NCBI GenBank assembly: GCA_947624255.1
Contig: CANQJO010000002.1
Location: 124,001-188,000, forward strand
Length of the DNA: 64,000 nt
Direction: 5' to 3'
Source of the DNA: an uncultured Ruminococcus sp.
GTDB lineage: Bacteria > Bacillota > Clostridia > Oscillospirales > Ruminococcaceae
The notes under the pieces are model-generated. The model searched no databases, was not told where the DNA came from, and saw nothing but the letters and a program-made list of their open reading frames with translations. A program made the translations under genes and the position numbers. Numbering within the stretch: position 1 is the first letter of the stretch; each line of letters starts with the position of its first letter. Shown piece after piece: positions 1 to 64,000 of this stretch.

Positions 1-268
1 CTTCCGCAGCTCCCTTGCTGTTTACAATGCTATTATATTCTCAAATCATGATTTTGTCAAGGGATTTTTTTAAGATTCGGCATTTATAATATTATTTTTC
101 TGATTTCAACATTTTTTGAGTGCGTTTTTAACAAAACGTCAGGGAACAGCGATCTCGCATTCACAAAAATCGCTGATGAACGTCTAATCAAATGTTTAGA
201 GTGAAATTAGTATCAGGTCTCATTGAAAACCAACGCATACCGTATGTCAGATCCTTTGGCATACGGCA

Positions 269-289
269 GCGTTATTCTCCTCAGAGGGC
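269..289 (+). repeat. 21-nt repeat GCGTTATTCTCCTCAGAGGGC, copy 1 (inverted relative to copy at 2936-2956)
   Basis: Exact 21-nt match to the reverse complement of 2936-2956, read directly from the sequence. Confidence 0.8.
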
Positions 290-344
290 TACGTTCCGCT
301 TTTGGTGTCCGCCTTGACATACAAAATCTCCGTTCATAATTATT

Positions 345-1043
345 TCAGGAGCTGACCGATCCGTCAATAATGACGTAGAGGAAATTACCATTATGCGGAA
401 TGGAGTCGTACTCTTCCTGAGTAAGAGCGACGACCTCTGTGCGTGCAAGATACATAGCGAGCGTCTCCTCCATTTTGTCAAGTCTTGCATTGGTTTCGTC
501 AAGGTCAAATTCAGCCATTTTTTCATCCAGCATACTTAGATACTGTTTAGCAGTCTGCCGGAGCTCACTGATATACGGCGAAATATCAAGATTATCGATC
601 TTATCCTGTATCTTTTCCATTGCCTCTGATGCCGCATTGTTGATCTCGCTTATGAGCTGTTCGGCAGTTTCCGGCAGAGGCTCATTTTTTCCGTTGAGTG
701 CCGGGCTGACAAAGACGGGTTTCATCTGAAATTTGAGAATAAGCTCATCGTTTCGAGAGACTCTCATTTCAAGCTGCAGAAGACCTGCATTCACGGTAAA
801 GCTGCTCATAACTTTCCAGTCAAGCTTTAGCTTTTCGCCTGAAATTACCGGTATAAGCGTCTGATTGACCTCCCACTTATCCTCAGTCAGACCGATTAGT
901 GTGAAGCTGCAATCAGCGAGATCAATGCCGTTATAGAAGCGATCCAACACAAATGTTATCGTATCGGCACAGTGTTCTCCCTGAGTAAACAGGCGGCTGA
1001 ACGGATAGGTGGGAATATTTTTTCCGTTTGCGAAAATTTCCAT
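345..1043 (-). CDS. Phage baseplate/tail-fibre-like protein (BppU-like N-terminus, coiled coil, C-terminal TQEEYDSIP..LYVIID motif)
   Basis: 232-aa ORF; N-terminal beta-rich domain, long helical middle and C-terminal motif typical of Firmicute phage tail appendage proteins. Confidence 0.55.
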   Translation of the reverse strand: MEIFANGKNIPTYPFSRLFTQGEHCADTITFVLDRFYNGIDLADCSFTLIGLTEDKWEVNQTLIPVISGEKLKLDWKVMSSFTVNAGLLQLEMRVSRNDELILKFQMKPVFVSPALNGKNEPLPETAEQLISEINNAASEAMEKIQDKIDNLDISPYISELRQTAKQYLSMLDEKMAEFDLDETNARLDKMEETLAMYLARTEVVALTQEEYDSIPHNGNFLYVIIDGSVSS

Positions 1044-1209
1044 GATCTACCTCCTTATTTTCACTGAATGGTTTGGAGGTTCCGCAGTCCCTCCCAATAA
1101 ACATTGAAAAAGAGAGGCAATTCAACGTGAAAGCATTGAATATTGAGAAAAGTTTACAAAAAATTCATAATATAATGCGATTTTTGCAGAAAATAAAAGG
1201 AGCATAAGG

Positions 1210-1239
1210 TTGACAGAAATGTTCCTTTTGCTGTATAAT
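1210..1239 (+). promoter_or_regulatory. Sigma-70-type promoter TTGACA-18-TATAAT upstream of the SCP2-like gene
   Basis: TTGACA at 1210-1215 and TATAAT at 1234-1239, 18-bp spacer. Confidence 0.75.
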
Positions 1240-1361
1240 GTATTTGGAAATATTGATGAGAGATAGTGGGAATTTTGCTCATCAATGGCAGCTTCACGGC
1301 AAATACACAAATTATCTGTCGGAATTTTGCGGAGTAGTATGAGAAAGTGAGGAATTTTCAG

Positions 1362-1685
1362 ATGACTGTACAGGAGCTTATCGAAAAACTGAGGAAAAAG
1401 GCAGAGGACATTGACGTATCGGAAACTGATTTTCTTGCCGTTCAGGTGAATATCAAGGACGCTGATCCCGGAGTGTTCTACATCGAGATAAAGGATCGGA
1501 ATATCAATATTGAGCCGTATGAATACAACGACAGAAACTGTGCTGTCACAATGACTATGGCGAATTTCAACAAGCTCATAGACGGAAAGCTCGATCCCGT
1601 AGCAGCCTATACGCTGGGGAAACTGAAGGTTGACGGAGATATCGGCAAGGCTCTGGAATTCGCAAAGCTGGTAAAGAAAAAATAA
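1362..1685 (+). CDS. SCP2 sterol-binding-domain-like small protein
   Basis: ORF MTVQELIEKLRKKAEDID...AYTLGKLKVDGDIGKALEFAKL; the VDGDIGKAL-type C-terminus is typical of SCP2 folds. ATG at 1362 is preceded by GAGGA; the ORF is open from GTG 1347. Confidence 0.7.
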   Translation: MTVQELIEKLRKKAEDIDVSETDFLAVQVNIKDADPGVFYIEIKDRNINIEPYEYNDRNCAVTMTMANFNKLIDGKLDPVAAYTLGKLKVDGDIGKALEFAKLVKKK

Positions 1686-1711
1686 AGGGAGGTCAAAACC
1701 TCCCTTTTTTG
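1685..1711 (+). terminator. Rho-independent terminator after the SCP2-like gene
   Basis: AAGGGAGGT-CAAA-ACCTCCCTTTTTT hairpin immediately after the stop codon. Confidence 0.85.
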
Positions 1712-1715
1712 AACC

Positions 1716-1764
1716 GCCCACACCGGGGATCTATGGCAGATCTCCTGTGTGGGCAGATTTTTTT
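1716..1764 (+). terminator. Second tandem terminator-like hairpin
   Basis: GCCCACACCGG ... CCTGTGTGGGC stem followed by AGATTTTTTT. Confidence 0.6.
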
Positions 1765-1769
1765 GAGAA

Positions 1770-2891
1770 TTATTTTCCGTAATGTTCAGCGATCTTTTTC
1801 AGATCGTCTATTATGGGCAGATGCTGCGGACAGACACTCTCGCACTGACCGCAGGCAATACAGTCAGATGCCTTTCCGAATTTGCTGCAAAGCATCTCAT
1901 AATTGGTATAATTTATTGTCCAGCCTTTCTCCTCGAGTTTTTCACGCATATCCTCATTATACAGCGAGAAAAATTGTGGGATAGCTATATGCCGGGGACA
2001 GCCTTCGGTACAGTAGGAACAGCCTGTGCAGGGAACGGCGATCTGATCGTTTATGATATCAGCGACTTTGAAACAGATCTTCATTTCCTCATCGGTCAGT
2101 GGTTTGAGATCCTTCATATAGCTGATATTATCCCGGATCTGTTCAAGAGAGGACATTCCCGAAAGCACGACCATAACTCCCGGCAGGCTTGCGGCAAAGC
2201 GTATCGCCCAGCTTGAGATGCTCATATCCGGAGCATACGACTTGAACAGCTTTTCAGCCTCTTCGGGAATTTTTGCAAGAGTACCGCCTTTGACCGGCTC
2301 CATGATGATTATGGGAACATCATGCTTTCTTGCCGTTTCGTAACATTCACGGGCGTGTACCCACGGACTTTCCCAATCGAGATAATTTATCTGGAGCTGT
2401 ACAAACTCCATTTCGGGATGTTTGGTAAGGATCTCATCAAGAAGCTCGGGAGTATCGTGGAAAGAAAAACCGGCGTGTCTGACAAGTCCCTCAGCCTTCT
2501 TATCAAGGATCCAGTTAAAGCAGTCGAGCTCTTCATATTTGGGATACATAGCGGCTTCAATGCCATGAAGAAGATAATAGTCAAAATAACCCGCACCTGT
2601 TTTTTCAAGCTGAGCATTAAACACTGTATCACGTTCTTCAAGAGAGTTGAAAAATCCGGCATGGAGCTTTGTTGCGAGGGTAAAGCTATCACGGGGGTGT
2701 CGGTCAACGAGAGCCGTTTTAGTGACATTTTCACTTGCAAAGGCATGGTACATCCAAGCAGTGTCGAAATATGTAAAGCCGTTTTCAATAAACATATCGA
2801 CCATTTTCTTTACCTGCTCGATATCAATATCGGAGGCATTATTCGGATCATTCTGCGGAAGCCGCATAAGACCAAAGCCAAGTTTTTTCAT
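1770..2891 (-). CDS. Aldo/keto reductase with C-terminal 4Fe-4S ferredoxin-type cluster motifs
   Basis: MKKLGFGLMRLPQ..., AKR fold signatures, CTGCSYCTEGCP and CIACGQCESVCP motifs. Start assigned at MKKLG (2889-2891); the upstream extension in the ORF track lies in repeat sequence. Confidence 0.9.
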   Translation of the reverse strand: MKKLGFGLMRLPQNDPNNASDIDIEQVKKMVDMFIENGFTYFDTAWMYHAFASENVTKTALVDRHPRDSFTLATKLHAGFFNSLEERDTVFNAQLEKTGAGYFDYYLLHGIEAAMYPKYEELDCFNWILDKKAEGLVRHAGFSFHDTPELLDEILTKHPEMEFVQLQINYLDWESPWVHARECYETARKHDVPIIIMEPVKGGTLAKIPEEAEKLFKSYAPDMSISSWAIRFAASLPGVMVVLSGMSSLEQIRDNISYMKDLKPLTDEEMKICFKVADIINDQIAVPCTGCSYCTEGCPRHIAIPQFFSLYNEDMREKLEEKGWTINYTNYEMLCSKFGKASDCIACGQCESVCPQHLPIIDDLKKIAEHYGK

Positions 2892-2935
2892 AGTTCGTGA
2901 CTCCTTTCGGCAAATATAATGTAGTCGTGGATGAT

Positions 2936-2956
2936 GCCCTCTGAGGAGAATAACGC
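2936..2956 (-). repeat. 21-nt repeat copy 2 (GCGTTATTCTCCTCAGAGGGC on minus strand)
   Basis: Exact reverse complement of 269-289. Confidence 0.8.
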
Positions 2957-3060
2957 AGTCATACGGCAAAAAATTTAGCGTATGTTGTGTCAGCATCCGA
3001 AGAGGTTTGTTACATTATAACATAAATTTTGTGAAATTACAATAGGTACGGCAATAAATT

Positions 3061-3094
3061 ATAGTAAACGACAAATTTATTTTGCGTTTACTAT
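3061..3094. repeat. Inverted repeat / hairpin ATAGTAAACG-A-CAAA..TTTG-CGTTTACTAT
   Basis: 10-bp perfect outer arms with further pairing CAAA/TTTG inside. Confidence 0.75.
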
Positions 3095-3124
3095 TTGCGG
3101 AGGCACTTTAAAGAATATTTACGG

Positions 3125-3213
3125 AAAATCCCCTCTTTGATAAGTGAATCGACCCGGTATTTTGTGCTGCCCGTACAAAATGGTTCGTTTCAATGTTCAG
3201 TGAGGGGATTTTT
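3125..3213. repeat. Nested hairpin element (11-bp outer stem, 7-bp inner stem)
   Basis: AAAATCCCCTC (3125-3135) pairs with GAGGGGATTTT (3202-3212); inner ATTTTGT (3159-3165) pairs with ACAAAAT (3175-3181). Confidence 0.7.
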
Positions 3214-3388
3214 CTACTTAAAGCAGATTTTTTTGCGTGCCGGGCTACAGCCGGATCTCTCTTTGGGGGATCATGATCACCTTTACTTTATTGCCGTTCC
3301 GCTCTATACGAATGACAATTTTGATGAAAGAATGGTAATAAAATCTGAAAGTGTGACGCTCGATAATACGAAGTGAGATATTAAAAGG

Positions 3389-3428
3389 AGCACCGTACAA
3401 AGCACGCCTGACGGCTTTGTACGGTGCT
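3389..3428 (-). terminator. Terminator-like hairpin downstream of the nadBC-HAD run
   Basis: AGCACCGTACAAAGC ... GCTTTGTACGGTGCT 15-bp stem; followed on the minus strand by CCTTTTAA (weak U-tract). Confidence 0.6.
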
Positions 3429-3455
3429 GCATTATCGGGATAAATGATGCTTGCA

Positions 3456-4100
3456 TCAAAGGGGAGTACGTGCTTCAAGAGTTTCCATAAGGTCGGGCAG
3501 ATCGCTGAACTTTTTTAATTCGGGAACAGTCTCTTTGATTTTTCCGAAGCCGTAAGCAGCATGGATAAATTCAACACCTGCCTTTACAGCAGCATCACGA
3601 TCACCCTGTATATCACCGATATAAAAGGCTTTCCCGATGCCGTTCCTACTGACTATGAGAGCAATATTATCGCTTTTTTCTTTAAGGTCATTGCCATAGC
3701 ATTCTAAATCATCAAAATATTTGCCAAAGCCGTAATGTTCGAGAAATGCCTCTATATACCCACTCTGACAGTTGCTGACGATATAAAGAGAAAATTTCTC
3801 CTTGAGCCTTATCAATGTTTTTTCAAGATCCGGATACAGCACGCCGCCGTGTTTCAGAAGATACTCATTTTCGTGATCGCAGCAAAGCTGCAGGAGCTCC
3901 ATGCGTTCTTTTTTTGGCAGATCATCGAATAATATATCTGCAATTTTATCCATAGTCAGCCCCATAACGCTCATTACGTCATGCTGTGTTACGTGGCGGG
4001 GATATCCGCACTCCTTTAATTTTTCGCTCCACGCGGCGGCAACGTTCTCGGATGAATCCCAGAGAGTGCCGTCCATATCAAAAATCAGACCTGTTTTCAT
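3456..4100 (-). CDS. HAD-family hydrolase (phosphoglycolate-phosphatase-like)
   Basis: IFDMDGTLWDS motif I, YIVSNCQSGY, GDIQGDRDAAVKAG motifs. Confidence 0.85.
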   Translation of the reverse strand: MKTGLIFDMDGTLWDSSENVAAAWSEKLKECGYPRHVTQHDVMSVMGLTMDKIADILFDDLPKKERMELLQLCCDHENEYLLKHGGVLYPDLEKTLIRLKEKFSLYIVSNCQSGYIEAFLEHYGFGKYFDDLECYGNDLKEKSDNIALIVSRNGIGKAFYIGDIQGDRDAAVKAGVEFIHAAYGFGKIKETVPELKKFSDLPDLMETLEARTPL

Positions 4101-4957
4101 ATTTTTTTCGCCATTCCGTTATTTTTGATCTTCATTGAAACATCAAAGCACTTCACAGAATGAGTCAGCGCACCAAGAGAGATTATATCCACGCCGGTCT
4201 CTGCCACAGCACGTATATTCTCCTCGATTACGTTTCCGGAAGCCTCAAGAAGCGCCCTGCCGGAGGTGATCTCCACTGCCTGTTTCATTTCGGCGCAGGA
4301 CATATTATCAAGCATGATGATCTCAACGTTGTTTTCGAGAGCCTCCCTCAGCTCATCGAGAGTGCGCACCTCGACCTCAATTTTTATTGTATGACCGATC
4401 TTTTCCCTCAGAGCTGAAACTGCTGCGGTGATACCGCCGTATGCGTCAATGTGATTATCTTTCAGCATTGCCGCATCGGAGAGATTGAAACGATGATTTT
4501 TTCCGCCGCCGACGGTGACAGCATATTTCTGGAGCGCTCTCAGTCCGGGGAGCGTCTTTCTTGTGTCCGTTACAGAGGCATTCGTTCCCTCCACCAGTTT
4601 CACGCATCTGTGAGCAGCGGAGGCAATTCCCGACATATGCTGGAGCAGATTCAGTGCCGTGCGCTCTCCTTTGAGGAGCGTGAGCGTACTTCCGCTCATT
4701 TCGGCTATTATATCGCCCGCAGCGACTTCATCGCCGTCTTTTTTTATTATGTTAAATTCCACACCGCCGCCTGCAAGATCAAAAACACGTTTTGCGACCT
4801 CTATGCCGCATACGATGCCGGAGGCTTTTGCCACATAAAAGGCAGAGCTTTTGTGCTCCTCCGGGATAAGGTTATCAGCGGCAGCGTCAATATAGTTTAT
4901 ATCCTCCGTAAGGGCAGTGGTGATGATATTGTCGATATAGCATTGTAAGAGCTTCAT
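4097..4957 (-). CDS. nadC: Nicotinate-nucleotide pyrophosphorylase (quinolinate phosphoribosyltransferase)
   Basis: TDTRKTLPGLRALQKYAVTVGGGKNHRFNLSDAAMLKDNHI signature; adjacent to nadB. Confidence 0.95.
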   Translation of the reverse strand: MKLLQCYIDNIITTALTEDINYIDAAADNLIPEEHKSSAFYVAKASGIVCGIEVAKRVFDLAGGGVEFNIIKKDGDEVAAGDIIAEMSGSTLTLLKGERTALNLLQHMSGIASAAHRCVKLVEGTNASVTDTRKTLPGLRALQKYAVTVGGGKNHRFNLSDAAMLKDNHIDAYGGITAAVSALREKIGHTIKIEVEVRTLDELREALENNVEIIMLDNMSCAEMKQAVEITSGRALLEASGNVIEENIRAVAETGVDIISLGALTHSVKCFDVSMKIKNNGMAKKI

Positions 4958-4966
4958 GGTATCCTC

Positions 4967-6424
4967 CTATTTTGTTACCTCTTCAAGGATTATCTTGGCG
5001 ACAGTCACTATTGAACGTGCGATGACGTAATCAGTGTCAACGAGAAAATCTCCCTCTGCGAGCATATTGTAAAGCTCCGTGACCTTTACAAGACCTCTTG
5101 CGGCAGCCTCCTTATCGGGAATGACGAAGTGGCTCTCCTGCATGATATTTCTCGTGGCAGTCCTGATGCCTGCCGGGATAACGGGGCTTCCGATATGCGG
5201 ATCAAACTCTGCCGCTGTGAGATCATCGGGACTGCTGTATTCCATAGATGCGATATGAGCGGCTGCACGGCGTGAGAACACAAGTGCCTCAAGGAGTGAA
5301 TTGCTTGCAAGGCGGTTGCTGCCGTGAACGCCCGTATGTGAGCACTCTCCGCAGGCATACAGACCGGGAATACTCGTCTCCGAATTTTTGTCCACGTTGA
5401 TGCCTCCCATGAGATAGTGCTGACAGGGATATACGGGAACAGGCTCTTTTGTCAGATCAAAGCCTTGTTCCATGAGATTCCTGTAGATCATGGGAAAACG
5501 CTTTTTCAGAAAATCGCTGTCCTTGTAGCTGATATCAAGGTAGAAATCCGAGCTGCCCTGCTCCTTTGCCTCCTGAACGATAGCATGAGATACAACATCA
5601 CGAGGAGCAAGCTCCAGACGGCTGTCATACTTGTGCATAAAACGCTCTTTTTTGCAGTTAAGGAGGTATGCGCCCTCACCACGTACTGCCTCGGAAATGA
5701 GGAAACACTCACGGGTGGACTTGTTGTTGAAAGCTGTAGGGTGGAACTGTACCCAATCAAGATGCTTTATCTTAGCACCCATTTCGTAGGCGAAAGCAAT
5801 GCCGTCTCCGGTAGCGGCAGCGGAGTTGGTGGTGAATTTATAGACTCTGCCGATCCCTCCGGTGGCGAGTATCATGTAACGGCTGCAGCAAGTGATATAC
5901 GAGCCGTCCGCAAGACGCATAAAGGAGGAAAAACCTCCGCTGATCTTTTTAACGCCGCAGAGAATGGTATTCTCCATGATCGTGACATTTTTTAATGTCT
6001 GCACTTTCGCAAGGAGTTTTTCGGTGATCTCACGTCCTGTTGAATCAGCATGGTGGAATATTCTGTGATGGCTGTGACCGCCCTCAAGAGTTCTGTGATA
6101 TGAGCCGTCCTCATTCTTGTCAAAGTCAACTCCGAGCTCGATCAGCCTGCTGATATCTTGAGCGGCTTCACTCACGAGGATATCAACAGCCTCTGTATCG
6201 TTTTTGAATCCGCCTGCGATGAGAGTATCATTCCTGTGAAACCTTATATTGTCATCGGGAGAGTTATACACTCCGGCGATGCCTCCCTGAGCAAGAGAAG
6301 AGTTGCACAGGCTCAGCTCACGCTTGCAGATGATAAGCACATTCAGTTCTTCGGGAAGATTTAAGGCAGCATAAAGACCGGCAGCACCGCAGCCTGCGAT
6401 AATAACGTCATATTTTTTTGTCAT
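4967..6424 (-). CDS. nadB: L-aspartate oxidase
   Basis: FAD-binding GCGAAGLYAAL, HHRIFHHADSTGREI, CGECSHTGVHGSNRLASNSLLEALVF. Confidence 0.95.
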   Translation of the reverse strand: MTKKYDVIIAGCGAAGLYAALNLPEELNVLIICKRELSLCNSSLAQGGIAGVYNSPDDNIRFHRNDTLIAGGFKNDTEAVDILVSEAAQDISRLIELGVDFDKNEDGSYHRTLEGGHSHHRIFHHADSTGREITEKLLAKVQTLKNVTIMENTILCGVKKISGGFSSFMRLADGSYITCCSRYMILATGGIGRVYKFTTNSAAATGDGIAFAYEMGAKIKHLDWVQFHPTAFNNKSTRECFLISEAVRGEGAYLLNCKKERFMHKYDSRLELAPRDVVSHAIVQEAKEQGSSDFYLDISYKDSDFLKKRFPMIYRNLMEQGFDLTKEPVPVYPCQHYLMGGINVDKNSETSIPGLYACGECSHTGVHGSNRLASNSLLEALVFSRRAAAHIASMEYSSPDDLTAAEFDPHIGSPVIPAGIRTATRNIMQESHFVIPDKEAAARGLVKVTELYNMLAEGDFLVDTDYVIARSIVTVAKIILEEVTK

Positions 6425-6441
6425 AAAAAGCCCTCCTAAGA

Positions 6442-7065
6442 TCAGTCATCGAAAAAGCCGCTCTTATATTCTGCAACACGAGCCTGATCGCCGTGGCAGT
6501 CTATCTCTATGATATCGTGACCGTACATATATTTTATAGCGGCAAAAAGACCGGTAAATGCGATCGCATTAACAAGTATGCTGAAATATATCCTTATGCC
6601 TAAAAGATTGCCGAACATTCCTCCGAGAATAACTCCGATGCAGATGATAACGACCACCTCAAAAGGCGTTTTGTACGGATCGAGGTAGAGAAACGCAAAG
6701 CACACCGCCGCTGAAATTACGGAATGTACAATGGCAAGCAGCATGGAATACGGATCATAGAAGCTCATTACCTCAAAGGAGTTTAGCTCACAGTACATCA
6801 GGAAAGCCTCCATAAGTATATATCCGGAGAAAGCGAGTTTGAGCAATAGTCTCATGCGGGCAGTTATCCATATCAGCACATCGGAGGCAATAAGTATCCC
6901 GAATCCGGAAAATTCCAGAATATATGCAATGATCTCCAGTCCCTTTGAGAATCCGCTTTCGGGATCGTAGGTACTATAATACACGTAGCAGACAAGAGCA
7001 AAGGCAATAAACAGGATATTTCCTAAAAGTCCGAATGTAAGTCCCAGTGACAGCTTTTTCTGCAT
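6442..7065 (-). CDS. Multi-pass membrane protein of unknown function
   Basis: 207-aa ORF with several hydrophobic helices; short gaps to nadB and purD suggest co-transcription. Confidence 0.7.
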   Translation of the reverse strand: MQKKLSLGLTFGLLGNILFIAFALVCYVYYSTYDPESGFSKGLEIIAYILEFSGFGILIASDVLIWITARMRLLLKLAFSGYILMEAFLMYCELNSFEVMSFYDPYSMLLAIVHSVISAAVCFAFLYLDPYKTPFEVVVIICIGVILGGMFGNLLGIRIYFSILVNAIAFTGLFAAIKYMYGHDIIEIDCHGDQARVAEYKSGFFDD

Positions 7066-7075
7066 GGCTAACTCC

Positions 7076-8359
7076 TTAACCGAGAGCTTTCAGCGCTCTC
7101 TGACCGATATCTTTTCTGTAGTGTGCGCCCTCAAAGGAGATCTTTTCAACTCCGTTGTAGGCGTTTTTCAGTGCGGCAGCAAGATCCTCACCACGGGCAG
7201 TGACACCGAGGACTCTTCCGCCGTTTGTGAGGAATTTATCGCCGTTAAGTTTAGTTCCGGCGTGGTAAACAGTACACTCATCAAGCTGACCTTTTTCGTT
7301 AAGACCGTTTATCTCCAAGCCTTTGGGATAGCTCTCGGGATATCCGCCGCTTGCCATAACTACACAGGCACAGCTTCCCTTATGCCATTTGATATCCGAT
7401 CCGGAGAGACGGTGCCGGCATACAGCTTCAAAAATTTCATACAGGTCGCCGTTCAGCATGGGCAGCACTACCTGAGTTTCGGGATCGCCGAAGCGGCAGT
7501 TATACTCTATCACCTTTGCGCCGTTCGGGGTGAGCATAAGTCCGAAGTAAAGACAGCCCTCAAAGGTACGCCCCTCAGCGTTCATGGCGTTCACGGTGGG
7601 GAGGAAGATCTTCTCCATGCACTCTTTAGCAACGTCCTCAGTGTAATACGGATTGGGAGAAAGCGTTCCCATGCCGCCGGTATTTAGCCCCTTGTCTCCG
7701 TCCAGCGCACGCTTGTGATCCATTGAGGAGATCATAGGAACTATAGTCTTTCCGTCAGTGAATGACAGCACCGAGACCTCCGGTCCGGTAAGAAATTCCT
7801 CGATAACGATGCGTGAGGAGCTTTTGCCGAATTTCAGCTCATCTATCATCTCGTGGACAGCTTTTACAGCCTCCTCTTCGTTCTGAGCGATTATCACTCC
7901 CTTGCCGAGAGCAAGACCATCTGCCTTAATTACAGCCGGATATGAATTCTGCTTTTTCAGGAATTTTACTGCGCTTTCGCTGTCTGTGAAAACCTCATAA
8001 AAAGCGGTGGGGATATTGTACTTCTTCATCAGCTCCTTTGAGAACACCTTTGAGCCTTCGATCATCGCCGCATTTGCCTTTGGACCGAAAACCATAAAGC
8101 CTTTAGCCTCCAAAGCGTCCGCCATTCCCATTACAAGAGGATCATCGGGAGCGACTACCACCATATCGGGAGAGAGCCTCTCCGCAAGAGCAACTACGCC
8201 GTCAATATCGGTCGCCCCCACATCGAAACATTGAGCATACTTTGCAATGCCGCCGTTTCCGGGAGTGCAGTATATTTTTCCTACGGACGGACTTTCGGCG
8301 AGCTTCATGATGATAGCGTGCTCTCTGCCGCCGCCGCCGACTACCAATACATTTTTCAC
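7076..8359 (-). CDS. purD: Phosphoribosylamine--glycine ligase
   Basis: MKNVLVVGGGGREHAI; ATP-grasp; EYNCRFGDPETQVVLP. Confidence 0.97.
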   Translation of the reverse strand: MKNVLVVGGGGREHAIIMKLAESPSVGKIYCTPGNGGIAKYAQCFDVGATDIDGVVALAERLSPDMVVVAPDDPLVMGMADALEAKGFMVFGPKANAAMIEGSKVFSKELMKKYNIPTAFYEVFTDSESAVKFLKKQNSYPAVIKADGLALGKGVIIAQNEEEAVKAVHEMIDELKFGKSSSRIVIEEFLTGPEVSVLSFTDGKTIVPMISSMDHKRALDGDKGLNTGGMGTLSPNPYYTEDVAKECMEKIFLPTVNAMNAEGRTFEGCLYFGLMLTPNGAKVIEYNCRFGDPETQVVLPMLNGDLYEIFEAVCRHRLSGSDIKWHKGSCACVVMASGGYPESYPKGLEINGLNEKGQLDECTVYHAGTKLNGDKFLTNGGRVLGVTARGEDLAAALKNAYNGVEKISFEGAHYRKDIGQRALKALG

Positions 8360-8507
8360 AGATTTTCCTCCTTTTCTGTTTCAGACAGCATCGCACAATT
8401 TTTACGCTGCCGCCATTATTTCATTTTTTCGCAGCCGGCAGCAGTGAAGATCATCACCGCTGCCGTAATTATTGCAGCATATCTCATAACAATGATCCCT
8501 TGAACTA

Positions 8508-9689
8508 TCAGTGGTGGAACAGCCTTATTCCCGTAAATGCCATAGCGATATTGTACTTGTTGCAGGTTTCTATAACGTTGTCATCACGGATAGAACCGCC
8601 CGGCTCTGCGATATACTCAACTCCCGATTTTCTTGCACGCTCGATATTGTCGCCGAACGGGAAGAATGCGTCAGAGCCGAGGCACACTTCCGTATTTTTA
8701 GCGATCCAAGCCTGCTTTTCCTCTCTTGTAAACACCTCCGGCTTTACCTTGAAGATCTTCTGCCACTCGCCCTCACGGAGAACGTCCTCATATTCGTCAC
8801 CGATGTAAACATCAATGGCATTGTCACGGTCGGCACGGCGTATCTCGTCAACGAATTGAAGTCCCATTACCTTTGGAGACTGTCTCAGCCACCAGTTATC
8901 GGCTTTCTGACCGGCAAGGCGTGTGCAGTGTATTCTTGACTGCTGACCTGCTCCGATACCGATAGCCTGACCGTCCTTGACATAGCATACGGAGTTTGAC
9001 TGCGTATATTTCAGCGTGATGAGAGAGATGAGCAGGTCGTCTTTTTTATCATCGGGGATATCCTTATTCTCTGTGACGATATTTGCAAGCAGCTCACGGT
9101 TGATATCAAGCTCGTTGCGTCCCTGTTCAAATGAGACGCCGTAAACCTGCTTTGTCTCAATGGGAGCAGGCTTGTAGTTTTCGTCAATTCTGAGAATACA
9201 GTATGTACCCTTTCTCTTTGATTTGAGTATCTCCAGAGCCTCCGGCTCGTAGCCGGGAGCGATTATGCCGTCAGAGACTTCACGCTGTATCATTTTTGCA
9301 GTGCATACATCGACCGTATCGGAGAGGGCGATAAAGTCCCCGTATGAGGACATTCTGTCAGCACCTCTTGCTCTTGCGTAAGCACTTGCGAGGGGAGTAA
9401 GCTCTCCAAGATCGTCGACCCAATAGATTTTTTTAAGGTCATCGGAGAGCGGTCTTCCGATAGCTGCTCCGGCAGGGGAGACGTGCTTGAACGAGGTCGC
9501 CGCACACACTCCCGTAGCTGCTTTAAGCTCTTTTACAAGCTGCCAACCGTTCAGAGCATCGAGCAGATTGATGTAGCCGGGCTTTCCGCACAGCACCTCA
9601 ATGGGAAGCTCCGAGCCGTCAGCCATATACACTCTTGACGGCTTCTGGTTGGGATTACAGCCGTATTTTAACTGCATTTCATTTGACAT
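8508..9689 (-). CDS. purH: Stand-alone phosphoribosylaminoimidazolecarboxamide (AICAR) formyltransferase, PurH AICARFT domain only
   Basis: AATSFKHVSPAGAA, VKYTQSNSVCY-like motif (LKYTQSNSVCY), SDAFFPFGDNIERA; 393 aa and no N-terminal IMP cyclohydrolase domain. Confidence 0.92.
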   Translation of the reverse strand: MSNEMQLKYGCNPNQKPSRVYMADGSELPIEVLCGKPGYINLLDALNGWQLVKELKAATGVCAATSFKHVSPAGAAIGRPLSDDLKKIYWVDDLGELTPLASAYARARGADRMSSYGDFIALSDTVDVCTAKMIQREVSDGIIAPGYEPEALEILKSKRKGTYCILRIDENYKPAPIETKQVYGVSFEQGRNELDINRELLANIVTENKDIPDDKKDDLLISLITLKYTQSNSVCYVKDGQAIGIGAGQQSRIHCTRLAGQKADNWWLRQSPKVMGLQFVDEIRRADRDNAIDVYIGDEYEDVLREGEWQKIFKVKPEVFTREEKQAWIAKNTEVCLGSDAFFPFGDNIERARKSGVEYIAEPGGSIRDDNVIETCNKYNIAMAFTGIRLFHH

Positions 9690-9773
9690 AATAATGTCCT
9701 CCTTGTTTGTTTTTTATCAGCCTTGATCATCGTCACGTGAGTCCGGATCAACAGTTCGTTTATTCGTATCCTT

Positions 9774-10487
9774 TTACTTGTTTTTGTTTATTATTCGTGT
9801 CTGTACCGCACCTGTTTCAAGCTCCACATAGCGGACAAAAAGTGAGACTTTGTTATCAGCGTTGAGGTTTTCCCAGATCATACCGGTAAAGCTGTCGATG
9901 TCGCCCGAAATTCCCACGAGCTTAGGCTCTCCCTCAAAGCTGGGCAGAGGTGAACCGTCACCCATGTAGGTGTGGATAAAGTGTCCCTCGCCGGCAATCG
10001 GGCATTTATAGGAGAATGTGAACCTCCGGCACGAGGAAGGATCGCCGTCTGCGCTTTTCAGTATCGACATTGCATAGTTGAATGCGCTGCCCTCAAAGCG
10101 GAGTATTCCCGAAATTCTGGGAGTGTAGTTGGGAGCATCGTCTTCAAACTCTCTTGTTCGGAGAGCCTGCTCAAAGGTGAACTGCTTATCCATAAGCTCG
10201 TAGATAGTATCCGTCTGGTCGCCGTTTGTGACGATGAGCTTATTTCCCAGAACTCTCACGGGAGCGTAGATTATCAGGTGAGGATCGGAGAGCTTGCTCT
10301 CGTCAAATGCTTGTGTACGTATGCCGTCTCCATCCTCAACGAAAATACGATTGCGGCTGTTTTCGCTTCTTCCCATGATGAAGTAGGCAGCGACAGCATA
10401 TTTGCCGTCCTCGGTCTTGCCGATGACTATTCCCCGGCCGGGGTATGCGTTTGAGGAGAGCTCGGCTGCGATGTCAAGTTTTTTCAT
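9774..10487 (-). CDS. purO: IMP cyclohydrolase, PurO-type
   Basis: SSNAYPGRGIVIGKTEDGKYAVAAYFIMGRSENSRNRIF motif of the PurO-like family; adjacent to the AICARFT gene. Confidence 0.88.
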   Translation of the reverse strand: MKKLDIAAELSSNAYPGRGIVIGKTEDGKYAVAAYFIMGRSENSRNRIFVEDGDGIRTQAFDESKLSDPHLIIYAPVRVLGNKLIVTNGDQTDTIYELMDKQFTFEQALRTREFEDDAPNYTPRISGILRFEGSAFNYAMSILKSADGDPSSCRRFTFSYKCPIAGEGHFIHTYMGDGSPLPSFEGEPKLVGISGDIDSFTGMIWENLNADNKVSLFVRYVELETGAVQTRIINKNK

Positions 10488-10499
10488 AGTGAAAACCTC

Positions 10500-11063
10500 C
10501 TATTTGATTATGAATGTATAAACACAGTCGGCGGCGACTATGACTATTACCGCAACTGTTATTATATTCAGAGTTTTGCGCTCCGGTTTTGAGAGTATCC
10601 GATTGAAAATCGGTTGGACGATATACATGAAGATCGTTCCTCCGAGACCGAAACGAAGTGAAGTGGATAAGGCTATTCTTGCCTGAAAATTGTATTTGTA
10701 CCGTTCATATGTCTGCCACGGCCACGCTCCGGTCGCTGCTTCAAGTATGTAGCTTGCGGCAAGTTCGATAAGAGTTGCCACTGCCGTACACCCGACGAAG
10801 ATAATGACCGGCTTTACGAAATTCAGCCGTTTTACGTCTTTTTTTCTCATAAGAGCACCGAAACAGACAAGGAACGTCAAAGCTCCCACGCCGTAAACGG
10901 GGCAGTACGGTCCGAATAGTACGCCTCTGTTTGAGAATCCCCAACGGTAGATGAATGTCTCTAAGACCACCTCATAGCACCAACCGAGTACAGCGTACAT
11001 CCAAAAGCAGAGGAAATACTTCTGAAAGAGCTGTTTTTCCTTTATTTCGGCAAGCTTCATCAT
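10500..11063 (-). CDS. Putative ABC-transporter type IV (CmpB-like) membrane protein
   Basis: FWMYAVLGWCYEVVLETFIYRWGFSNRGVLFGPYCPVYGVGAL signature. Confidence 0.8.
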   Translation of the reverse strand: MMKLAEIKEKQLFQKYFLCFWMYAVLGWCYEVVLETFIYRWGFSNRGVLFGPYCPVYGVGALTFLVCFGALMRKKDVKRLNFVKPVIIFVGCTAVATLIELAASYILEAATGAWPWQTYERYKYNFQARIALSTSLRFGLGGTIFMYIVQPIFNRILSKPERKTLNIITVAVIVIVAADCVYTFIIK

Positions 11064-11683
11064 TTTATGACCGCCTTGCCGTCAACTATATTGATTCTGT
11101 CCTGACAGAAGAGTGAGACTGCCTCGGGGAGTATCTTCCACTCAGCCTGCTCCATTATCCTCTTCTGGAGCGTCTGTGGAGTGTCGTCCGCCATGACTTC
11201 AACGGCTTTCTGGAGGATTATCGCTCCTGCATCGGCTTTCTCGTTCACAAAGTGGACGGTCGCACCGCTTATCTTCACGCCGTAGTCAAGTGCCGCCTGA
11301 TGAACTCTCAGCCCGTAGAAACCCTCGCCGCAGAATGAGGGGATAAGTGCCGGGTGGACATTTATTATCCTGTAGGCGTACTCCTTTGTGACACACTCAT
11401 CAAGTATCGTCATAAATCCTGCAAGCACAACAAGATCGGCATTTTCCTCGTTGAGAGCGTTCAGTATCGCCTTGCTGTAGGAGAGACTGTCAGCGTACTC
11501 ACGGCGTGGGAGCACACGGGTGCCGATGCCGTTTTTCGCTGCCCGTTCAAGAGCGTATGCCTTGGGATTCGAGGAGATCACGCAGGTGATGCTTCCGTTC
11601 TTTATTATTCCCGATTTTTCCGCATCTATAAGTGCCTGAAGATTTGTTCCGCCTCCCGACACAAGAACGACTATTTTTTTCAT
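11060..11683 (-). CDS. purN: Phosphoribosylglycinamide formyltransferase
   Basis: VSGGGTNLQALID, NVHPALIPSFCGEGFYG, GATVHFVNEKADAGAII. Confidence 0.95.
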   Translation of the reverse strand: MKKIVVLVSGGGTNLQALIDAEKSGIIKNGSITCVISSNPKAYALERAAKNGIGTRVLPRREYADSLSYSKAILNALNEENADLVVLAGFMTILDECVTKEYAYRIINVHPALIPSFCGEGFYGLRVHQAALDYGVKISGATVHFVNEKADAGAIILQKAVEVMADDTPQTLQKRIMEQAEWKILPEAVSLFCQDRINIVDGKAVIK

Positions 11684-12108
11684 AGTGATCCTCCGATAAC
11701 AATTATTCCGGAAGCAAAAGCGAGTGCTCCCATTATCACTAAAGCCTTGGCATTTTTTGACCGCTTGAATTCATTGCCGAGAAAAAATTCCTTCGGCTTA
11801 TTTATGTCAACGAGTATATTTATGGTGTCTCCGACCTTGAAATTTATCTGATCTCTCAGCATCAGTGACACATAATGCGCCTTGATGAGCGTATCTTCAA
11901 GGAAGTATTCCACCTCCGGACAGTAAGAGCTGTACGGAAAAGAGGGAGCGCTGCTCACAATTGGACGTATTTTCGTCACCGTTGCCTGAAATGTTTCAAG
12001 CTCTGCATTTTTCAGCTTATTGGAGTAATAGATATTCACGATCCCCGCAGCCATCACTACGAAGCCGACCATTAAACATGAAAATCCCCAAATAATATAT
12101 GAGTGCAT
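11680..12108 (-). CDS. DUF3592-like small membrane protein
   Basis: Two TM segments flanking a beta-domain (YCPEVEYFLEDTLIKAHY... KVGDTINILVDINKPKEFF). Confidence 0.65.
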   Translation of the reverse strand: MHSYIIWGFSCLMVGFVVMAAGIVNIYYSNKLKNAELETFQATVTKIRPIVSSAPSFPYSSYCPEVEYFLEDTLIKAHYVSLMLRDQINFKVGDTINILVDINKPKEFFLGNEFKRSKNAKALVIMGALAFASGIIVIGGSL

Positions 12109-12120
12109 ATTTTTCCCCTT

Positions 12121-12582
12121 TCATGATGCTATCCTGATTATGAGGAGGATAACAGCCGCACAGCCTCCGTACAGGATAAATCGGGCGTAATCGCTTGTTA
12201 ATTCATTTTCACGTCCTGCAAAATAAAAGAACATGGGATCATCAGGCGAGTAGCATATCATCTCTTCACTGCCTATTTCAAGCTGTTCGTGACGTGAGCC
12301 TACCGTATATACCGAGGAGATCTCTCTGCCCTCCTCTGTTTCGTATGCGACAATAGGAAAAACGTCCTTTGCCTTTGAGGTGTGATAGCCGGTGACTGTG
12401 CCGTAAACGGCAACGCTGTCACGGAGTTTTCTCCTGATGATGAATATGTGGTACGCAAAAAGTGCTGCCATTATCAGATAGACGATGAGCAGACCGTCGA
12501 TTAGTCTGCCCTTTCGCATAAAAACGCCAAGAATGACCATAGCTGCGGCAGCCGTGACCATATCAGCGGTATTGACTTTCAT
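12121..12582 (-). CDS. DUF3592-like small membrane protein
   Basis: VYGTVTGYHTSKAKDVFPIVAYETEEGREISSVY...YSPDDPMFFYF with TM helices. Confidence 0.6.
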   Translation of the reverse strand: MKVNTADMVTAAAAMVILGVFMRKGRLIDGLLIVYLIMAALFAYHIFIIRRKLRDSVAVYGTVTGYHTSKAKDVFPIVAYETEEGREISSVYTVGSRHEQLEIGSEEMICYSPDDPMFFYFAGRENELTSDYARFILYGGCAAVILLIIRIAS

Positions 12583-12660
12583 ACAGAGTACACCCCCGTT
12601 TTTAACTCATAGTCCGCTCCGGCAGAGCTTCATCGTTCAACCGATGAGCAGGTATCCCGA

Positions 12661-12932
12661 TCATGCAAGCATACTGCCCCAAATCATGAACGACCCGAGA
12701 AATATCAGCACAGCCGCTGCAAGAATTTTATATACAACTTCTCTTATACGGAAGCCTTTCTTTGAGTGATAATAAATTTCGTCCGTTTTTTTCGGATCAT
12801 ACCTTATAGTTACAGCCGTATGGGATCCGTACATCTGAAATGCGTTTCCTGCCCTGATGTATGCCCGCAGCAATTAAGCAGTATACCAAGCAGCACGATA
12901 ATGCTGCCCGATATATTAAGTATGTTCAGCAA
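12661..12932 (-). pseudogene. Internally deleted/frameshifted third DUF3592-like gene
   Basis: Minus strand: (TTG)LNILNISGSIIVLLGILLNC N-terminal helix is followed, in another frame, by AVTIRYDPKKTDEIYY plus a C-terminal helix; the central domain is missing. Confidence 0.5.
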
Positions 12933-13960
12933 ATAATTACTCCGTCTTCGGACTGCACCAGTTCACCGAGTATATATGCCTCCTCACCGGCAGATCTGAG
13001 GATCTCAACAGCCTTGTCAGCATCCGACTTATCCACACAGGCGATCATTCCCACGCCCATATTGAACGTATTGAACATATCTCTTTCGGGAATATTTCCG
13101 GTGCGTGCGATAAGGTTGAAAATAGGCAGTATCTGCACGGCATTGCGCTCTATTTTTGCTGAGAGACCGGCAGGCAGGCTGCGTGGGATATTCTCATAGA
13201 ATCCGCCGCCCGTTATGTGGGAGAGCGATTTCACGGTGACGCTTTCAATGAGAGCCGTCACTGCCTTGACGTATATCCTCGTGGGAGTAAGCAGGCACTC
13301 ACCGAGAGTCATTCCCAGATCGTCAAAATGAACGCCGAGAGTCTGTTTATTCACATCAAAAACATTTCTCACGAGCGAAAATCCGTTGGAGTGTACGCCG
13401 CTTGAACGTATGGCGATAAGTACATCTCCGGCTTTCTGAGTTTCCGGCTTGAGGAGCTTATCCTTATCGGCGATGCCTACCGAAAATCCGGCAAGGTCGT
13501 ACTCGTCCTCCGGCATAAGGCCGGGATGCTCGGCAGTTTCACCGCCGATGAGTGCACAGCCTGCCTGAACGCAGCCCTCCGCAACGCCGGAGACTATCTC
13601 TGCGATCTTTTCGGGGATATTTTTTCCACAGGCGATATAGTCAAGGAAAAACAGCGGTTTTGCACCGCAGCATATGATGTCGTTCACACACATTGCAACG
13701 CAGTCGATACCGACGGTATCGTGCTTGTCAAGAATGAATGCGAGCTTTATCTTTGTGCCTACGCCGTCAGTTCCCGAAACGAGGACGGGAGCTTTCATAC
13801 CTGCGATATCAGGCTCAAAAAGACCGCCGAAGCCGCCTATTCCGGAAGAGCCTTTTACAGCCGTTCTTGCGATGTGGGCTTTCATCAGCTCAACAGCCTT
13901 GTATCCGGCAGTAACGTCAACTCCTGCCTTTTTGTAGCTTTCAGAGTAACTGTTATTCAT
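12926..13960 (-). CDS. purM: Phosphoribosylformylglycinamidine cyclo-ligase
   Basis: GVDVTAGYKAVELMK, VSGTDGVGTKIKLAF, HITGGGFYENIPR. Confidence 0.97.
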   Translation of the reverse strand: MNNSYSESYKKAGVDVTAGYKAVELMKAHIARTAVKGSSGIGGFGGLFEPDIAGMKAPVLVSGTDGVGTKIKLAFILDKHDTVGIDCVAMCVNDIICCGAKPLFFLDYIACGKNIPEKIAEIVSGVAEGCVQAGCALIGGETAEHPGLMPEDEYDLAGFSVGIADKDKLLKPETQKAGDVLIAIRSSGVHSNGFSLVRNVFDVNKQTLGVHFDDLGMTLGECLLTPTRIYVKAVTALIESVTVKSLSHITGGGFYENIPRSLPAGLSAKIERNAVQILPIFNLIARTGNIPERDMFNTFNMGVGMIACVDKSDADKAVEILRSAGEEAYILGELVQSEDGVIIC

Positions 13961-13972
13961 AAAAACCTCCTT

Positions 13973-15397
13973 TTATTCTCTGCCGCTCCAGCAGTATGAG
14001 CAGAGATCACACTCCGGCAGTCCCACTGCTCTGACAGTACCTTCAAGAGTCTGAAACTCCAGTGAGGTGAGTTTCAGTCTGCGGCAGATCTCGTCTCTGA
14101 GCCTTCTGCCTCTCTCGGTGTCGGAGCTGATGTATTCCGCAATGTGCTCCACGCCCTTGCCGCCCTCCAGCTCGTTGATTATCCGGCGTGCGATAAGCTC
14201 CATTTCCGAGGTGCTTCTGGAGAAATTCAGGTATTTGCAGCCGTACATTATAGGAGGACAGGCTGAACGCATATGTACCTCCTTTGCACCGTGTTCATAG
14301 AGAAACTCCACTGTTTCACGCATTTGTGTGCCACGTACGATGCTGTCATCAACGAAAAGCAGCTTCTTGCCGTATATAAGCTCATGGACGGGGATCAGCT
14401 TCATTTTTGCCACCTGATTGCGGATCGTCTGATTGGTGGGCATAAAGCTCCTTGGCCATGTGGGAGTGTATTTTACAAAGGGGCGTGCAAACGGGATACC
14501 GCTCCTGTTGGCGTATCCGATAGCGTGAGGCGTACCGGAATCCGGCACTCCGCAAACGTAGTCCACATCGGGAAGTCTGCCTGCTTTTATGTCGTTTTCA
14601 GCCATGATCTCGCCGTTGCGGGTCCTCATGGTCTCAACGGTGACTCCCTCATAAACGGCGTTCGGATAACCGTAGTACGTCCACAGAAAGGTGCAGATCT
14701 TCATTTTTGACGGATCGCCCTCGCTGAGTGTCTCGCAGCTTTCGGCAGTGATGCGGACGATCTCACCCGGGCAAAGCTCACGGTATGTATCGTAGCCCAA
14801 TTTCTGGAAAGCGAATGATTCCGATGAGAGACAGAAACCGTCGCTGCGTTTTCCGATTATGATAGGGAGTCTGCCGGCGATGTCTCTTGCAGCGATGATC
14901 TCCTCGCCGGTGAGGATCATAAGCGACATTGTGCCCTCGATCCTGCTTTGCGCATAGCGGATACCCTCGGTAAAGGAATTCTTCTGTGCGATCAGAGCGG
15001 CAATAAGGTCGCCTGAGTTGATGCTGCCGCTGCTCATTGCCTCGAAGTTGGGGCAGCCGTTTTCAAGAAGCTCCTGCACGAGAGCATCGGCATTCCTGAT
15101 TATACCTATTGAGCAGATAGCGTAAAGTCCGAGTTTTGACCTGACGAGTATCGGCTGAGGATCTGTATCGCTGATACAGCCTATGCAGATCTTGCCCCTC
15201 ATTTTAGCGACATCGTCCTCAAACTTAGTCCTGAAAGGAGAGTTTTCGATGCTGTGGATATTTCTCTGAAAGCCAAGCTCCGGAGAGTACGAGGTCATGC
15301 CGCCTCGTCTTGTTCCAAGATGCGAGTGATAGTCCGTACCGAAGAAAACATCGGTAATGCAGTCATTTTTTGAAGCTGCGCCAAAAAAACCGCCCAT
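13973..15397 (-). CDS. purF: Amidophosphoribosyltransferase, divergent class lacking the N-terminal Cys
   Basis: MGGFFGAASKNDCITD...HLGTRRGGM; PRPP loop KLLFVDDSIVRGTQM; located in the pur cluster. Confidence 0.88.
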   Translation of the reverse strand: MGGFFGAASKNDCITDVFFGTDYHSHLGTRRGGMTSYSPELGFQRNIHSIENSPFRTKFEDDVAKMRGKICIGCISDTDPQPILVRSKLGLYAICSIGIIRNADALVQELLENGCPNFEAMSSGSINSGDLIAALIAQKNSFTEGIRYAQSRIEGTMSLMILTGEEIIAARDIAGRLPIIIGKRSDGFCLSSESFAFQKLGYDTYRELCPGEIVRITAESCETLSEGDPSKMKICTFLWTYYGYPNAVYEGVTVETMRTRNGEIMAENDIKAGRLPDVDYVCGVPDSGTPHAIGYANRSGIPFARPFVKYTPTWPRSFMPTNQTIRNQVAKMKLIPVHELIYGKKLLFVDDSIVRGTQMRETVEFLYEHGAKEVHMRSACPPIMYGCKYLNFSRSTSEMELIARRIINELEGGKGVEHIAEYISSDTERGRRLRDEICRRLKLTSLEFQTLEGTVRAVGLPECDLCSYCWSGRE

Positions 15398-15401
15398 TGT
15401 A

Positions 15402-16118
15402 TTATTCTCCCATAAGTCTCTTCATGATCTCTTGATAAGCCTCTTCAACGCCGCCCATATCTCTGCGGAAGCGATCCTTGTCAAGCTTTTCGTGAGTGGT
15501 GCTGTCCCAGAAGCGGCAGGTGTCGGGAGAGATCTCATCGGCAAGAATAATGTCATCGTGGAAGCGTCCGAATTCTATTTTGAAGTCAATGAGGTCGATG
15601 TTGAGCTTCTTGAAGAAATTCACCATAAACTGATTTATGCGGAGGGCATAGTCTGTGATCTTTGCGATCTCCTCCTTTGTGGCAAGTCCCAGAGCGAGAG
15701 CGTAGTAGTCGTTGATAAACGGATCGCCGAGATCGTCATTCTTGTAGCTGAATTCAAGTATGGGAGTGAGGAGCGCCTTGCCCTCTTCAACGCCCATGCG
15801 CTTTGAAAAGCTGCCGGCTGCGACATTTCTCACAATGACCTCAAGCGGAACGATAGAGACTTTTTTAACGATAGTCTCTCTGTCGCTGATCTCCTCCACA
15901 AGGTGAGTTGGAATGCCCTCTTTTTCCAGCATTTTGAACATATAGTTCGTCATCTTGTTGTTGATAACGCCCTTACCGGATATCGTTCCCTTTTTTTCGC
16001 CGTTGAACGCTGTGGCATCGTCCTTGTAATCTACGATGACCATATCGGGATCGTTTGTTGCAAAGACTTTTTTAGCCTTTCCCTCATAGAGCTGCTCCTT
16101 TTTAACGATGTTTTCCAT
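15402..16118 (-). CDS. purC: Phosphoribosylaminoimidazole-succinocarboxamide synthase
   Basis: [53 protein letters not shown]. Start set at [10 protein letters not shown] with AGGAGG upstream. Confidence 0.96.
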
Positions 16119-16183
16119 TTTAATAGACCTCCTGAGAATTACATGAAATATATACAAGTCCTTTTTATCGGACAGGTAAGCGA

Positions 16184-16378
16184 TCATTTATCTGTGATTT
16201 TGTCAATGACTACATTTCCGCTGCTGTCAAGAAGAGGTGTAATTCCGGGTGATATGCCGGAACCCAAATAGTTGACACCCGTAACGGTATCAACGATGAT
16301 CCGTACCGCACCCATACCGAGATCCTGTTCTTCCTTGATAACAAAGCGTTTGGCTTTCTTTTCCTTTTTATCAGACAT
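16184..16378 (-). CDS. Small DUF6440-like protein
   Basis: [55 protein letters not shown]; overlaps the purE stop. Confidence 0.6.
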
Positions 16379-16871
16379 TTTTGATCTCCTCCTGAATTGC
16401 GGCATCTTTTTTCGCCACGGCATCAGCCATTTTCTGTTTCTCATCGGCAAGCCTCCGTGAAAGCTCACTGTCCGAGAGAGCGAGTATCTGCACCGCAAGA
16501 ACGGCTGCATTTTTAGCACCGTTCACCGCAACTGTGGCAACAGGCACTCCGGGCGGCATCATAACTGTTGCAAGGAGTGCGTCCATGCCGTCCAGTACGG
16601 ATGAGCTCATAGGGATGCCTATTACAGGCAGGATAGTGTTTCCGGCGATAACGCCTGCAAGGTGTGCAGCCATGCCGGCAGCGCAGATGATAACTCCGAA
16701 GCCGTTTTCGGCGGCGGAGGAGGCGAACGCTGCCGCCTCAGCAGGAGTTCTGTGGGCGCTCATGATGTGACATTCAAATTCAACGCCGTACTTTTTAAGT
16801 TCTGTGAGTGCCGATCTCACAACGGGGAAGTCGCTGTCGCTTCCCATGATAACTGCAACTTTTTTTGACAT
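16371..16871 (-). CDS. purE: 5-(carboxyamino)imidazole ribonucleotide mutase
   Basis: [52 protein letters not shown]. Confidence 0.97.
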
Positions 16872-16883
16872 ATGTATACTCCT

Positions 16884-17987
16884 TTATTCAGCCGGATCAT
16901 CCGGCGTATCGTTTTGCGGACCGTCGGTAGGGATATCCTCCTCCGGTACGGACGGCGGCTGCGGATAATTCGGCTTGCTCAGCACAAATCCTCCTGAGAC
17001 TGCTTCAAGGTCACGGAGATCCGTACCGCTGAATTCCACCACAGCCTTATATGTATCATTCAGTCCGGAAGCCCTGCCGCTGTCATCGGTATAGGATATT
17101 GATGTATCGGCAGATACAGACACCGCATAATGCGGCGTATCATCATCTCCCGACTGTATGGGATAGATGAAAATTCCTGAGATCCTGTTGAGTTTTTTTC
17201 CGGTGATCTGTTTTTCCTCGGGGAAAAGCACCGAAAAGACAGCACCGCCTCCGGTATTGACTCCTGTGAGATTGTCAGCACTGCCGGTAAAGGCAAATTC
17301 GAGATATCTCTCGGTGACGTAGGTCATTTTTTCCAGCATATCGGGGGACAGCTTTGAGAGGAGCGTTCTGCTGTCGGCGGTCATAGTGTACGGGCAGTTC
17401 ATAACGCTGCCTGATATTTCCGCATTTATAAGTGAGAGTTTCTCACCGTCGGCACAATAGATGTAGATGCCGTTTCCGCCGGAGAGAGTGATAGTATCAT
17501 CACTGATATTGCAGCTCTCCCACGAGCGTGAAAAGCATGGAGAGAAATTGCGGTCGTAGATCACCCATGAGCCGTCAGCATCAGCCTCCGCAGTATAAAA
17601 TGTGAAACTGCCGAATGCATGGCGGGTGATGCTCTTGTAGATGAGCGGGACAACGATATTCCCATCGTAATTGATGCAGCCTTTCAGCACTGTGCCGTTT
17701 ATTGAGGAGGCAGCGATGCACATATCATTGTCGGCAAAGGTCAGCTCCGACCATTCGGGAGCAACGATGATGCGATCGTTGGCATCTGCTATGCCGTACA
17801 GTCCGCTGCTGTTCTCGAAGATCCTGTTGCCGTACCGGTCTGCACCGTGCATTTTGTCGATATCTGTTTCGGCTGACTGCGGAGAGGTGCTCTTTGAGGT
17901 GTCGGAGTAAAACTTTGTGATCGCAGCCGCAAGGACTATTATCACAACAAAGAGGATCGACACCACCAGCCTCATACGGCGGCTCAA
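16884..17987 (-). CDS. Membrane-anchored hypothetical protein with WG-repeat-like N-terminal region
   Basis: N-terminal TM; SGLYGIADANDRIIVAPEW and GCINYDGNIVVPLIY resemble WG/KWG-type repeats. Confidence 0.5.
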   Translation of the reverse strand: MSRRMRLVVSILFVVIIVLAAAITKFYSDTSKSTSPQSAETDIDKMHGADRYGNRIFENSSGLYGIADANDRIIVAPEWSELTFADNDMCIAASSINGTVLKGCINYDGNIVVPLIYKSITRHAFGSFTFYTAEADADGSWVIYDRNFSPCFSRSWESCNISDDTITLSGGNGIYIYCADGEKLSLINAEISGSVMNCPYTMTADSRTLLSKLSPDMLEKMTYVTERYLEFAFTGSADNLTGVNTGGGAVFSVLFPEEKQITGKKLNRISGIFIYPIQSGDDDTPHYAVSVSADTSISYTDDSGRASGLNDTYKAVVEFSGTDLRDLEAVSGGFVLSKPNYPQPPSVPEEDIPTDGPQNDTPDDPAE

Positions 17988-19012
17988 AGCTTGTTCTCCT
18001 CCGTGGTGTCACTTTTCGGAGGATCGTTTGACTCTGACGGGGTATCAGCCTGTGTTTTTTTGTTAAGGTATGAGCTCTCTGTTTCCTTGGCGATGTAAAT
18101 GGGACGGCGCTTAGTCTCAAGGTATGTTTTTGAGAGGTACTGTCCCAGAATGCCTGTGCAGAAGAGCTGCAAGCCGCTCATCATGAATATGACGCATATA
18201 AGTGTCGGAAAGCCGGCAACATCTTCGCCGAAGGCAAGCGTTTTTATCACCACGACAATTATCATTATAAAGGCAATGATGCAACTTATGATACCGAGCA
18301 GCGAGGAGATCGCAAGGGGAGCGGTGGAGAATGCCATGATGCCCTCCAGAGAATATTTGAACAGTCCCCAAAACGACCATGAGGAGGTTCCGGCAGGCCG
18401 TTCAACGTTCTCATACTCGATGTACTTTACATTGAAGCCCACCCAACTGAATATTCCCTTAGAGAAGCGGTTGTACTCGGACATATGCAGTATTGAATCC
18501 ACCATCTGACGTGTCATGAAGCGGAAATCCTGTGCGCCGTCCACGATCTCTGTCTGTGAGATCTTGTTCATTATTTTGTAGAATTTTCTTGCGAACCACG
18601 AGCGGATCTTTGACTCGCCCTTACGGCTTACTCTGCGTGTCGTAGCGCAGTCATACTCACCGTCACGGACGTAGGAGTACATCTTCGGCAGGAAAGACGG
18701 CGGATGCTGGAGGTCGGCGTCCATAACGACGACAAAATCTCCCTTTGAGTTTTCCAGACCGGCGAACATACCTGATTCCTTTCCGAAGTTGCGTGAGAAG
18801 GAGATGTATCTCACACGCTTGTCCTTTTCGGCAAGAGAGCGCAGTATATTCAGGGTATTATCCTTAGAGCCGTCGTTCACGAACAGGAACTCAAAGTCAA
18901 GCTCCGGATATTGTACGGACATTTCACCGGCGATTTTTGTTATCTCCTCATAGAACAGGGGGAGCACCTCCTGCTCGTTGTAACAGGGCACAACAACTGA
19001 AACGAGTTTCAC
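17984..19012 (-). CDS. Family 2 glycosyltransferase with C-terminal TM helices (GtrB/polyprenyl-phosphate glycosyltransferase-like)
   Basis: VSVVVPCYNEQEVLPLFYEEI, DADLQHPP, two C-terminal TM helices. GTG start at 19010-19012 with AAGGAGG upstream. Confidence 0.88.
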   Translation of the reverse strand: MKLVSVVVPCYNEQEVLPLFYEEITKIAGEMSVQYPELDFEFLFVNDGSKDNTLNILRSLAEKDKRVRYISFSRNFGKESGMFAGLENSKGDFVVVMDADLQHPPSFLPKMYSYVRDGEYDCATTRRVSRKGESKIRSWFARKFYKIMNKISQTEIVDGAQDFRFMTRQMVDSILHMSEYNRFSKGIFSWVGFNVKYIEYENVERPAGTSSWSFWGLFKYSLEGIMAFSTAPLAISSLLGIISCIIAFIMIIVVVIKTLAFGEDVAGFPTLICVIFMMSGLQLFCTGILGQYLSKTYLETKRRPIYIAKETESSYLNKKTQADTPSESNDPPKSDTTEENKL

Positions 19013-19276
19013 GACAGACCTCCTTGAAAAAATATTTCGATACATACTAATAATACTACAATTTTTCCCATAATGCAAGAGAAATTTCCTCTCCGGAGAG
19101 CATTTGAGCATTCTGCACAAATTTTCACCGTCTCCGTCAAGTAACACTGCATTCCGAGAGAGAAAAATTCTCAAAGGTCAATTGACGGTTTCGACAAAAA
19201 AAGTGATAACGTTTTGTTATTTTCTCCAAAAAAATTAAATCCGGTATAATTTTCAATTTTTATTTTCAGTAAGGTG

Positions 19277-19305
19277 TTGATTTTTTTCTTCGGATAATGT
19301 ATAAT
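19277..19305 (+). promoter_or_regulatory. Sigma-70-type promoter TTGATT-17-TATAAT
   Basis: TTGATT 19277-19282, TATAAT 19300-19305. Confidence 0.65.
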
Positions 19306-19454
19306 AGTATTGAATCAATGTGTCCGCCCTCCGGAAAGCTGTCATGATTTTCCCGGAATGCTTCTGCCGGAGGTAAAGGACTTCCGTGAAATCGGCTTGT
19401 CTCTGCCGTAAAGAGACGGCTGCGGCTGCGAGGCTGCGGATTATGGAGTTTGTT

Positions 19455-21707
19455 ATGGATATCACACTTGTCACTTCTACATTCAATGATGACGTTCATG
19501 GTACTGACAATGATAAGAAAACGGGCTGCGGCATAAGCCTGATAAAGCCGGAGAATGTCGCAAAATACCGCAGAGGAAACAAAATGACCGACCTCAAGGA
19601 GATCACCTGCGAAAAATGTAAATTTGCTCTCTCGAAAAAGATGATAAGAGCTGACAAGAAGGAAATGTCGAAGATCATCAAGGAAGAAAAAATGAGAGCT
19701 AAAAAGGGCATTGAGGACGACTCCATAGTGCCGCTGGGCAATACAGTCGCTAAGATGACAAGCGCTCCGGCTGAAAAAAAGGAGGAGAGATCCTCAGCAC
19801 CGCAGGCTGAACCCGTTCATGTGAGTGAACCTGAGAAAAAGCCTGAGCCGAAGGTGATCTCCGGAACAGGTATCGCTATTGATGACGATCTTGCTCAGTT
19901 TGCTATCAACGTTCCGAAAGAAGAACCGCCTGTTCAAGAGCCGGAGGAGAATGAGGACGACTTCCTTGCGCAGTTCGCAGTTAAAACTCCTGCCGAGGAG
20001 GAAAAGCCGCAGCCTCACGTAAATGTTCAAGACGATTTCCTTGCCCGGTTTGCGATTCCTGCTCCCGGCAGCGAGCCTGTGTCGGACGACGGCGGAATGA
20101 ATGATATTTCAGCTCCGGCAGAGGATCGGAGCTACACTCCCGATGACGATGATATAATGAATATGTTTGCTGTGGAGACTAATGCCGAAGAACCCGAAAG
20201 CTCATATGAGCAGGAAACAAGCACTGCTGATGAGAAGTATAACGATACATATGCCGATACATATGATGAAGAAGAACCGGAGATCGACTTGACAAGCGTA
20301 TCCGAATGGGATCTGGTAGCAAATCAGATATTCGGATTTGAAGGAGTGGACAACATTCCTCAGCAGGAAGAAAAAGAGATGGAAGAACTCCCTGTGCCCG
20401 AAACGGAGAATATTGCTCCTGTTGAGGAAGCGGCAGCACCTGTGCTTGAAGATATTCCTGTACCGGAGGAGATCGCCGCTCCCGTGATCGAAGATATTCC
20501 TGCACCGGAGGAGATCGCCGCTCCCGTGCTTGAAGATATTCCTGCACCGGAGGAGATTTCCGCTCCCGTGCTTGAAGATATTCCTGCACCGGAGGAGATC
20601 GCCGCTCCCGTGATCGAAGATATCCCTGCACCGGAGGAGATCGCCGCTCCCGTGCTTGAAGATATTCCAGTACCGGAGGAGATTTCCGCACCCGTGCTTG
20701 AAGATATTCCAGCACCGGAGGAGATCGCCGCACCCGTGCTTGAAGATATTCCCGTACCGGATGAGATTTCCGCACCCGTGCTTGAAGATATTCCTGCGCC
20801 GGAGGAGATCGCCGCACCCGTGCTTGAAGATATTCCTGCGCCGGAAGAGATCGCCGCACCCGTGCTTGAAGATATTCCTGCGCCGGAAGAGATCGCCGCT
20901 CCCGTGATCGAGGAGGTACAGGATACTCCCGTACAGGCAGAGCCCGAAAGAGCTCCTGCGCCGCAGAGAGCTCCCGCACCTCAGAAAGCTCCCGCACCGC
21001 AGAAAACTCCTGTGCGCAAGACAGTTCCTCAGCAGAAGAAGTCTGCTTCTAAGGCAGGCGATATCTCAGTAGAGACACAGATAATCAGTGTACCGCAGAT
21101 CACCGGATACGATGAAACAGGTATGCCTGTATATTCATATGTTCAGATGAGAATGAGCGGTCTTGATACAGATGGTCAGCCGATCTTTACTCCGCTGCCG
21201 GGACAGCCTGTTATGCAGACTCCTCCTGTTGCTGAACCATCAAAGAAGCCAAAGGCAATAAAGCCGGCCGATCCCAATGCTCCCTATGAGACACCTACGG
21301 CAAACATCTCAAAGATAGCCGTAAATTCGCACAGCAAGTCCACATCACAGGCTTTTGTAAATGCTATAGCAAGCTCCAAGGAGTACGCTAACAAGAGCCT
21401 GACCGAAACACAGGGTATGCAGAAAAACGCACCTCTCCTCACCTCTATCGAAGATGTTCTTTCACAGCTCGGTGATAACACACTCAAGAAGAAGAAGGAG
21501 ATCGCCCGGAAAGAAGTTCCCGTATATCAGGAGTATAAGAGCACTCCGAAGCCTGCTGCTTCAAGACCTGCCGCATCTGCTCCCAAACCGCCGGCACCAC
21601 AGGAAAAAGATGTACGGTTTATGTCGAAGAACGAGCTGAAAGCTAAGAAGAAGCAGGACAAGATAGATGCTAAATTCAAAAAGGATATGGCGAAGAGAGG
21701 TCTTTGA
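19455..21707 (+). CDS. Repeat-rich hypothetical protein: N-terminal Cys/His-containing domain, acidic Pro-rich middle, 14-aa tandem repeats, basic C-terminus
   Basis: Long ORF with coherent composition; MDITLVTSTFNDD...TGCGISLI...CEKC N-terminus. Start could be 19443 or 19455. Confidence 0.75.
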   Translation: MDITLVTSTFNDDVHGTDNDKKTGCGISLIKPENVAKYRRGNKMTDLKEITCEKCKFALSKKMIRADKKEMSKIIKEEKMRAKKGIEDDSIVPLGNTVAKMTSAPAEKKEERSSAPQAEPVHVSEPEKKPEPKVISGTGIAIDDDLAQFAINVPKEEPPVQEPEENEDDFLAQFAVKTPAEEEKPQPHVNVQDDFLARFAIPAPGSEPVSDDGGMNDISAPAEDRSYTPDDDDIMNMFAVETNAEEPESSYEQETSTADEKYNDTYADTYDEEEPEIDLTSVSEWDLVANQIFGFEGVDNIPQQEEKEMEELPVPETENIAPVEEAAAPVLEDIPVPEEIAAPVIEDIPAPEEIAAPVLEDIPAPEEISAPVLEDIPAPEEIAAPVIEDIPAPEEIAAPVLEDIPVPEEISAPVLEDIPAPEEIAAPVLEDIPVPDEISAPVLEDIPAPEEIAAPVLEDIPAPEEIAAPVLEDIPAPEEIAAPVIEEVQDTPVQAEPERAPAPQRAPAPQKAPAPQKTPVRKTVPQQKKSASKAGDISVETQIISVPQITGYDETGMPVYSYVQMRMSGLDTDGQPIFTPLPGQPVMQTPPVAEPSKKPKAIKPADPNAPYETPTANISKIAVNSHSKSTSQAFVNAIASSKEYANKSLTETQGMQKNAPLLTSIEDVLSQLGDNTLKKKKEIARKEVPVYQEYKSTPKPAASRPAASAPKPPAPQEKDVRFMSKNELKAKKKQDKIDAKFKKDMAKRGL
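20435..20914 (+). repeat. 42-bp tandem coding repeat (APVLEDIPAPEEIA, 11 units plus a partial)
   Basis: Counted directly in the translation; unit variants V/I, A/V, A/S, E/D. Confidence 0.9.
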
Positions 21708-21872
21708 TCTCATATACAGGCGATATTGCTGTGCCGTATGTGCTGCAAGATCAAAAAAATTCTATTTATCAGAGGGCAGAGGCTTCTGCCCTTTGATAAT
21801 ATCAGACCTCTGTAAGCAGGTCGGACAGCGTATTTGAGTTTCAGATAATGATATCAGATCAGGAGGAACAGA

Positions 21873-22898
21873 ATGACTAAAGAAGAAATAATAGAGGAGC
21901 TTCGGACAAAATTGACCGGCACTCCGCAGGAGAATGATGCTTTTCTGAGGAAACAGGCTGAGATCTTTGCGAGTGAGGGAAATTCTGACGGATTCGATGC
22001 CGCAGGAGAGCTTATCATTGAAAATATGCCGAATGAACAGCGGGAGGAGATCATTCGTATCACCCATGTAGACGGCGTAAGGCTCGATGAGATGTTCAGC
22101 GAGATCAACAAGCTCATCAGCGAAAAAAAGATAATAGAGGCTAAGCCGCTTGCCGAACGCCTTTATAAAAAAATTACTGTGGAATTCAAAGAGACTGAAA
22201 AAACTAAGTATGTCTCTCTGCGCAATCCCTTTGAGGATAATCTCTGCCGGACGCTTTTCAAGTATGAGAAGACACTCAGCCGTACTCCCTTTGATTTTGC
22301 ATCATATATTACTACATATGCGTATATACTTACGGAGACAGGCTCTCCGCTTGATGCCATACCGGTGCTGAAAACTGCGATCGGCTATAATCCCGTGGAC
22401 TGCGGTCCGAAGTTTGAGCTTGCCGAAGTATATAAGCTGCTGAAGAACAAGAGGCGGCTTATTGAGACGACCATAGATACGCTTAGGGTAGCCTCATCAC
22501 CCGTTGCGATAGCACGCTGTTATGCAAATGTGGGCTATATACTCACCGATTTCCATGAGTATGAGGACGCTGCCGCATTCTACACTGCGAGTGTGATGTT
22601 TGCTCCGAATCCGGCGATACCGTATGAGATGCAGCATCTTGCCGATCTGAAAGGCACTCCCATTGTGAGACCTACACGGGATCAGATCGTTGAGATAATG
22701 AAAAAATATGAGATAGAATTCGGACCAAGCGAGACGGTAGTCTCGGTGGCAGCACAGCTTTCAGCGTTTTATCTTGGAAAAAAGGATATTCCGAATGCGC
22801 TCAGATCTATGAAGCTCATGTATAATCTGACACGTGATGAAAAGGTGAAGGAGCTTATCCTGAAATATGAGCCGCCGGCGCAGAAAGCACAAAACTAA
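21873..22898 (+). CDS. TPR-type hypothetical protein
   Basis: 341-aa ORF; helical repeats (DAIPVLKTAIGYNPVDCGPKFELAEVYKLL; CYANVGYILTDFHEYEDAAAFYTASVMFAPN). Confidence 0.65.
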   Translation: MTKEEIIEELRTKLTGTPQENDAFLRKQAEIFASEGNSDGFDAAGELIIENMPNEQREEIIRITHVDGVRLDEMFSEINKLISEKKIIEAKPLAERLYKKITVEFKETEKTKYVSLRNPFEDNLCRTLFKYEKTLSRTPFDFASYITTYAYILTETGSPLDAIPVLKTAIGYNPVDCGPKFELAEVYKLLKNKRRLIETTIDTLRVASSPVAIARCYANVGYILTDFHEYEDAAAFYTASVMFAPNPAIPYEMQHLADLKGTPIVRPTRDQIVEIMKKYEIEFGPSETVVSVAAQLSAFYLGKKDIPNALRSMKLMYNLTRDEKVKELILKYEPPAQKAQN

Positions 22899-23126
22899 TA
22901 TACTCCTCTCTGATGTAAACGCCGACTATCCTGCCGATATATACCACCCTCTAATGCAATTTGCATCAAAGGACGGTATAAACATAAAATTTTTCTTATT
23001 TTACAGGAATTGCTTTTACAAGCATTTTAAGTCGGGTCGAAAATCCGGTATAATATATTCGGAGCTTTTTTCTCGTGTAGAAAATCGTGTTTCTCCGCCC
23101 TATAAAACGAATAGAGGAAATGTATT

Positions 23127-24524
23127 ATGAAAAAATTTTTATCAATTATAGCTTCGGTGATACTGCTGCTTCCCATTATGAGCACATTAAAGGCAAAGGC
23201 ACTGAATTTTCCGATGACGACACCGATAAACAGCGAGTCAGCAGTGCTTGTGAATCTTGATACGGGAACGATCGTTCACGAAAAAGATGCCGATGCAAAG
23301 CAGCTTCCCGGTCCGCTTGTAAATATCATGACAGCAGTAGTTGTGCTGGAAAATTGTGATGATCTCAGCAAGGAGATAACTCTTGATCCCGATGTGTACA
23401 CTCCTGTGTACAATGCTATGGACGATCCCGATGATCTGCCGAGTGTTGATCTCAATGACGGAGATGTTCTGACCGTTGAGGATCTGCTCTACTGTATGAT
23501 GCTTACATCGTCTGTTGAGGCATCGCAGTCGCTTGCATATTATGTGGGTGAGAGCGATCCTGATAAATTTGTGAAGATGATGAATGATAAAGCGGCAGAG
23601 ATCGGCATGAATAATACAAAATTCACCAATGCTCACGGAATGTTTGATGCAAACCAGTACACGACTGCAAGAGATATGGCAGTGCTCACACAGTATGCGC
23701 TGAATGTTCCGCTTTTCAGTACGATCGCTTGTACAGTGACGTACAATCCCGTAGTGCCGAATCCGGATCGTCACCCGAATCACAGCACATGGCTGTGGAA
23801 ACACACGAATATCATGACGGATCCTGATGATGATGAATACTACATGGGAGCAAAGGGCATCAAGACAGCAAATCTTACAAAGGCAGGACGAAATATTGTT
23901 GTTGAGGCAAGCAAAGACGGCAACAATTATCTTGCCGTGCTGATGAAAGCACCGTTCAGTGATGCTGACGGAAATGCCACGTTTTACCATATACAAGATG
24001 CCTGTACGCTGTTCGACTGGGCGTTCAGCAGTTTTTCTTACAGAGTCATACTCGACAAGTCAACAGAGGTAGGTTCGTTGGAGGTCACTCTTGCTGACGG
24101 CAGAGATTATATTCTTGTCAGACCAAAGGACGAGGTCCTGATGCTGTGGTGCGATGACATTGATCTGAAGCTGATCGACCGTCCGACACCGAAATTCTAT
24201 AAGGATTCGGTTCAGGCGCCCGTAAAAGCCGGAGAGCCTCTTGGCACGCTGACGCTCAGTTATTCCGGAGAGGAGATAGCTACTGTTGAAGTAGTAGCAG
24301 TCAGTGATGTCAAGAGATCATTTTCAAAATATAATCTTGAAGCGGCAAAAAGATTCATCGGCTCAAAGTGGTTCAGCACAGCGTTGAAGATCTCGATAAT
24401 ACTGAGTCTGCTGTATATTGCATTATGTATATATTCGCTGATAATGTTCAAGCGCCGTGCAAAGCCGTTGAAGCCGGTATATGCAGTTCCGAAAATCAAC
24501 AAGAAGAAGAAAAACGATAAGTAA
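23127..24524 (+). CDS. DacA-family (peptidase S11-like) membrane protein with degenerate active-site motifs
   Basis: Signal peptide, S11-like fold signatures (IMTAVVVLE, NAHGMFDANQYTTARDMAVLTQYAL), C-terminal TM; the SxxK, SxN and KTG motifs are replaced. Confidence 0.85.
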   Translation: MKKFLSIIASVILLLPIMSTLKAKALNFPMTTPINSESAVLVNLDTGTIVHEKDADAKQLPGPLVNIMTAVVVLENCDDLSKEITLDPDVYTPVYNAMDDPDDLPSVDLNDGDVLTVEDLLYCMMLTSSVEASQSLAYYVGESDPDKFVKMMNDKAAEIGMNNTKFTNAHGMFDANQYTTARDMAVLTQYALNVPLFSTIACTVTYNPVVPNPDRHPNHSTWLWKHTNIMTDPDDDEYYMGAKGIKTANLTKAGRNIVVEASKDGNNYLAVLMKAPFSDADGNATFYHIQDACTLFDWAFSSFSYRVILDKSTEVGSLEVTLADGRDYILVRPKDEVLMLWCDDIDLKLIDRPTPKFYKDSVQAPVKAGEPLGTLTLSYSGEEIATVEVVAVSDVKRSFSKYNLEAAKRFIGSKWFSTALKISIILSLLYIALCIYSLIMFKRRAKPLKPVYAVPKINKKKKNDK

Positions 24525-24624
24525 AAATGATCCGATTTTTAGCAGGAGAGTTTTAGGGGTATGCACAAAAATGCCGCATCACTACGGTTTCCGATCTCCT
24601 GCCGGACAAAAGCATATTTTTTGT

Positions 24625-24673
24625 AAAAAAAGAGCCGCAGATACGCTACTAAACGTATTTACGGCTCTTTTCA
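24625..24673. terminator. Bidirectional terminator between dacA-like gene and cbiC
   Basis: AAAAGAGCCG...AGATACG-CTACTAAA-CGTATTT...CGGCTCTTTT with A/T tracts on both sides. Confidence 0.8.
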
Positions 24674-24830
24674 GTGTTTTGCGTAAGGTTTAAAATACGT
24701 ATTTTAAGATGGCGGAGGCGATGCACTACCCTCAGAAGATGCGTATTTCCAAGATTTCCGCAGTGCAACACCGTATTTCTTGATCGGCAGAATGCCCGTC
24801 ATGTAAGTAAGAGCAATATGCAGCATTAAA

Positions 24831-25481
24831 TTATTTTTTACTTTCACTATAATTTCTGCCGCCTGCCATGTACAGAAGAGCATTACATATTGCCGCAGCA
24901 ACTGTGCTCCCTCCTTTGCGCCCTTTTGACACAATGTATGGGACACCACTTTCCATAATAAGCTCTTTTGACTGAACAACATTTACAAATCCCACAGGAA
25001 CTCCGATAATCAGCTCAGGAATGAAACTCTTTTTCTTTATATGTTCATATAATCCTATAAGAGCTGTGGGAGCATTCCCCGAAGCATATATCACGGGAGC
25101 ACCCAGCGCTGCCGCTTTATCAACAGCCGCATAAGCACGTGTCGTTCCATTATGCTGCGCACGCTCTGCCACATCATCATCAGACATAAAACACATTGCT
25201 TTACAGCCGAGTTTTTTCAGCGCAGATCTGTTTATTCCGGAAAGTGCCATATTCGTGTCGGTCACTATGACCGCACCTTTTTTTATCGCAGCAAGTGCTT
25301 TTTTTACGGCATTTTCGGAAAAGCACAGATCCTCACAATATTCAAGATCGGCAGTTGTATGTATGACACGCAAAATGACAGGAATATTTTCCTCCGGAGC
25401 AGATATCTCTCCTATTTCGGAGCGTATTATTTCAAAGCTGCGCCGTTCGATATCCTCCGGCTTTACAAATTCAAGCTCCAT
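24831..25481 (-). CDS. cbiC: Precorrin-8X / cobalt-precorrin-8 methylmutase
   Basis: VIHTTADLEY, VITDTNMALSGI, YASGNAPTALIGLYE. Confidence 0.93.
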   Translation of the reverse strand: MELEFVKPEDIERRSFEIIRSEIGEISAPEENIPVILRVIHTTADLEYCEDLCFSENAVKKALAAIKKGAVIVTDTNMALSGINRSALKKLGCKAMCFMSDDDVAERAQHNGTTRAYAAVDKAAALGAPVIYASGNAPTALIGLYEHIKKKSFIPELIIGVPVGFVNVVQSKELIMESGVPYIVSKGRKGGSTVAAAICNALLYMAGGRNYSESKK

Positions 25482-26950
25482 TATATTCCCTCCTCGATAA
25501 TGCGGTAAATTTTTTCAATATCAATATTTTTCCTGATCTCATCAGCAAGGATATCAAACTGTGAATCTTTATACGCTTTTCTGTCAGTTATACCGCCCTG
25601 ATAATCCGTTCCCTTCAATGAAAAAAGTTTGCGTATTATTCTTTCGGATACCTCCGGACTGTCAAAAATACCATGCACATAACAGCCGCAGACATTCCCC
25701 TCATATGAGCCTCCGCGATCAAGGAGAAATTTTCCCTCGTTTTTTGTGATCCCCATATGTATCTCATATCCCTCAAAATGCGCACCGTTGAGGCATGAGA
25801 ATATTCCGCCGGATACAACAAATTTCCCCGATGTTCTTATCTGAGTCTTTTTGCTGTCAAAAATTGTTTCGGTTTTAAGGAGCTCCATTCCACGTATTTT
25901 TTCGCCTGATTCCATATTGTACGGATCGGATATCTCCCCTCCGAGCATCTGATATCCTCCGCATATTCCAAAAACAGGCACATTCCTTGATGCGGATCTT
26001 TTTATTGCAGCCTCCATACCGCTCTCTCTGAGCCACTTCATATCGGCGATAGTATTTTTTGTTCCGGGAATAATTATCATATCAGCAGTTTCAAGCTCAC
26101 GGTGATCGGTCATGTATTCTACGGATACACCGTTATACTGTGCAAAAACATCAAAATCGGTAAAATTCGATATTCTCGGAAGTCTTATAACGGCAATTTT
26201 TACGGCTGACGGAGCATAATTTTTATCAAGCTTTTCAGATAAACTGTCCTCGTCCTCAATATCACATTTTACATACGGCATAACGCCGAGAAACGGCTTT
26301 CCGCTGCGTTTACGAAGTATTTCAGCACCGCTTTCAAAGAGGTTTTTGTCTCCACGGAATTTATTGACTATCAGTCCTTTTACCATATCACGCTCGTCAT
26401 TTTCAAGAAGATCGAGAGTTCCGAAAAGCTGAGCGAAAACTCCTCCACGGTCGATATCGCCGACAAGTATCACGGGAGACTCTGCAATTTTTGCCATTCC
26501 CATATTTACAATATCTCCGTTTTTGAGATTAAGCTCTACCGGACTTCCCGCACCCTCGATAACTACAATATCATACTGCGAAGAAAGCCTTTTGTACGCA
26601 GATACTATTCCGGGGATAAACTCTGATTTGCGCCTGAAATATTCAGCAGCACTCATATTGCCGACGACCTTGCCGAAAGCTATTACCTGTGAACCTGAAT
26701 CCGTTACGGGTTTCAGCAGTATGGGATTCATCAAAACCGATGGTTCAACTCCTGCCGCCTCTGCCTGCATTGCCTGAGCACGCCCGATCTCACAGCCGTC
26801 CTCCGTAATATAAGAATTCAGCGCCATATTCTGAGATTTAAAGGGGGCGCATGAGTATCCGTCCTGCTTGAAAATACGGAGAAGTCCGGCAGTGATAAGG
26901 CTCTTTCCTGCGTTGGACATAGTTCCTTGTATCATTATCGGCTTACCCAT
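25481..26950 (-). CDS. cobQ: Cobyric acid synthase
   Basis: IMIQGTMSNAGKSLI, APFKSQNMALNSYIT, GICGGYQMLG. Confidence 0.96.
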   Translation of the reverse strand: MGKPIMIQGTMSNAGKSLITAGLLRIFKQDGYSCAPFKSQNMALNSYITEDGCEIGRAQAMQAEAAGVEPSVLMNPILLKPVTDSGSQVIAFGKVVGNMSAAEYFRRKSEFIPGIVSAYKRLSSQYDIVVIEGAGSPVELNLKNGDIVNMGMAKIAESPVILVGDIDRGGVFAQLFGTLDLLENDERDMVKGLIVNKFRGDKNLFESGAEILRKRSGKPFLGVMPYVKCDIEDEDSLSEKLDKNYAPSAVKIAVIRLPRISNFTDFDVFAQYNGVSVEYMTDHRELETADMIIIPGTKNTIADMKWLRESGMEAAIKRSASRNVPVFGICGGYQMLGGEISDPYNMESGEKIRGMELLKTETIFDSKKTQIRTSGKFVVSGGIFSCLNGAHFEGYEIHMGITKNEGKFLLDRGGSYEGNVCGCYVHGIFDSPEVSERIIRKLFSLKGTDYQGGITDRKAYKDSQFDILADEIRKNIDIEKIYRIIEEGI

Positions 26951-27980
26951 TGAGTATCCTCCTTATTGCTTCGATCAGGCGAATATTTTCCCCGTGAGTC
27001 CTTACTGCAATTCTGAAATAGTTCTCTCCGAGACCGCTGTAGCCGGCGCAGCTCCTGATGAGTATTTTTTCCCTGAGCAGCATTTCATAGAGCGGATATC
27101 TGCTTTTGAATAATATGAAATTTGCCTCAGAGGGATATACTCTGAAACCGAAAGAGGCAAGCTCACCGGAAAGATACTCCCTTTCTTCAGCGATCAGTTT
27201 CACAGCACCGGATATAGCTGCTGATTTATTGAACGCAGCAATTCCGGCAGCCTGGGCAGGTGCAGAAACGCTCCAGAATTGACCGGAGTTTCTGATTTTT
27301 TCAGCAGTCTCTGAGCTTCCGAACAGCCCGTAGCCGAGCCTTAGCCCCGGTATTGCAAATATTTTTGTGAACGCTTTTAAGATGATGATATTCTCATTCA
27401 TAAAATTTTTCATTGTATAAAGCTGAGAGTTTTCCGCAAAATCAAGGAAACATTCATCACTGATAAGAATTATATTTTTTTTAAGGCATTGTTCTGCAAC
27501 TTTTTTCATAAGCTGCGGACAGATGAGCGCTCCCGTGGGATTATTCGGAGTACAGATAAAAGCGATATCAATGTCTGCTTCAAGCTCATCGAGAAAAGGC
27601 TCCGTCATGAAAAAATCGTTTTCTTCAAGCAGAAAATGCTCATGTATCTCACAGCCGGTCTCAATAAGAGCTTTTTTATACTCTCCGAAAGACGGAGCGC
27701 AAATAACAGCTTTATGAGGTCTTAAAGCCTGAACGATGCGATAGATAATGTCTGATGCTCCATTGCCGCAGACTATATTTTCAGCAGCGATATCCTCATA
27801 TTTTGAAAGCCTTTTACAAAGTTCCCGACAGTATGGATCGGGGTATTCTCCCCACTTATCTGCCGATGAGATGACCGCCGCTCTTATATTATCGGGAATC
27901 CCCAAAGGATTTATATTAGCTGAAAAATCAAGCTCTGTTTCAAGCATTTCATAATTTCCGCCGTGCAATTGATAATTCAT
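26943..27980 (-). CDS. cobD: Threonine-phosphate decarboxylase / PLP aminotransferase-fold CobD
   Basis: YQLHGGN, DFSANINPLG, LKAFTKIFAIPGLRLGYGL; in the cobalamin operon. Confidence 0.88.
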   Translation of the reverse strand: MNYQLHGGNYEMLETELDFSANINPLGIPDNIRAAVISSADKWGEYPDPYCRELCKRLSKYEDIAAENIVCGNGASDIIYRIVQALRPHKAVICAPSFGEYKKALIETGCEIHEHFLLEENDFFMTEPFLDELEADIDIAFICTPNNPTGALICPQLMKKVAEQCLKKNIILISDECFLDFAENSQLYTMKNFMNENIIILKAFTKIFAIPGLRLGYGLFGSSETAEKIRNSGQFWSVSAPAQAAGIAAFNKSAAISGAVKLIAEEREYLSGELASFGFRVYPSEANFILFKSRYPLYEMLLREKILIRSCAGYSGLGENYFRIAVRTHGENIRLIEAIRRILNG

Positions 27981-28948
27981 ATGAAAAATCCTCCATACAA
28001 TACAGCTCTCAGCACAGCGCAGATGATAAGAGTCACAAGCGATGTGCCATACATAAGACGGTCAGAGCGGCGGATATCTTCATTTTCGATCGTTCGCAGA
28101 TCATCACCGATGTACTCTTTTTTTACGAGCTTGCCGAAATAATACGCATCGCCGGCAAGTCTGATACGCAATGCACCTGCGCACACAGACTCACATTGTG
28201 CAGAATTCGGACTTGCGTGTTTTCGCCTGTCACGCCGCCATATTCTTAACGCATTTTTTCCGTCAAGCCCGACAATGCAGGATACCGCTATCATCACGAC
28301 AGCCGTTATCCTTGAGGGAATATAATTCAGAACATCGTCAAGCTTTGCCGCAAAGCAGCCTATTTCTCTGTATTTTTCGTCCTTGTATCCGATCATTGAA
28401 TCAAGTGTATTTGCAGCCTTATAAAAAAATCCCAACGGCGCACCGCCCAATGCAGAATACATCATAGGAGCTGTTACTCCGTCAGAAGTATTTTCAGCGA
28501 CAGTTTCAACGGCAGCTCTTATTATCCCGTTTTCATCAAGAGAGTCCGTATCTCTGCCCACTATCATTGAAACAGCCTGTCTTGCTCCCGGTATATCATT
28601 TTCAGAGATTTTTTTATAGACCTTAATGCTCTCGGATCTCAGAGACTTTGCCGCAAAAAGATAAAAGCACATTACCGATTCGGCAGCAGCTCCGAGCAGG
28701 ACATTTATCCTATAAAAAACAATAAGTATACAAAGCGGTAAGACTGACGATAATATCAATACAACTGCTGAAAGAAATATTCCGCCGTGAAAGAGCTTAT
28801 CCGAAAATTTTTTGCGCACAAATGATTCAAGCCGCATTATCAGCCGCCCTATAAGGCGAACAGGATGAGGAAGTCTGTATGGATCACCGATCAGCGAATC
28901 AAGAATAGCTCCGACGATCAGCGGCATCACAGCAATTATGTAATTCAT
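27977..28948 (-). CDS. cbiB: Adenosylcobinamide-phosphate synthase
   Basis: DSLIGDPYRLPHPVRLIGRLI, ENTSDGVTAPMMYSALGGAPLGFFYKAANTLDSMIGY. Confidence 0.95.
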   Translation of the reverse strand: MNYIIAVMPLIVGAILDSLIGDPYRLPHPVRLIGRLIMRLESFVRKKFSDKLFHGGIFLSAVVLILSSVLPLCILIVFYRINVLLGAAAESVMCFYLFAAKSLRSESIKVYKKISENDIPGARQAVSMIVGRDTDSLDENGIIRAAVETVAENTSDGVTAPMMYSALGGAPLGFFYKAANTLDSMIGYKDEKYREIGCFAAKLDDVLNYIPSRITAVVMIAVSCIVGLDGKNALRIWRRDRRKHASPNSAQCESVCAGALRIRLAGDAYYFGKLVKKEYIGDDLRTIENEDIRRSDRLMYGTSLVTLIICAVLRAVLYGGFFI

Positions 28949-29505
28949 ATCTTCTCCGTTATTATAATTTTTTTTCCGTCGAAAACGGTATCATATCCGT
29001 GACCGTTTTCAGTATGCCGGTCGTAAAAGCTGCGTTTAGGCACAGCATAATGCTCCATAACAGCCATTATCGTTCCGCCGTGAACAATGAATACTGCGTC
29101 TCCGGAACAGCCGCATATTTCCACGGCTTTGCGGAATCCCTCAACACACCGCTTTTTGAATCCGTCAGGTGTTTCTCCTCCCGGAAAAGCTTTTTCTCCG
29201 CCGCTGTCTATAAAGCTCTGATAATCAGCATCACCCGAAAGCTCGATGTAATTTTTTCCCTCAAATCTGCCGAAATCACATTCACGAAGCTCGTTTATAA
29301 CAATGGGTGGACACTCCGGAAAAAGTATCTCTGCCGTTTGTATGCAGCGGATCATAGGGCTTGAAAAAAGCATACCGGTGCAGGTTATTTTTATTTTTTC
29401 AAGCTCATTTATTCCCTCGCTGCATAGAGGTTCATCTGTGCTGCCGATATATCTTTTTTCAAGATTCCCCGATGTTTTTCCGTGACGAATAAATTTTATC
29501 CTCAT
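28945..29505 (-). CDS. cobC: Histidine phosphatase (CobC-like alpha-ribazole phosphatase)
   Basis: IKFIRHGKTSGN, ECDFGRFEGK, VIHGG-like FIVHGGTIMAVM. Confidence 0.82.
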   Translation of the reverse strand: MRIKFIRHGKTSGNLEKRYIGSTDEPLCSEGINELEKIKITCTGMLFSSPMIRCIQTAEILFPECPPIVINELRECDFGRFEGKNYIELSGDADYQSFIDSGGEKAFPGGETPDGFKKRCVEGFRKAVEICGCSGDAVFIVHGGTIMAVMEHYAVPKRSFYDRHTENGHGYDTVFDGKKIIITEKI

Positions 29506-29893
29506 TGATCTCTCCCTTGATAACAGTCATAATTCCACAGCAAACTCTTATAACGAGATCACTGTTTTCTGCTATTATGCAGCCCGATCTTCCCGTAAGC
29601 TCACGATAAATGCGTTCATTTTTTTCTATGGGAATTATTCCGCAGCCGATCTCATCCATTATAATTACTGCCTCCGGATTTTCACTGCAAAGCTTCTGCG
29701 TAAATTCAACCGGATCAATATTATTATTCATAATTCTTCGGATAAGCTCGTGGTAATTTTTTATACATACGGCAGAATAACACTCTTCTATGGAGCAAAC
29801 AGCTCCGTTGATGATATCATCAGCTCTGAGAGAAAAAATTTTTTCAGCGATACGGGTTTTCCCCTGAAAAGCTCCTCCAACTATCATTTTCAT
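29459..29893 (-). CDS. Divergent CobU-like P-loop protein
   Basis: MKMIVGGAFQGKTRIAEK P-loop and VIIMDEIGCGIIPIEKNERIYRELTG; lacks the CobU YIATxRPxxxE...H...R region. Confidence 0.7.
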   Translation of the reverse strand: MKMIVGGAFQGKTRIAEKIFSLRADDIINGAVCSIEECYSAVCIKNYHELIRRIMNNNIDPVEFTQKLCSENPEAVIIMDEIGCGIIPIEKNERIYRELTGRSGCIIAENSDLVIRVCCGIMTVIKGEINEDKIYSSRKNIGES

Positions 29894-30660
29894 AAATAAG
29901 TCTCCTGTATAAGTTCTGAGATAACAAGAACAGCCGGGATAATTATTTCACACATCTGCAAAAACCAACCGGATAGATCTCCGGTAACACCGCCAAAATT
30001 CTTGTATGAAAAATGCCGGTAATACAGCAGAAAAATTGCACACGCTATAACTGCGCAAGCTCCGGGACCGGGAGCTGAGATCATCATTCCGGCTGAGGAG
30101 AGAATAAATATTGCCGCAAGAGTTATCAGCGTTATGCCTTTGTGCGCCGGTCTGATGAGATCCTGAAGTGAGCCGTCTTTTTTTGCGCATCTGAAAGTAA
30201 CTGCCGTAATACCGCTGAGACATCTTGACATAACAAATCCGAATGATGCCGCTATCACCTGACCGATTTCGGTGATCTGTGAGAAAACTGCTGTCTGCAC
30301 AATAAGATATACAGAAACATTTATTGCGGCAAAAGCTCCGATATGTGCATCGCTCATTATTTTCAGCTTTTTTGATCTGTCGCCCCAAGATGCTCTTGCA
30401 TCACAAACGTCACAAAATCCGTCAAGATGTATCCCTCCAGTTATCATAACGGGAATGAGCATCGAGCCTGCTCCGGAAAGTATCGGGGAGGCATTTATCT
30501 CGTGGCAGAAGAGATTCCACAAAACAAAAAGCAGTGCTGTCACCGCTCCCACAAGAGGGAAAAAGCAAAGTGAAAATCGTCTGTTTTCTTCTTTCCATTC
30601 GACTTTGGGAACAGGTATTTTTGAATACATCAGAAAGGCAGAGCGCATTGATCTCAGCAT
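29890..30660 (-). CDS. cobS: Adenosylcobinamide-GDP ribazoletransferase (cobalamin synthase)
   Basis: FPLVGAVTALLF, GGIHLDGFCDVCDARAS, GGVTGDLSGWF. Start set at MLRSMRSAFLMYSKIPVP. Confidence 0.95.
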   Translation of the reverse strand: MLRSMRSAFLMYSKIPVPKVEWKEENRRFSLCFFPLVGAVTALLFVLWNLFCHEINASPILSGAGSMLIPVMITGGIHLDGFCDVCDARASWGDRSKKLKIMSDAHIGAFAAINVSVYLIVQTAVFSQITEIGQVIAASFGFVMSRCLSGITAVTFRCAKKDGSLQDLIRPAHKGITLITLAAIFILSSAGMMISAPGPGACAVIACAIFLLYYRHFSYKNFGGVTGDLSGWFLQMCEIIIPAVLVISELIQETYL

Positions 30661-31178
30661 AAAACCTCTCCTTTCAGCGCAACCGGGATACCATAAACAC
30701 ACTCGATAACATTATCTGCAATAGCTGCAAGCTGCCTGTTAATCTCTCCGAGGACAGAAATATATTTTTGTGTACCGCTTTCGTAGCTGATGCCGTCACT
30801 GCCTGTTTCGTTTGTAACGATTATAAGCTCCGAGGCGATCTTTTTCAGATGTATAACTCCCGTAATTATTTTTTCAGTGGGATCGCATACCGCTCCATCT
30901 GTGAACATCTCATTAGCGCAGAGATTTCCCATACACTCTAAAAGAATACTGCAGTCCGCCGGCAACGAGATCCTGTGAATATCGGTATACTGCTCCACTG
31001 TTTCAAAGCCTTTGCCGGAGCGCATTTTTCTATGACGGATAATTGCATCAGCGGCTTCATCTCCGTATGGACGCATTGTGGCTATGTATATTTTTTTCCC
31101 CGTGAAGGTATCCGGTATTTTTTCTGCATAGCGTGACTTGCCTGATTTTGAACCGCCTGTTATAAGAGTCATCATCAA
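30654..31178 (-). CDS. cobU: Bifunctional adenosylcobinamide kinase / adenosylcobinamide-phosphate guanylyltransferase
   Basis: LITGGSKSGKSRYAE, YIATMRPYGDEAADAIIRHRKMR, LLECMGNLCANEMF, ELIIVTNETGSDGISYE. Confidence 0.93.
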   Translation of the reverse strand: MMMTLITGGSKSGKSRYAEKIPDTFTGKKIYIATMRPYGDEAADAIIRHRKMRSGKGFETVEQYTDIHRISLPADCSILLECMGNLCANEMFTDGAVCDPTEKIITGVIHLKKIASELIIVTNETGSDGISYESGTQKYISVLGEINRQLAAIADNVIECVYGIPVALKGEVLC

Positions 31179-32221
31179 AGCTCCACATACCTTTCTATTC
31201 CTGTTTCCTCAAATCTGTGAGAATTTCTATATACCGCAAGCGCACCGTCCAGAAGAGGCAGGAGCATTATACCGCCTGTCCCTTCTCCCAATCTGAGACC
31301 GGCATTGATCGGCGCACAAAGTCCTATTTTATCAAGAAGAGCCTTTCCTGCCGGCTCGCCGGAAATATGCCCTGCAAGCATATACTCCCGGCACAGCGGC
31401 TCAATGAGACAGGCAATATTTGCTGCCGCCGCCGAAATGATCCCGTCGATCACAACAGGTATGCCGTACACAGCTCCTCCGAGAAAAACTCCTGCCATAC
31501 CTGCAATATCGAATCCGCCGATCTTAGCAAGCATTCCGACAGGATCACCGATATCCGGAGCGTTTATCTCTATCGCCTGCTTTACGGCAGCAGTTTTGCG
31601 AGCAAGACCTTCATCGGAAAGTCCTGCACCTCTCCCTGTGACAGCCTCAGCAGGCAAATCAAGCAGAACAGCCGAGATCGCTGCTGCCGTTGTTGTATTT
31701 CCGATACCCATTTCACCCGTGACGATGATTTTTGTGCCGCCGGTTCTGAGCTCCTTGACTATATCCATTCCGACTGAAACAGCCCTTTCCGCTTCGTTCA
31801 GTGTCATTGCCGCTCCCTTGGCGATATTTGCTGTTCCATGAGCTATTTTTCTGTCAAGGAGCGCAGGGCAGTCGATCTCGCCGTTTATCCCTATATCCAC
31901 AGCCAGAACTTTTGCATCAAAGGTTTCCGCAAGCAGATCGATATTTGATCTCCCGCAAGCTATTGCTTCGGACGAAAGCTTTGTGACATAACTGCCGATC
32001 TGCGTAACGCCTTCAGCCACAACACCATTATCGGCACACATCACTACGACCGTCCGACGTGATATATCGACATCTGTTGTTTTCTGAACTGCTGCAATTT
32101 TGCATATGGATTCTTCAAGAAGCCCCAAGCTGCCCAGTGGTTTGGCGATGCTGTCCCATTGATTTTTTGCCGCCTTGAAAAAATTTTTATCCGTCGGTCC
32201 GATCAAACTGATCCTTTTCAT
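31175..32221 (-). CDS. cobT: Nicotinate-nucleotide--dimethylbenzimidazole phosphoribosyltransferase
   Basis: QWDSIAKPLGSLGLLE, MCADNGVVAEGVTQIG, GEMGIGNTTTAAA. Start set at MKRISLIGPTDKNFF. Confidence 0.95.
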   Translation of the reverse strand: MKRISLIGPTDKNFFKAAKNQWDSIAKPLGSLGLLEESICKIAAVQKTTDVDISRRTVVVMCADNGVVAEGVTQIGSYVTKLSSEAIACGRSNIDLLAETFDAKVLAVDIGINGEIDCPALLDRKIAHGTANIAKGAAMTLNEAERAVSVGMDIVKELRTGGTKIIVTGEMGIGNTTTAAAISAVLLDLPAEAVTGRGAGLSDEGLARKTAAVKQAIEINAPDIGDPVGMLAKIGGFDIAGMAGVFLGGAVYGIPVVIDGIISAAAANIACLIEPLCREYMLAGHISGEPAGKALLDKIGLCAPINAGLRLGEGTGGIMLLPLLDGALAVYRNSHRFEETGIERYVEL

Positions 32222-33560
32222 TTTTTCCTCCATATTTAACACAGGCTTCTGCAAATCTGACAGCAATATCCATATCAGAATAAAAATACAGGTGCGGAAA
32301 CCCCGCATACATCTTGTCTGTGCATATGCAGCATTCCCACGATGCTCCGCCGAGTTTTTGTGCCTTAAAATCACTGCCGCACACCGAACTCTCCCAGTAG
32401 TGGAACTCATGAGCGGAGATCTCTTTTTCCGCTTTGCATAACAAATTGTCATGCTTTGCCGTGAGTTTTACATAACCAAATCTTTGCAATTTTTCCGTTT
32501 TGTAAGAAATTCCGTCGATAACACCTGCCATTGGAAATTTTTTTCCCTTGTCGTTTTCCAATTCCCTGTGGAGATACATAGATCCTCCGCACTCAGCTAT
32601 GACAGGAATTCCGTCTGATATGCGCATTTTTACGGAAGAGAGCATCTCTTTATTTTGTGAAAGCTCCTCTGCGTAAAGCTCAGGATATCCTCCGCAGAAA
32701 ATAACTCCGTCAGCATTATCGGGAATTTTTTTATCATTCAACGGCGAGAAAAATTCAACACGGCAGCCGATCTCTGTCAGAGCGTTTATATTATCGGGAT
32801 ATAAAAAACAAAATGCTTTGTCGTAAGAAATCGCTATAACAGGAGGTTCGCTGCATGAGAGCTTCTTGAAAACCGGAGCTGCGTAACTGACCGGACTTCG
32901 CTCTGATACGGACATGATCCTGTCAAGATCAATGAATTTTTCTGCAAGTCCGCCAAGCTGAGAGACCCGCATTTTCAGATCGCATATTTCTCCGGCAGTG
33001 ACAAGTCCGAGATGACGGCTTTTTATGGACATTTTATTCGCAGGGAAATATCCGAAAAAAATTACTCCCATTTCTTGACAAAGCTCCCTTGCGAGATCAA
33101 CAAGCTTCTCCGGGAGGCGGTTGAAAATGAATCCGCATATTCTGTTCGGAACTTTATACGTCAGAAAACCTTTCATCACAGCACCCAAGGAATCGCTCAT
33201 TCCCTTGCAATCTATAACAATTATCACGGAGGTTTTCACTTTTTCGGATAATGAATAAGCCGAGCCGCCGGAGGAAAAGCCGTCATAGAATCCCATAACG
33301 CCCTCAATAACGGAGATATCCGCATCAGCACTGTTTTTGCAGAGAAGGTGATTTACGGTATCATCATCGCAGAAAAAAGCATCAAGATTATACGAGCTGA
33401 CACCTATTATTTCTTTGTGGAACATCGGATCAATGTAATCAGGTCCGCATTTGAACGCTGCCGCTCTCACGCCACGCTTTTTAAATGCGGCAAGAATACC
33501 GCAGGTGATCGTTGTTTTTCCGCAGCCGCTCCCTGTTCCTGCTATCATGATAGTTTTCAT
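32187..33560 (-). CDS. cbiA: Cobyrinate a,c-diamide synthase
   Basis: TIMIAGTGSGCGKTTITCGI, AAFKCGPDYIDPMFH, FCGGYPELYAEEL, ECGGSMYL. Confidence 0.96.
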   Translation of the reverse strand: MKTIMIAGTGSGCGKTTITCGILAAFKKRGVRAAAFKCGPDYIDPMFHKEIIGVSSYNLDAFFCDDDTVNHLLCKNSADADISVIEGVMGFYDGFSSGGSAYSLSEKVKTSVIIVIDCKGMSDSLGAVMKGFLTYKVPNRICGFIFNRLPEKLVDLARELCQEMGVIFFGYFPANKMSIKSRHLGLVTAGEICDLKMRVSQLGGLAEKFIDLDRIMSVSERSPVSYAAPVFKKLSCSEPPVIAISYDKAFCFLYPDNINALTEIGCRVEFFSPLNDKKIPDNADGVIFCGGYPELYAEELSQNKEMLSSVKMRISDGIPVIAECGGSMYLHRELENDKGKKFPMAGVIDGISYKTEKLQRFGYVKLTAKHDNLLCKAEKEISAHEFHYWESSVCGSDFKAQKLGGASWECCICTDKMYAGFPHLYFYSDMDIAVRFAEACVKYGGKNEKDQFDRTDG

Positions 33561-34747
33561 ATGATCTTCCTTTTTATGATAAATATGGGATTCTCCGACT
33601 GCATAAGCCTGTGTGAGCCTTTCTGCTGCATTTTCGTCACAGCGATCTGCATTATATCCGGCTCCCGGCCAAGCTCACGGAAAACATCATCGCACAGCAT
33701 GAGCGTTTCAAGAGATACCGCTGTTACCACTGCTCTGACATTGGGATTTTTTTCTTCGGCAGCCCTGAGTATCTCACGAAGTTTTCCTCCCGAACCGCCT
33801 GCAAAAATACAATCCGGCGCAGGGAGTGACTGAACTGCCTCCACAGCATCGCCGCCGATGATATCAATATTATCACATCCGAATCTGATACGGTTTTTAT
33901 TTGTGAGCTCCAAAGCCTCCGCAGCTTTATCAACTGCAAATACTTTACCGTCCTCGCACTGCATCGCCATTTCAACAGAGACAGAACCCGTTCCGCAGCC
34001 GATATCCCAGCAGATATCATTACGCCGGATATCAAGTCCCGATAGAGCTGCCGCCCGTATGACGGATTTCGTCATGGGTATATTTCCACGGATAAATTCA
34101 TCATCACTGATACCGTATCTCCGGCGGTTTTCAAAGCAGGGATTTTCCGTAATGACAGCACACAGCCCGCTGATATCGCAGTCCGTGAGCTCCTCGGCTG
34201 TTCCGCTTATTATGCGTTCTTCCGGATAAGAGAGCGATCCTCCGATATGAACTGTTATATCGTTCATTCCGTAATCGCAAAGGCGGCGGCAAAGCATTCC
34301 GGGAGTGATGTCGCCTCCCATGAGGAAAAAAACCATTCTGTGAGCCCTGACCTTTCGGACAATGCAGCTCTCTCTTCCGTGAAGACTTACAAGGTGAAGC
34401 TCCTCCCACGGGATATTCAGTTTTGAGCAGAGATAAACAGGTGTGGAAATTCCGCATATTACCTCTGTTTCAAGATCTTTCAGCAACGGCAGAAGACTCT
34501 TTGCACCGCTGAAAAAACCGCAGTCACCGGACATCAGCACGGCCGCAGTTTCATAATTGACGGTGTGCAGGAAATCAGCGATCTCACGGCTTCTGTACTC
34601 TGCGATGGTGGTTTTTCCAAGGCTTGCGAACGGCTTCAATGTACGCTCTGAGCCGATAAGCACATCGGCAGATCTTATGACTGACAGTGCATGGCAGGTG
34701 AGCGTATTTTCTCCGTCCATTCCGATGCCCACAATATAGACTTTCAT
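33557..34747 (-). CDS. cbiET: Bifunctional cobalt-precorrin-7 C5-methyltransferase / cobalt-precorrin-6B C15-methyltransferase (decarboxylating), CbiE-CbiT fusion
   Basis: VGIGMDGENTLT (CbiE) and CWDIGCGTGSVSVEMA (CbiT) in one ORF. Confidence 0.93.
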   Translation of the reverse strand: MKVYIVGIGMDGENTLTCHALSVIRSADVLIGSERTLKPFASLGKTTIAEYRSREIADFLHTVNYETAAVLMSGDCGFFSGAKSLLPLLKDLETEVICGISTPVYLCSKLNIPWEELHLVSLHGRESCIVRKVRAHRMVFFLMGGDITPGMLCRRLCDYGMNDITVHIGGSLSYPEERIISGTAEELTDCDISGLCAVITENPCFENRRRYGISDDEFIRGNIPMTKSVIRAAALSGLDIRRNDICWDIGCGTGSVSVEMAMQCEDGKVFAVDKAAEALELTNKNRIRFGCDNIDIIGGDAVEAVQSLPAPDCIFAGGSGGKLREILRAAEEKNPNVRAVVTAVSLETLMLCDDVFRELGREPDIMQIAVTKMQQKGSHRLMQSENPIFIIKRKII

Positions 34748-35499
34748 ATTTGCTCCCTTTTTTTACGCATGATAATTTCCTCCGCCTCCGCAAGAGTTAT
34801 TCCGCTTTCCTCCGGACGTTTTACTGTTATGAGATCAATACCGCATATTCTGACAGCCTCTGCTTTTTCGGGATAACCTCCGGCTGCTCCGCTCTCTTTG
34901 GTCACAAGTATCTCTGCGCCGCTTTTTTTTATGTGGGAGATATTCTGCATGACGGTAAACGGTCCTTTTTCAGCGATGAGGTGTTCCTCACGGTATCCCT
35001 GACTTATAAAGCTGCTGCGTATTTCTTCGGTCGGAAGAGCTCTCACCCATATCCTTTCCCTGTAATTTTTTACAGCCGTCAGGGAATCAAGCTCTTTGCT
35101 GCCAAGAGTGCTGAGGATCACTGAATCATTTCTGTTCAGAAGTTCAATAAGCTCATTCATGCTGCTGACGATCTCTCCCTCGTGAATGCAGGAGTCTCTG
35201 ATTATCCTGTAGCAGGACGCATTTGCTTTTTGGCAGGCATTGCGGATATTCCTGCTTGCCTCCACAGCATACGGATGAGTTGCATCTATCACCGTCTCAT
35301 AGCCTGAGATGCCGATCTTTTCCGCCATTTCATCTGCATTTAGTTTTCCTACAGATATTTTTATGATCTCACTTACAGGCAGGAGCTGCGCAGCATAGTC
35401 TGTAGTTACACATATCTCAGCCTGTATTTCATGCAGCAGACAATATTCAGCCATGAGCCGTCCTTCGGTAGTTCCGCCGAATATGAGTATCCTATACAT
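34744..35499 (-). CDS. cbiJ: Precorrin-6A / cobalt-precorrin-6A reductase
   Basis: RILIFGGTTEGRLMAEYC, VIDATHPYAVEASRNI, TKESGAAGGYPEKAEA. Confidence 0.93.
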   Translation of the reverse strand: MYRILIFGGTTEGRLMAEYCLLHEIQAEICVTTDYAAQLLPVSEIIKISVGKLNADEMAEKIGISGYETVIDATHPYAVEASRNIRNACQKANASCYRIIRDSCIHEGEIVSSMNELIELLNRNDSVILSTLGSKELDSLTAVKNYRERIWVRALPTEEIRSSFISQGYREEHLIAEKGPFTVMQNISHIKKSGAEILVTKESGAAGGYPEKAEAVRICGIDLITVKRPEESGITLAEAEEIIMRKKREQI

Positions 35500-36214
35500 T
35501 GCGGTATCCTCTCGGAGTTACCATTTTTCCCCTGATGAGTTTTGTATCAGAGTTTCCGATAAAAATTGTGGTGAACATATCTGCATTAAGATCACGAAGC
35601 TCCGAAAGAGTGAGTACACCGCTCTGCTGACCGTCTCTGCCGATATTGCGTACATATCCGCACACTGTTTCGGGAGATATGATCTCAAGAAGTATATCAC
35701 ACGCTTTTTTCAGATGACCGCTCCTGCTTTTCGATCCGGGATTGTACAAGACTATCACAAGATCTGCTTCCGCAGCATATCGAAGACGCTTTAATATCTT
35801 TTCCATTGGAGTCAGCAGATCGGAAAGACTTATCACTGCGAAATCACTTGTCAGGGGCGAGCCGAGGAGTGCTCCTCCGCTGAATGCAGCCGTTACACCG
35901 GGAACGATCTCTATATCTGCCTGTGGATATTTATCTCCTATCTGAAACGCAAGTCCTGCCATACCGTAAAGCTCACTGTCGCCGCTGCATATCAGTGAGA
36001 CAGTTTTCTCCATAGAGAGTTGAAGAGCAAGTTCAACACGGTCGATCTCCTGACGCATTCCTGTCGAAATGTATTCCTTATCCGGAAAAAAATCTTTTAT
36101 AATATCAACATAGACGGTATATCCGACAATTATCGAGCTTCTTTTTATTGCGGCTTCCGCTTGTAAAGTAACAGCCTCTCTGCTGCCGCAGCCTGTTCCC
36201 ACAACATAAAGCAT
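35492..36214 (-). CDS. cbiH: Precorrin-3B / cobalt-precorrin-3 C17-methyltransferase
   Basis: LYVVGTGCGSREAVT, LICSGDSELYGMAG, EIVPGVTAAFSGGALLGSPLTSDFAVISLSDLLTP. Confidence 0.93.
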   Translation of the reverse strand: MLYVVGTGCGSREAVTLQAEAAIKRSSIIVGYTVYVDIIKDFFPDKEYISTGMRQEIDRVELALQLSMEKTVSLICSGDSELYGMAGLAFQIGDKYPQADIEIVPGVTAAFSGGALLGSPLTSDFAVISLSDLLTPMEKILKRLRYAAEADLVIVLYNPGSKSRSGHLKKACDILLEIISPETVCGYVRNIGRDGQQSGVLTLSELRDLNADMFTTIFIGNSDTKLIRGKMVTPRGYRNV

Positions 36215-37251
36215 TACAGTATCTTCCTTTCAAGATCCGGAGTTATACATTTTTCCGCAGCGGCAACGGTAACTCCGTCAGATGCTTTTTTTCTCATAAC
36301 GAGATGACCTCCGCTGCAAAGTACTGCGCTTCTTTCACAGACATTATCCGCACCAACTGTTTTTCTGACGAAATCCGAGGAGGAGAAATCACCGCTGACG
36401 CTCATAAGCTCCCGAGCCGTATATGCTATCAGCGGAATGTTGTATTTATGGCAAAATTCAAGCAATCCCCGCTCATTTTTTTTCAGATCGATAGTTGACA
36501 CTGCGCAGACTCTTTCGATGGAGATATCTGCTTCCGAGAGACTTTTCAAAACATGAGAGCCGATCGCCTGTCCGGAAACTCCGCTTTTGCAGCCTATACC
36601 TATAACGATGTTTTTCGGAATGAGCCTGAGCGTCACCTCAAAGGGACTTTTTATATTCTCAGCGCCAATGATAATTCCTGTCCGACAGTTATTATTCTCC
36701 GAAATGCACGCCGGAATATTTTTGCAGGGATAACTGCTTATCAGACCTGTATTTTCACCGTCAAGAATTGCCGAGGCGATTTTTTTTGCCGCAGTCAGAT
36801 CTTCAATTATCAGATCATTCGCCGCCGCAAAGCTGTCAGGCGAAAAAAGTCCGGCAGAGTCGGTAGCCGTTGTAATTATCGCCTCTGCATCAATAATTTC
36901 GGCGATGATCTCAGAAAGGCGGTTAGCTCCTCCGAGATGTCCCGAAAGCAGCGGTATAACGTGATCTCCCCGATCATCAATGACCAAAACAGCAGGGTCG
37001 TCAGCTTTATTCCTGATATACGGTGCAATGGCACGCACAGCTATCCCACAGGCGCAGATAAAGACAAGTCCGTCAGACCGGCTGAAAATCTCATGTACAA
37101 GGATGCTGATATTCCGAAACTCCGCTGCATTATCATCGCTGTGTCCGGCAAAACAGAAACGCCGGATCGTATGCTGCACTGAAAGCTGTTCTGATATTTT
37201 CTGAGAGAGCTTTCTGCCCCTTTCCGTGACGGATATTACCGCTATCCTCAT
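36214..37251 (-). CDS. cbiG: Cobalt-precorrin-5A hydrolase
   Basis: VFICACGIAVRAIAPYIRNKADDPAVLVIDDRGDHVIPLLSGHLGGAN, IGIGCKSG. Confidence 0.95.
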   Translation of the reverse strand: MRIAVISVTERGRKLSQKISEQLSVQHTIRRFCFAGHSDDNAAEFRNISILVHEIFSRSDGLVFICACGIAVRAIAPYIRNKADDPAVLVIDDRGDHVIPLLSGHLGGANRLSEIIAEIIDAEAIITTATDSAGLFSPDSFAAANDLIIEDLTAAKKIASAILDGENTGLISSYPCKNIPACISENNNCRTGIIIGAENIKSPFEVTLRLIPKNIVIGIGCKSGVSGQAIGSHVLKSLSEADISIERVCAVSTIDLKKNERGLLEFCHKYNIPLIAYTARELMSVSGDFSSSDFVRKTVGADNVCERSAVLCSGGHLVMRKKASDGVTVAAAEKCITPDLERKIL

Positions 37252-38006
37252 GTAAGATCAGCCTTTCTGAACCCCGTTTCAAATGCCTTGTCATAAAGTT
37301 TTGAGAGTGCATATTTATCGCCGAGAAATCCTCCCACGGTTATAAGAGCCGTTTTATTTATTCCGTTTGATGATGCTGTCTCTGCAAGAGTTGCCACCGT
37401 ACAGCGAAATATTTTCTCATCGTCCCATGTTGCTTTGTAAACGATCGCAGCAGGTGTATCGGGAGAATATCCTCCGCTGAGAAGACGTTCTGAAAGCTCC
37501 TTTGTCATACCTGCGCTGAGAAAAATTATCATTGTTGCGCCATGAGCAGCAAGGCTTTCTACGGATTCTTTTTCGGGAACTGCCGTTCTGCCCGCCATTC
37601 GTGTTATTATCACCGTTTGAGAGACTTCCGGAAGTGTATATTCTGCTTTCAGTGACGCCGCCGCTCCGCAAAAGGAGCTGACTCCGGGACAGACATTGAA
37701 GCTGATGCCGAGCTCGGAAAGCCTGTCCATCTGTTCACGTATTGCGCCATACAGAGAGGGATCTCCGGTATGGAGGCGGACTATTCTTTTTCCGGCTTTG
37801 TCAGCATCTGCCATAACAGCTATGATCTCTTCGAGAGTCATGACAGCGCTGTTATATATCTCACATTCGGGAGATGCGTATTCAAGAAGCTCGGGATTGA
37901 CGAGTGAGCCTGCATATATTATCACATCAGCCGATTTTATCAGCCGTAGTCCTCTGAGCGTTATAAGATCGGCAGCACCGCAGCCTGCACCGACAAAATC
38001 AACCAT
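37248..38006 (-). CDS. cbiF: Precorrin-4 / cobalt-precorrin-4 C11-methyltransferase
   Basis: VDFVGAGCGAADLITLRGLRLI, RLHTGDPSLYGAIREQMDRL. Start set at MVDFVGAG. Confidence 0.95.
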   Translation of the reverse strand: MVDFVGAGCGAADLITLRGLRLIKSADVIIYAGSLVNPELLEYASPECEIYNSAVMTLEEIIAVMADADKAGKRIVRLHTGDPSLYGAIREQMDRLSELGISFNVCPGVSSFCGAAASLKAEYTLPEVSQTVIITRMAGRTAVPEKESVESLAAHGATMIIFLSAGMTKELSERLLSGGYSPDTPAAIVYKATWDDEKIFRCTVATLAETASSNGINKTALITVGGFLGDKYALSKLYDKAFETGFRKADLT

Positions 38007-39138
38007 TTTCTTCCTCCGAAATTTTATCAATTATTCCATCGGCAGACTTAGTTTTAACAATAACTCCCTGTTTAGGAGAAAAAGCAAGTGCCCCGATGTC
38101 TGCATTGCCCTTCACCTTTGCTTTGAGATACAGCTCCATACGGTCGGAAAGTACCTCCAGCGTTTTTTCAAGTGCTCCGGGATCACGCAGGATATCGAGA
38201 GCTGCATCGACTGTTGCACAGGCTGTGAGTTTATTCAGCGTATGGATATCGGCTCCGCCTGCAATAGCGCAAAATGCAAGGATCTCCATGCGTCCGTCCG
38301 CACATGAGGAATGTGTGTTCATAATGCCAGCACCGAGCTTTACAAGCTTTCCCAAATGACCTATGATAAGAATTCTCCTGAAACCGAGCTCAATGCCCGC
38401 ATCAATAGCTTCACCGATAAAATTGCTGCATTTTACGGCTGCATCTGACAGTGCGGGAAATCGCTCTCCGACAAAATTTTCACTGTAATTGCCGATCGTT
38501 AAAAGGAGGTTTTCCTTTCCCCGGGCACGTCTCATTCTTGCCTCAGTCCTGACGGTTTCGATTATGGCAGATGTGCTCATCGGCTCGACAATACCGCTTG
38601 TGCCGATTATTGAGATACCTCCGACGATGCCCATACGAGGATTGTACGTTTTTTCTGCAATTTTTTTCCCCTCCGGAACGGATATGACTACCCTCAGTCC
38701 TCCGGTATATCCGGAGTTTTTCACAGCTTTCATAACGGCATCGGTTATCATTTTTCTCGGAACGGAATTTATCGCCGCATCGCCTACAGGCCGGTCAAGT
38801 CCGGGCTTAGTGACAATGCCTACTCCCTCACCGCCGGAGATCTCCACGCCGTATTCGGATAAATAAACGTCAGCGCAAACACTTATTCCGTTTGTGATAT
38901 CCGGATCATCGCCGCTGTCCTTCAAGACCTTGCAGGAGGCATGGTCACTGCCGATAAAGGGGTCTTCCGTATCAAGATCGAGTATGACTCCCTTTGGAGT
39001 AATTATTTCCGCACATCTGACTATTTTTCCGGTAAGGAGCATTTCAGCCGCTGCTCCGGCTGCTGCCGCAGCACATGATCCCGTAGTATAACCGCATCTG
39101 AGACGCTGCCCGTTGACAAAAATATATTTTTCAAACAT
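37999..39138 (-). CDS. cbiD: Cobalt-precorrin-5B C1-methyltransferase
   Basis: LRCGYTTGSCAAAAAGAAAEML, GEGVGIVTKPGLDRPVGDAAINSVPR. Start set at MFEKYIFVNG. Confidence 0.96.
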   Translation of the reverse strand: MFEKYIFVNGQRLRCGYTTGSCAAAAAGAAAEMLLTGKIVRCAEIITPKGVILDLDTEDPFIGSDHASCKVLKDSGDDPDITNGISVCADVYLSEYGVEISGGEGVGIVTKPGLDRPVGDAAINSVPRKMITDAVMKAVKNSGYTGGLRVVISVPEGKKIAEKTYNPRMGIVGGISIIGTSGIVEPMSTSAIIETVRTEARMRRARGKENLLLTIGNYSENFVGERFPALSDAAVKCSNFIGEAIDAGIELGFRRILIIGHLGKLVKLGAGIMNTHSSCADGRMEILAFCAIAGGADIHTLNKLTACATVDAALDILRDPGALEKTLEVLSDRMELYLKAKVKGNADIGALAFSPKQGVIVKTKSADGIIDKISEEENG

Positions 39139-39152
39139 TGGCGCTCCTCTCA

Positions 39153-39836
39153 TTATCGAACGATAAATACGGTGAAATATCCGAATTTGCCGGAATGACC
39201 GGATATCTCCGGAAACAGTTTCTCATTTTCAAGACCGCAATTTTCAACAGCAGATGTTCTGCCGGTCAGACCGGTCCTGTCAAGTATTTCAAGAAGCTCT
39301 GCGAAGCGGCTGCCGGTTTTCATTATCACCTTAGTGCCGCCGGAGCATAACCGCTTTTCAAAGTCTCTGCAAGCAAAGGGAATTATCTCAAGAGATCCAT
39401 CACTCCTTACAAGATCACGCCCCAAAGCAGCAGAGGCTGCACAAAAGCTTGTAACTCCCGGACAGAGCACCGTCTCAAAGCCTTTTTCGGCAACTTTTTC
39501 ACAAATATAGGAAAAAGTGGAAAACACGGATATATCCCCCGAACAGAGCATTGCGGCATCAGCGATGGCAAGCTCACGGCAGATCACCGCCGCTGCATTA
39601 TCATAATTTTCGTCAAGCAGCTTTTTATCAGCAGACATGGGAAAATCAATGGGAATTATTTTTTTGCCGCTGATATCAACAGCTTTTTCAGCTATTGAAA
39701 GGGCGAGTGTTTTCTCACCGCCTGTTCTTGGAATAAAAAGCACCGTGCATTTTTTTATGATCTTCACAGCCTTGACAGTCATAAGCTCAGGATCTCCCGG
39801 ACCTGTGCTTACTCCGTAAAATACACCCATCAGCAT
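39153..39836 (-). CDS. cbiL: Precorrin-2 / cobalt-precorrin-2 C20-methyltransferase
   Basis: FYGVSTGPGDPELMTVKAVKII, AMLCSGDISVFSTFSYI, LCPGVTSFCAASAALGRDL. Confidence 0.94.
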   Translation of the reverse strand: MLMGVFYGVSTGPGDPELMTVKAVKIIKKCTVLFIPRTGGEKTLALSIAEKAVDISGKKIIPIDFPMSADKKLLDENYDNAAAVICRELAIADAAMLCSGDISVFSTFSYICEKVAEKGFETVLCPGVTSFCAASAALGRDLVRSDGSLEIIPFACRDFEKRLCSGGTKVIMKTGSRFAELLEILDRTGLTGRTSAVENCGLENEKLFPEISGHSGKFGYFTVFIVR

Positions 39837-40693
39837 AACCTCCGCAGCTCATCGGAAAGTTTCAGAAGTGTCTCCATATCAAACTGCTCGAATCTTGAAT
39901 TTAGCGAAAGTCCGGTGTTTTCAAGTGCTGTGAAGATCGTCTCTTTTGCAGCTCCCATAACTGATGAGAGTGCATTGGCGGCAGTTTTTCTTCTCTGAGA
40001 AAAACCGCTTTTCACCATTCTGAAAAAGAATTTTTCCTTTTCGGCATCTTCGATCAATGGGCGTGAATGAGGAGTTATCCTTATAACGGCGGAGTCTACG
40101 TTCGGCGACGGCATGAAGCACTCTCTTGAAACATCGAACAGCTTTTCGGCTTTTCCGTAATAATTCACGGCAACGGTTATTGCTCCCGAATCACGTGAGC
40201 CCACATCCGCACAAAGTCTTTCGGCAGCCTCACGCTGTACCATAACGGTGATCGACTCCACCGGCAGACGGCTTTCAAGCAGGAGCATTATCACAGGGGA
40301 GGTTATATAATACGGGAGATTTGCACAGACAGCAGTTCTCATTCCGGGAAATTCGCTGCGGATAATTTCAGATATATCACATTTCATAATGTCATCATTG
40401 ATTATTTTTACATTGCTGAAATCAGAAAGCGTTTCATCAAGTATTGGCAGAAGACGTTTGTCGATCTCTACAGCAGTGACCTTATCGGCACGCCGGGCAA
40501 GCTCAGCCGTAAGCACGCCTATTCCCGTTCCTACTTCAAGAATGCCGAACCCTTTTCCGGCATTTCCCAGCTCTGCGATTTTAGGACATATAGTCGGATC
40601 TGTTATAAAATTCTGCCCGAGACCTTTTGAAAAACTGAAACCGTGACGTGCGAGAAGGCTGCGTATTTCCGCAATATTTGTAAGCTCAGTCAT
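39830..40693 (-). CDS. rsmA: 16S rRNA (adenine1518/1519-N6)-dimethyltransferase
   Basis: SFSKGLGQNFITDPTI, GILEVGTGIGVLTAELA, CANLPYYITSPVIM. Start could be 40705. Confidence 0.95.
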   Translation of the reverse strand: MTELTNIAEIRSLLARHGFSFSKGLGQNFITDPTICPKIAELGNAGKGFGILEVGTGIGVLTAELARRADKVTAVEIDKRLLPILDETLSDFSNVKIINDDIMKCDISEIIRSEFPGMRTAVCANLPYYITSPVIMLLLESRLPVESITVMVQREAAERLCADVGSRDSGAITVAVNYYGKAEKLFDVSRECFMPSPNVDSAVIRITPHSRPLIEDAEKEKFFFRMVKSGFSQRRKTAANALSSVMGAAKETIFTALENTGLSLNSRFEQFDMETLLKLSDELRRLC

Positions 40694-40953
40694 ACCTTGT
40701 GACATTCCTTTTCCCGAAATTCCGTCTGCTTTGCATCGTTGAGCTTATCCATGCTGTTCACAAGATAATCGGCAGAGCGGTATGCGTGCTGAAAATCGGT
40801 ATCCTTGAAATAAAATTTCAGATCTACAAATTCGCCGTCAATGATAATATCCATCTGACGTATCTGCCGTCCGGGGAATTTTTTTCCGGCATATTCAATA
40901 TATCCGTTGATCTCGTGAGTATCCATTTCACCGTTGATAACATTTACCTTCAT
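40690..40953 (-). CDS. Small hypothetical protein
   Basis: 87-aa ORF just upstream of rsmA with AGGAGG-like RBS. Confidence 0.5.
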   Translation of the reverse strand: MKVNVINGEMDTHEINGYIEYAGKKFPGRQIRQMDIIIDGEFVDLKFYFKDTDFQHAYRSADYLVNSMDKLNDAKQTEFREKECHKV

Positions 40954-41040
40954 ATTTTCCTCCTATCATTCTATCACACATAAATTTCCTGCAAGTTTTG
41001 CCTTTTGCGGCATTCTCCTTTTCAGATATGTATGCTGATT

Positions 41041-42678
41041 TCATTCTGAAAACTGTGCATGATCTTCGCAAAGATCGTCGGGTTTCAGAGCGAAATTAGT
41101 ATTGGCTGTTATCATTTCCGCACATTTAATACCGTCAACAGCAGCAGAGATTATCCCTCCGGCATAGCCTGCGCCCTCTCCGCACGGAAATAGTCCCTTT
41201 ACCGAAATCGACTGCATATCCTCGCCCCGGCATATCCTCACCGGAGAGCTGCTCCGGCTCTCAACGCCCGTAAGAACAGCAGAGTCACTGTCAAATCCCG
41301 GTATTTTTTTCCCCATTTCTCTGATACCGCTTTTAACGGCATCGCAGACAAAATCAGGAAGATACGTCTCCGGTCTTGCAGGTCTTATTCCCGGACTGTA
41401 TGTAGGAAGTATATCCTCCGGCATCACAGGCTCTCTTTCATTGAGAAGATCTCCCACAGTGATAACAGGCGCACTGTAATCAGCTCCGCCGGCGATAAAA
41501 GCCTTGTGTTCGATATCACGCTGAAAAAAAACTCCGGCAAGAGGATCGCTGCTGCCAAGATCGTCAGGCTCTACATTAACAAGGAGCGCACTGTTGGAGT
41601 TTTTTCCGTCACGTGCAAAGCAGCTCATTCCGTTCACGGCGATGCCCTCCTTTTCGGAGGCTGCCGCTATGACATATCCTCCCGGACACATACAGAATGT
41701 ATAGAGAGTTCTTCCGCCGGGAAGATGTACGGCGAGCTTGTAATCAGCCGCTTTCAGAGCAGGATGATCGGCAAAATCGCCGTACATGGCTCTGTCGATC
41801 TGCCGTCTGTCATGCTCGATGCGCATACCCACCGCAAAACTCTTCTGTGCAAGCATTATATTCTCCTGTTTAAGCAGGCGGAACACATCTCTTGCACTGT
41901 GACCGGCAGCAAGTATCACATTGTGTGTATCTATGCTGTGAATACCGTCACTATCGCTGTATGATACAGAATCAATACAGCCGCTGTCTGTTGTGAAGCC
42001 GCAGAATTTTGCACCAAATCTGACATCGCCTCCAAGAGCGATGACCCGCTCCCGCAGTTTTTTTACCGCATGGCGCAATCTGTCTGTACCGATATGCGGT
42101 TTTGCAAGATAGAGTATTTCTTCCGGAGCGCCAAATTCCACAAGTCTTTCAAGGATCCATTCAATACGCTTGTCTTTTATTCCGGTGGTGAGCTTGCCGT
42201 CGGAAAAAGTCCCTGCTCCGCCCTCGCCGAACTGAACATTGCATTCCGTATCGAGCTTACGATTTTTACGAAATTCCTCAACTGCGGCGCATCTGGAATC
42301 CACATCTTTTCCACGCTCAAGAACGATAGGACGTGTTCCCGACTCTGCCAGTACAAGAGCCGCAAACATTCCTGCCGGACCGAATCCGACTATTACGGGA
42401 CGTTCGGTAATGCCGCTGACTTTTGGGATAATATAATGGAATTTTTCGGCAGGAACTGCATTTTTCAGCCTTTTAAGAAGCATTTTTTCTCCCTTTGCCC
42501 GAATATCCAGAGATATGATAAAATGCACATCTGCCTTTTTGCGGGCATCAACAGATTTTTTATGCAGTTTCACGCTTTTCAATGATGCTCTGTCAATGCC
42601 GAGCTTTTTTGTGCATAACTCATCAAGCCGGGAAAAATCAAAATCAAGCGGAACTCTTATTCCGGAAACTCTTATCAT
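41041..42678 (-). CDS. FAD-dependent oxidoreductase-like protein
   Basis: VIVGFGPAGMFAALVLAESGTRPIVLERG, GEGGAGTFSDGKLTTG, GEGAGYAGGIISAAVDG. Start set at MIRVSGIRV. Confidence 0.88.
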   Translation of the reverse strand: MIRVSGIRVPLDFDFSRLDELCTKKLGIDRASLKSVKLHKKSVDARKKADVHFIISLDIRAKGEKMLLKRLKNAVPAEKFHYIIPKVSGITERPVIVGFGPAGMFAALVLAESGTRPIVLERGKDVDSRCAAVEEFRKNRKLDTECNVQFGEGGAGTFSDGKLTTGIKDKRIEWILERLVEFGAPEEILYLAKPHIGTDRLRHAVKKLRERVIALGGDVRFGAKFCGFTTDSGCIDSVSYSDSDGIHSIDTHNVILAAGHSARDVFRLLKQENIMLAQKSFAVGMRIEHDRRQIDRAMYGDFADHPALKAADYKLAVHLPGGRTLYTFCMCPGGYVIAAASEKEGIAVNGMSCFARDGKNSNSALLVNVEPDDLGSSDPLAGVFFQRDIEHKAFIAGGADYSAPVITVGDLLNEREPVMPEDILPTYSPGIRPARPETYLPDFVCDAVKSGIREMGKKIPGFDSDSAVLTGVESRSSSPVRICRGEDMQSISVKGLFPCGEGAGYAGGIISAAVDGIKCAEMITANTNFALKPDDLCEDHAQFSE

Positions 42679-43910
42679 CGTCTTTCTCCTTTCAGCGACC
42701 GTGCGCAGTTTCTGCCTGCTGCTGTTCCCGATGACCATGCCCATTGCAGGTTATAGCCTCCGCAGTCGCCTACAGTGTCGAGTATCTCTCCGGCAAAAAA
42801 AATTCCCTTTTCGAGTGATGATCCAAGCTCATCATTGATGCATGAAGCATGGATACCTCCGCGTGTTGCCTGCGCATTCTGCCACGGTGAGCTTCCCTGC
42901 ACATGAAATTCAAGGCATTTGATATTCCGTGCTATGAGGAACAGGTCATTATGAGAAAGTGCTGATATTTTTTCCGACAGCGGTCTTTTCAGCGTGCGCT
43001 TGACTATATAAAGTGCCAAATTTTTAACAAATGCACCGGTGAGAAATTCCTCAAGAGAAAAATCGCCTCTTGACCGGCGTATATCTTCAAGATACTTCAT
43101 TAGCTGTTCATTGCTCATATCCGGCAGAAGATCAAGGCATATCCTTAATTTTCCGTCATGCTCGGCGAGAAAATGAGCCATATTGAAAACGCATATGCCT
43201 GAAAGCGAATTATCGGTGAACTGTATCTCTCCTTGCTCTTCGCCAAGGAGCTTTTTATCTGAAAATGCCCTGACGCTTCCCTTGACACGGATCCCTTTCA
43301 GTCCTTTCAGCACTCCGGGATCAACTTTCAAAGGTGCTGCTGCCGGAGTGATCTTTGCAATTTTATAGCCTCTTTCTCTGAAAAGTCTTATAATGCTCCC
43401 GTCAGTGCCGAAACGTGGAGCAGCGTAACCTCCTGCACATATGATCAGTCTGCGGCATGATATCGAGTCATTCCCGGAGAATATTTCAAATGCCTCCGAA
43501 TGACCTGTTATTGAATCTGCATTAAATCCGCAGATCTCCCTTACTCCAAGAGATGCGCATTTCAGTCTCAGTGCATTTGATACCGTAGCTGCACTGTAGC
43601 TTGCAGGATATATCCTGCCCTCACTGTCAGAGGCGGTAAGCACTCCCATATCCGCAAAGAAATCGACAGCATCGGGAGTATTTTTTATTATTTTCATCGC
43701 ATCAATTGAGCCGTGATAAAATCTTTCGCATAAATTTTTATTTCCGAGATTGCAGCGCCCTCCGCCCGTGGCAAGTATTTTGCTTGCAACACGTTCAAGG
43801 CGTTCAGCGATCACGACATTGATCGAGGGAGACTCCGTTTTAGCAGCAATAGCCGCCGACAGACCGGAAGCACCGCCTCCCACAACGGCGATATCTGTTT
43901 TTATTTTCAT
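42675..43910 (-). CDS. HI0933/BaiN-family flavoprotein
   Basis: AVVGGGASGLSAAIAA, KILATGGGRCNLGNK, CGGYNLQWAWSSGTAAG. Confidence 0.92.
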   Translation of the reverse strand: MKIKTDIAVVGGGASGLSAAIAAKTESPSINVVIAERLERVASKILATGGGRCNLGNKNLCERFYHGSIDAMKIIKNTPDAVDFFADMGVLTASDSEGRIYPASYSAATVSNALRLKCASLGVREICGFNADSITGHSEAFEIFSGNDSISCRRLIICAGGYAAPRFGTDGSIIRLFRERGYKIAKITPAAAPLKVDPGVLKGLKGIRVKGSVRAFSDKKLLGEEQGEIQFTDNSLSGICVFNMAHFLAEHDGKLRICLDLLPDMSNEQLMKYLEDIRRSRGDFSLEEFLTGAFVKNLALYIVKRTLKRPLSEKISALSHNDLFLIARNIKCLEFHVQGSSPWQNAQATRGGIHASCINDELGSSLEKGIFFAGEILDTVGDCGGYNLQWAWSSGTAAGRNCARSLKGERR

Positions 43911-43984
43911 ATAACCTCCATAATATCAATGAGGGCATATTGCATCTTTTTTTCCTTTGACCGCAAAGCACGGATCTTCGGGAG

Positions 43985-44935
43985 TCACTGCTTTTTGAGC
44001 TTGCCGTTATTCAGCTCTTTCACATAAACGTCAAGCTGATTGAACGGTATCTCTATGCCGTTTTCATCGAAACCTGCCTTTACCTCTTCAAGAAGGGCAT
44101 ACCGCACTTCATTGTAATCATTGTTCTCCACCCAGACGAATACATCTATCGAAACAGAACTTTCATTATGTGCTGCCATGCGGACGAGCGGTTCGGGAGA
44201 TGCTGCGATCTCCTTTTTGCTGCTTATAATGTTCAGAATGATATCCCTTGCCTTTGAGTAGTCTGCGGTGTAGGAGATATCAAATCTCAGGTCGATGCGC
44301 CTTGTAGGACTTTCCGTATAATTGACTATTTTTGCATCTGTGACTTTTCCGTTGGGAATAAATATGGTCTTGCAGTCAAAGCTCTCGATCTTCGTGTAGA
44401 GTATGCCGATCGTGATTACCTTTCCGACCGAACCGTCAAGCTCAACTATATCTCCCGAGACAAAAGGCTTTGAAAAAAGTATTATAAATCCTCCGGCAAG
44501 ATTTGAAAGGCAATTTTGCAGCGCAAGGCTGACTGCCAGTCCTGCTGCACCGAATATTGTTATCACCGATGACATGGGTACATTGAGAACGGTTAGTGCC
44601 ATTATCAGAACTACCATATATAATATCACTTTTATCAACGATACAAGAAAGCTCTTTGCCGCACCGTCTATATTTGATTTTTTGAGAGTTTTTTTGAAAA
44701 CTCCTGCGATGAGCCGTGAGATGAGCACTCCGATGATAAGTATTGCAAGAGCCATTATCAGTGAGGGAACAGCATGACTGAAATATGCAAGCGCACGTTC
44801 AAGAATACCGGCAGTCCTGTTCACCTGCTCCTGTATCGTTGCAAAGGAGGTCGTCTCAGTGATCTCAGATATCACAGATCCCGCGCCATCAGTAACTATA
44901 GAAGTAATATCTGTCTGATTCATATATCCGATCAT
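43985..44935 (-). CDS. mscS: MscS-family mechanosensitive ion channel
   Basis: FGAAGLAVSLALQNCLSNLAGGFIILFSKPFVSGDIVELDGSVGKVITIGILYT. Confidence 0.93.
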   Translation of the reverse strand: MIGYMNQTDITSIVTDGAGSVISEITETTSFATIQEQVNRTAGILERALAYFSHAVPSLIMALAILIIGVLISRLIAGVFKKTLKKSNIDGAAKSFLVSLIKVILYMVVLIMALTVLNVPMSSVITIFGAAGLAVSLALQNCLSNLAGGFIILFSKPFVSGDIVELDGSVGKVITIGILYTKIESFDCKTIFIPNGKVTDAKIVNYTESPTRRIDLRFDISYTADYSKARDIILNIISSKKEIAASPEPLVRMAAHNESSVSIDVFVWVENNDYNEVRYALLEEVKAGFDENGIEIPFNQLDVYVKELNNGKLKKQ

Positions 44936-45130
44936 ATCCTGTTATTGAAATATTTTTATACAAAAGGCAGCACCGCACAAAAGCCGCACTGCAAAAAGCG
45001 CATACTCCCGGGGATAATTTTCTCCGGACATATGACTGCCATATGATAATTATAGCAGAATATGAAAAAAAGGTCAATGCTTTTCGTGAGTTAAATTATT
45101 TTACCATATTTGCGTATAACAGAAAATGGA

Positions 45131-45159
45131 TTGACTTTTTCCATGATGCGTGGTATAAT
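45131..45159 (+). promoter_or_regulatory. Sigma-70-type promoter TTGACT-17-TATAAT for the moxR operon
   Basis: TTGACT 45131-45136, TATAAT 45154-45159. Confidence 0.8.
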
Positions 45160-45211
45160 TACTTTATAAGTATATGAAAACAAAAAATTTAAAAAATCCG
45201 GAGATCTGAAA

Positions 45212-46171
45212 ATGAATAATTCGTACTATACAGATATGATCAATCGTATTCTCAATGAAATGAGAAAAGCAGTCATCGGAAAGGATACTATCCTGATAAA
45301 GGTACTGCTTGCAATGTTCTGCCGAGGACATATCCTTATCGAGGATATCCCCGGTGTGGGAAAAACTACTCTCGCACTCTCGCTTTCAAAGGCTCTTTCT
45401 TTGGAGCATAATCGTATGCAGTTCACACCCGATGTTCTTCCCTCGGATATAACGGGATTCTCGGTATATAACAAAAGCAGCGGTCAGTTTGAATTTCATC
45501 CCGGTGTGGCGTTCTGCAACCTTTTTCTTGCCGATGAGATAAACCGTACCTCCAGCAAGACTCAATCAGCACTCCTTGAGCTCATGGAGGAAAAAAGCAT
45601 AACAGTTGACGGCAACACGTACAAGCTCCCAGAACCGTATACGGTCATAGCAACACAGAATCCCATTGGTTCGGCAGGTACTCATAATCTGCCTGATTCA
45701 CAGCTTGACCGTTTTATGATAAAGCTCAGCATGGGATATCCCGACTATGAAAATGAGGTCGCAATACTCAGATCCAAATATAATGCCAATCCTCTTGACG
45801 GCATAAGTCCCGTTGCCGATGCATCGTTCATAACCGAAATACAGGACTATATCTCAAATATCTATGTTGATGACAGGATCTACGAGTATATAGTATCTAT
45901 TGCGGCAGCTACAAGGGATCACTCTATGATTAAGCTCGGTGTAAGTCCCAGAGGTACTCTTGCACTGATGCAGATCGCCAAGGGTGTTGCTGTTGCTATG
46001 GGGCGTAATTTTGTGCTTCCTGATGACGTGGTCTATATCTGCGGAGACGTTTTTGAACATCGTATCATACTCAGCTCAAAAGCAAAGCTTTCTGAGGTGT
46101 CTCCGCAGGAGATCATCGCCGATATACTTAAAAAAGTTCCCGTTCCGAGAATATCATCACCACAGAGGTGA
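45212..46171 (+). CDS. MoxR-family AAA ATPase
   Basis: GHILIEDIPGVGKTTLALSLSKAL, NRTSSKTQSALLELMEEKSI, ATQNPIGSAGTHNLPDSQLDRFMIKL. Confidence 0.95.
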   Translation: MNNSYYTDMINRILNEMRKAVIGKDTILIKVLLAMFCRGHILIEDIPGVGKTTLALSLSKALSLEHNRMQFTPDVLPSDITGFSVYNKSSGQFEFHPGVAFCNLFLADEINRTSSKTQSALLELMEEKSITVDGNTYKLPEPYTVIATQNPIGSAGTHNLPDSQLDRFMIKLSMGYPDYENEVAILRSKYNANPLDGISPVADASFITEIQDYISNIYVDDRIYEYIVSIAAATRDHSMIKLGVSPRGTLALMQIAKGVAVAMGRNFVLPDDVVYICGDVFEHRIILSSKAKLSEVSPQEIIADILKKVPVPRISSPQR

Positions 46172-46175
46172 AGTC

Positions 46176-47369
46176 ATGCTCATTACAAAATTGCTTTTCC
46201 TGATTTTTATCCTGATCTGCTCCGCTTTTTATATTCTGTATCTCTGGGATTTCGCACTTGTGCTGCTTGTGGTGATGATATCGCTTCCGGTGATAATGCT
46301 CATATCTGTGCTCATAGCAAGACATTCAATAAGTGCGGAATTTTCAATGCCGAGTGACATAACAGGGAAAAACCGGATATTCCCTATTCAGCTTGATGTG
46401 ACTAACCGGAGCTTTATTCCCATCGGCAAAGCTGAGGCTCACATTGAATACTACAATGTTTTCAGTGACCGGATAGCTGCATTCGATGTCGTTATGCCGA
46501 TACAGCCGAGGAATTCACAAAGAGTTACTTTCCGGCTCAGTTCAAGATTCTGTGGGATAGTCAAGATCAGAAGCGCATACATCAGCATTTATGATCCGTT
46601 AAGGATCTTCCGGTTCAAGGTGGGAAAAAATGCTTCAGCCGAAATTGCTGTCATGCCTGAAAGCCGTGATATTTCAGGCACTGTTTCATACATCGACCGT
46701 ATTGATGAGGAAAGCACTGCCTTTTCCGAAAACAAACCCGGTGATGATCCGTCAGAGGTATTCTCTCTCAGAGAATATATTCCCGGAGATAAGCTGAACC
46801 GCATACACTGGAAACTGAGCTCAAAAAGCGATGACTTCATTGTAAAGGAATTCAGTCTGCCTGTAGATATACCGTCTGTTCTGTTTCTTGACATGAAATG
46901 CTACGAGGATTCTGCTTATACGCTGCCTATATTTGACACTCTTATCGAGACTGTATGCTCCCTTTCACGATTTCTGTTGGAGAATGAAAGGATGCACAGG
47001 ATCATCTACTTTAATGCAGGTGAAAAACGCTTCATAGACGTGGAGATCAATGATCTGCAATCAATGAATGAGGTCATTAAAAGTATCGTGACCTCTGTGC
47101 GTGATAATCTGTACTGTCTGCCTCCTGAGAAATATTTCTCTGAAGATCCAACGCTTTCGGCATCGTCATTCACGTTCATAAGCTCCTCGCAGGATCATGC
47201 GCTGCTCTCGTATATTGACGAGGAAATTGATGCGGATATTAAAAATGCCGTCATCATAATAAAAGATCATGCCGGATCGTCTGAGGTGAAAGAAATGTTT
47301 GACCGGCTTGATGTTATCCCTGTCGTAATAGGAAGGATCTCTTCCTCCATAAAGGATATTGATATTTAA
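46176..47369 (+). CDS. DUF58-domain membrane protein
   Basis: EVFSLREYIPGDKLNRIHWKLSSKSDDFIVKEF is the DUF58 motif; start at ATG 46176 (track ORF extends upstream into moxR). Confidence 0.9.
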   Translation: MLITKLLFLIFILICSAFYILYLWDFALVLLVVMISLPVIMLISVLIARHSISAEFSMPSDITGKNRIFPIQLDVTNRSFIPIGKAEAHIEYYNVFSDRIAAFDVVMPIQPRNSQRVTFRLSSRFCGIVKIRSAYISIYDPLRIFRFKVGKNASAEIAVMPESRDISGTVSYIDRIDEESTAFSENKPGDDPSEVFSLREYIPGDKLNRIHWKLSSKSDDFIVKEFSLPVDIPSVLFLDMKCYEDSAYTLPIFDTLIETVCSLSRFLLENERMHRIIYFNAGEKRFIDVEINDLQSMNEVIKSIVTSVRDNLYCLPPEKYFSEDPTLSASSFTFISSSQDHALLSYIDEEIDADIKNAVIIIKDHAGSSEVKEMFDRLDVIPVVIGRISSSIKDIDI

Positions 47370-50035
47370 TGGATAAAATAAGCAAAAATATGAGCGGAAT
47401 TACGATCTGTGACAGCATTGTAATGTCCGTGAAGAAAAAAAGACCAAACCTTCGCAAGGCAGAGGCTGTATTAGTTGCCGTATGCGGATTCACTTCTGTT
47501 ATAATGTCCTTTCTCGGGATGTTCACGTTCAATTTCAGCATTGCTCCCGTTCTGACGGCTGCAATAGCATTTTCCGCATTTTATATCACACTCTCGGTGA
47601 TCGGCGGAAAGGCTCAGTGGCTGATACCGGTCTCGGCAGTGATCTTCGTTGCGGCAGCAGTTAAGATGCACGAGAAAATATTGCTCGGACTCAAATATGT
47701 ATACAATATCATTTATAAGGAAGCATTTCACACTGAGATAAATTATTATAAATTCGTAAAGCCCCGCTTTGAGGAGGGATCCACTACTGTTCTTTTTATT
47801 TTCGTTGTATGGCTTCTTGCATTGGTGATATATTACTTCACCATATGCCACACGAATCCGATACTTCCTCTCATGGTGACATTTCCCATAATCGAGATCG
47901 GTCTTTACAATGGTATCAGGATATCCGTACTCTGGGGAATGCTCACTGTCGCTTACTGGTTTGCTCTCCTTGCAATGTCAACTATTGATGCCGGTGAATA
48001 CTCCGGCGGTCCGGGAGGGTTTGTCCGAAAAGACGATCTGTTCTTTCCGAAACGCCGGATGCAGCTTAAAGTCACCGAAAAATGCGGGATATTCATTATG
48101 GCTGCCGTGATGATGATTACTGCTGTGACCGGCGCTGTAATGACTTTGATAAATTATGAACGCAGCGATGAGATCAACCGCAAAAGAAAAAATATCAGCG
48201 AGGCGCTCAGCTCATTCACTCTCGAAAATTTTTCTGAAAGCATTTCAAGGCTCACTGAGGCTTTTGGGTTCAGCTTCAGCTACGAGAACCATAAGCTCGG
48301 AACTAACGATCACATCAGGTATAAAAGCACTACAGATCTCGTTGTCACCTTTGAGAATAAATGCTCCGATGCGATATATCTCAAGGATTTCACGGGAGCA
48401 GCGTATAATGACAATGAGTGGTTTGCTCTCAGAGATAAAAGCTACAATGACAGCATTTTCGATGATTTCTATGATTACGGAATATATCCCCAGGATATGC
48501 CTGCTCTGTTCTCTTCAATAATTGACAGCGAAGCTCAGAGGAATACTATGTGGATCACCTCAAAGCTCAAAAAAAAGAAGAGCTTCTCCCCCTACGGAAC
48601 ATATAACTTAGGCGGACTTTCCTATATCAAAGACAACAGCGTAAGCAATTCTGAGAACGGTTCTTCATATAAATTTCTGAGTGCTTCCTCCGAGCGCATA
48701 TCTGCCTTGCTTGAGGAGCTCAATACAAAAAAATACAGCATCAGTGAAATAGACAGCACAGATCATGCAAAATGGAAGGACACGATCATTGATTACTGCG
48801 GTAAAAATGATCTTCTTGAAAATGATCGCATTACCGTAGAATCATCTGTCCCGACTGATGAAAGTATAATGTATGAAAATCCTCAGTTCATTATGGCAGA
48901 GCTTCTTGAAAACTCATATCGGGATTTTGTTTACGATAATTATTTGCAGCTTCCGGACAGCAACAGTATGGAAGAGATAAGAGATGAATACTCCGCAATA
49001 CTTGATAATGCCGGAAGCGCCGGAACTGCCGCAGAAAAATATGAGCTTCTTCTTGCTCTCAGAGACAAGATGAATACCGATAACAAGTACACACTATCTC
49101 CCGGAAAAACTCCCCGAAACAGAGATTTCGCAAGCTATTTCCTTACGGAAAACCACAAAGGATACTGTATCCACTTTGCTACATCAGGCGTACTCCTTGC
49201 AAGAATGGCAGGTATCCCTGCAAGATATGCAACAGGCTATATCATAGTTGCCGATGATTTTTCCGATGAAAGCAAAAACTCTGACGGTTCATACACTATA
49301 AATGTAAAGGATAACAGAAGCCATGCATGGACAGAGATATATCTCGATGGATACGGCTGGCTCCCGTTTGAATTCACCGCAGGATATTCTGACAGCACAG
49401 CAGGTCACGATGAGCCTCAGACGACAGTCACCTCCGCTTCGGCAGCAATTACAACAACGACGGTGACAGCAAGCAGTACATCAAGCACAAAAATCAGCAC
49501 ATCAAGTAAAACCTCTGCAGCGGTATCAACAACGGAGAGCACCTCAGAAAATACAACATCAGCCTACAAAGCTGAGTCGAACGGAGATACCGGACCTCCC
49601 GGTAAAAACGATCATCTGTTTATGCTGATACCCCCTGCGGTCATAATTCTTGCACTTGCCGCAATAATGCTGAGAAGACTCATCATTACCCGAAAGCGGG
49701 CTCGCCGTTTCACCTCCGGATCAAGCATGAGGCAGATCGGTTCGATCTACAGATATGCCGAATCACTTCTGGAATGTCTTGACATCAAAAACGAGAATAT
49801 GCGATATCTTGACTTTGCGGAATTTGCCGAACAGCACATTGCGGGAAATTACCTTACTCCCGGAAGCTTCAGAAAGCTTACGGAGATAACTCTGCGCTCC
49901 GACTTCGGCAATACTGCTCCCGATAAGGAGGAGCTTGAATTCTCCCGAAAAACAGTATCAGAGCTTGCGGAAAATATCTATTCCCGATCGGGAGTTCTCA
50001 GAAAGCTTTATCTGAAATTCATAAAGGTGATATGA
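47369..50035 (+). CDS. TgpA-like transglutaminase-domain membrane protein
   Basis: GYCIHFATSGVLLARMAGIPARYATGYI, DNRSHAWTEIYLDGYGWLPFEFT; multiple TM and a Ser/Thr-rich linker. Confidence 0.9.
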   Translation: MDKISKNMSGITICDSIVMSVKKKRPNLRKAEAVLVAVCGFTSVIMSFLGMFTFNFSIAPVLTAAIAFSAFYITLSVIGGKAQWLIPVSAVIFVAAAVKMHEKILLGLKYVYNIIYKEAFHTEINYYKFVKPRFEEGSTTVLFIFVVWLLALVIYYFTICHTNPILPLMVTFPIIEIGLYNGIRISVLWGMLTVAYWFALLAMSTIDAGEYSGGPGGFVRKDDLFFPKRRMQLKVTEKCGIFIMAAVMMITAVTGAVMTLINYERSDEINRKRKNISEALSSFTLENFSESISRLTEAFGFSFSYENHKLGTNDHIRYKSTTDLVVTFENKCSDAIYLKDFTGAAYNDNEWFALRDKSYNDSIFDDFYDYGIYPQDMPALFSSIIDSEAQRNTMWITSKLKKKKSFSPYGTYNLGGLSYIKDNSVSNSENGSSYKFLSASSERISALLEELNTKKYSISEIDSTDHAKWKDTIIDYCGKNDLLENDRITVESSVPTDESIMYENPQFIMAELLENSYRDFVYDNYLQLPDSNSMEEIRDEYSAILDNAGSAGTAAEKYELLLALRDKMNTDNKYTLSPGKTPRNRDFASYFLTENHKGYCIHFATSGVLLARMAGIPARYATGYIIVADDFSDESKNSDGSYTINVKDNRSHAWTEIYLDGYGWLPFEFTAGYSDSTAGHDEPQTTVTSASAAITTTTVTASSTSSTKISTSSKTSAAVSTTESTSENTTSAYKAESNGDTGPPGKNDHLFMLIPPAVIILALAAIMLRRLIITRKRARRFTSGSSMRQIGSIYRYAESLLECLDIKNENMRYLDFAEFAEQHIAGNYLTPGSFRKLTEITLRSDFGNTAPDKEELEFSRKTVSELAENIYSRSGVLRKLYLKFIKVI

Positions 50036-50088
50036 ATCATGCCGCAGCAGATACGAATATTATCGGATATTATCAGAAAGGAAAAATT

Positions 50089-50625
50089 ATGAAAATAGGT
50101 AATGTAAATTTTATCCTTAAAGGGATATTTCTCCTCAGCGGAGGTCTTGTCATAGCACTTTTCCCCGGAATTATCTCCAAAATATGCTATATTATCGGTG
50201 CAATTGTAGTGATATCCTGCATTCTGACACTGATAACCTCCGGCGGAGGAGGTTTCCCGGGGCTCAGCATCGGAGGAATAATTATAGGAATACTCATTAT
50301 GTTTCTGCCGAAGCTCCTCTCAATAAGTCTTCCGATGATCGTTGGCATTCTGTTTGCATCATACGGAATAAGCCGCATCGTAAAAGGCATCAACGGCGGC
50401 GGAAAAAATACCCGGACGAATATTATTTTCGGGATAATTGTTGCCGTTGTCGGAGTATTTATCATCTTCAATCCTTTTAAGTCCGTTATGATAGCACGTT
50501 ATCTTATAGGCGGAGCGATGCTCCTTATGGCAGCCTTCAACTTCTACGTTGCATACGTGATCTCTCAAAGGAACAAGAACTCAACAGACAAGATCATTGA
50601 CATTGATGATTTTTCAGTCAAATAA
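50089..50625 (+). CDS. DUF308/HdeD-like membrane protein
   Basis: Six hydrophobic segments in repeats; MKIGNVNFILKG start with AAAGGA upstream. Confidence 0.7.
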   Translation: MKIGNVNFILKGIFLLSGGLVIALFPGIISKICYIIGAIVVISCILTLITSGGGGFPGLSIGGIIIGILIMFLPKLLSISLPMIVGILFASYGISRIVKGINGGGKNTRTNIIFGIIVAVVGVFIIFNPFKSVMIARYLIGGAMLLMAAFNFYVAYVISQRNKNSTDKIIDIDDFSVK

Positions 50626-50639
50626 TACCGAACCCAAAA

Positions 50640-50690
50640 AACAGGAGACAGATCTGACATAAATTTTGCCGGATCTGTCTCCTGTTGTTT
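50640..50690 (+). terminator. Strong hairpin terminator after the moxR operon
   Basis: AACAGGAGACAGATC ... GATCTGTCTCCTGTT 15-bp perfect stem. Confidence 0.75.
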
Positions 50691-50734
50691 ATAAAACCGG
50701 TATCAGAAGCTCTTATTTGAAAAGTACCTTCGGA

Positions 50735-50980
50735 TCATGCCTGCAGATATGATCTGACAAGCACCTGAAGCAGCTCGTCACGGTCGATGTGGCGAATAAG
50801 ACTCCTTGCGTTATTATAGGTGGTTATGTATGTCGGATCTTCTGACAGAATATAACCAACTATCTGATTTATGGGATTATATCCCTTCTGAACAAGAGCG
50901 TCATAAATGATCGTGAGATTTTTTTTCAGCTCTGCCTCCTTATCCTCATTGACAGTAAATGTCATAGTTTTATCGAACAT
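50735..50980 (-). CDS. ireB: IreB-family (UPF0297) regulatory phosphoprotein
   Basis: [13 protein letters not shown]...[54 protein letters not shown]. Confidence 0.93.
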
Positions 50981-51260
50981 AATATCAGCCTCCTGACGGT
51001 AAAATATTTATGCCTGATAGGTTATCGGCTTTTTTGAAAGAGTCTGTGCGGAAAGTGTCCCGCCTGAGACACGATCTCATTCATGAATAATATTATACAA
51101 TACATTGTGAAATATTTCAAGAGAAAAGAATAAATTTTCGCTATTTGACTGTATTTAATTGTTGATTTTATGGATTTTGCACAATAAAGCACCCCAAAAC
51201 AGGCTGAACTGCCGGAGCGGATATGTACTGCCCGAAGATATCTCCGGGCAAGAGAGAGGT

Positions 51261-51443
51261 TCAGCCGCAGCAGCCTGTTCTCTTTACGAAAGAGTTGCAG
51301 TCGGTACACTCAGGCACAGTGGGGTTAGCCTCGTGAGTACCCACTGTAATGCAGTCGAGAGAACAGTAGTTTTCAGTGACCATGTTATGCTGACACTGAG
51401 CTACGGTACACTTGATGTTATCATTTTTCTTTTTGTTTTCCAT
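51261..51443 (-). CDS. DUF1540-domain Cys-rich small protein
   Basis: IKCTVAQCQHNMVTENYCSLDCITVGTHEANPTVPECTDCNSF motif. Confidence 0.85.
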   Translation of the reverse strand: MENKKKNDNIKCTVAQCQHNMVTENYCSLDCITVGTHEANPTVPECTDCNSFVKRTGCCG

Positions 51444-51708
51444 TTTCAACATCTCCTCGGATACTTGTTTTATCAGTTCGCAAGAGATCGTCTCTCTGTG
51501 AACCGTTGTCCATATTATTACACAAACACGCAATATTATTCATTGGAGATGACGCTGTTCAAAGCTCTGCGTCTGCTTTGGGAAAGCTCTTGATGACGGC
51601 TGATTTTTCATGAAAGAGGATCATCAGCGGTGTCTTTAAGATTATTTCAATAATGGCAGTTTATAATAAGCTCCGAAATGAAACACAGAGGCTGTCTGTG
51701 ATAATACC

Positions 51709-51769
51709 GATCTCAGTCTGAAACCAGAGGATCTTTGAGAAGATCCTGCACGGTTCTCAGAATGAGATC
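51709..51769 (+). promoter_or_regulatory. Long imperfect hairpin in the 5' leader of the dockerin protein gene
   Basis: GATCTCA-gt-CTGA-AACC-aga-GGATCTT-tgag-AAGATCC-tgcac-GGTT-c-TCAG-aa-TGAGATC, ending 28 nt before the ATG. Confidence 0.6.
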
Positions 51770-51797
51770 AGTATAAGTTATAAGGAGAGCGATCATA

Positions 51798-54700
51798 ATG
51801 AACAAGTCAGGTATGAAAAAAATTATTGCCGGAATATCATCACTGTGCATGATAGCCTCAGCTATGCCCATAGTCGATATTGCTGCGGAAACAGCATCCG
51901 GAACGGTTTACGGAGATTCCAACTGTGACGGAAATGTAGATCTGTCTGATGCAGTGCTCATCATGCAGTACAGTGCAAACCCGGATCAATACGGTCTTGG
52001 AAAAGCTGTAGGCATTACAGAACAGGGACTTGATAATGCCGATGTAAACGATAGAGGAAACGGCATTACCAATATGGATGCGCTTTCGATACAGAAGTTT
52101 AAATTAGGCATCATTACGGAGCTTCCGGAGTCGTGGAGCACTCAACAGCCCGATCCTGTCGGAGACATAACATACATCCACCTGAAAAATACGTCCATAG
52201 AGGTGGAGGGCGACTATGCTGAGGCTGCCGGTACGACTGTAACTATCAGTCACTCCGGAAGTTTCTACATCGACGGAACTCTCGATGACGGTCAGATCGT
52301 TGTGGATATCCCCGATGAAACAGCCGATGCCGAAACAGTAAAGCTGTTTCTCAACGGCGTGGATATTACGGGAAGATCTGCTCCGGCGATACTTGTTTCA
52401 AACGCTGAAAATACATCTGTAAATCTTGTGGACGGAACGGAGAATTTCATCAGTGACGGCGATACAGCGTATTCCGGCGACTATCTCGGAGCTGCCGTTA
52501 TCGAGGCAAAGGACGACATCACCGTAAAGGGCGGCGATCTTGGAACAGGCTCTCTTACCGTGACAGCAAACACTCAGGACGGTATCGTCTGCAACAACGA
52601 TATCAAGATCACCGGAGGCGTTCTCACAGTAAACACACTGAATTCCAATGACAAGACAGATGCTGTCAAGGGAAAGACTTCTGTTACTGTAAAGGGCGGA
52701 ACACTCAATATAGATGCTGAGGGTGACGGAATAAAATCCTCAAAAGGAAATGTGGATATCTCCGGCGGCGAGATATCTGTAAAGGCAGGAAATGATGCAG
52801 TACAGGCTGAAACAGCGATCAATATCTCCGGCGGCGTACTAACGGCAGGCGGTGACAGAGGTCTGACTGCTGTCGGGGCGCTCAATATCACCGGCGGTCA
52901 GGTAGTCGCTACAGCTACGGATGATCAGACCGATGTATCTCTCATGACAGGAACAACTCAGGCAACGATGCTTCTTAACTGCATTGACTGCGCAGAGAAT
53001 ACGGATCTCATGTGGAAAAAATCGGTAGATCTCACAAATATCACTCTTGCAGGCGCAAATTCGATCGAGATAAAGCCTTTCGTCAAGAAATATAAATACA
53101 TTCTTGTCAGTGATCCGGATCTGTCGGCAGGAGGAGAATATCAGCTTGAAAGCCTGAACAGAAGCGTTGTTTTCACATACGATAACGGTGCTCAGACTTA
53201 TTTCAACAAGGCTGATACGGTTGCGGTTTATGAAAATGTTGACCCGGCTCCTCAGTCCTCCATAGTACCTCCCACTGACACAACAGGCTATACGATCACG
53301 CTTGCATCATCAGGCATATCAACGAACGCTCCTGCTGAGACGGCATCTGCTTCCAATGGTGTGTGTACCATAACACAGCCGGGGATCTTTGCGGTAACAG
53401 GCTCAATGGCAGGAGGACAGATCGTTGTGAATGTTGATAAGACAGCATATCCCGCCGGCGTTGTGGAACTTGATCTCATGGGCGTTGATCTTACAAATGA
53501 GACAGCCGCTCCGATTTATGTGGAGGCTATCGGCGATGAGGTCCGGATCGCAGCAAAGAGCGGAACGGTGAACACAATCTCAGACGGAACTTCACACAGC
53601 GATACATATACCGACAGTGACGGCAACGTGAATACTGTCGATGCAGCGATCTTCTCTCGTGACGACCTCAAGATCAAAGGTACGGGAGCTCTCACCGTGA
53701 ACGGCAATTCGGCAGACGGTATCGTTTCAAAAAACGATCTGAAAATATATAACGGAACGATCACCGTAAATGCGGTTGATGACGGCATAAGAGGCAAGGA
53801 TAGCGTTACTATCGGAAATGATGAGGATACAGATTTCAGCACGCTCGATCTGACTGTTAATACGGATGCAGGTGACGGCATCAAGGCTACAGCTACAGAT
53901 ACGGGAGCGGATAAGTCCTACGGCATCATCACTGTCAACGGCGGTACAGTCAATGTGAACTCATATCTTGACGGCTTTCAGGCAGAACAGGAATTCGTCA
54001 TGAACGGCGGAGATGTCACGATAAAAACTTATCAAGGCTCGTCATATACCGGAAACGGTTCAACAGGCTCAACAGGAAGTTGGGGCGGCTTTGGAGGCGG
54101 CTTCGGCGGCGGTATGAGTGACGGAAACACCAACAAAACCGATGTAAGCGCAAAGGGCATCAAGGCAGTAGGATCATACGATGAGACGGGAACTACATGG
54201 CAGAGTGCCGGAAATATCACTATAAACGGTGGCACACTGGATATCGACTCCTCCGATGACTGTATTCACGCAGGAGGAAATATTGACCTTATCGGCGGTC
54301 TGCTGAAACTTGCCTCTGCGGACGACGGAGTCCACTGCGACCATGACCTTGTTATCGGCAGCGGCAGCGAAAATACCTTCGATGATATACAGATACTCGT
54401 TTCAACGGCATACGAGGGAATTGAAGGTGTAAACATCACTCAGAACAGCGGAACAGTTATTGTGAACTCCACTGATGATGCATACAATGCCGCCGGCGGT
54501 GCTGACGGCTCCGGCAACACTTCACAAGGTCCGTGGGGACAAGGCGGCTGGGGCGGAGGCTTCGGCGGCGGAATGAGCTCAGGCGGTGATTATATGCTTA
54601 CATTCAATGGCGGATTTGCCCTTGCAAATGTCACTGACGGCGATCACGACGGATTTGACTCAAATGGCGATATCGCAGTAAACGGCGGATATGTCATCAC

Positions 54701-55064
54701 CAACGGTAATGAGCCATTTGATTGCGGTGACAGCGGAAACTCCTGCACCTACAACGGAGGAGTTGTTGTGGAGAATATCGGAAATGTCAACAGCATGGGT
54801 GCAGGCATGAGTACGAATTTTCAGGCATCAGTTTCTGCGCAGGCAGGAACGAGAATAACTCTTGTTGATCAAAACAATACCGTTATCGTATCATTTATTG
54901 CAGGCAAGAAAGTCTCAAGCATAAAGGCTGCTCTTGAAAACACCAACGGTGTTGCAGTCTTTACCGGCGGAGAGCTGAACGGATCAACGTATTTCCGGAC
55001 CATTGATGAGACTCAGCTTGCTGCATACGGCGGAACGCTCATAGGCGGCTCGAATTTTTCATAA
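51798..55064 (+). CDS. Secreted protein with N-terminal type I dockerin and two DUF4353-type carbohydrate-binding regions
   Basis: Signal peptide; VYGDSNCDGNVDLSDAVLIMQY...ADVNDRGNGITNMDALSIQKFKLGII dockerin repeats; SGTVIVNSTDDAYNAAGG and Gly-rich GGFGGGFGGGMSDGN typical of DUF4353. Confidence 0.88.
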   Translation: MNKSGMKKIIAGISSLCMIASAMPIVDIAAETASGTVYGDSNCDGNVDLSDAVLIMQYSANPDQYGLGKAVGITEQGLDNADVNDRGNGITNMDALSIQKFKLGIITELPESWSTQQPDPVGDITYIHLKNTSIEVEGDYAEAAGTTVTISHSGSFYIDGTLDDGQIVVDIPDETADAETVKLFLNGVDITGRSAPAILVSNAENTSVNLVDGTENFISDGDTAYSGDYLGAAVIEAKDDITVKGGDLGTGSLTVTANTQDGIVCNNDIKITGGVLTVNTLNSNDKTDAVKGKTSVTVKGGTLNIDAEGDGIKSSKGNVDISGGEISVKAGNDAVQAETAINISGGVLTAGGDRGLTAVGALNITGGQVVATATDDQTDVSLMTGTTQATMLLNCIDCAENTDLMWKKSVDLTNITLAGANSIEIKPFVKKYKYILVSDPDLSAGGEYQLESLNRSVVFTYDNGAQTYFNKADTVAVYENVDPAPQSSIVPPTDTTGYTITLASSGISTNAPAETASASNGVCTITQPGIFAVTGSMAGGQIVVNVDKTAYPAGVVELDLMGVDLTNETAAPIYVEAIGDEVRIAAKSGTVNTISDGTSHSDTYTDSDGNVNTVDAAIFSRDDLKIKGTGALTVNGNSADGIVSKNDLKIYNGTITVNAVDDGIRGKDSVTIGNDEDTDFSTLDLTVNTDAGDGIKATATDTGADKSYGIITVNGGTVNVNSYLDGFQAEQEFVMNGGDVTIKTYQGSSYTGNGSTGSTGSWGGFGGGFGGGMSDGNTNKTDVSAKGIKAVGSYDETGTTWQSAGNITINGGTLDIDSSDDCIHAGGNIDLIGGLLKLASADDGVHCDHDLVIGSGSENTFDDIQILVSTAYEGIEGVNITQNSGTVIVNSTDDAYNAAGGADGSGNTSQGPWGQGGWGGGFGGGMSSGGDYMLTFNGGFALANVTDGDHDGFDSNGDIAVNGGYVITNGNEPFDCGDSGNSCTYNGGVVVENIGNVNSMGAGMSTNFQASVSAQAGTRITLVDQNNTVIVSFIAGKKVSSIKAALENTNGVAVFTGGELNGSTYFRTIDETQLAAYGGTLIGGSNFS

Positions 55065-55149
55065 GGTACGTTTATCTCACCTTCGGCATATTATAATCTG
55101 AGGAAGCTGTTTTCAGCCAAATCATGAAATCACCGAAAGGAAGGTTTTT

Positions 55150-55887
55150 ATGCCAAAGGTATTTTTAAGCCCCTCTACACAGGAGTGGAATCAGTATGTC
55201 ACTAACGGCAATGAGGAGCTTTATATGAATCTGCTTGCTGACAGAATGGAACCATATATGCGCTCCTGCGGAATAGATTTCATAAGAAACGATCCTGCAA
55301 GAAACGTCAACGGCGCTATACAGGACTCCAATGCAGGAAGCTACGATGTTCACCTTGCCCTGCACACAAATGCAGCTCCGGAAAGACTCGCCGGCAAGCT
55401 CAGGGGCATAGATATATATTTCGCTCCCGGAAGCGCCGACAGCGAAAGGCTCGCCAACATTATCGCCAATAATCTGAAAAGCATTTATCCGCTCCCGGAT
55501 AAAGTGAGAGCCGTTCCCACCACAAATCTCGGTGAAGTTCTAAGAACAAAAGCCGTTGCCGTACTATGTGAGCTGGGATATCACGATAATTATGCCGATG
55601 AAGCATGGCTCAAGAATAATCTTGAGGCTATTGCAAAAAATCTTGTTCGGTCACTCTGTGATTATTTCGGCATTCCATTCGTTGCAGCCGGAGCTGTTCA
55701 GTGGGGGACAGTCGTTACTGACGGAAGCGGTCTCAATATCAGAAACTATCCCGGTCTCACAGGAGCGATCATAGGAACGATCCCCAATGACGCTACCGTT
55801 ATGATAGACGGAGAAACAGGAAACTGGTATGTGGTGAACTACAACGGAAAAACAGGCTATTCAAGCAAGGATTTTATTTATCTCTGA
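55150..55887 (+). CDS. N-acetylmuramoyl-L-alanine amidase-like (Amidase_3) protein with C-terminal SH3 domain; no signal peptide
   Basis: VHLALHTNAAP, VLCELGYHDNYADEAW; SH3 TDGSGLNIRNYPGLTGAIIGTIPNDATV. Confidence 0.85.
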   Translation: MPKVFLSPSTQEWNQYVTNGNEELYMNLLADRMEPYMRSCGIDFIRNDPARNVNGAIQDSNAGSYDVHLALHTNAAPERLAGKLRGIDIYFAPGSADSERLANIIANNLKSIYPLPDKVRAVPTTNLGEVLRTKAVAVLCELGYHDNYADEAWLKNNLEAIAKNLVRSLCDYFGIPFVAAGAVQWGTVVTDGSGLNIRNYPGLTGAIIGTIPNDATVMIDGETGNWYVVNYNGKTGYSSKDFIYL

Positions 55888-55945
55888 AATAGATATTTTC
55901 AAAGAAAGCTCCTCATTTGAGGAGCGCCGACAGTATTCAAGATTA

Positions 55946-55986
55946 AAGAAAAGGCTGCGTAACAGTGATCACGCAGTCTTTTTCTT
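55946..55986 (+). terminator. Terminator hairpin downstream of the amidase-like gene
   Basis: AAGAAAAGGCTGCGT-AACAGTGATC-ACGCAGTCTTTTTCTT. Confidence 0.7.
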
Positions 55987-56176
55987 CGGTATAGCTTGTT
56001 ATATTCGAGAAATTATCAGTCTACCAAGCTGAGATCATATTTTAACTGACAGATCTCATTACTGAAAGACGGCGTAAACCGACTATGGCAGCCATTGATT
56101 TTTCTGCAACAGGAGATTTTGAAAATCAGGCATAGCTGTCAGAAAAAAAATCTGACAGCTCATCTATAAATATAAA

Positions 56177-57055
56177 TCACGAATTAAACATCAGTCTTAT
56201 TGTCAAAATATCGGCATTATATTCTCCCGAAACAGTCATTCCCATTTCTTCTGCAAGTGTCCGTGCGATAGACAATCCCAGACCCGTGGAATTTCCTGCA
56301 GTTTTTACAGTATAGAATCTGTCAAAAAGTCGGTCTACCTGCACGGAAGATAACTCTTTTGCCGTATTTGCAAAAATCATTTCAGCGCTGTCTGTCAGCG
56401 TGATCTGTAAATCTCCGTCACTGTATTTCACGGCATTATTCAGCAGATTGTAAATAATTCTTGTAAGATATTCTTTATTTAAGTTTGCGATTATTTGCTT
56501 TTCTGTAATGTGTATTTCCGGAGAGATCCCACTTTTTGTGAGTACCGCATAATAGCCCATAATACTGTCCTCAAGCACTTGATTTATGAGGATCTCTTCT
56601 GTTTCAGGTTCTGTATTATCTGAAAGAATTACGGAATATCGGAATAATTCCTCCGTGAGCTGCTGCATTAGTTCCGCACGTTCTTTCATAATGGAAACAT
56701 ATTCCTTTGTTTTTGTAATGTCCGTATTATCCTGCAATAAATCAAGATAGCCGCATATTGCAGTCAGAGGTGTTCGGATATCGTGGGAAATATTTGTGAT
56801 CGCTGTTTTTAGTTCAAAATCGCCGTGTTTATAGCGCAAATATTCTTTTCGTAAAATTTTCAGTTGCCTGTTGATACTATCGGCAAGCTTTTTCATATCC
56901 TTGTCATTGCTTGAAATGGTAATGATCTTGTTGGTATCCGTTTTCAGGATTGTTTCAAATTGCTCTGAAATTTCTTTTGCAGTTTTTTTCATCATCGCAA
57001 TTTTCACAATTAAAATTATTATCACAATGAAAAGGATCAGACACAAACACCACAT
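56177..57055 (-). CDS. Sensor histidine kinase
   Basis: NISHDIRTPLTAICGYLDLL H-box, NLLNNAVKYS N-box, GLGLSIARTLAEEM G-box. Confidence 0.94.
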   Translation of the reverse strand: MWCLCLILFIVIIILIVKIAMMKKTAKEISEQFETILKTDTNKIITISSNDKDMKKLADSINRQLKILRKEYLRYKHGDFELKTAITNISHDIRTPLTAICGYLDLLQDNTDITKTKEYVSIMKERAELMQQLTEELFRYSVILSDNTEPETEEILINQVLEDSIMGYYAVLTKSGISPEIHITEKQIIANLNKEYLTRIIYNLLNNAVKYSDGDLQITLTDSAEMIFANTAKELSSVQVDRLFDRFYTVKTAGNSTGLGLSIARTLAEEMGMTVSGEYNADILTIRLMFNS

Positions 57056-57081
57056 TACATTTCCTCTTTAATAAATAAATT

Positions 57082-57933
57082 TTATTTCAAATCTTTTTTG
57101 CGGAAAAGAAAAATTCCTGTCCCGGTGACAATGGCAGTAACACATAGTGAATTTATCGGGAAATTTTTATTATTGTCACTTTCCTGATAGTATATCTGCA
57201 CGATCTGGTCAACAGGCAGTACATCATGAAAAAATTGAAATACTTTTTTCTTTGTACCTGTCAGATATTTAGGATTTTTCGTTAATGGCTGTTCAATTTC
57301 CTGCTCCGTACCGTCCTCGTTCGTCACGGTATAAGTATACGGTTGAATGTACTCTTTCGCAGAAAGCCTGTAATCTATTGTATTTGCAATCATAATCAAT
57401 AAAATTGAGAAAATCATTGCCGTCACAACACCTGCTGATTTTTTCGGTATAAGCATAGAAATCAATAAAATCATTGCGGATATTGACACAACAGAAAAAG
57501 CAGTTATCAAAACAATTTTTGCCATATTTTCAATAGATGTTCTGCTTTTCCCAATAATTCCAAATACAGAACTTCCGATAATTACCACGATAAATGCAAT
57601 ATGCATAATAACAGATGCGGTTGAACAAGTAATAAGATCGGACAAATACATTGCCGTTCTTGAGTGCCCCATTATGTGCTTATTGCGAATCGTACCGCTG
57701 CTGTAATCTTCTCCGATGAAAATACCCACGAAAACAGCAATCACAATGCTGATATACATTGCTCCGACAAGAAAAATATCATCTGCAAAACAGTAATAGC
57801 CGGGGGCTGTCTGCATAGCGCTCCAACTTGTGAACACTAAAAGTCCGGCATATCCTGCCATGCAAAACACACCTGCCCAAAAAATTTTGCTTTTGAACAT
57901 TCTTACAAAATCAGCTCTTAAAAGTTTACTCAT
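57082..57933 (-). CDS. ABC-2-type transporter permease
   Basis: Multi-TM ORF starting MSKLLRADFVRMF; DYSSGTIRNKHIMGHSR motif shared with the neighbouring permease. Confidence 0.85.
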   Translation of the reverse strand: MSKLLRADFVRMFKSKIFWAGVFCMAGYAGLLVFTSWSAMQTAPGYYCFADDIFLVGAMYISIVIAVFVGIFIGEDYSSGTIRNKHIMGHSRTAMYLSDLITCSTASVIMHIAFIVVIIGSSVFGIIGKSRTSIENMAKIVLITAFSVVSISAMILLISMLIPKKSAGVVTAMIFSILLIMIANTIDYRLSAKEYIQPYTYTVTNEDGTEQEIEQPLTKNPKYLTGTKKKVFQFFHDVLPVDQIVQIYYQESDNNKNFPINSLCVTAIVTGTGIFLFRKKDLK

Positions 57934-57943
57934 GATTTGCACC

Positions 57944-58696
57944 TCATTTCAAATCAGCTTTTCTGAATATTGCATAGCCAAGCATGATCATAACAATCGC
58001 AAAAATCATTGAAAATAAAATATATTTAAGTGGTGAAAAATCAGATCCCGCTGACAATTTCTCCATCAGAAATAACTGCGAGGGTGGCAAAACAATATTT
58101 ATAAATGCAACGAATTTATTTTCTGGAAAAATTGCATCTAAAAGCGGTAAAGAATTAAGTTCATATACAATAATTACAGTTACGACACCGCCTAAACTGT
58201 TTTTTAATGTTATTGAAATAAATACGCCCAATGTTGTATATGCAGGCACTGCAACGAGGTAGACGGGAAACGCTTTGAAAAAATTCTCTCTGTAAACCTT
58301 TAACACATCGGGGGCAGGCTGCTCTGCCTGAAATAATTCTACGCCGGAAAACAATTTTCCCAACAAAATATATGACCCGATAAAAACAGCTGTCATCAGA
58401 AAAGCAAGGACTGCAAAGGCAATCTGATAGGAGAGATAGATATTAAACCTTGTGTGCCCGATAATCAATTTGTTTCGTATCGTGCTGTTTGCAAAATCCT
58501 GACTTATGAAAACTCCCGTCATTCCGCAGAAAATAAGTCCGAACATACTGAAAAATATGTTCATACCGACATAGACCGTTCCGGTGGCTGAGATCGAAGC
58601 AAACGCTCCGGCAACAGCAAATGCGATAGTGATAACAAGAATTGCGACGAATTTTTTGCGCAGTTTATAAAATTCTGTAGATAAAAGCTTACTCAT
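57944..58696 (-). CDS. ABC-2-type transporter permease
   Basis: MSKLLSTEFYKLRKKF start; DFANSTIRNKLIIGHTR motif; multi-TM. Confidence 0.85.
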   Translation of the reverse strand: MSKLLSTEFYKLRKKFVAILVITIAFAVAGAFASISATGTVYVGMNIFFSMFGLIFCGMTGVFISQDFANSTIRNKLIIGHTRFNIYLSYQIAFAVLAFLMTAVFIGSYILLGKLFSGVELFQAEQPAPDVLKVYRENFFKAFPVYLVAVPAYTTLGVFISITLKNSLGGVVTVIIVYELNSLPLLDAIFPENKFVAFINIVLPPSQLFLMEKLSAGSDFSPLKYILFSMIFAIVMIMLGYAIFRKADLK

Positions 58697-59603
58697 GATT
58701 TGCACCGCCCACGAGATTGACAAAAAATGTTTCCAGATTTTCGTCATGCTCCTCCATGGAAATAACTTCACAATTTTCTTTGGAAAGTGCAATGGCAAGC
58801 TGTGAGAAATTCGGTTTTGCGTAAACATCAGCCGTTTTTTCATCGAGAATTTTGTATGTAATTTTCATACTGTCCAGTACTCTTGCAAGAATTTTTGTGT
58901 CCGTAACGTTCATATGGATACACTTCCGGCAGGCTTGCTCCAGTTCTTCCGCACTCATTTCTTTTACAATTCTTCCGCTGTCAATAAATCCGTAATGTGT
59001 GGCGAGTTTTGAAAGCTCGTCAAGAATATGACTTGAGATCAGAACAGTAATTTGCCGCTCACGGTTGAGTTTCAAAATCAGCTCACGGACTTCAATAATT
59101 CCCTGCGGATCAAGACCGTTGATAGGCTCATCTAAAATCAGAAAATCGGGATTTCCGCAAAGTGCAATGGCAATTCCAAGACGCTGTTTCATACCCAAAG
59201 AAAAATTCTTTGCCTTTTTATTTCCCGTATTTTCAAGACCGACCAGCTTCAATAACTCCCGTATACCGTCAAAACTCGGCATACCAAGAAGGCGGTACTG
59301 CATTTTCAGATTATCCTCAGCAGTCATATTCAGATAAATTGACGGTGTTTCCACAACTGCACCCATTCTGCTGCGTGATTCTGAAATTGCCTTGTCAGTA
59401 TTTTTCACACCGTACAATTCAAAATCCCCGCTTGTCGGGTATTGCAATCCGCAAATCAGCCGAATAAGTGTAGTTTTACCTGCACCATTTTTTCCGACAA
59501 ATCCATAAATTGCACCTTTGGGAATATGCATCGACACTCCGTTAATTACCTTGAAATGGCGATAATTCTTACAAAGTGCATTTGTTTTCAGAACATAGTC
59601 CAT
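58689..59603 (-). CDS. ABC transporter ATP-binding protein
   Basis: GFVGKNGAGKTTLIRLICGL Walker A, NFSLGMKQRLGIAIAL signature, FLILDEPINGLDP Walker B. Confidence 0.95.
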   Translation of the reverse strand: MDYVLKTNALCKNYRHFKVINGVSMHIPKGAIYGFVGKNGAGKTTLIRLICGLQYPTSGDFELYGVKNTDKAISESRSRMGAVVETPSIYLNMTAEDNLKMQYRLLGMPSFDGIRELLKLVGLENTGNKKAKNFSLGMKQRLGIAIALCGNPDFLILDEPINGLDPQGIIEVRELILKLNRERQITVLISSHILDELSKLATHYGFIDSGRIVKEMSAEELEQACRKCIHMNVTDTKILARVLDSMKITYKILDEKTADVYAKPNFSQLAIALSKENCEVISMEEHDENLETFFVNLVGGANHE

Positions 59604-59680
59604 AGTGAGACCTCCTTTTTTCTGAAAACAGTATAACATACAAAAGTCAAGAAATCGGTCAAGAAAAAGTCAAGATTTGG

Positions 59681-60337
59681 TCAAGATTTCATTTTGAAAC
59701 CAATTCCGTAGACAGCCTCAATATAGTCATTTCCGTCAACCGCCTGTAATTTGTGACGAATATTGCTGATATGCTGTTTCAGGGAACGCTCGGTGCAATC
59801 AGGCGTATCATAGCTGATATTGTCAAGGATCGTCGTCTTGCCGATAGGCATATCGGGATCTTGCATAAGCAGTTTCAAAATAGCGCACTCTGTCCGTGTC
59901 AGACGAATTTCAGTTTCGTCAAGCATAACTGTCAATTTATCAGGATATAATGTGATATTCCTATAATTCAAAATGCGGTCATCTGTATTTCTTTTCCGCA
60001 ATTGCACAGCAATTCTTGCGAGTAATTCATTTGTATTAAATGGCTTTGTGACATAATCGACTGCACCGCCGAGCAGCAGTCCGACTTTATCCGTCACATC
60101 AGTTTTTGCACTCACCACAATAACAGGAATATCCTTTATTTTGGGCAATAATTCCTCACCGCAAAGCCCCGGCAGCATAAGATCAAGCAAAATCAGATCG
60201 GGTTTATTTCCGGACAATACAAGTAATGCTTCTGTTCCTGAAAATGCGTTATCTACTGTATATCCCTCTCTTGTCAGTACCTCTGTTAAAAGATTGCTGA
60301 TGTGAATATCGTCATCTACAACAAGTATTCTGAACAC
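59681..60337 (-). CDS. OmpR-family response regulator
   Basis: FRILVVDDDIHISNLL, LILLDLMLPGLCGEELL, winged-helix C-terminus. GTG start with GGAGGTG upstream. Confidence 0.93.
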   Translation of the reverse strand: MFRILVVDDDIHISNLLTEVLTREGYTVDNAFSGTEALLVLSGNKPDLILLDLMLPGLCGEELLPKIKDIPVIVVSAKTDVTDKVGLLLGGAVDYVTKPFNTNELLARIAVQLRKRNTDDRILNYRNITLYPDKLTVMLDETEIRLTRTECAILKLLMQDPDMPIGKTTILDNISYDTPDCTERSLKQHISNIRHKLQAVDGNDYIEAVYGIGFKMKS

Positions 60338-60680
60338 TTTTTTCACCTCCGGAGCGATATGTGTTATCTCTATTGTAGCACAATGCGATATTTTTTGCAA
60401 GCCATATCTTGATTTGGGAATGTCCAAGCAAGGATATTAAAAAAATCGCGAGACCAGGAGGGAACTCACGGTTTGGAATATGAAGTCTGAAATTGAAAAC
60501 AGCAAAATGGAAACGATTTTAGGCATAAGCAAAAAGCTCAAGGACAGCTCTAAGCGTTTCAAGAGAGCGAGAAAAGCATCTGCTTCTTCCGGCAAGAATA
60601 GGAATGTAATGCTCCAGATCATTAGACCTGTTCTAAAACCTTGAAAAGAGCGAAAAAAAGTGGTAAAATAGAATCAGGTG

Positions 60681-60890
60681 ATGGAAAAATTGACAAGGAT
60701 AAAAGAGCTGAAAGAAAAAGATTATCAGAAATATTTCGGAGTAACCAAAGCAACATTTGATAAAATGCAGGAAATTTTGGAAAGAGAGTAAACAAATAAG
60801 CATAAAAATGGAGGCAGACAATCTATATTGAGTGTTTTGGACAAGCTTGTAATTATGCTGCAATATTATCGTGAATTTCTATTGTTTTGA
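60681..60890 (+). pseudogene. Degenerate IS transposase fragment (helix-turn-helix N-terminal region)
   Basis: Single frame reads MEKLTRIKELKEKDYQKYFGVTKATFDKMQEILERE*TNKHKNGGRQSILSVLDKLVIMLQYYREFLLF*, with an in-frame stop and truncation before any DDE region. Confidence 0.7.
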
Positions 60891-60984
60891 TATACATCTT
60901 TAATGTTCGCATGAATGTGAACATTAGATATATACCGTCCAAAAATTGCAAAACCAAAATGATTCAGTGTTTTATAACTTTTGT

Positions 60985-61028
60985 CCTCTATTGCTGCAAT
61001 GAGATTTCTCCCATTGCAGCAATAGAGG
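60985..61028. repeat. Perfect 17-bp inverted repeat with 10-nt loop
   Basis: CCTCTATTGCTGCAATG (60985-61001) / CATTGCAGCAATAGAGG (61012-61028). Confidence 0.85.
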
Positions 61029-61060
61029 TAGTTCCAAGCAGGACAACATCGATATCGCAT

Positions 61061-61227
61061 CTCATACTAATTTCACTCTAACACCTGACAACCTTTGCTA
61101 AAATCCTGCACCTTTTACTGCGCTAAAGTGACTCGACATACATCAGTACGGCTTCGTCACTTTTCCTTGTAAAAGGCACAGTCTATTCGCAAATCTTGCG
61201 CAGGTTTTAGAATAAAATTAGTATCAG
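61061..61227. mobile_element. MITE-like element or IS-end remnant with about 23-bp imperfect terminal inverted repeats
   Basis: TACTAATTTCACTCTAACACCTG at the left versus TACTAATTTTATTCTAAAACCTG (reverse complement of the right end); extra internal dyads (GCACCTTTTAC/GTAAAAGGCAC; AAAGTGAC/GTCACTTT). ATACTAATTTCACTCTAA recurs near 199-216. Confidence 0.6.
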
Positions 61228-61622
61228 GCGATCGTTTTATCCGGATAATACGGAAACAAAGCAAAAAACACTGCCCGTATTAAACAGGCAGTGTCTGTTA
61301 TCGTTGTTTTGGCACGAGGAAGACGTTCCTCAATGACCGTACCGTTCGGTATGAATTTCCGGTAAATGCCGTAACGTTGTTCATATTGCTGATAATGCAG
61401 AGTGAATGTCAGTTTTGTGTTGGTATCGTTCAAGGTGAAGCGCAGAGAATCCGGCTCTCGTGTGAGATGTTCGCTGATCTGCGCCATGAAATTTGTCACG
61501 GATTGTCCTTCCTTGGCAAGAGTGATCGTTTCACTTGTGACTTTTTTCTCTTGTAGTTTTATTTTTTCATAAAAAATTGATTTTCGCCTTTTTGGGAACA
61601 CTTTTTCAGAGGAAGCTCTCAC
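61224..61622 (-). CDS. Hypothetical protein of unknown family
   Basis: 132-aa ORF with GTG start; its stop codon lies in the MITE-like terminal repeat, so it may be truncated. Confidence 0.35.
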   Translation of the reverse strand: MRASSEKVFPKRRKSIFYEKIKLQEKKVTSETITLAKEGQSVTNFMAQISEHLTREPDSLRFTLNDTNTKLTFTLHYQQYEQRYGIYRKFIPNGTVIEERLPRAKTTITDTACLIRAVFFALFPYYPDKTIA

Positions 61623-61665
61623 GAATGGTATAAGGGCAGTACCGCAGAGATCCGTAAGGCGGCTT

Positions 61666-63300
61666 TTAGTTTTTTATCTGCTTTGCAACGAGGCTTTCAC
61701 CGCAGTAGATCTCACGCAGCTTCGGCTTTTCGATCTTTCCGGTGGGATTTCTGGGAATATCAGCGAAAATGATCTTATGCGGTCTTTTATATCTCGGAAG
61801 TTTCTGACAGAAGAGGTTGATATCGTCCTCTGTGCACTGAGCCCCCTCTTTAAGAGAGATTATCGCTGCTGCGATCTCACCCAGTCTTTTATCGGGAAGA
61901 CCTATTACCGCAACGTCCTTGACAGCCTCATGAGCACGCAGAAAGTCCTCGATCTGCACCGGATAGATATTCTCTCCGCCGCTGATTATAACATCCTTTT
62001 TGCGGTCAACAAGATAGATGAAGCCGTCCTCGTCCTCCTGAGCCATATCGCCGGTAAAGAGCCAGCCGTCCCTGAGTGCCTCAGCAGTAGCAGCCGCATC
62101 TCTGTAGTAGCACTTCATGACACCCGGTCCCTTTACGCAAAGCTCTCCAACGTTTCCTTTTTCAACGCTGTTTCCGTTTTCGTCAACGATCTTGACCTCC
62201 CAGCCGAAGCCTGCCTTTCCGATAGCGCCGACCTTATGTATGTTATCCACTCCGAGGTGTACGCAGCCCGGACCTATTGACTCGCTGAGACCGTAATTTG
62301 TATCGTACAGGTGATCGGGAAATACTTTCTTCCACCGTGAGATAAGCGACGGAGGAACAGGCTGAGCTCCGATATGCATAAGCCGCCAGCGTGAAAGATC
62401 ATATTGACTGAGATCGATCTCTCCACGGTCGATAGCATCGAGGATATCCTGCGCCCACGGAACGAGCAGCCAGACGATAGTACAGCCCTCATTGGAAACC
62501 GTTTCAAGTATCGACTTAGGTTTAATTCCTTTCAAAAGCACCGCCTTGCTGCCGGAGTATAGGCTGCCGAACCAGTGCATTTTAGCGCCCGTATGATAAA
62601 GTGGCGGAATGCACAAGAACACATCATCTTTGGTCTGACCGTGATGAGCCTGCTCTACCCTTGCCGAATGCATGAGACTCATATGGTCGTGGAGTATTGC
62701 TTTCGGAAAGCCTGTTGTACCCGACGAAAAATAGATAGCAGCATCGTCCCGGTCAGTGAGCCTGATCCCCGGAGAGGAGCTTCCGCAGTTTGCAACAAGG
62801 CTGTCATAGTGTTCGGCAAAGGACGGGCAGCCCTCTCCCACATAAAACAGTAGGCGGTTTTTACTGATATCGTCAGCGATCTCCTCAACTCTGCCGATAA
62901 ACTCCGGACCGAATAAAAGAACATCGACCTGAGCAAGGTCAAGGCAATACCTTATCTCGTCGGGAGTGTATCTGAAATTAAGCGGAACGGCAAGAGCGCC
63001 AGTTTTAAGAATACCGAAATAAGCCGGCAGCCATTCGAGACAGTTCATCAGGAGGATACCCACCTTATCGCCTTTAGTCACCCCTCTCTTCAGCAGGAGG
63101 TTAGCGAAGCGGTTCGCCTTTTCGTCAAAGACCTTCCAGGTGATCTCTCTTCTGTAGCAACAAAGCGGATCCGGCTCAATGAGCTCGTAATCCTTCCATG
63201 TTATGCGTCTGATCTCAGTTATTTCGGGGTTGACCTCAACAAGAGCCACATCATCAGCATAGAGCTCAGCATTTCTTTCAAGCAATTCAGTTATAGGCAT
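61666..63300 (-). CDS. AMP-binding acyl-CoA synthetase/ligase
   Basis: AIYFSSGTTGFPKAILHDH, YGLSESIGPGCVHLG, LFTGDMAQEDEDGFIYLVDRKKDVIISGGENIYP, NPTGKIEKPKL. Confidence 0.93.
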   Translation of the reverse strand: MPITELLERNAELYADDVALVEVNPEITEIRRITWKDYELIEPDPLCCYRREITWKVFDEKANRFANLLLKRGVTKGDKVGILLMNCLEWLPAYFGILKTGALAVPLNFRYTPDEIRYCLDLAQVDVLLFGPEFIGRVEEIADDISKNRLLFYVGEGCPSFAEHYDSLVANCGSSSPGIRLTDRDDAAIYFSSGTTGFPKAILHDHMSLMHSARVEQAHHGQTKDDVFLCIPPLYHTGAKMHWFGSLYSGSKAVLLKGIKPKSILETVSNEGCTIVWLLVPWAQDILDAIDRGEIDLSQYDLSRWRLMHIGAQPVPPSLISRWKKVFPDHLYDTNYGLSESIGPGCVHLGVDNIHKVGAIGKAGFGWEVKIVDENGNSVEKGNVGELCVKGPGVMKCYYRDAAATAEALRDGWLFTGDMAQEDEDGFIYLVDRKKDVIISGGENIYPVQIEDFLRAHEAVKDVAVIGLPDKRLGEIAAAIISLKEGAQCTEDDINLFCQKLPRYKRPHKIIFADIPRNPTGKIEKPKLREIYCGESLVAKQIKN

Positions 63301-63448
63301 ATGATGAAATTCCTTTCTGAGGCATTAGATGCCTTGTATTGCAGGGTTATACGCTATATATATTTTACCACAAAAAAGTGTTGCAGTAAAGAATTATTTT
63401 TCAGTTGTCGTGACAAAATATATCATTGAATTTCGTCAATATAAACAA

Positions 63449-63482
63449 AAAAGCACGGTCCGCATAGGGACTGTGCTTTTTA
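63449..63482 (-). terminator. Terminator of the zinc-ribbon gene
   Basis: AAAAGCACGGTCC-GCATA-GGGACTGTGCTTTTT; A-tract on the plus strand gives a U-tract on the minus strand. Confidence 0.75.
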
Positions 63483-63493
63483 TAGAGAGAAAA

Positions 63494-63961
63494 TTATTCC
63501 GCTTTTGTACCGCACTTGTCGCAGAAATTCTGACCGACCTCAAGGACCGCACCGCATTTTGCGCAGAATTTATTTGCAGTATCCTGTTTCACGGGAGCTT
63601 CTGCGGCAGGAGCGCTTTCAGCAGCGTTAGCTGCAATTGCGGCAGCATCATTATAGCCGGGAATTATCGGAGGCTCTGCGATCTCGACCTTTGCACCGCA
63701 CTTATCGCAGAATTTCTGACCTTTTAATACTTCAGCACCGCAGTTAGAGCAACTCTGTTTGTCGTCCATAGAAGCAAGGAGGAGCTTGAATTTCTCGATC
63801 CTGTCGGTCTTTGTAATGACATCATTGACAGCCTCAGCAAATTCACTTCCGGGTTCGGCGGAGTGAAGCTCCACGTATTTTTTACCGATAGTGATATATG
63901 CATTGTTGATCTCGGTTTCGAGCTGAGTGATCTCACGCTTTACTTTAGATCTTTCAGCCAT
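63494..63961 (-). CDS. Double zinc-ribbon protein with N-terminal coiled coil
   Basis: CSNCGAEVLKGQKFCDKCGAKVE and CAKCGAVLEVGQNFCDKCGTKAE. Confidence 0.9.
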   Translation of the reverse strand: MAERSKVKREITQLETEINNAYITIGKKYVELHSAEPGSEFAEAVNDVITKTDRIEKFKLLLASMDDKQSCSNCGAEVLKGQKFCDKCGAKVEIAEPPIIPGYNDAAAIAANAAESAPAAEAPVKQDTANKFCAKCGAVLEVGQNFCDKCGTKAE

Positions 63962-64000
63962 TTTCTTTGAACTGTCCGAAACACTTTTTGCACTTTTTTC

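Follow-up and report, generated by a model that had tools for sequence, protein, structure and literature searches.

A protein of 465 amino acids encoded in the 64,000-nucleotide stretch of Ruminococcus DNA analyzed here (the window) is very probably a conserved pseudoenzyme, judging by its sequence and those of its relatives. It has the fold of the S11 DD-carboxypeptidases, and the Ser and the Lys of its SxxK box are both replaced. The explanation that we favor, with modest confidence, is that it is a membrane-anchored pseudo-DD-carboxypeptidase which serves as a cell-wall-binding scaffold or regulator. Together with the orthologues described below, it would form a clade of S11 pseudoenzymes, within a subfamily that has lost the motif recurrently.

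Architecture and catalytic boxes of the protein

The features of the gene, all on the + strand of the window, are as follows.

23114..23119, +, Shine-Dalgarno-like GAGGAA, 7 bases 5' of the ATG (sequence reading)
23127..24524, +, candidate pseudo-DD-carboxypeptidase ORF, 465 aa, S11/PBP5 fold (ORF list, Pfam, AF2 model, Foldseek)
23127..23201, +, signal peptide or N-terminal helix, residues ~1-25 (MKKFLSII...AKA, predicted by eye; model helix 2-18)
23307..23336, +, replaced SxxK box, P61-G-P-L-V-N-I-M-T-A70, with Ser changed to Pro63 and Lys to Asn66 (alignment to motif)
23508..23519, +, replaced SxN box, S128-S129-V130-E131, with Ser kept and Asn changed to Val (alignment to motif)
23862..23870, +, replaced KTG box, K246-T247-A248, with Lys and Thr kept and Gly changed to Ala (alignment to motif)
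24033..24317, +, C-terminal beta domain, PBP5_C-like, residues 303-397, conserved above the catalytic fold in the genus clade (Pfam, column identity)
24366..24458, +, C-terminal transmembrane helix, residues 414-444 (model helix, hydrophobic sequence)
24459..24521, +, basic tail KPLKPVYAVPK...KKKK, presumed cytoplasmic, conserved in the genus (alignment)

Pfam matches Peptidase_S11 at residues 33 to 275 (E, 3.9e-40; 138.3 bits against a cut-off of 27.6) and PBP5_C at residues 309 to 397 (E, 2.5e-6; 28 bits against a cut-off of 21.2). By fold and homology the protein belongs to the S11, low-molecular-weight penicillin-binding proteins, with a full-length S11 domain, PBP5_C and a C-terminal anchor, and it falls below the cut-offs of the NCBIfam equivalogs for DacD (105.1 bits against 610) and DacA (77.6 bits against 694). 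Its sequence matches are B. subtilis DacB, the K15 DD-transpeptidase and PBP5-type structures. An AF2 model built on 25 same-genus sequences has a mean pLDDT of 84, and a Foldseek search of the PDB with this model recovered PBP5, PBP6 and DacB at E values of ~1e-24 to 1e-27, with target TM scores of 0.80 to 0.82 for B. subtilis DacB (3mfd) and 0.85 for the Streptomyces K15 DD-transpeptidase (1skf), which has the same fold. The Pfam matches and the model helices bear out the S11 scaffold and the C-terminal transmembrane anchor that the first-pass annotation had described and are compatible with its signal peptide, and the structural matches agree with its assignment to the PBP5/DacA type. An antisense ORF (23238-23996, -) was considered as a gene and nothing was found to support it. 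A promoter scan around the ORF returned a few consensus-like sites, none above a shuffle-plausible level for any one site.

PBP5/DacA, PBP6/DacC and B. subtilis DacB (MEROPS S11, PF00768 plus PF07943) have in common with the window protein a signal peptide, the S11 fold, PBP5_C and a C-terminal membrane anchor. Unlike them, the window protein lacks SxxK, has altered SxN and KTG boxes, and has a full transmembrane helix with a conserved basic tail behind it. The K15 DD-transpeptidase, an active enzyme in which SxxK is intact, differs from the window protein in this as well.

An active S11 DD-carboxypeptidase has SxxK, SxN and K(T/S)G, and each of the three is altered here. In the alignment, V130 falls on the Asn of SxN and E131 on the D/E of SGND/SACE. 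The position, strand and three motif readings of the first-pass annotation were confirmed; its statement that all three motifs are lost applies in full to SxxK, but the Ser of SxN and the Lys-Thr of KTG remain, both in this protein and in 87/87 orthologues. Intact motifs elsewhere in the protein, which the annotation had held would count against its reading, were searched for. The strings S.N, KTG and KSG are absent from the entire 465-aa sequence. S..K strings start only at residues 19 (signal peptide), 393 and 398 (juxtamembrane), all outside the penicilloyl fold. Of these strings, the juxtamembrane S398..K401 is kept by 86/87 orthologues. No substitute for SxxK, SxN or KTG was thus found in the penicilloyl fold. 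S11 enzymes need SxxK. Because the nucleophilic Ser and the general-base Lys are gone, acyl-enzyme chemistry should no longer be possible, and from the loss of SxxK and established enzymology we infer that the protein is catalytically inactive as a DD-carboxypeptidase.

Conservation in the genus and repeated loss of SxxK in the subfamily

Near-full-length orthologues (E < 1e-150) are present in 88/100 Ruminococcus genomes; named carriers in the genome collection are Ruminococcus flavefaciens ATCC 19208, YAD2003 and YL228 and several Ruminococcus MAGs. The gene is missing from the other 12 of the 100, two of which are 99 to 100% complete, and it is therefore dispensable in some species. Among the 87 orthologues that were read, the general-base Lys is lost in all (Asn in 85, Asp in 2), and the nucleophile position is Pro in 72, Ser in 6, Gln in 4, Thr in 3 and Ala in 2, so that Lys is lost even where Ser is kept. 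The Ser of SxN and the Ser that follows it are invariant (87/87), and the Asn is replaced mostly by V, I or M and also by Y, F or other residues. In KTG, the Lys and Thr (the equivalents of K213 and T214) are kept in 87/87, and the Gly position is Ala in 59, Gly in 21 and Ser in 7. Nine positions that are at least 85% conserved in the canonical subfamily are changed in the genus, five of them within the SxxK and KTG boxes.

The loss of the motifs, taken alone, would be compatible with a recent pseudogene or a sequencing error in one genome. The same substitutions occur genus-wide in open frames, and dN/dS is 0.015 to 0.09 (Nei-Gojobori; closest pairs, at ~88% amino acid identity or more); these results refute local decay, to which we assign a negligible probability. 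The replacement box, PG-x-LVNIM, is found again and again in the genus, which is more than chance or sequencing error would produce. The first-pass annotation had supposed an intact frame under selection, and this is what the shared substitutions, the dN/dS values well below 0.1 and the intact catalytic paralogue (below) indicate; orthologues with canonical motifs, which would have pointed to recent local decay, were not found among the 87 from the genus.

Relatives extend beyond the genus. They were found in 116/149 genomes of the family by a single-protein search, in 130/199 genomes of the order by an alignment profile and, at a stricter cut-off, in only 15/196 genomes of the class. By subfamily we mean these proteins of ~450 aa with a PBP5 fold, a transmembrane helix and a basic tail, present in about two thirds of the sampled genomes of the order. 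Outside the genus most members are intact, with PASLTK, SxN or SxC, and KTG, and scattered others lack the Ser, the Lys or both. Of the 35 SxxK-negative relatives outside the genus, 31 keep the SxN Ser and 31 the KTG Lys; the Thr of KTG is present in 23 and the Gly in 22. On a 165-row tree (motif columns excluded, quick search, long branches) the intact/lost label changes 14 times, 7 of these forced by supported branches. A more careful tree of 45 rows, hand-picked once the first was available so that the lost lineages would be represented, has 11 changes, 8 of them forced, and 9 to 11 in bootstraps. A single origin of all SxxK-negative members is rejected on the 45-row tree (AU p, 5e-43). SxxK chemistry thus appears to have been lost repeatedly while much of the ligand-facing pocket was retained, with loss taken as the direction of change given that S11 proteins are in general catalytic. 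This raises the possibility, which we put forward tentatively, that the subfamily has a primary non-catalytic job at the wall that predates the loss of catalysis, and that catalysis, being dispensable, was dropped independently at least 8 times, most completely in Ruminococcus.

The retained residues could also belong to an altered enzyme, a weak or different hydrolase in which the SxN Ser (S128) and the KTG Lys (K246) form a relocated nucleophile/base pair. S128, K246 and T247 are invariant in 87/87 orthologues and are mostly kept in the other SxxK-lost lineages, as this would predict, but ligand binding or the fold would preserve the same residues, and the pocket-shaping SxN Asn and KTG Gly vary. 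We know of no S11 enzyme with such a relocated pair, which also counts against this explanation, and we regard it as quite improbable.

Several observations concern the intact members. About half of the catalytically intact members outside the genus (46/103) have Cys for the Asn of SxN, which we take to be the variant found in K15. One genome (G213) has two subfamily copies (L069/L070), one intact (PASLTK) and one SxxK-lost (PGALVD), a natural pair of enzyme and pseudoenzyme; two copies also occur in G324 and G365.

Shift of constraint and proposed role

The window's own genome has four S11 genes, and one of those besides the pseudoenzyme gene is a canonical DacA. This close DacA-like S11 paralogue occurs in 57/60 genus genomes, and its motifs, SxxK (MASTTK), SGND and KTG, are intact in 30/30 read. 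Mean column identity was compared for three regions: the catalytic fold without its motifs, the C-terminal domain and the tail. In that order, the values are 0.85, 0.58 and 0.45 for this active paralogue, 0.70, 0.77 and 0.71 for the pseudoenzyme (87 sequences), and 0.79, 0.68 and 0.60 for a canonical subfamily clade represented by 8 sequences from related genera. The fold and the C-terminal domain differ in opposite directions in the two proteins (Mann-Whitney p, 1e-17 for the active paralogue and 0.025 for the pseudoenzyme, within which alone the shift is modest). Compared with the active paralogue, the pseudoenzyme is less constrained in the catalytic fold and more so in the C-terminal domain, the membrane helix and the tail, as expected for an interaction scaffold. 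The motif columns of the pseudoenzyme stay conserved at 0.84, and the pocket has therefore not simply been abandoned.

It is plausible that the protein has a binding or scaffold function that needs no catalysis. The protein would be secreted and anchored by its C-terminal membrane helix, displaying a PBP5/DacA fold devoid of acyl-enzyme chemistry. Because the floor of the pocket (the SxN Ser and the KTG Lys-Thr) and the surrounding loops are still conserved, these elements would probably dock the stem peptides of peptidoglycan and leave them uncleaved. The C-terminal domain, the membrane helix and the basic tail, which are the parts most constrained relative to the active paralogue, would probably hold partner proteins. 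As a scaffold or regulator, the protein would then work at the membrane, where it would position or restrain wall hydrolases, either an amidase or its active DD-carboxypeptidase paralogues. This specific role in the control of wall hydrolases, to which the constraint shift, the membrane anchor, the neighbors and the precedents point, falls somewhat short of an even chance in our estimation.

The same conserved pocket, together with a basic tail that is generic, would suit a purely structural or wall-binding protein, the fold of which does no more than attach to peptidoglycan or hold membrane and wall apart and has no partner to regulate. The C-terminal domain, helix and tail are conserved beyond what a passive binder would need, and far above the active paralogue, and we consider this explanation unlikely.

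Precedents exist for the scaffold or regulator that we propose. Csd2 of Helicobacter pylori, of the M23 family, has a degenerate site and forms a heterodimer with Csd1 (PMC5053510). Like the window protein, it combines a peptidoglycan-hydrolase fold with a degenerate active site, and the paralogue with which it pairs has an intact one (PMC5053510); it differs in having a LytM/M23 fold and a demonstrated partner, whereas the partner of the window protein is proposed from sequence. E. coli PBP4 without its nucleophile, PBP4(S62G), still reaches midcell (PMC9166362). A survey of prokaryotes lists 42 inactive serine-protease homologues among five families (PMC2605481); these likewise lack catalytic residues, and the families covered are S1, S8, S12, S14 and S16, not S11. 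Our search of the open-access literature, with subscription journals and preprints outside its scope, found no description of an S11 or penicillin-binding pseudoenzyme family of this kind.

DD-carboxypeptidases are textbook enzymes, yet mutants that lack them are often healthy, and their cellular purpose is still under debate for that reason. If our interpretation is correct, a lineage that has repeatedly given up the chemistry and retained the protein would indicate a function of the fold as such, which could then be studied without interference from catalytic activity. Automatic annotation will label these proteins as D-alanyl-D-alanine carboxypeptidases and penicillin targets, almost certainly wrongly.

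Gene neighborhood and other S11 genes

In most genus loci the pseudoenzyme gene adjoins a divergent gene of ~201 aa, metallophosphoesterase-like by eye and without a Pfam call, and TspO is often next after it. The usual convergent neighbor is an Amidase_3+SH3_3 gene, and R. flavefaciens loci have a GH25 gene nearby as well. Because these neighbors are divergent or convergent and not in one operon with the pseudoenzyme gene, a partnership with them is only hinted at. The window genome is arranged otherwise, with a TPR gene upstream, cobalamin genes downstream and a homologue of the amidase 31 kb away:

55150-55887, +, Amidase_3 + SH3_3 protein, homologue of the usual genus neighbor (domain match)

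The first-pass annotation had suggested that the protein may be linked to the adjacent TPR and 14-aa-repeat genes. All are on the same strand and adjacent in the window, with 228 bases between the TPR gene and the ORF, as a functional unit would be. At 30 other genus loci and at the named Ruminococcus loci, with flanks of up to 10 kb, neither gene accompanies the orthologue, and this largely refutes such a unit, which we now hold to be very improbable. The repeat protein (19386-21707, +) has 773 aa with repeats of ~14 residues (APVLEDIPAPEEIA) and no Pfam or NCBIfam match.

A second S11 protein with altered motifs is encoded elsewhere in the window's own genome:

contig C30, 8743-9864, S11 protein with altered motifs (L314; orthologues L315-L325)

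Its motifs are GYLxK, NAN and FKA(C,S,A), with Ser changed to Tyr and Lys kept, SxN changed to NAN and KTG changed to KA[CSA], and it is conserved in 41/50 genus genomes. Ruminococcus thus maintains a pair of distinct S11 proteins in which the catalytic motifs are altered and which degenerated separately. The second degenerate S11 gene lies on contig C30 in a group with a canonical S11 gene and a VanY-like gene. In six genomes (G019, G044, G046, G048, G082 and G088) the pseudoenzyme gene and a canonical S11 gene are ~13 to 15 kb apart on one contig, and in G019, G044, G046 and G048 that contig also carries the second degenerate S11 gene.
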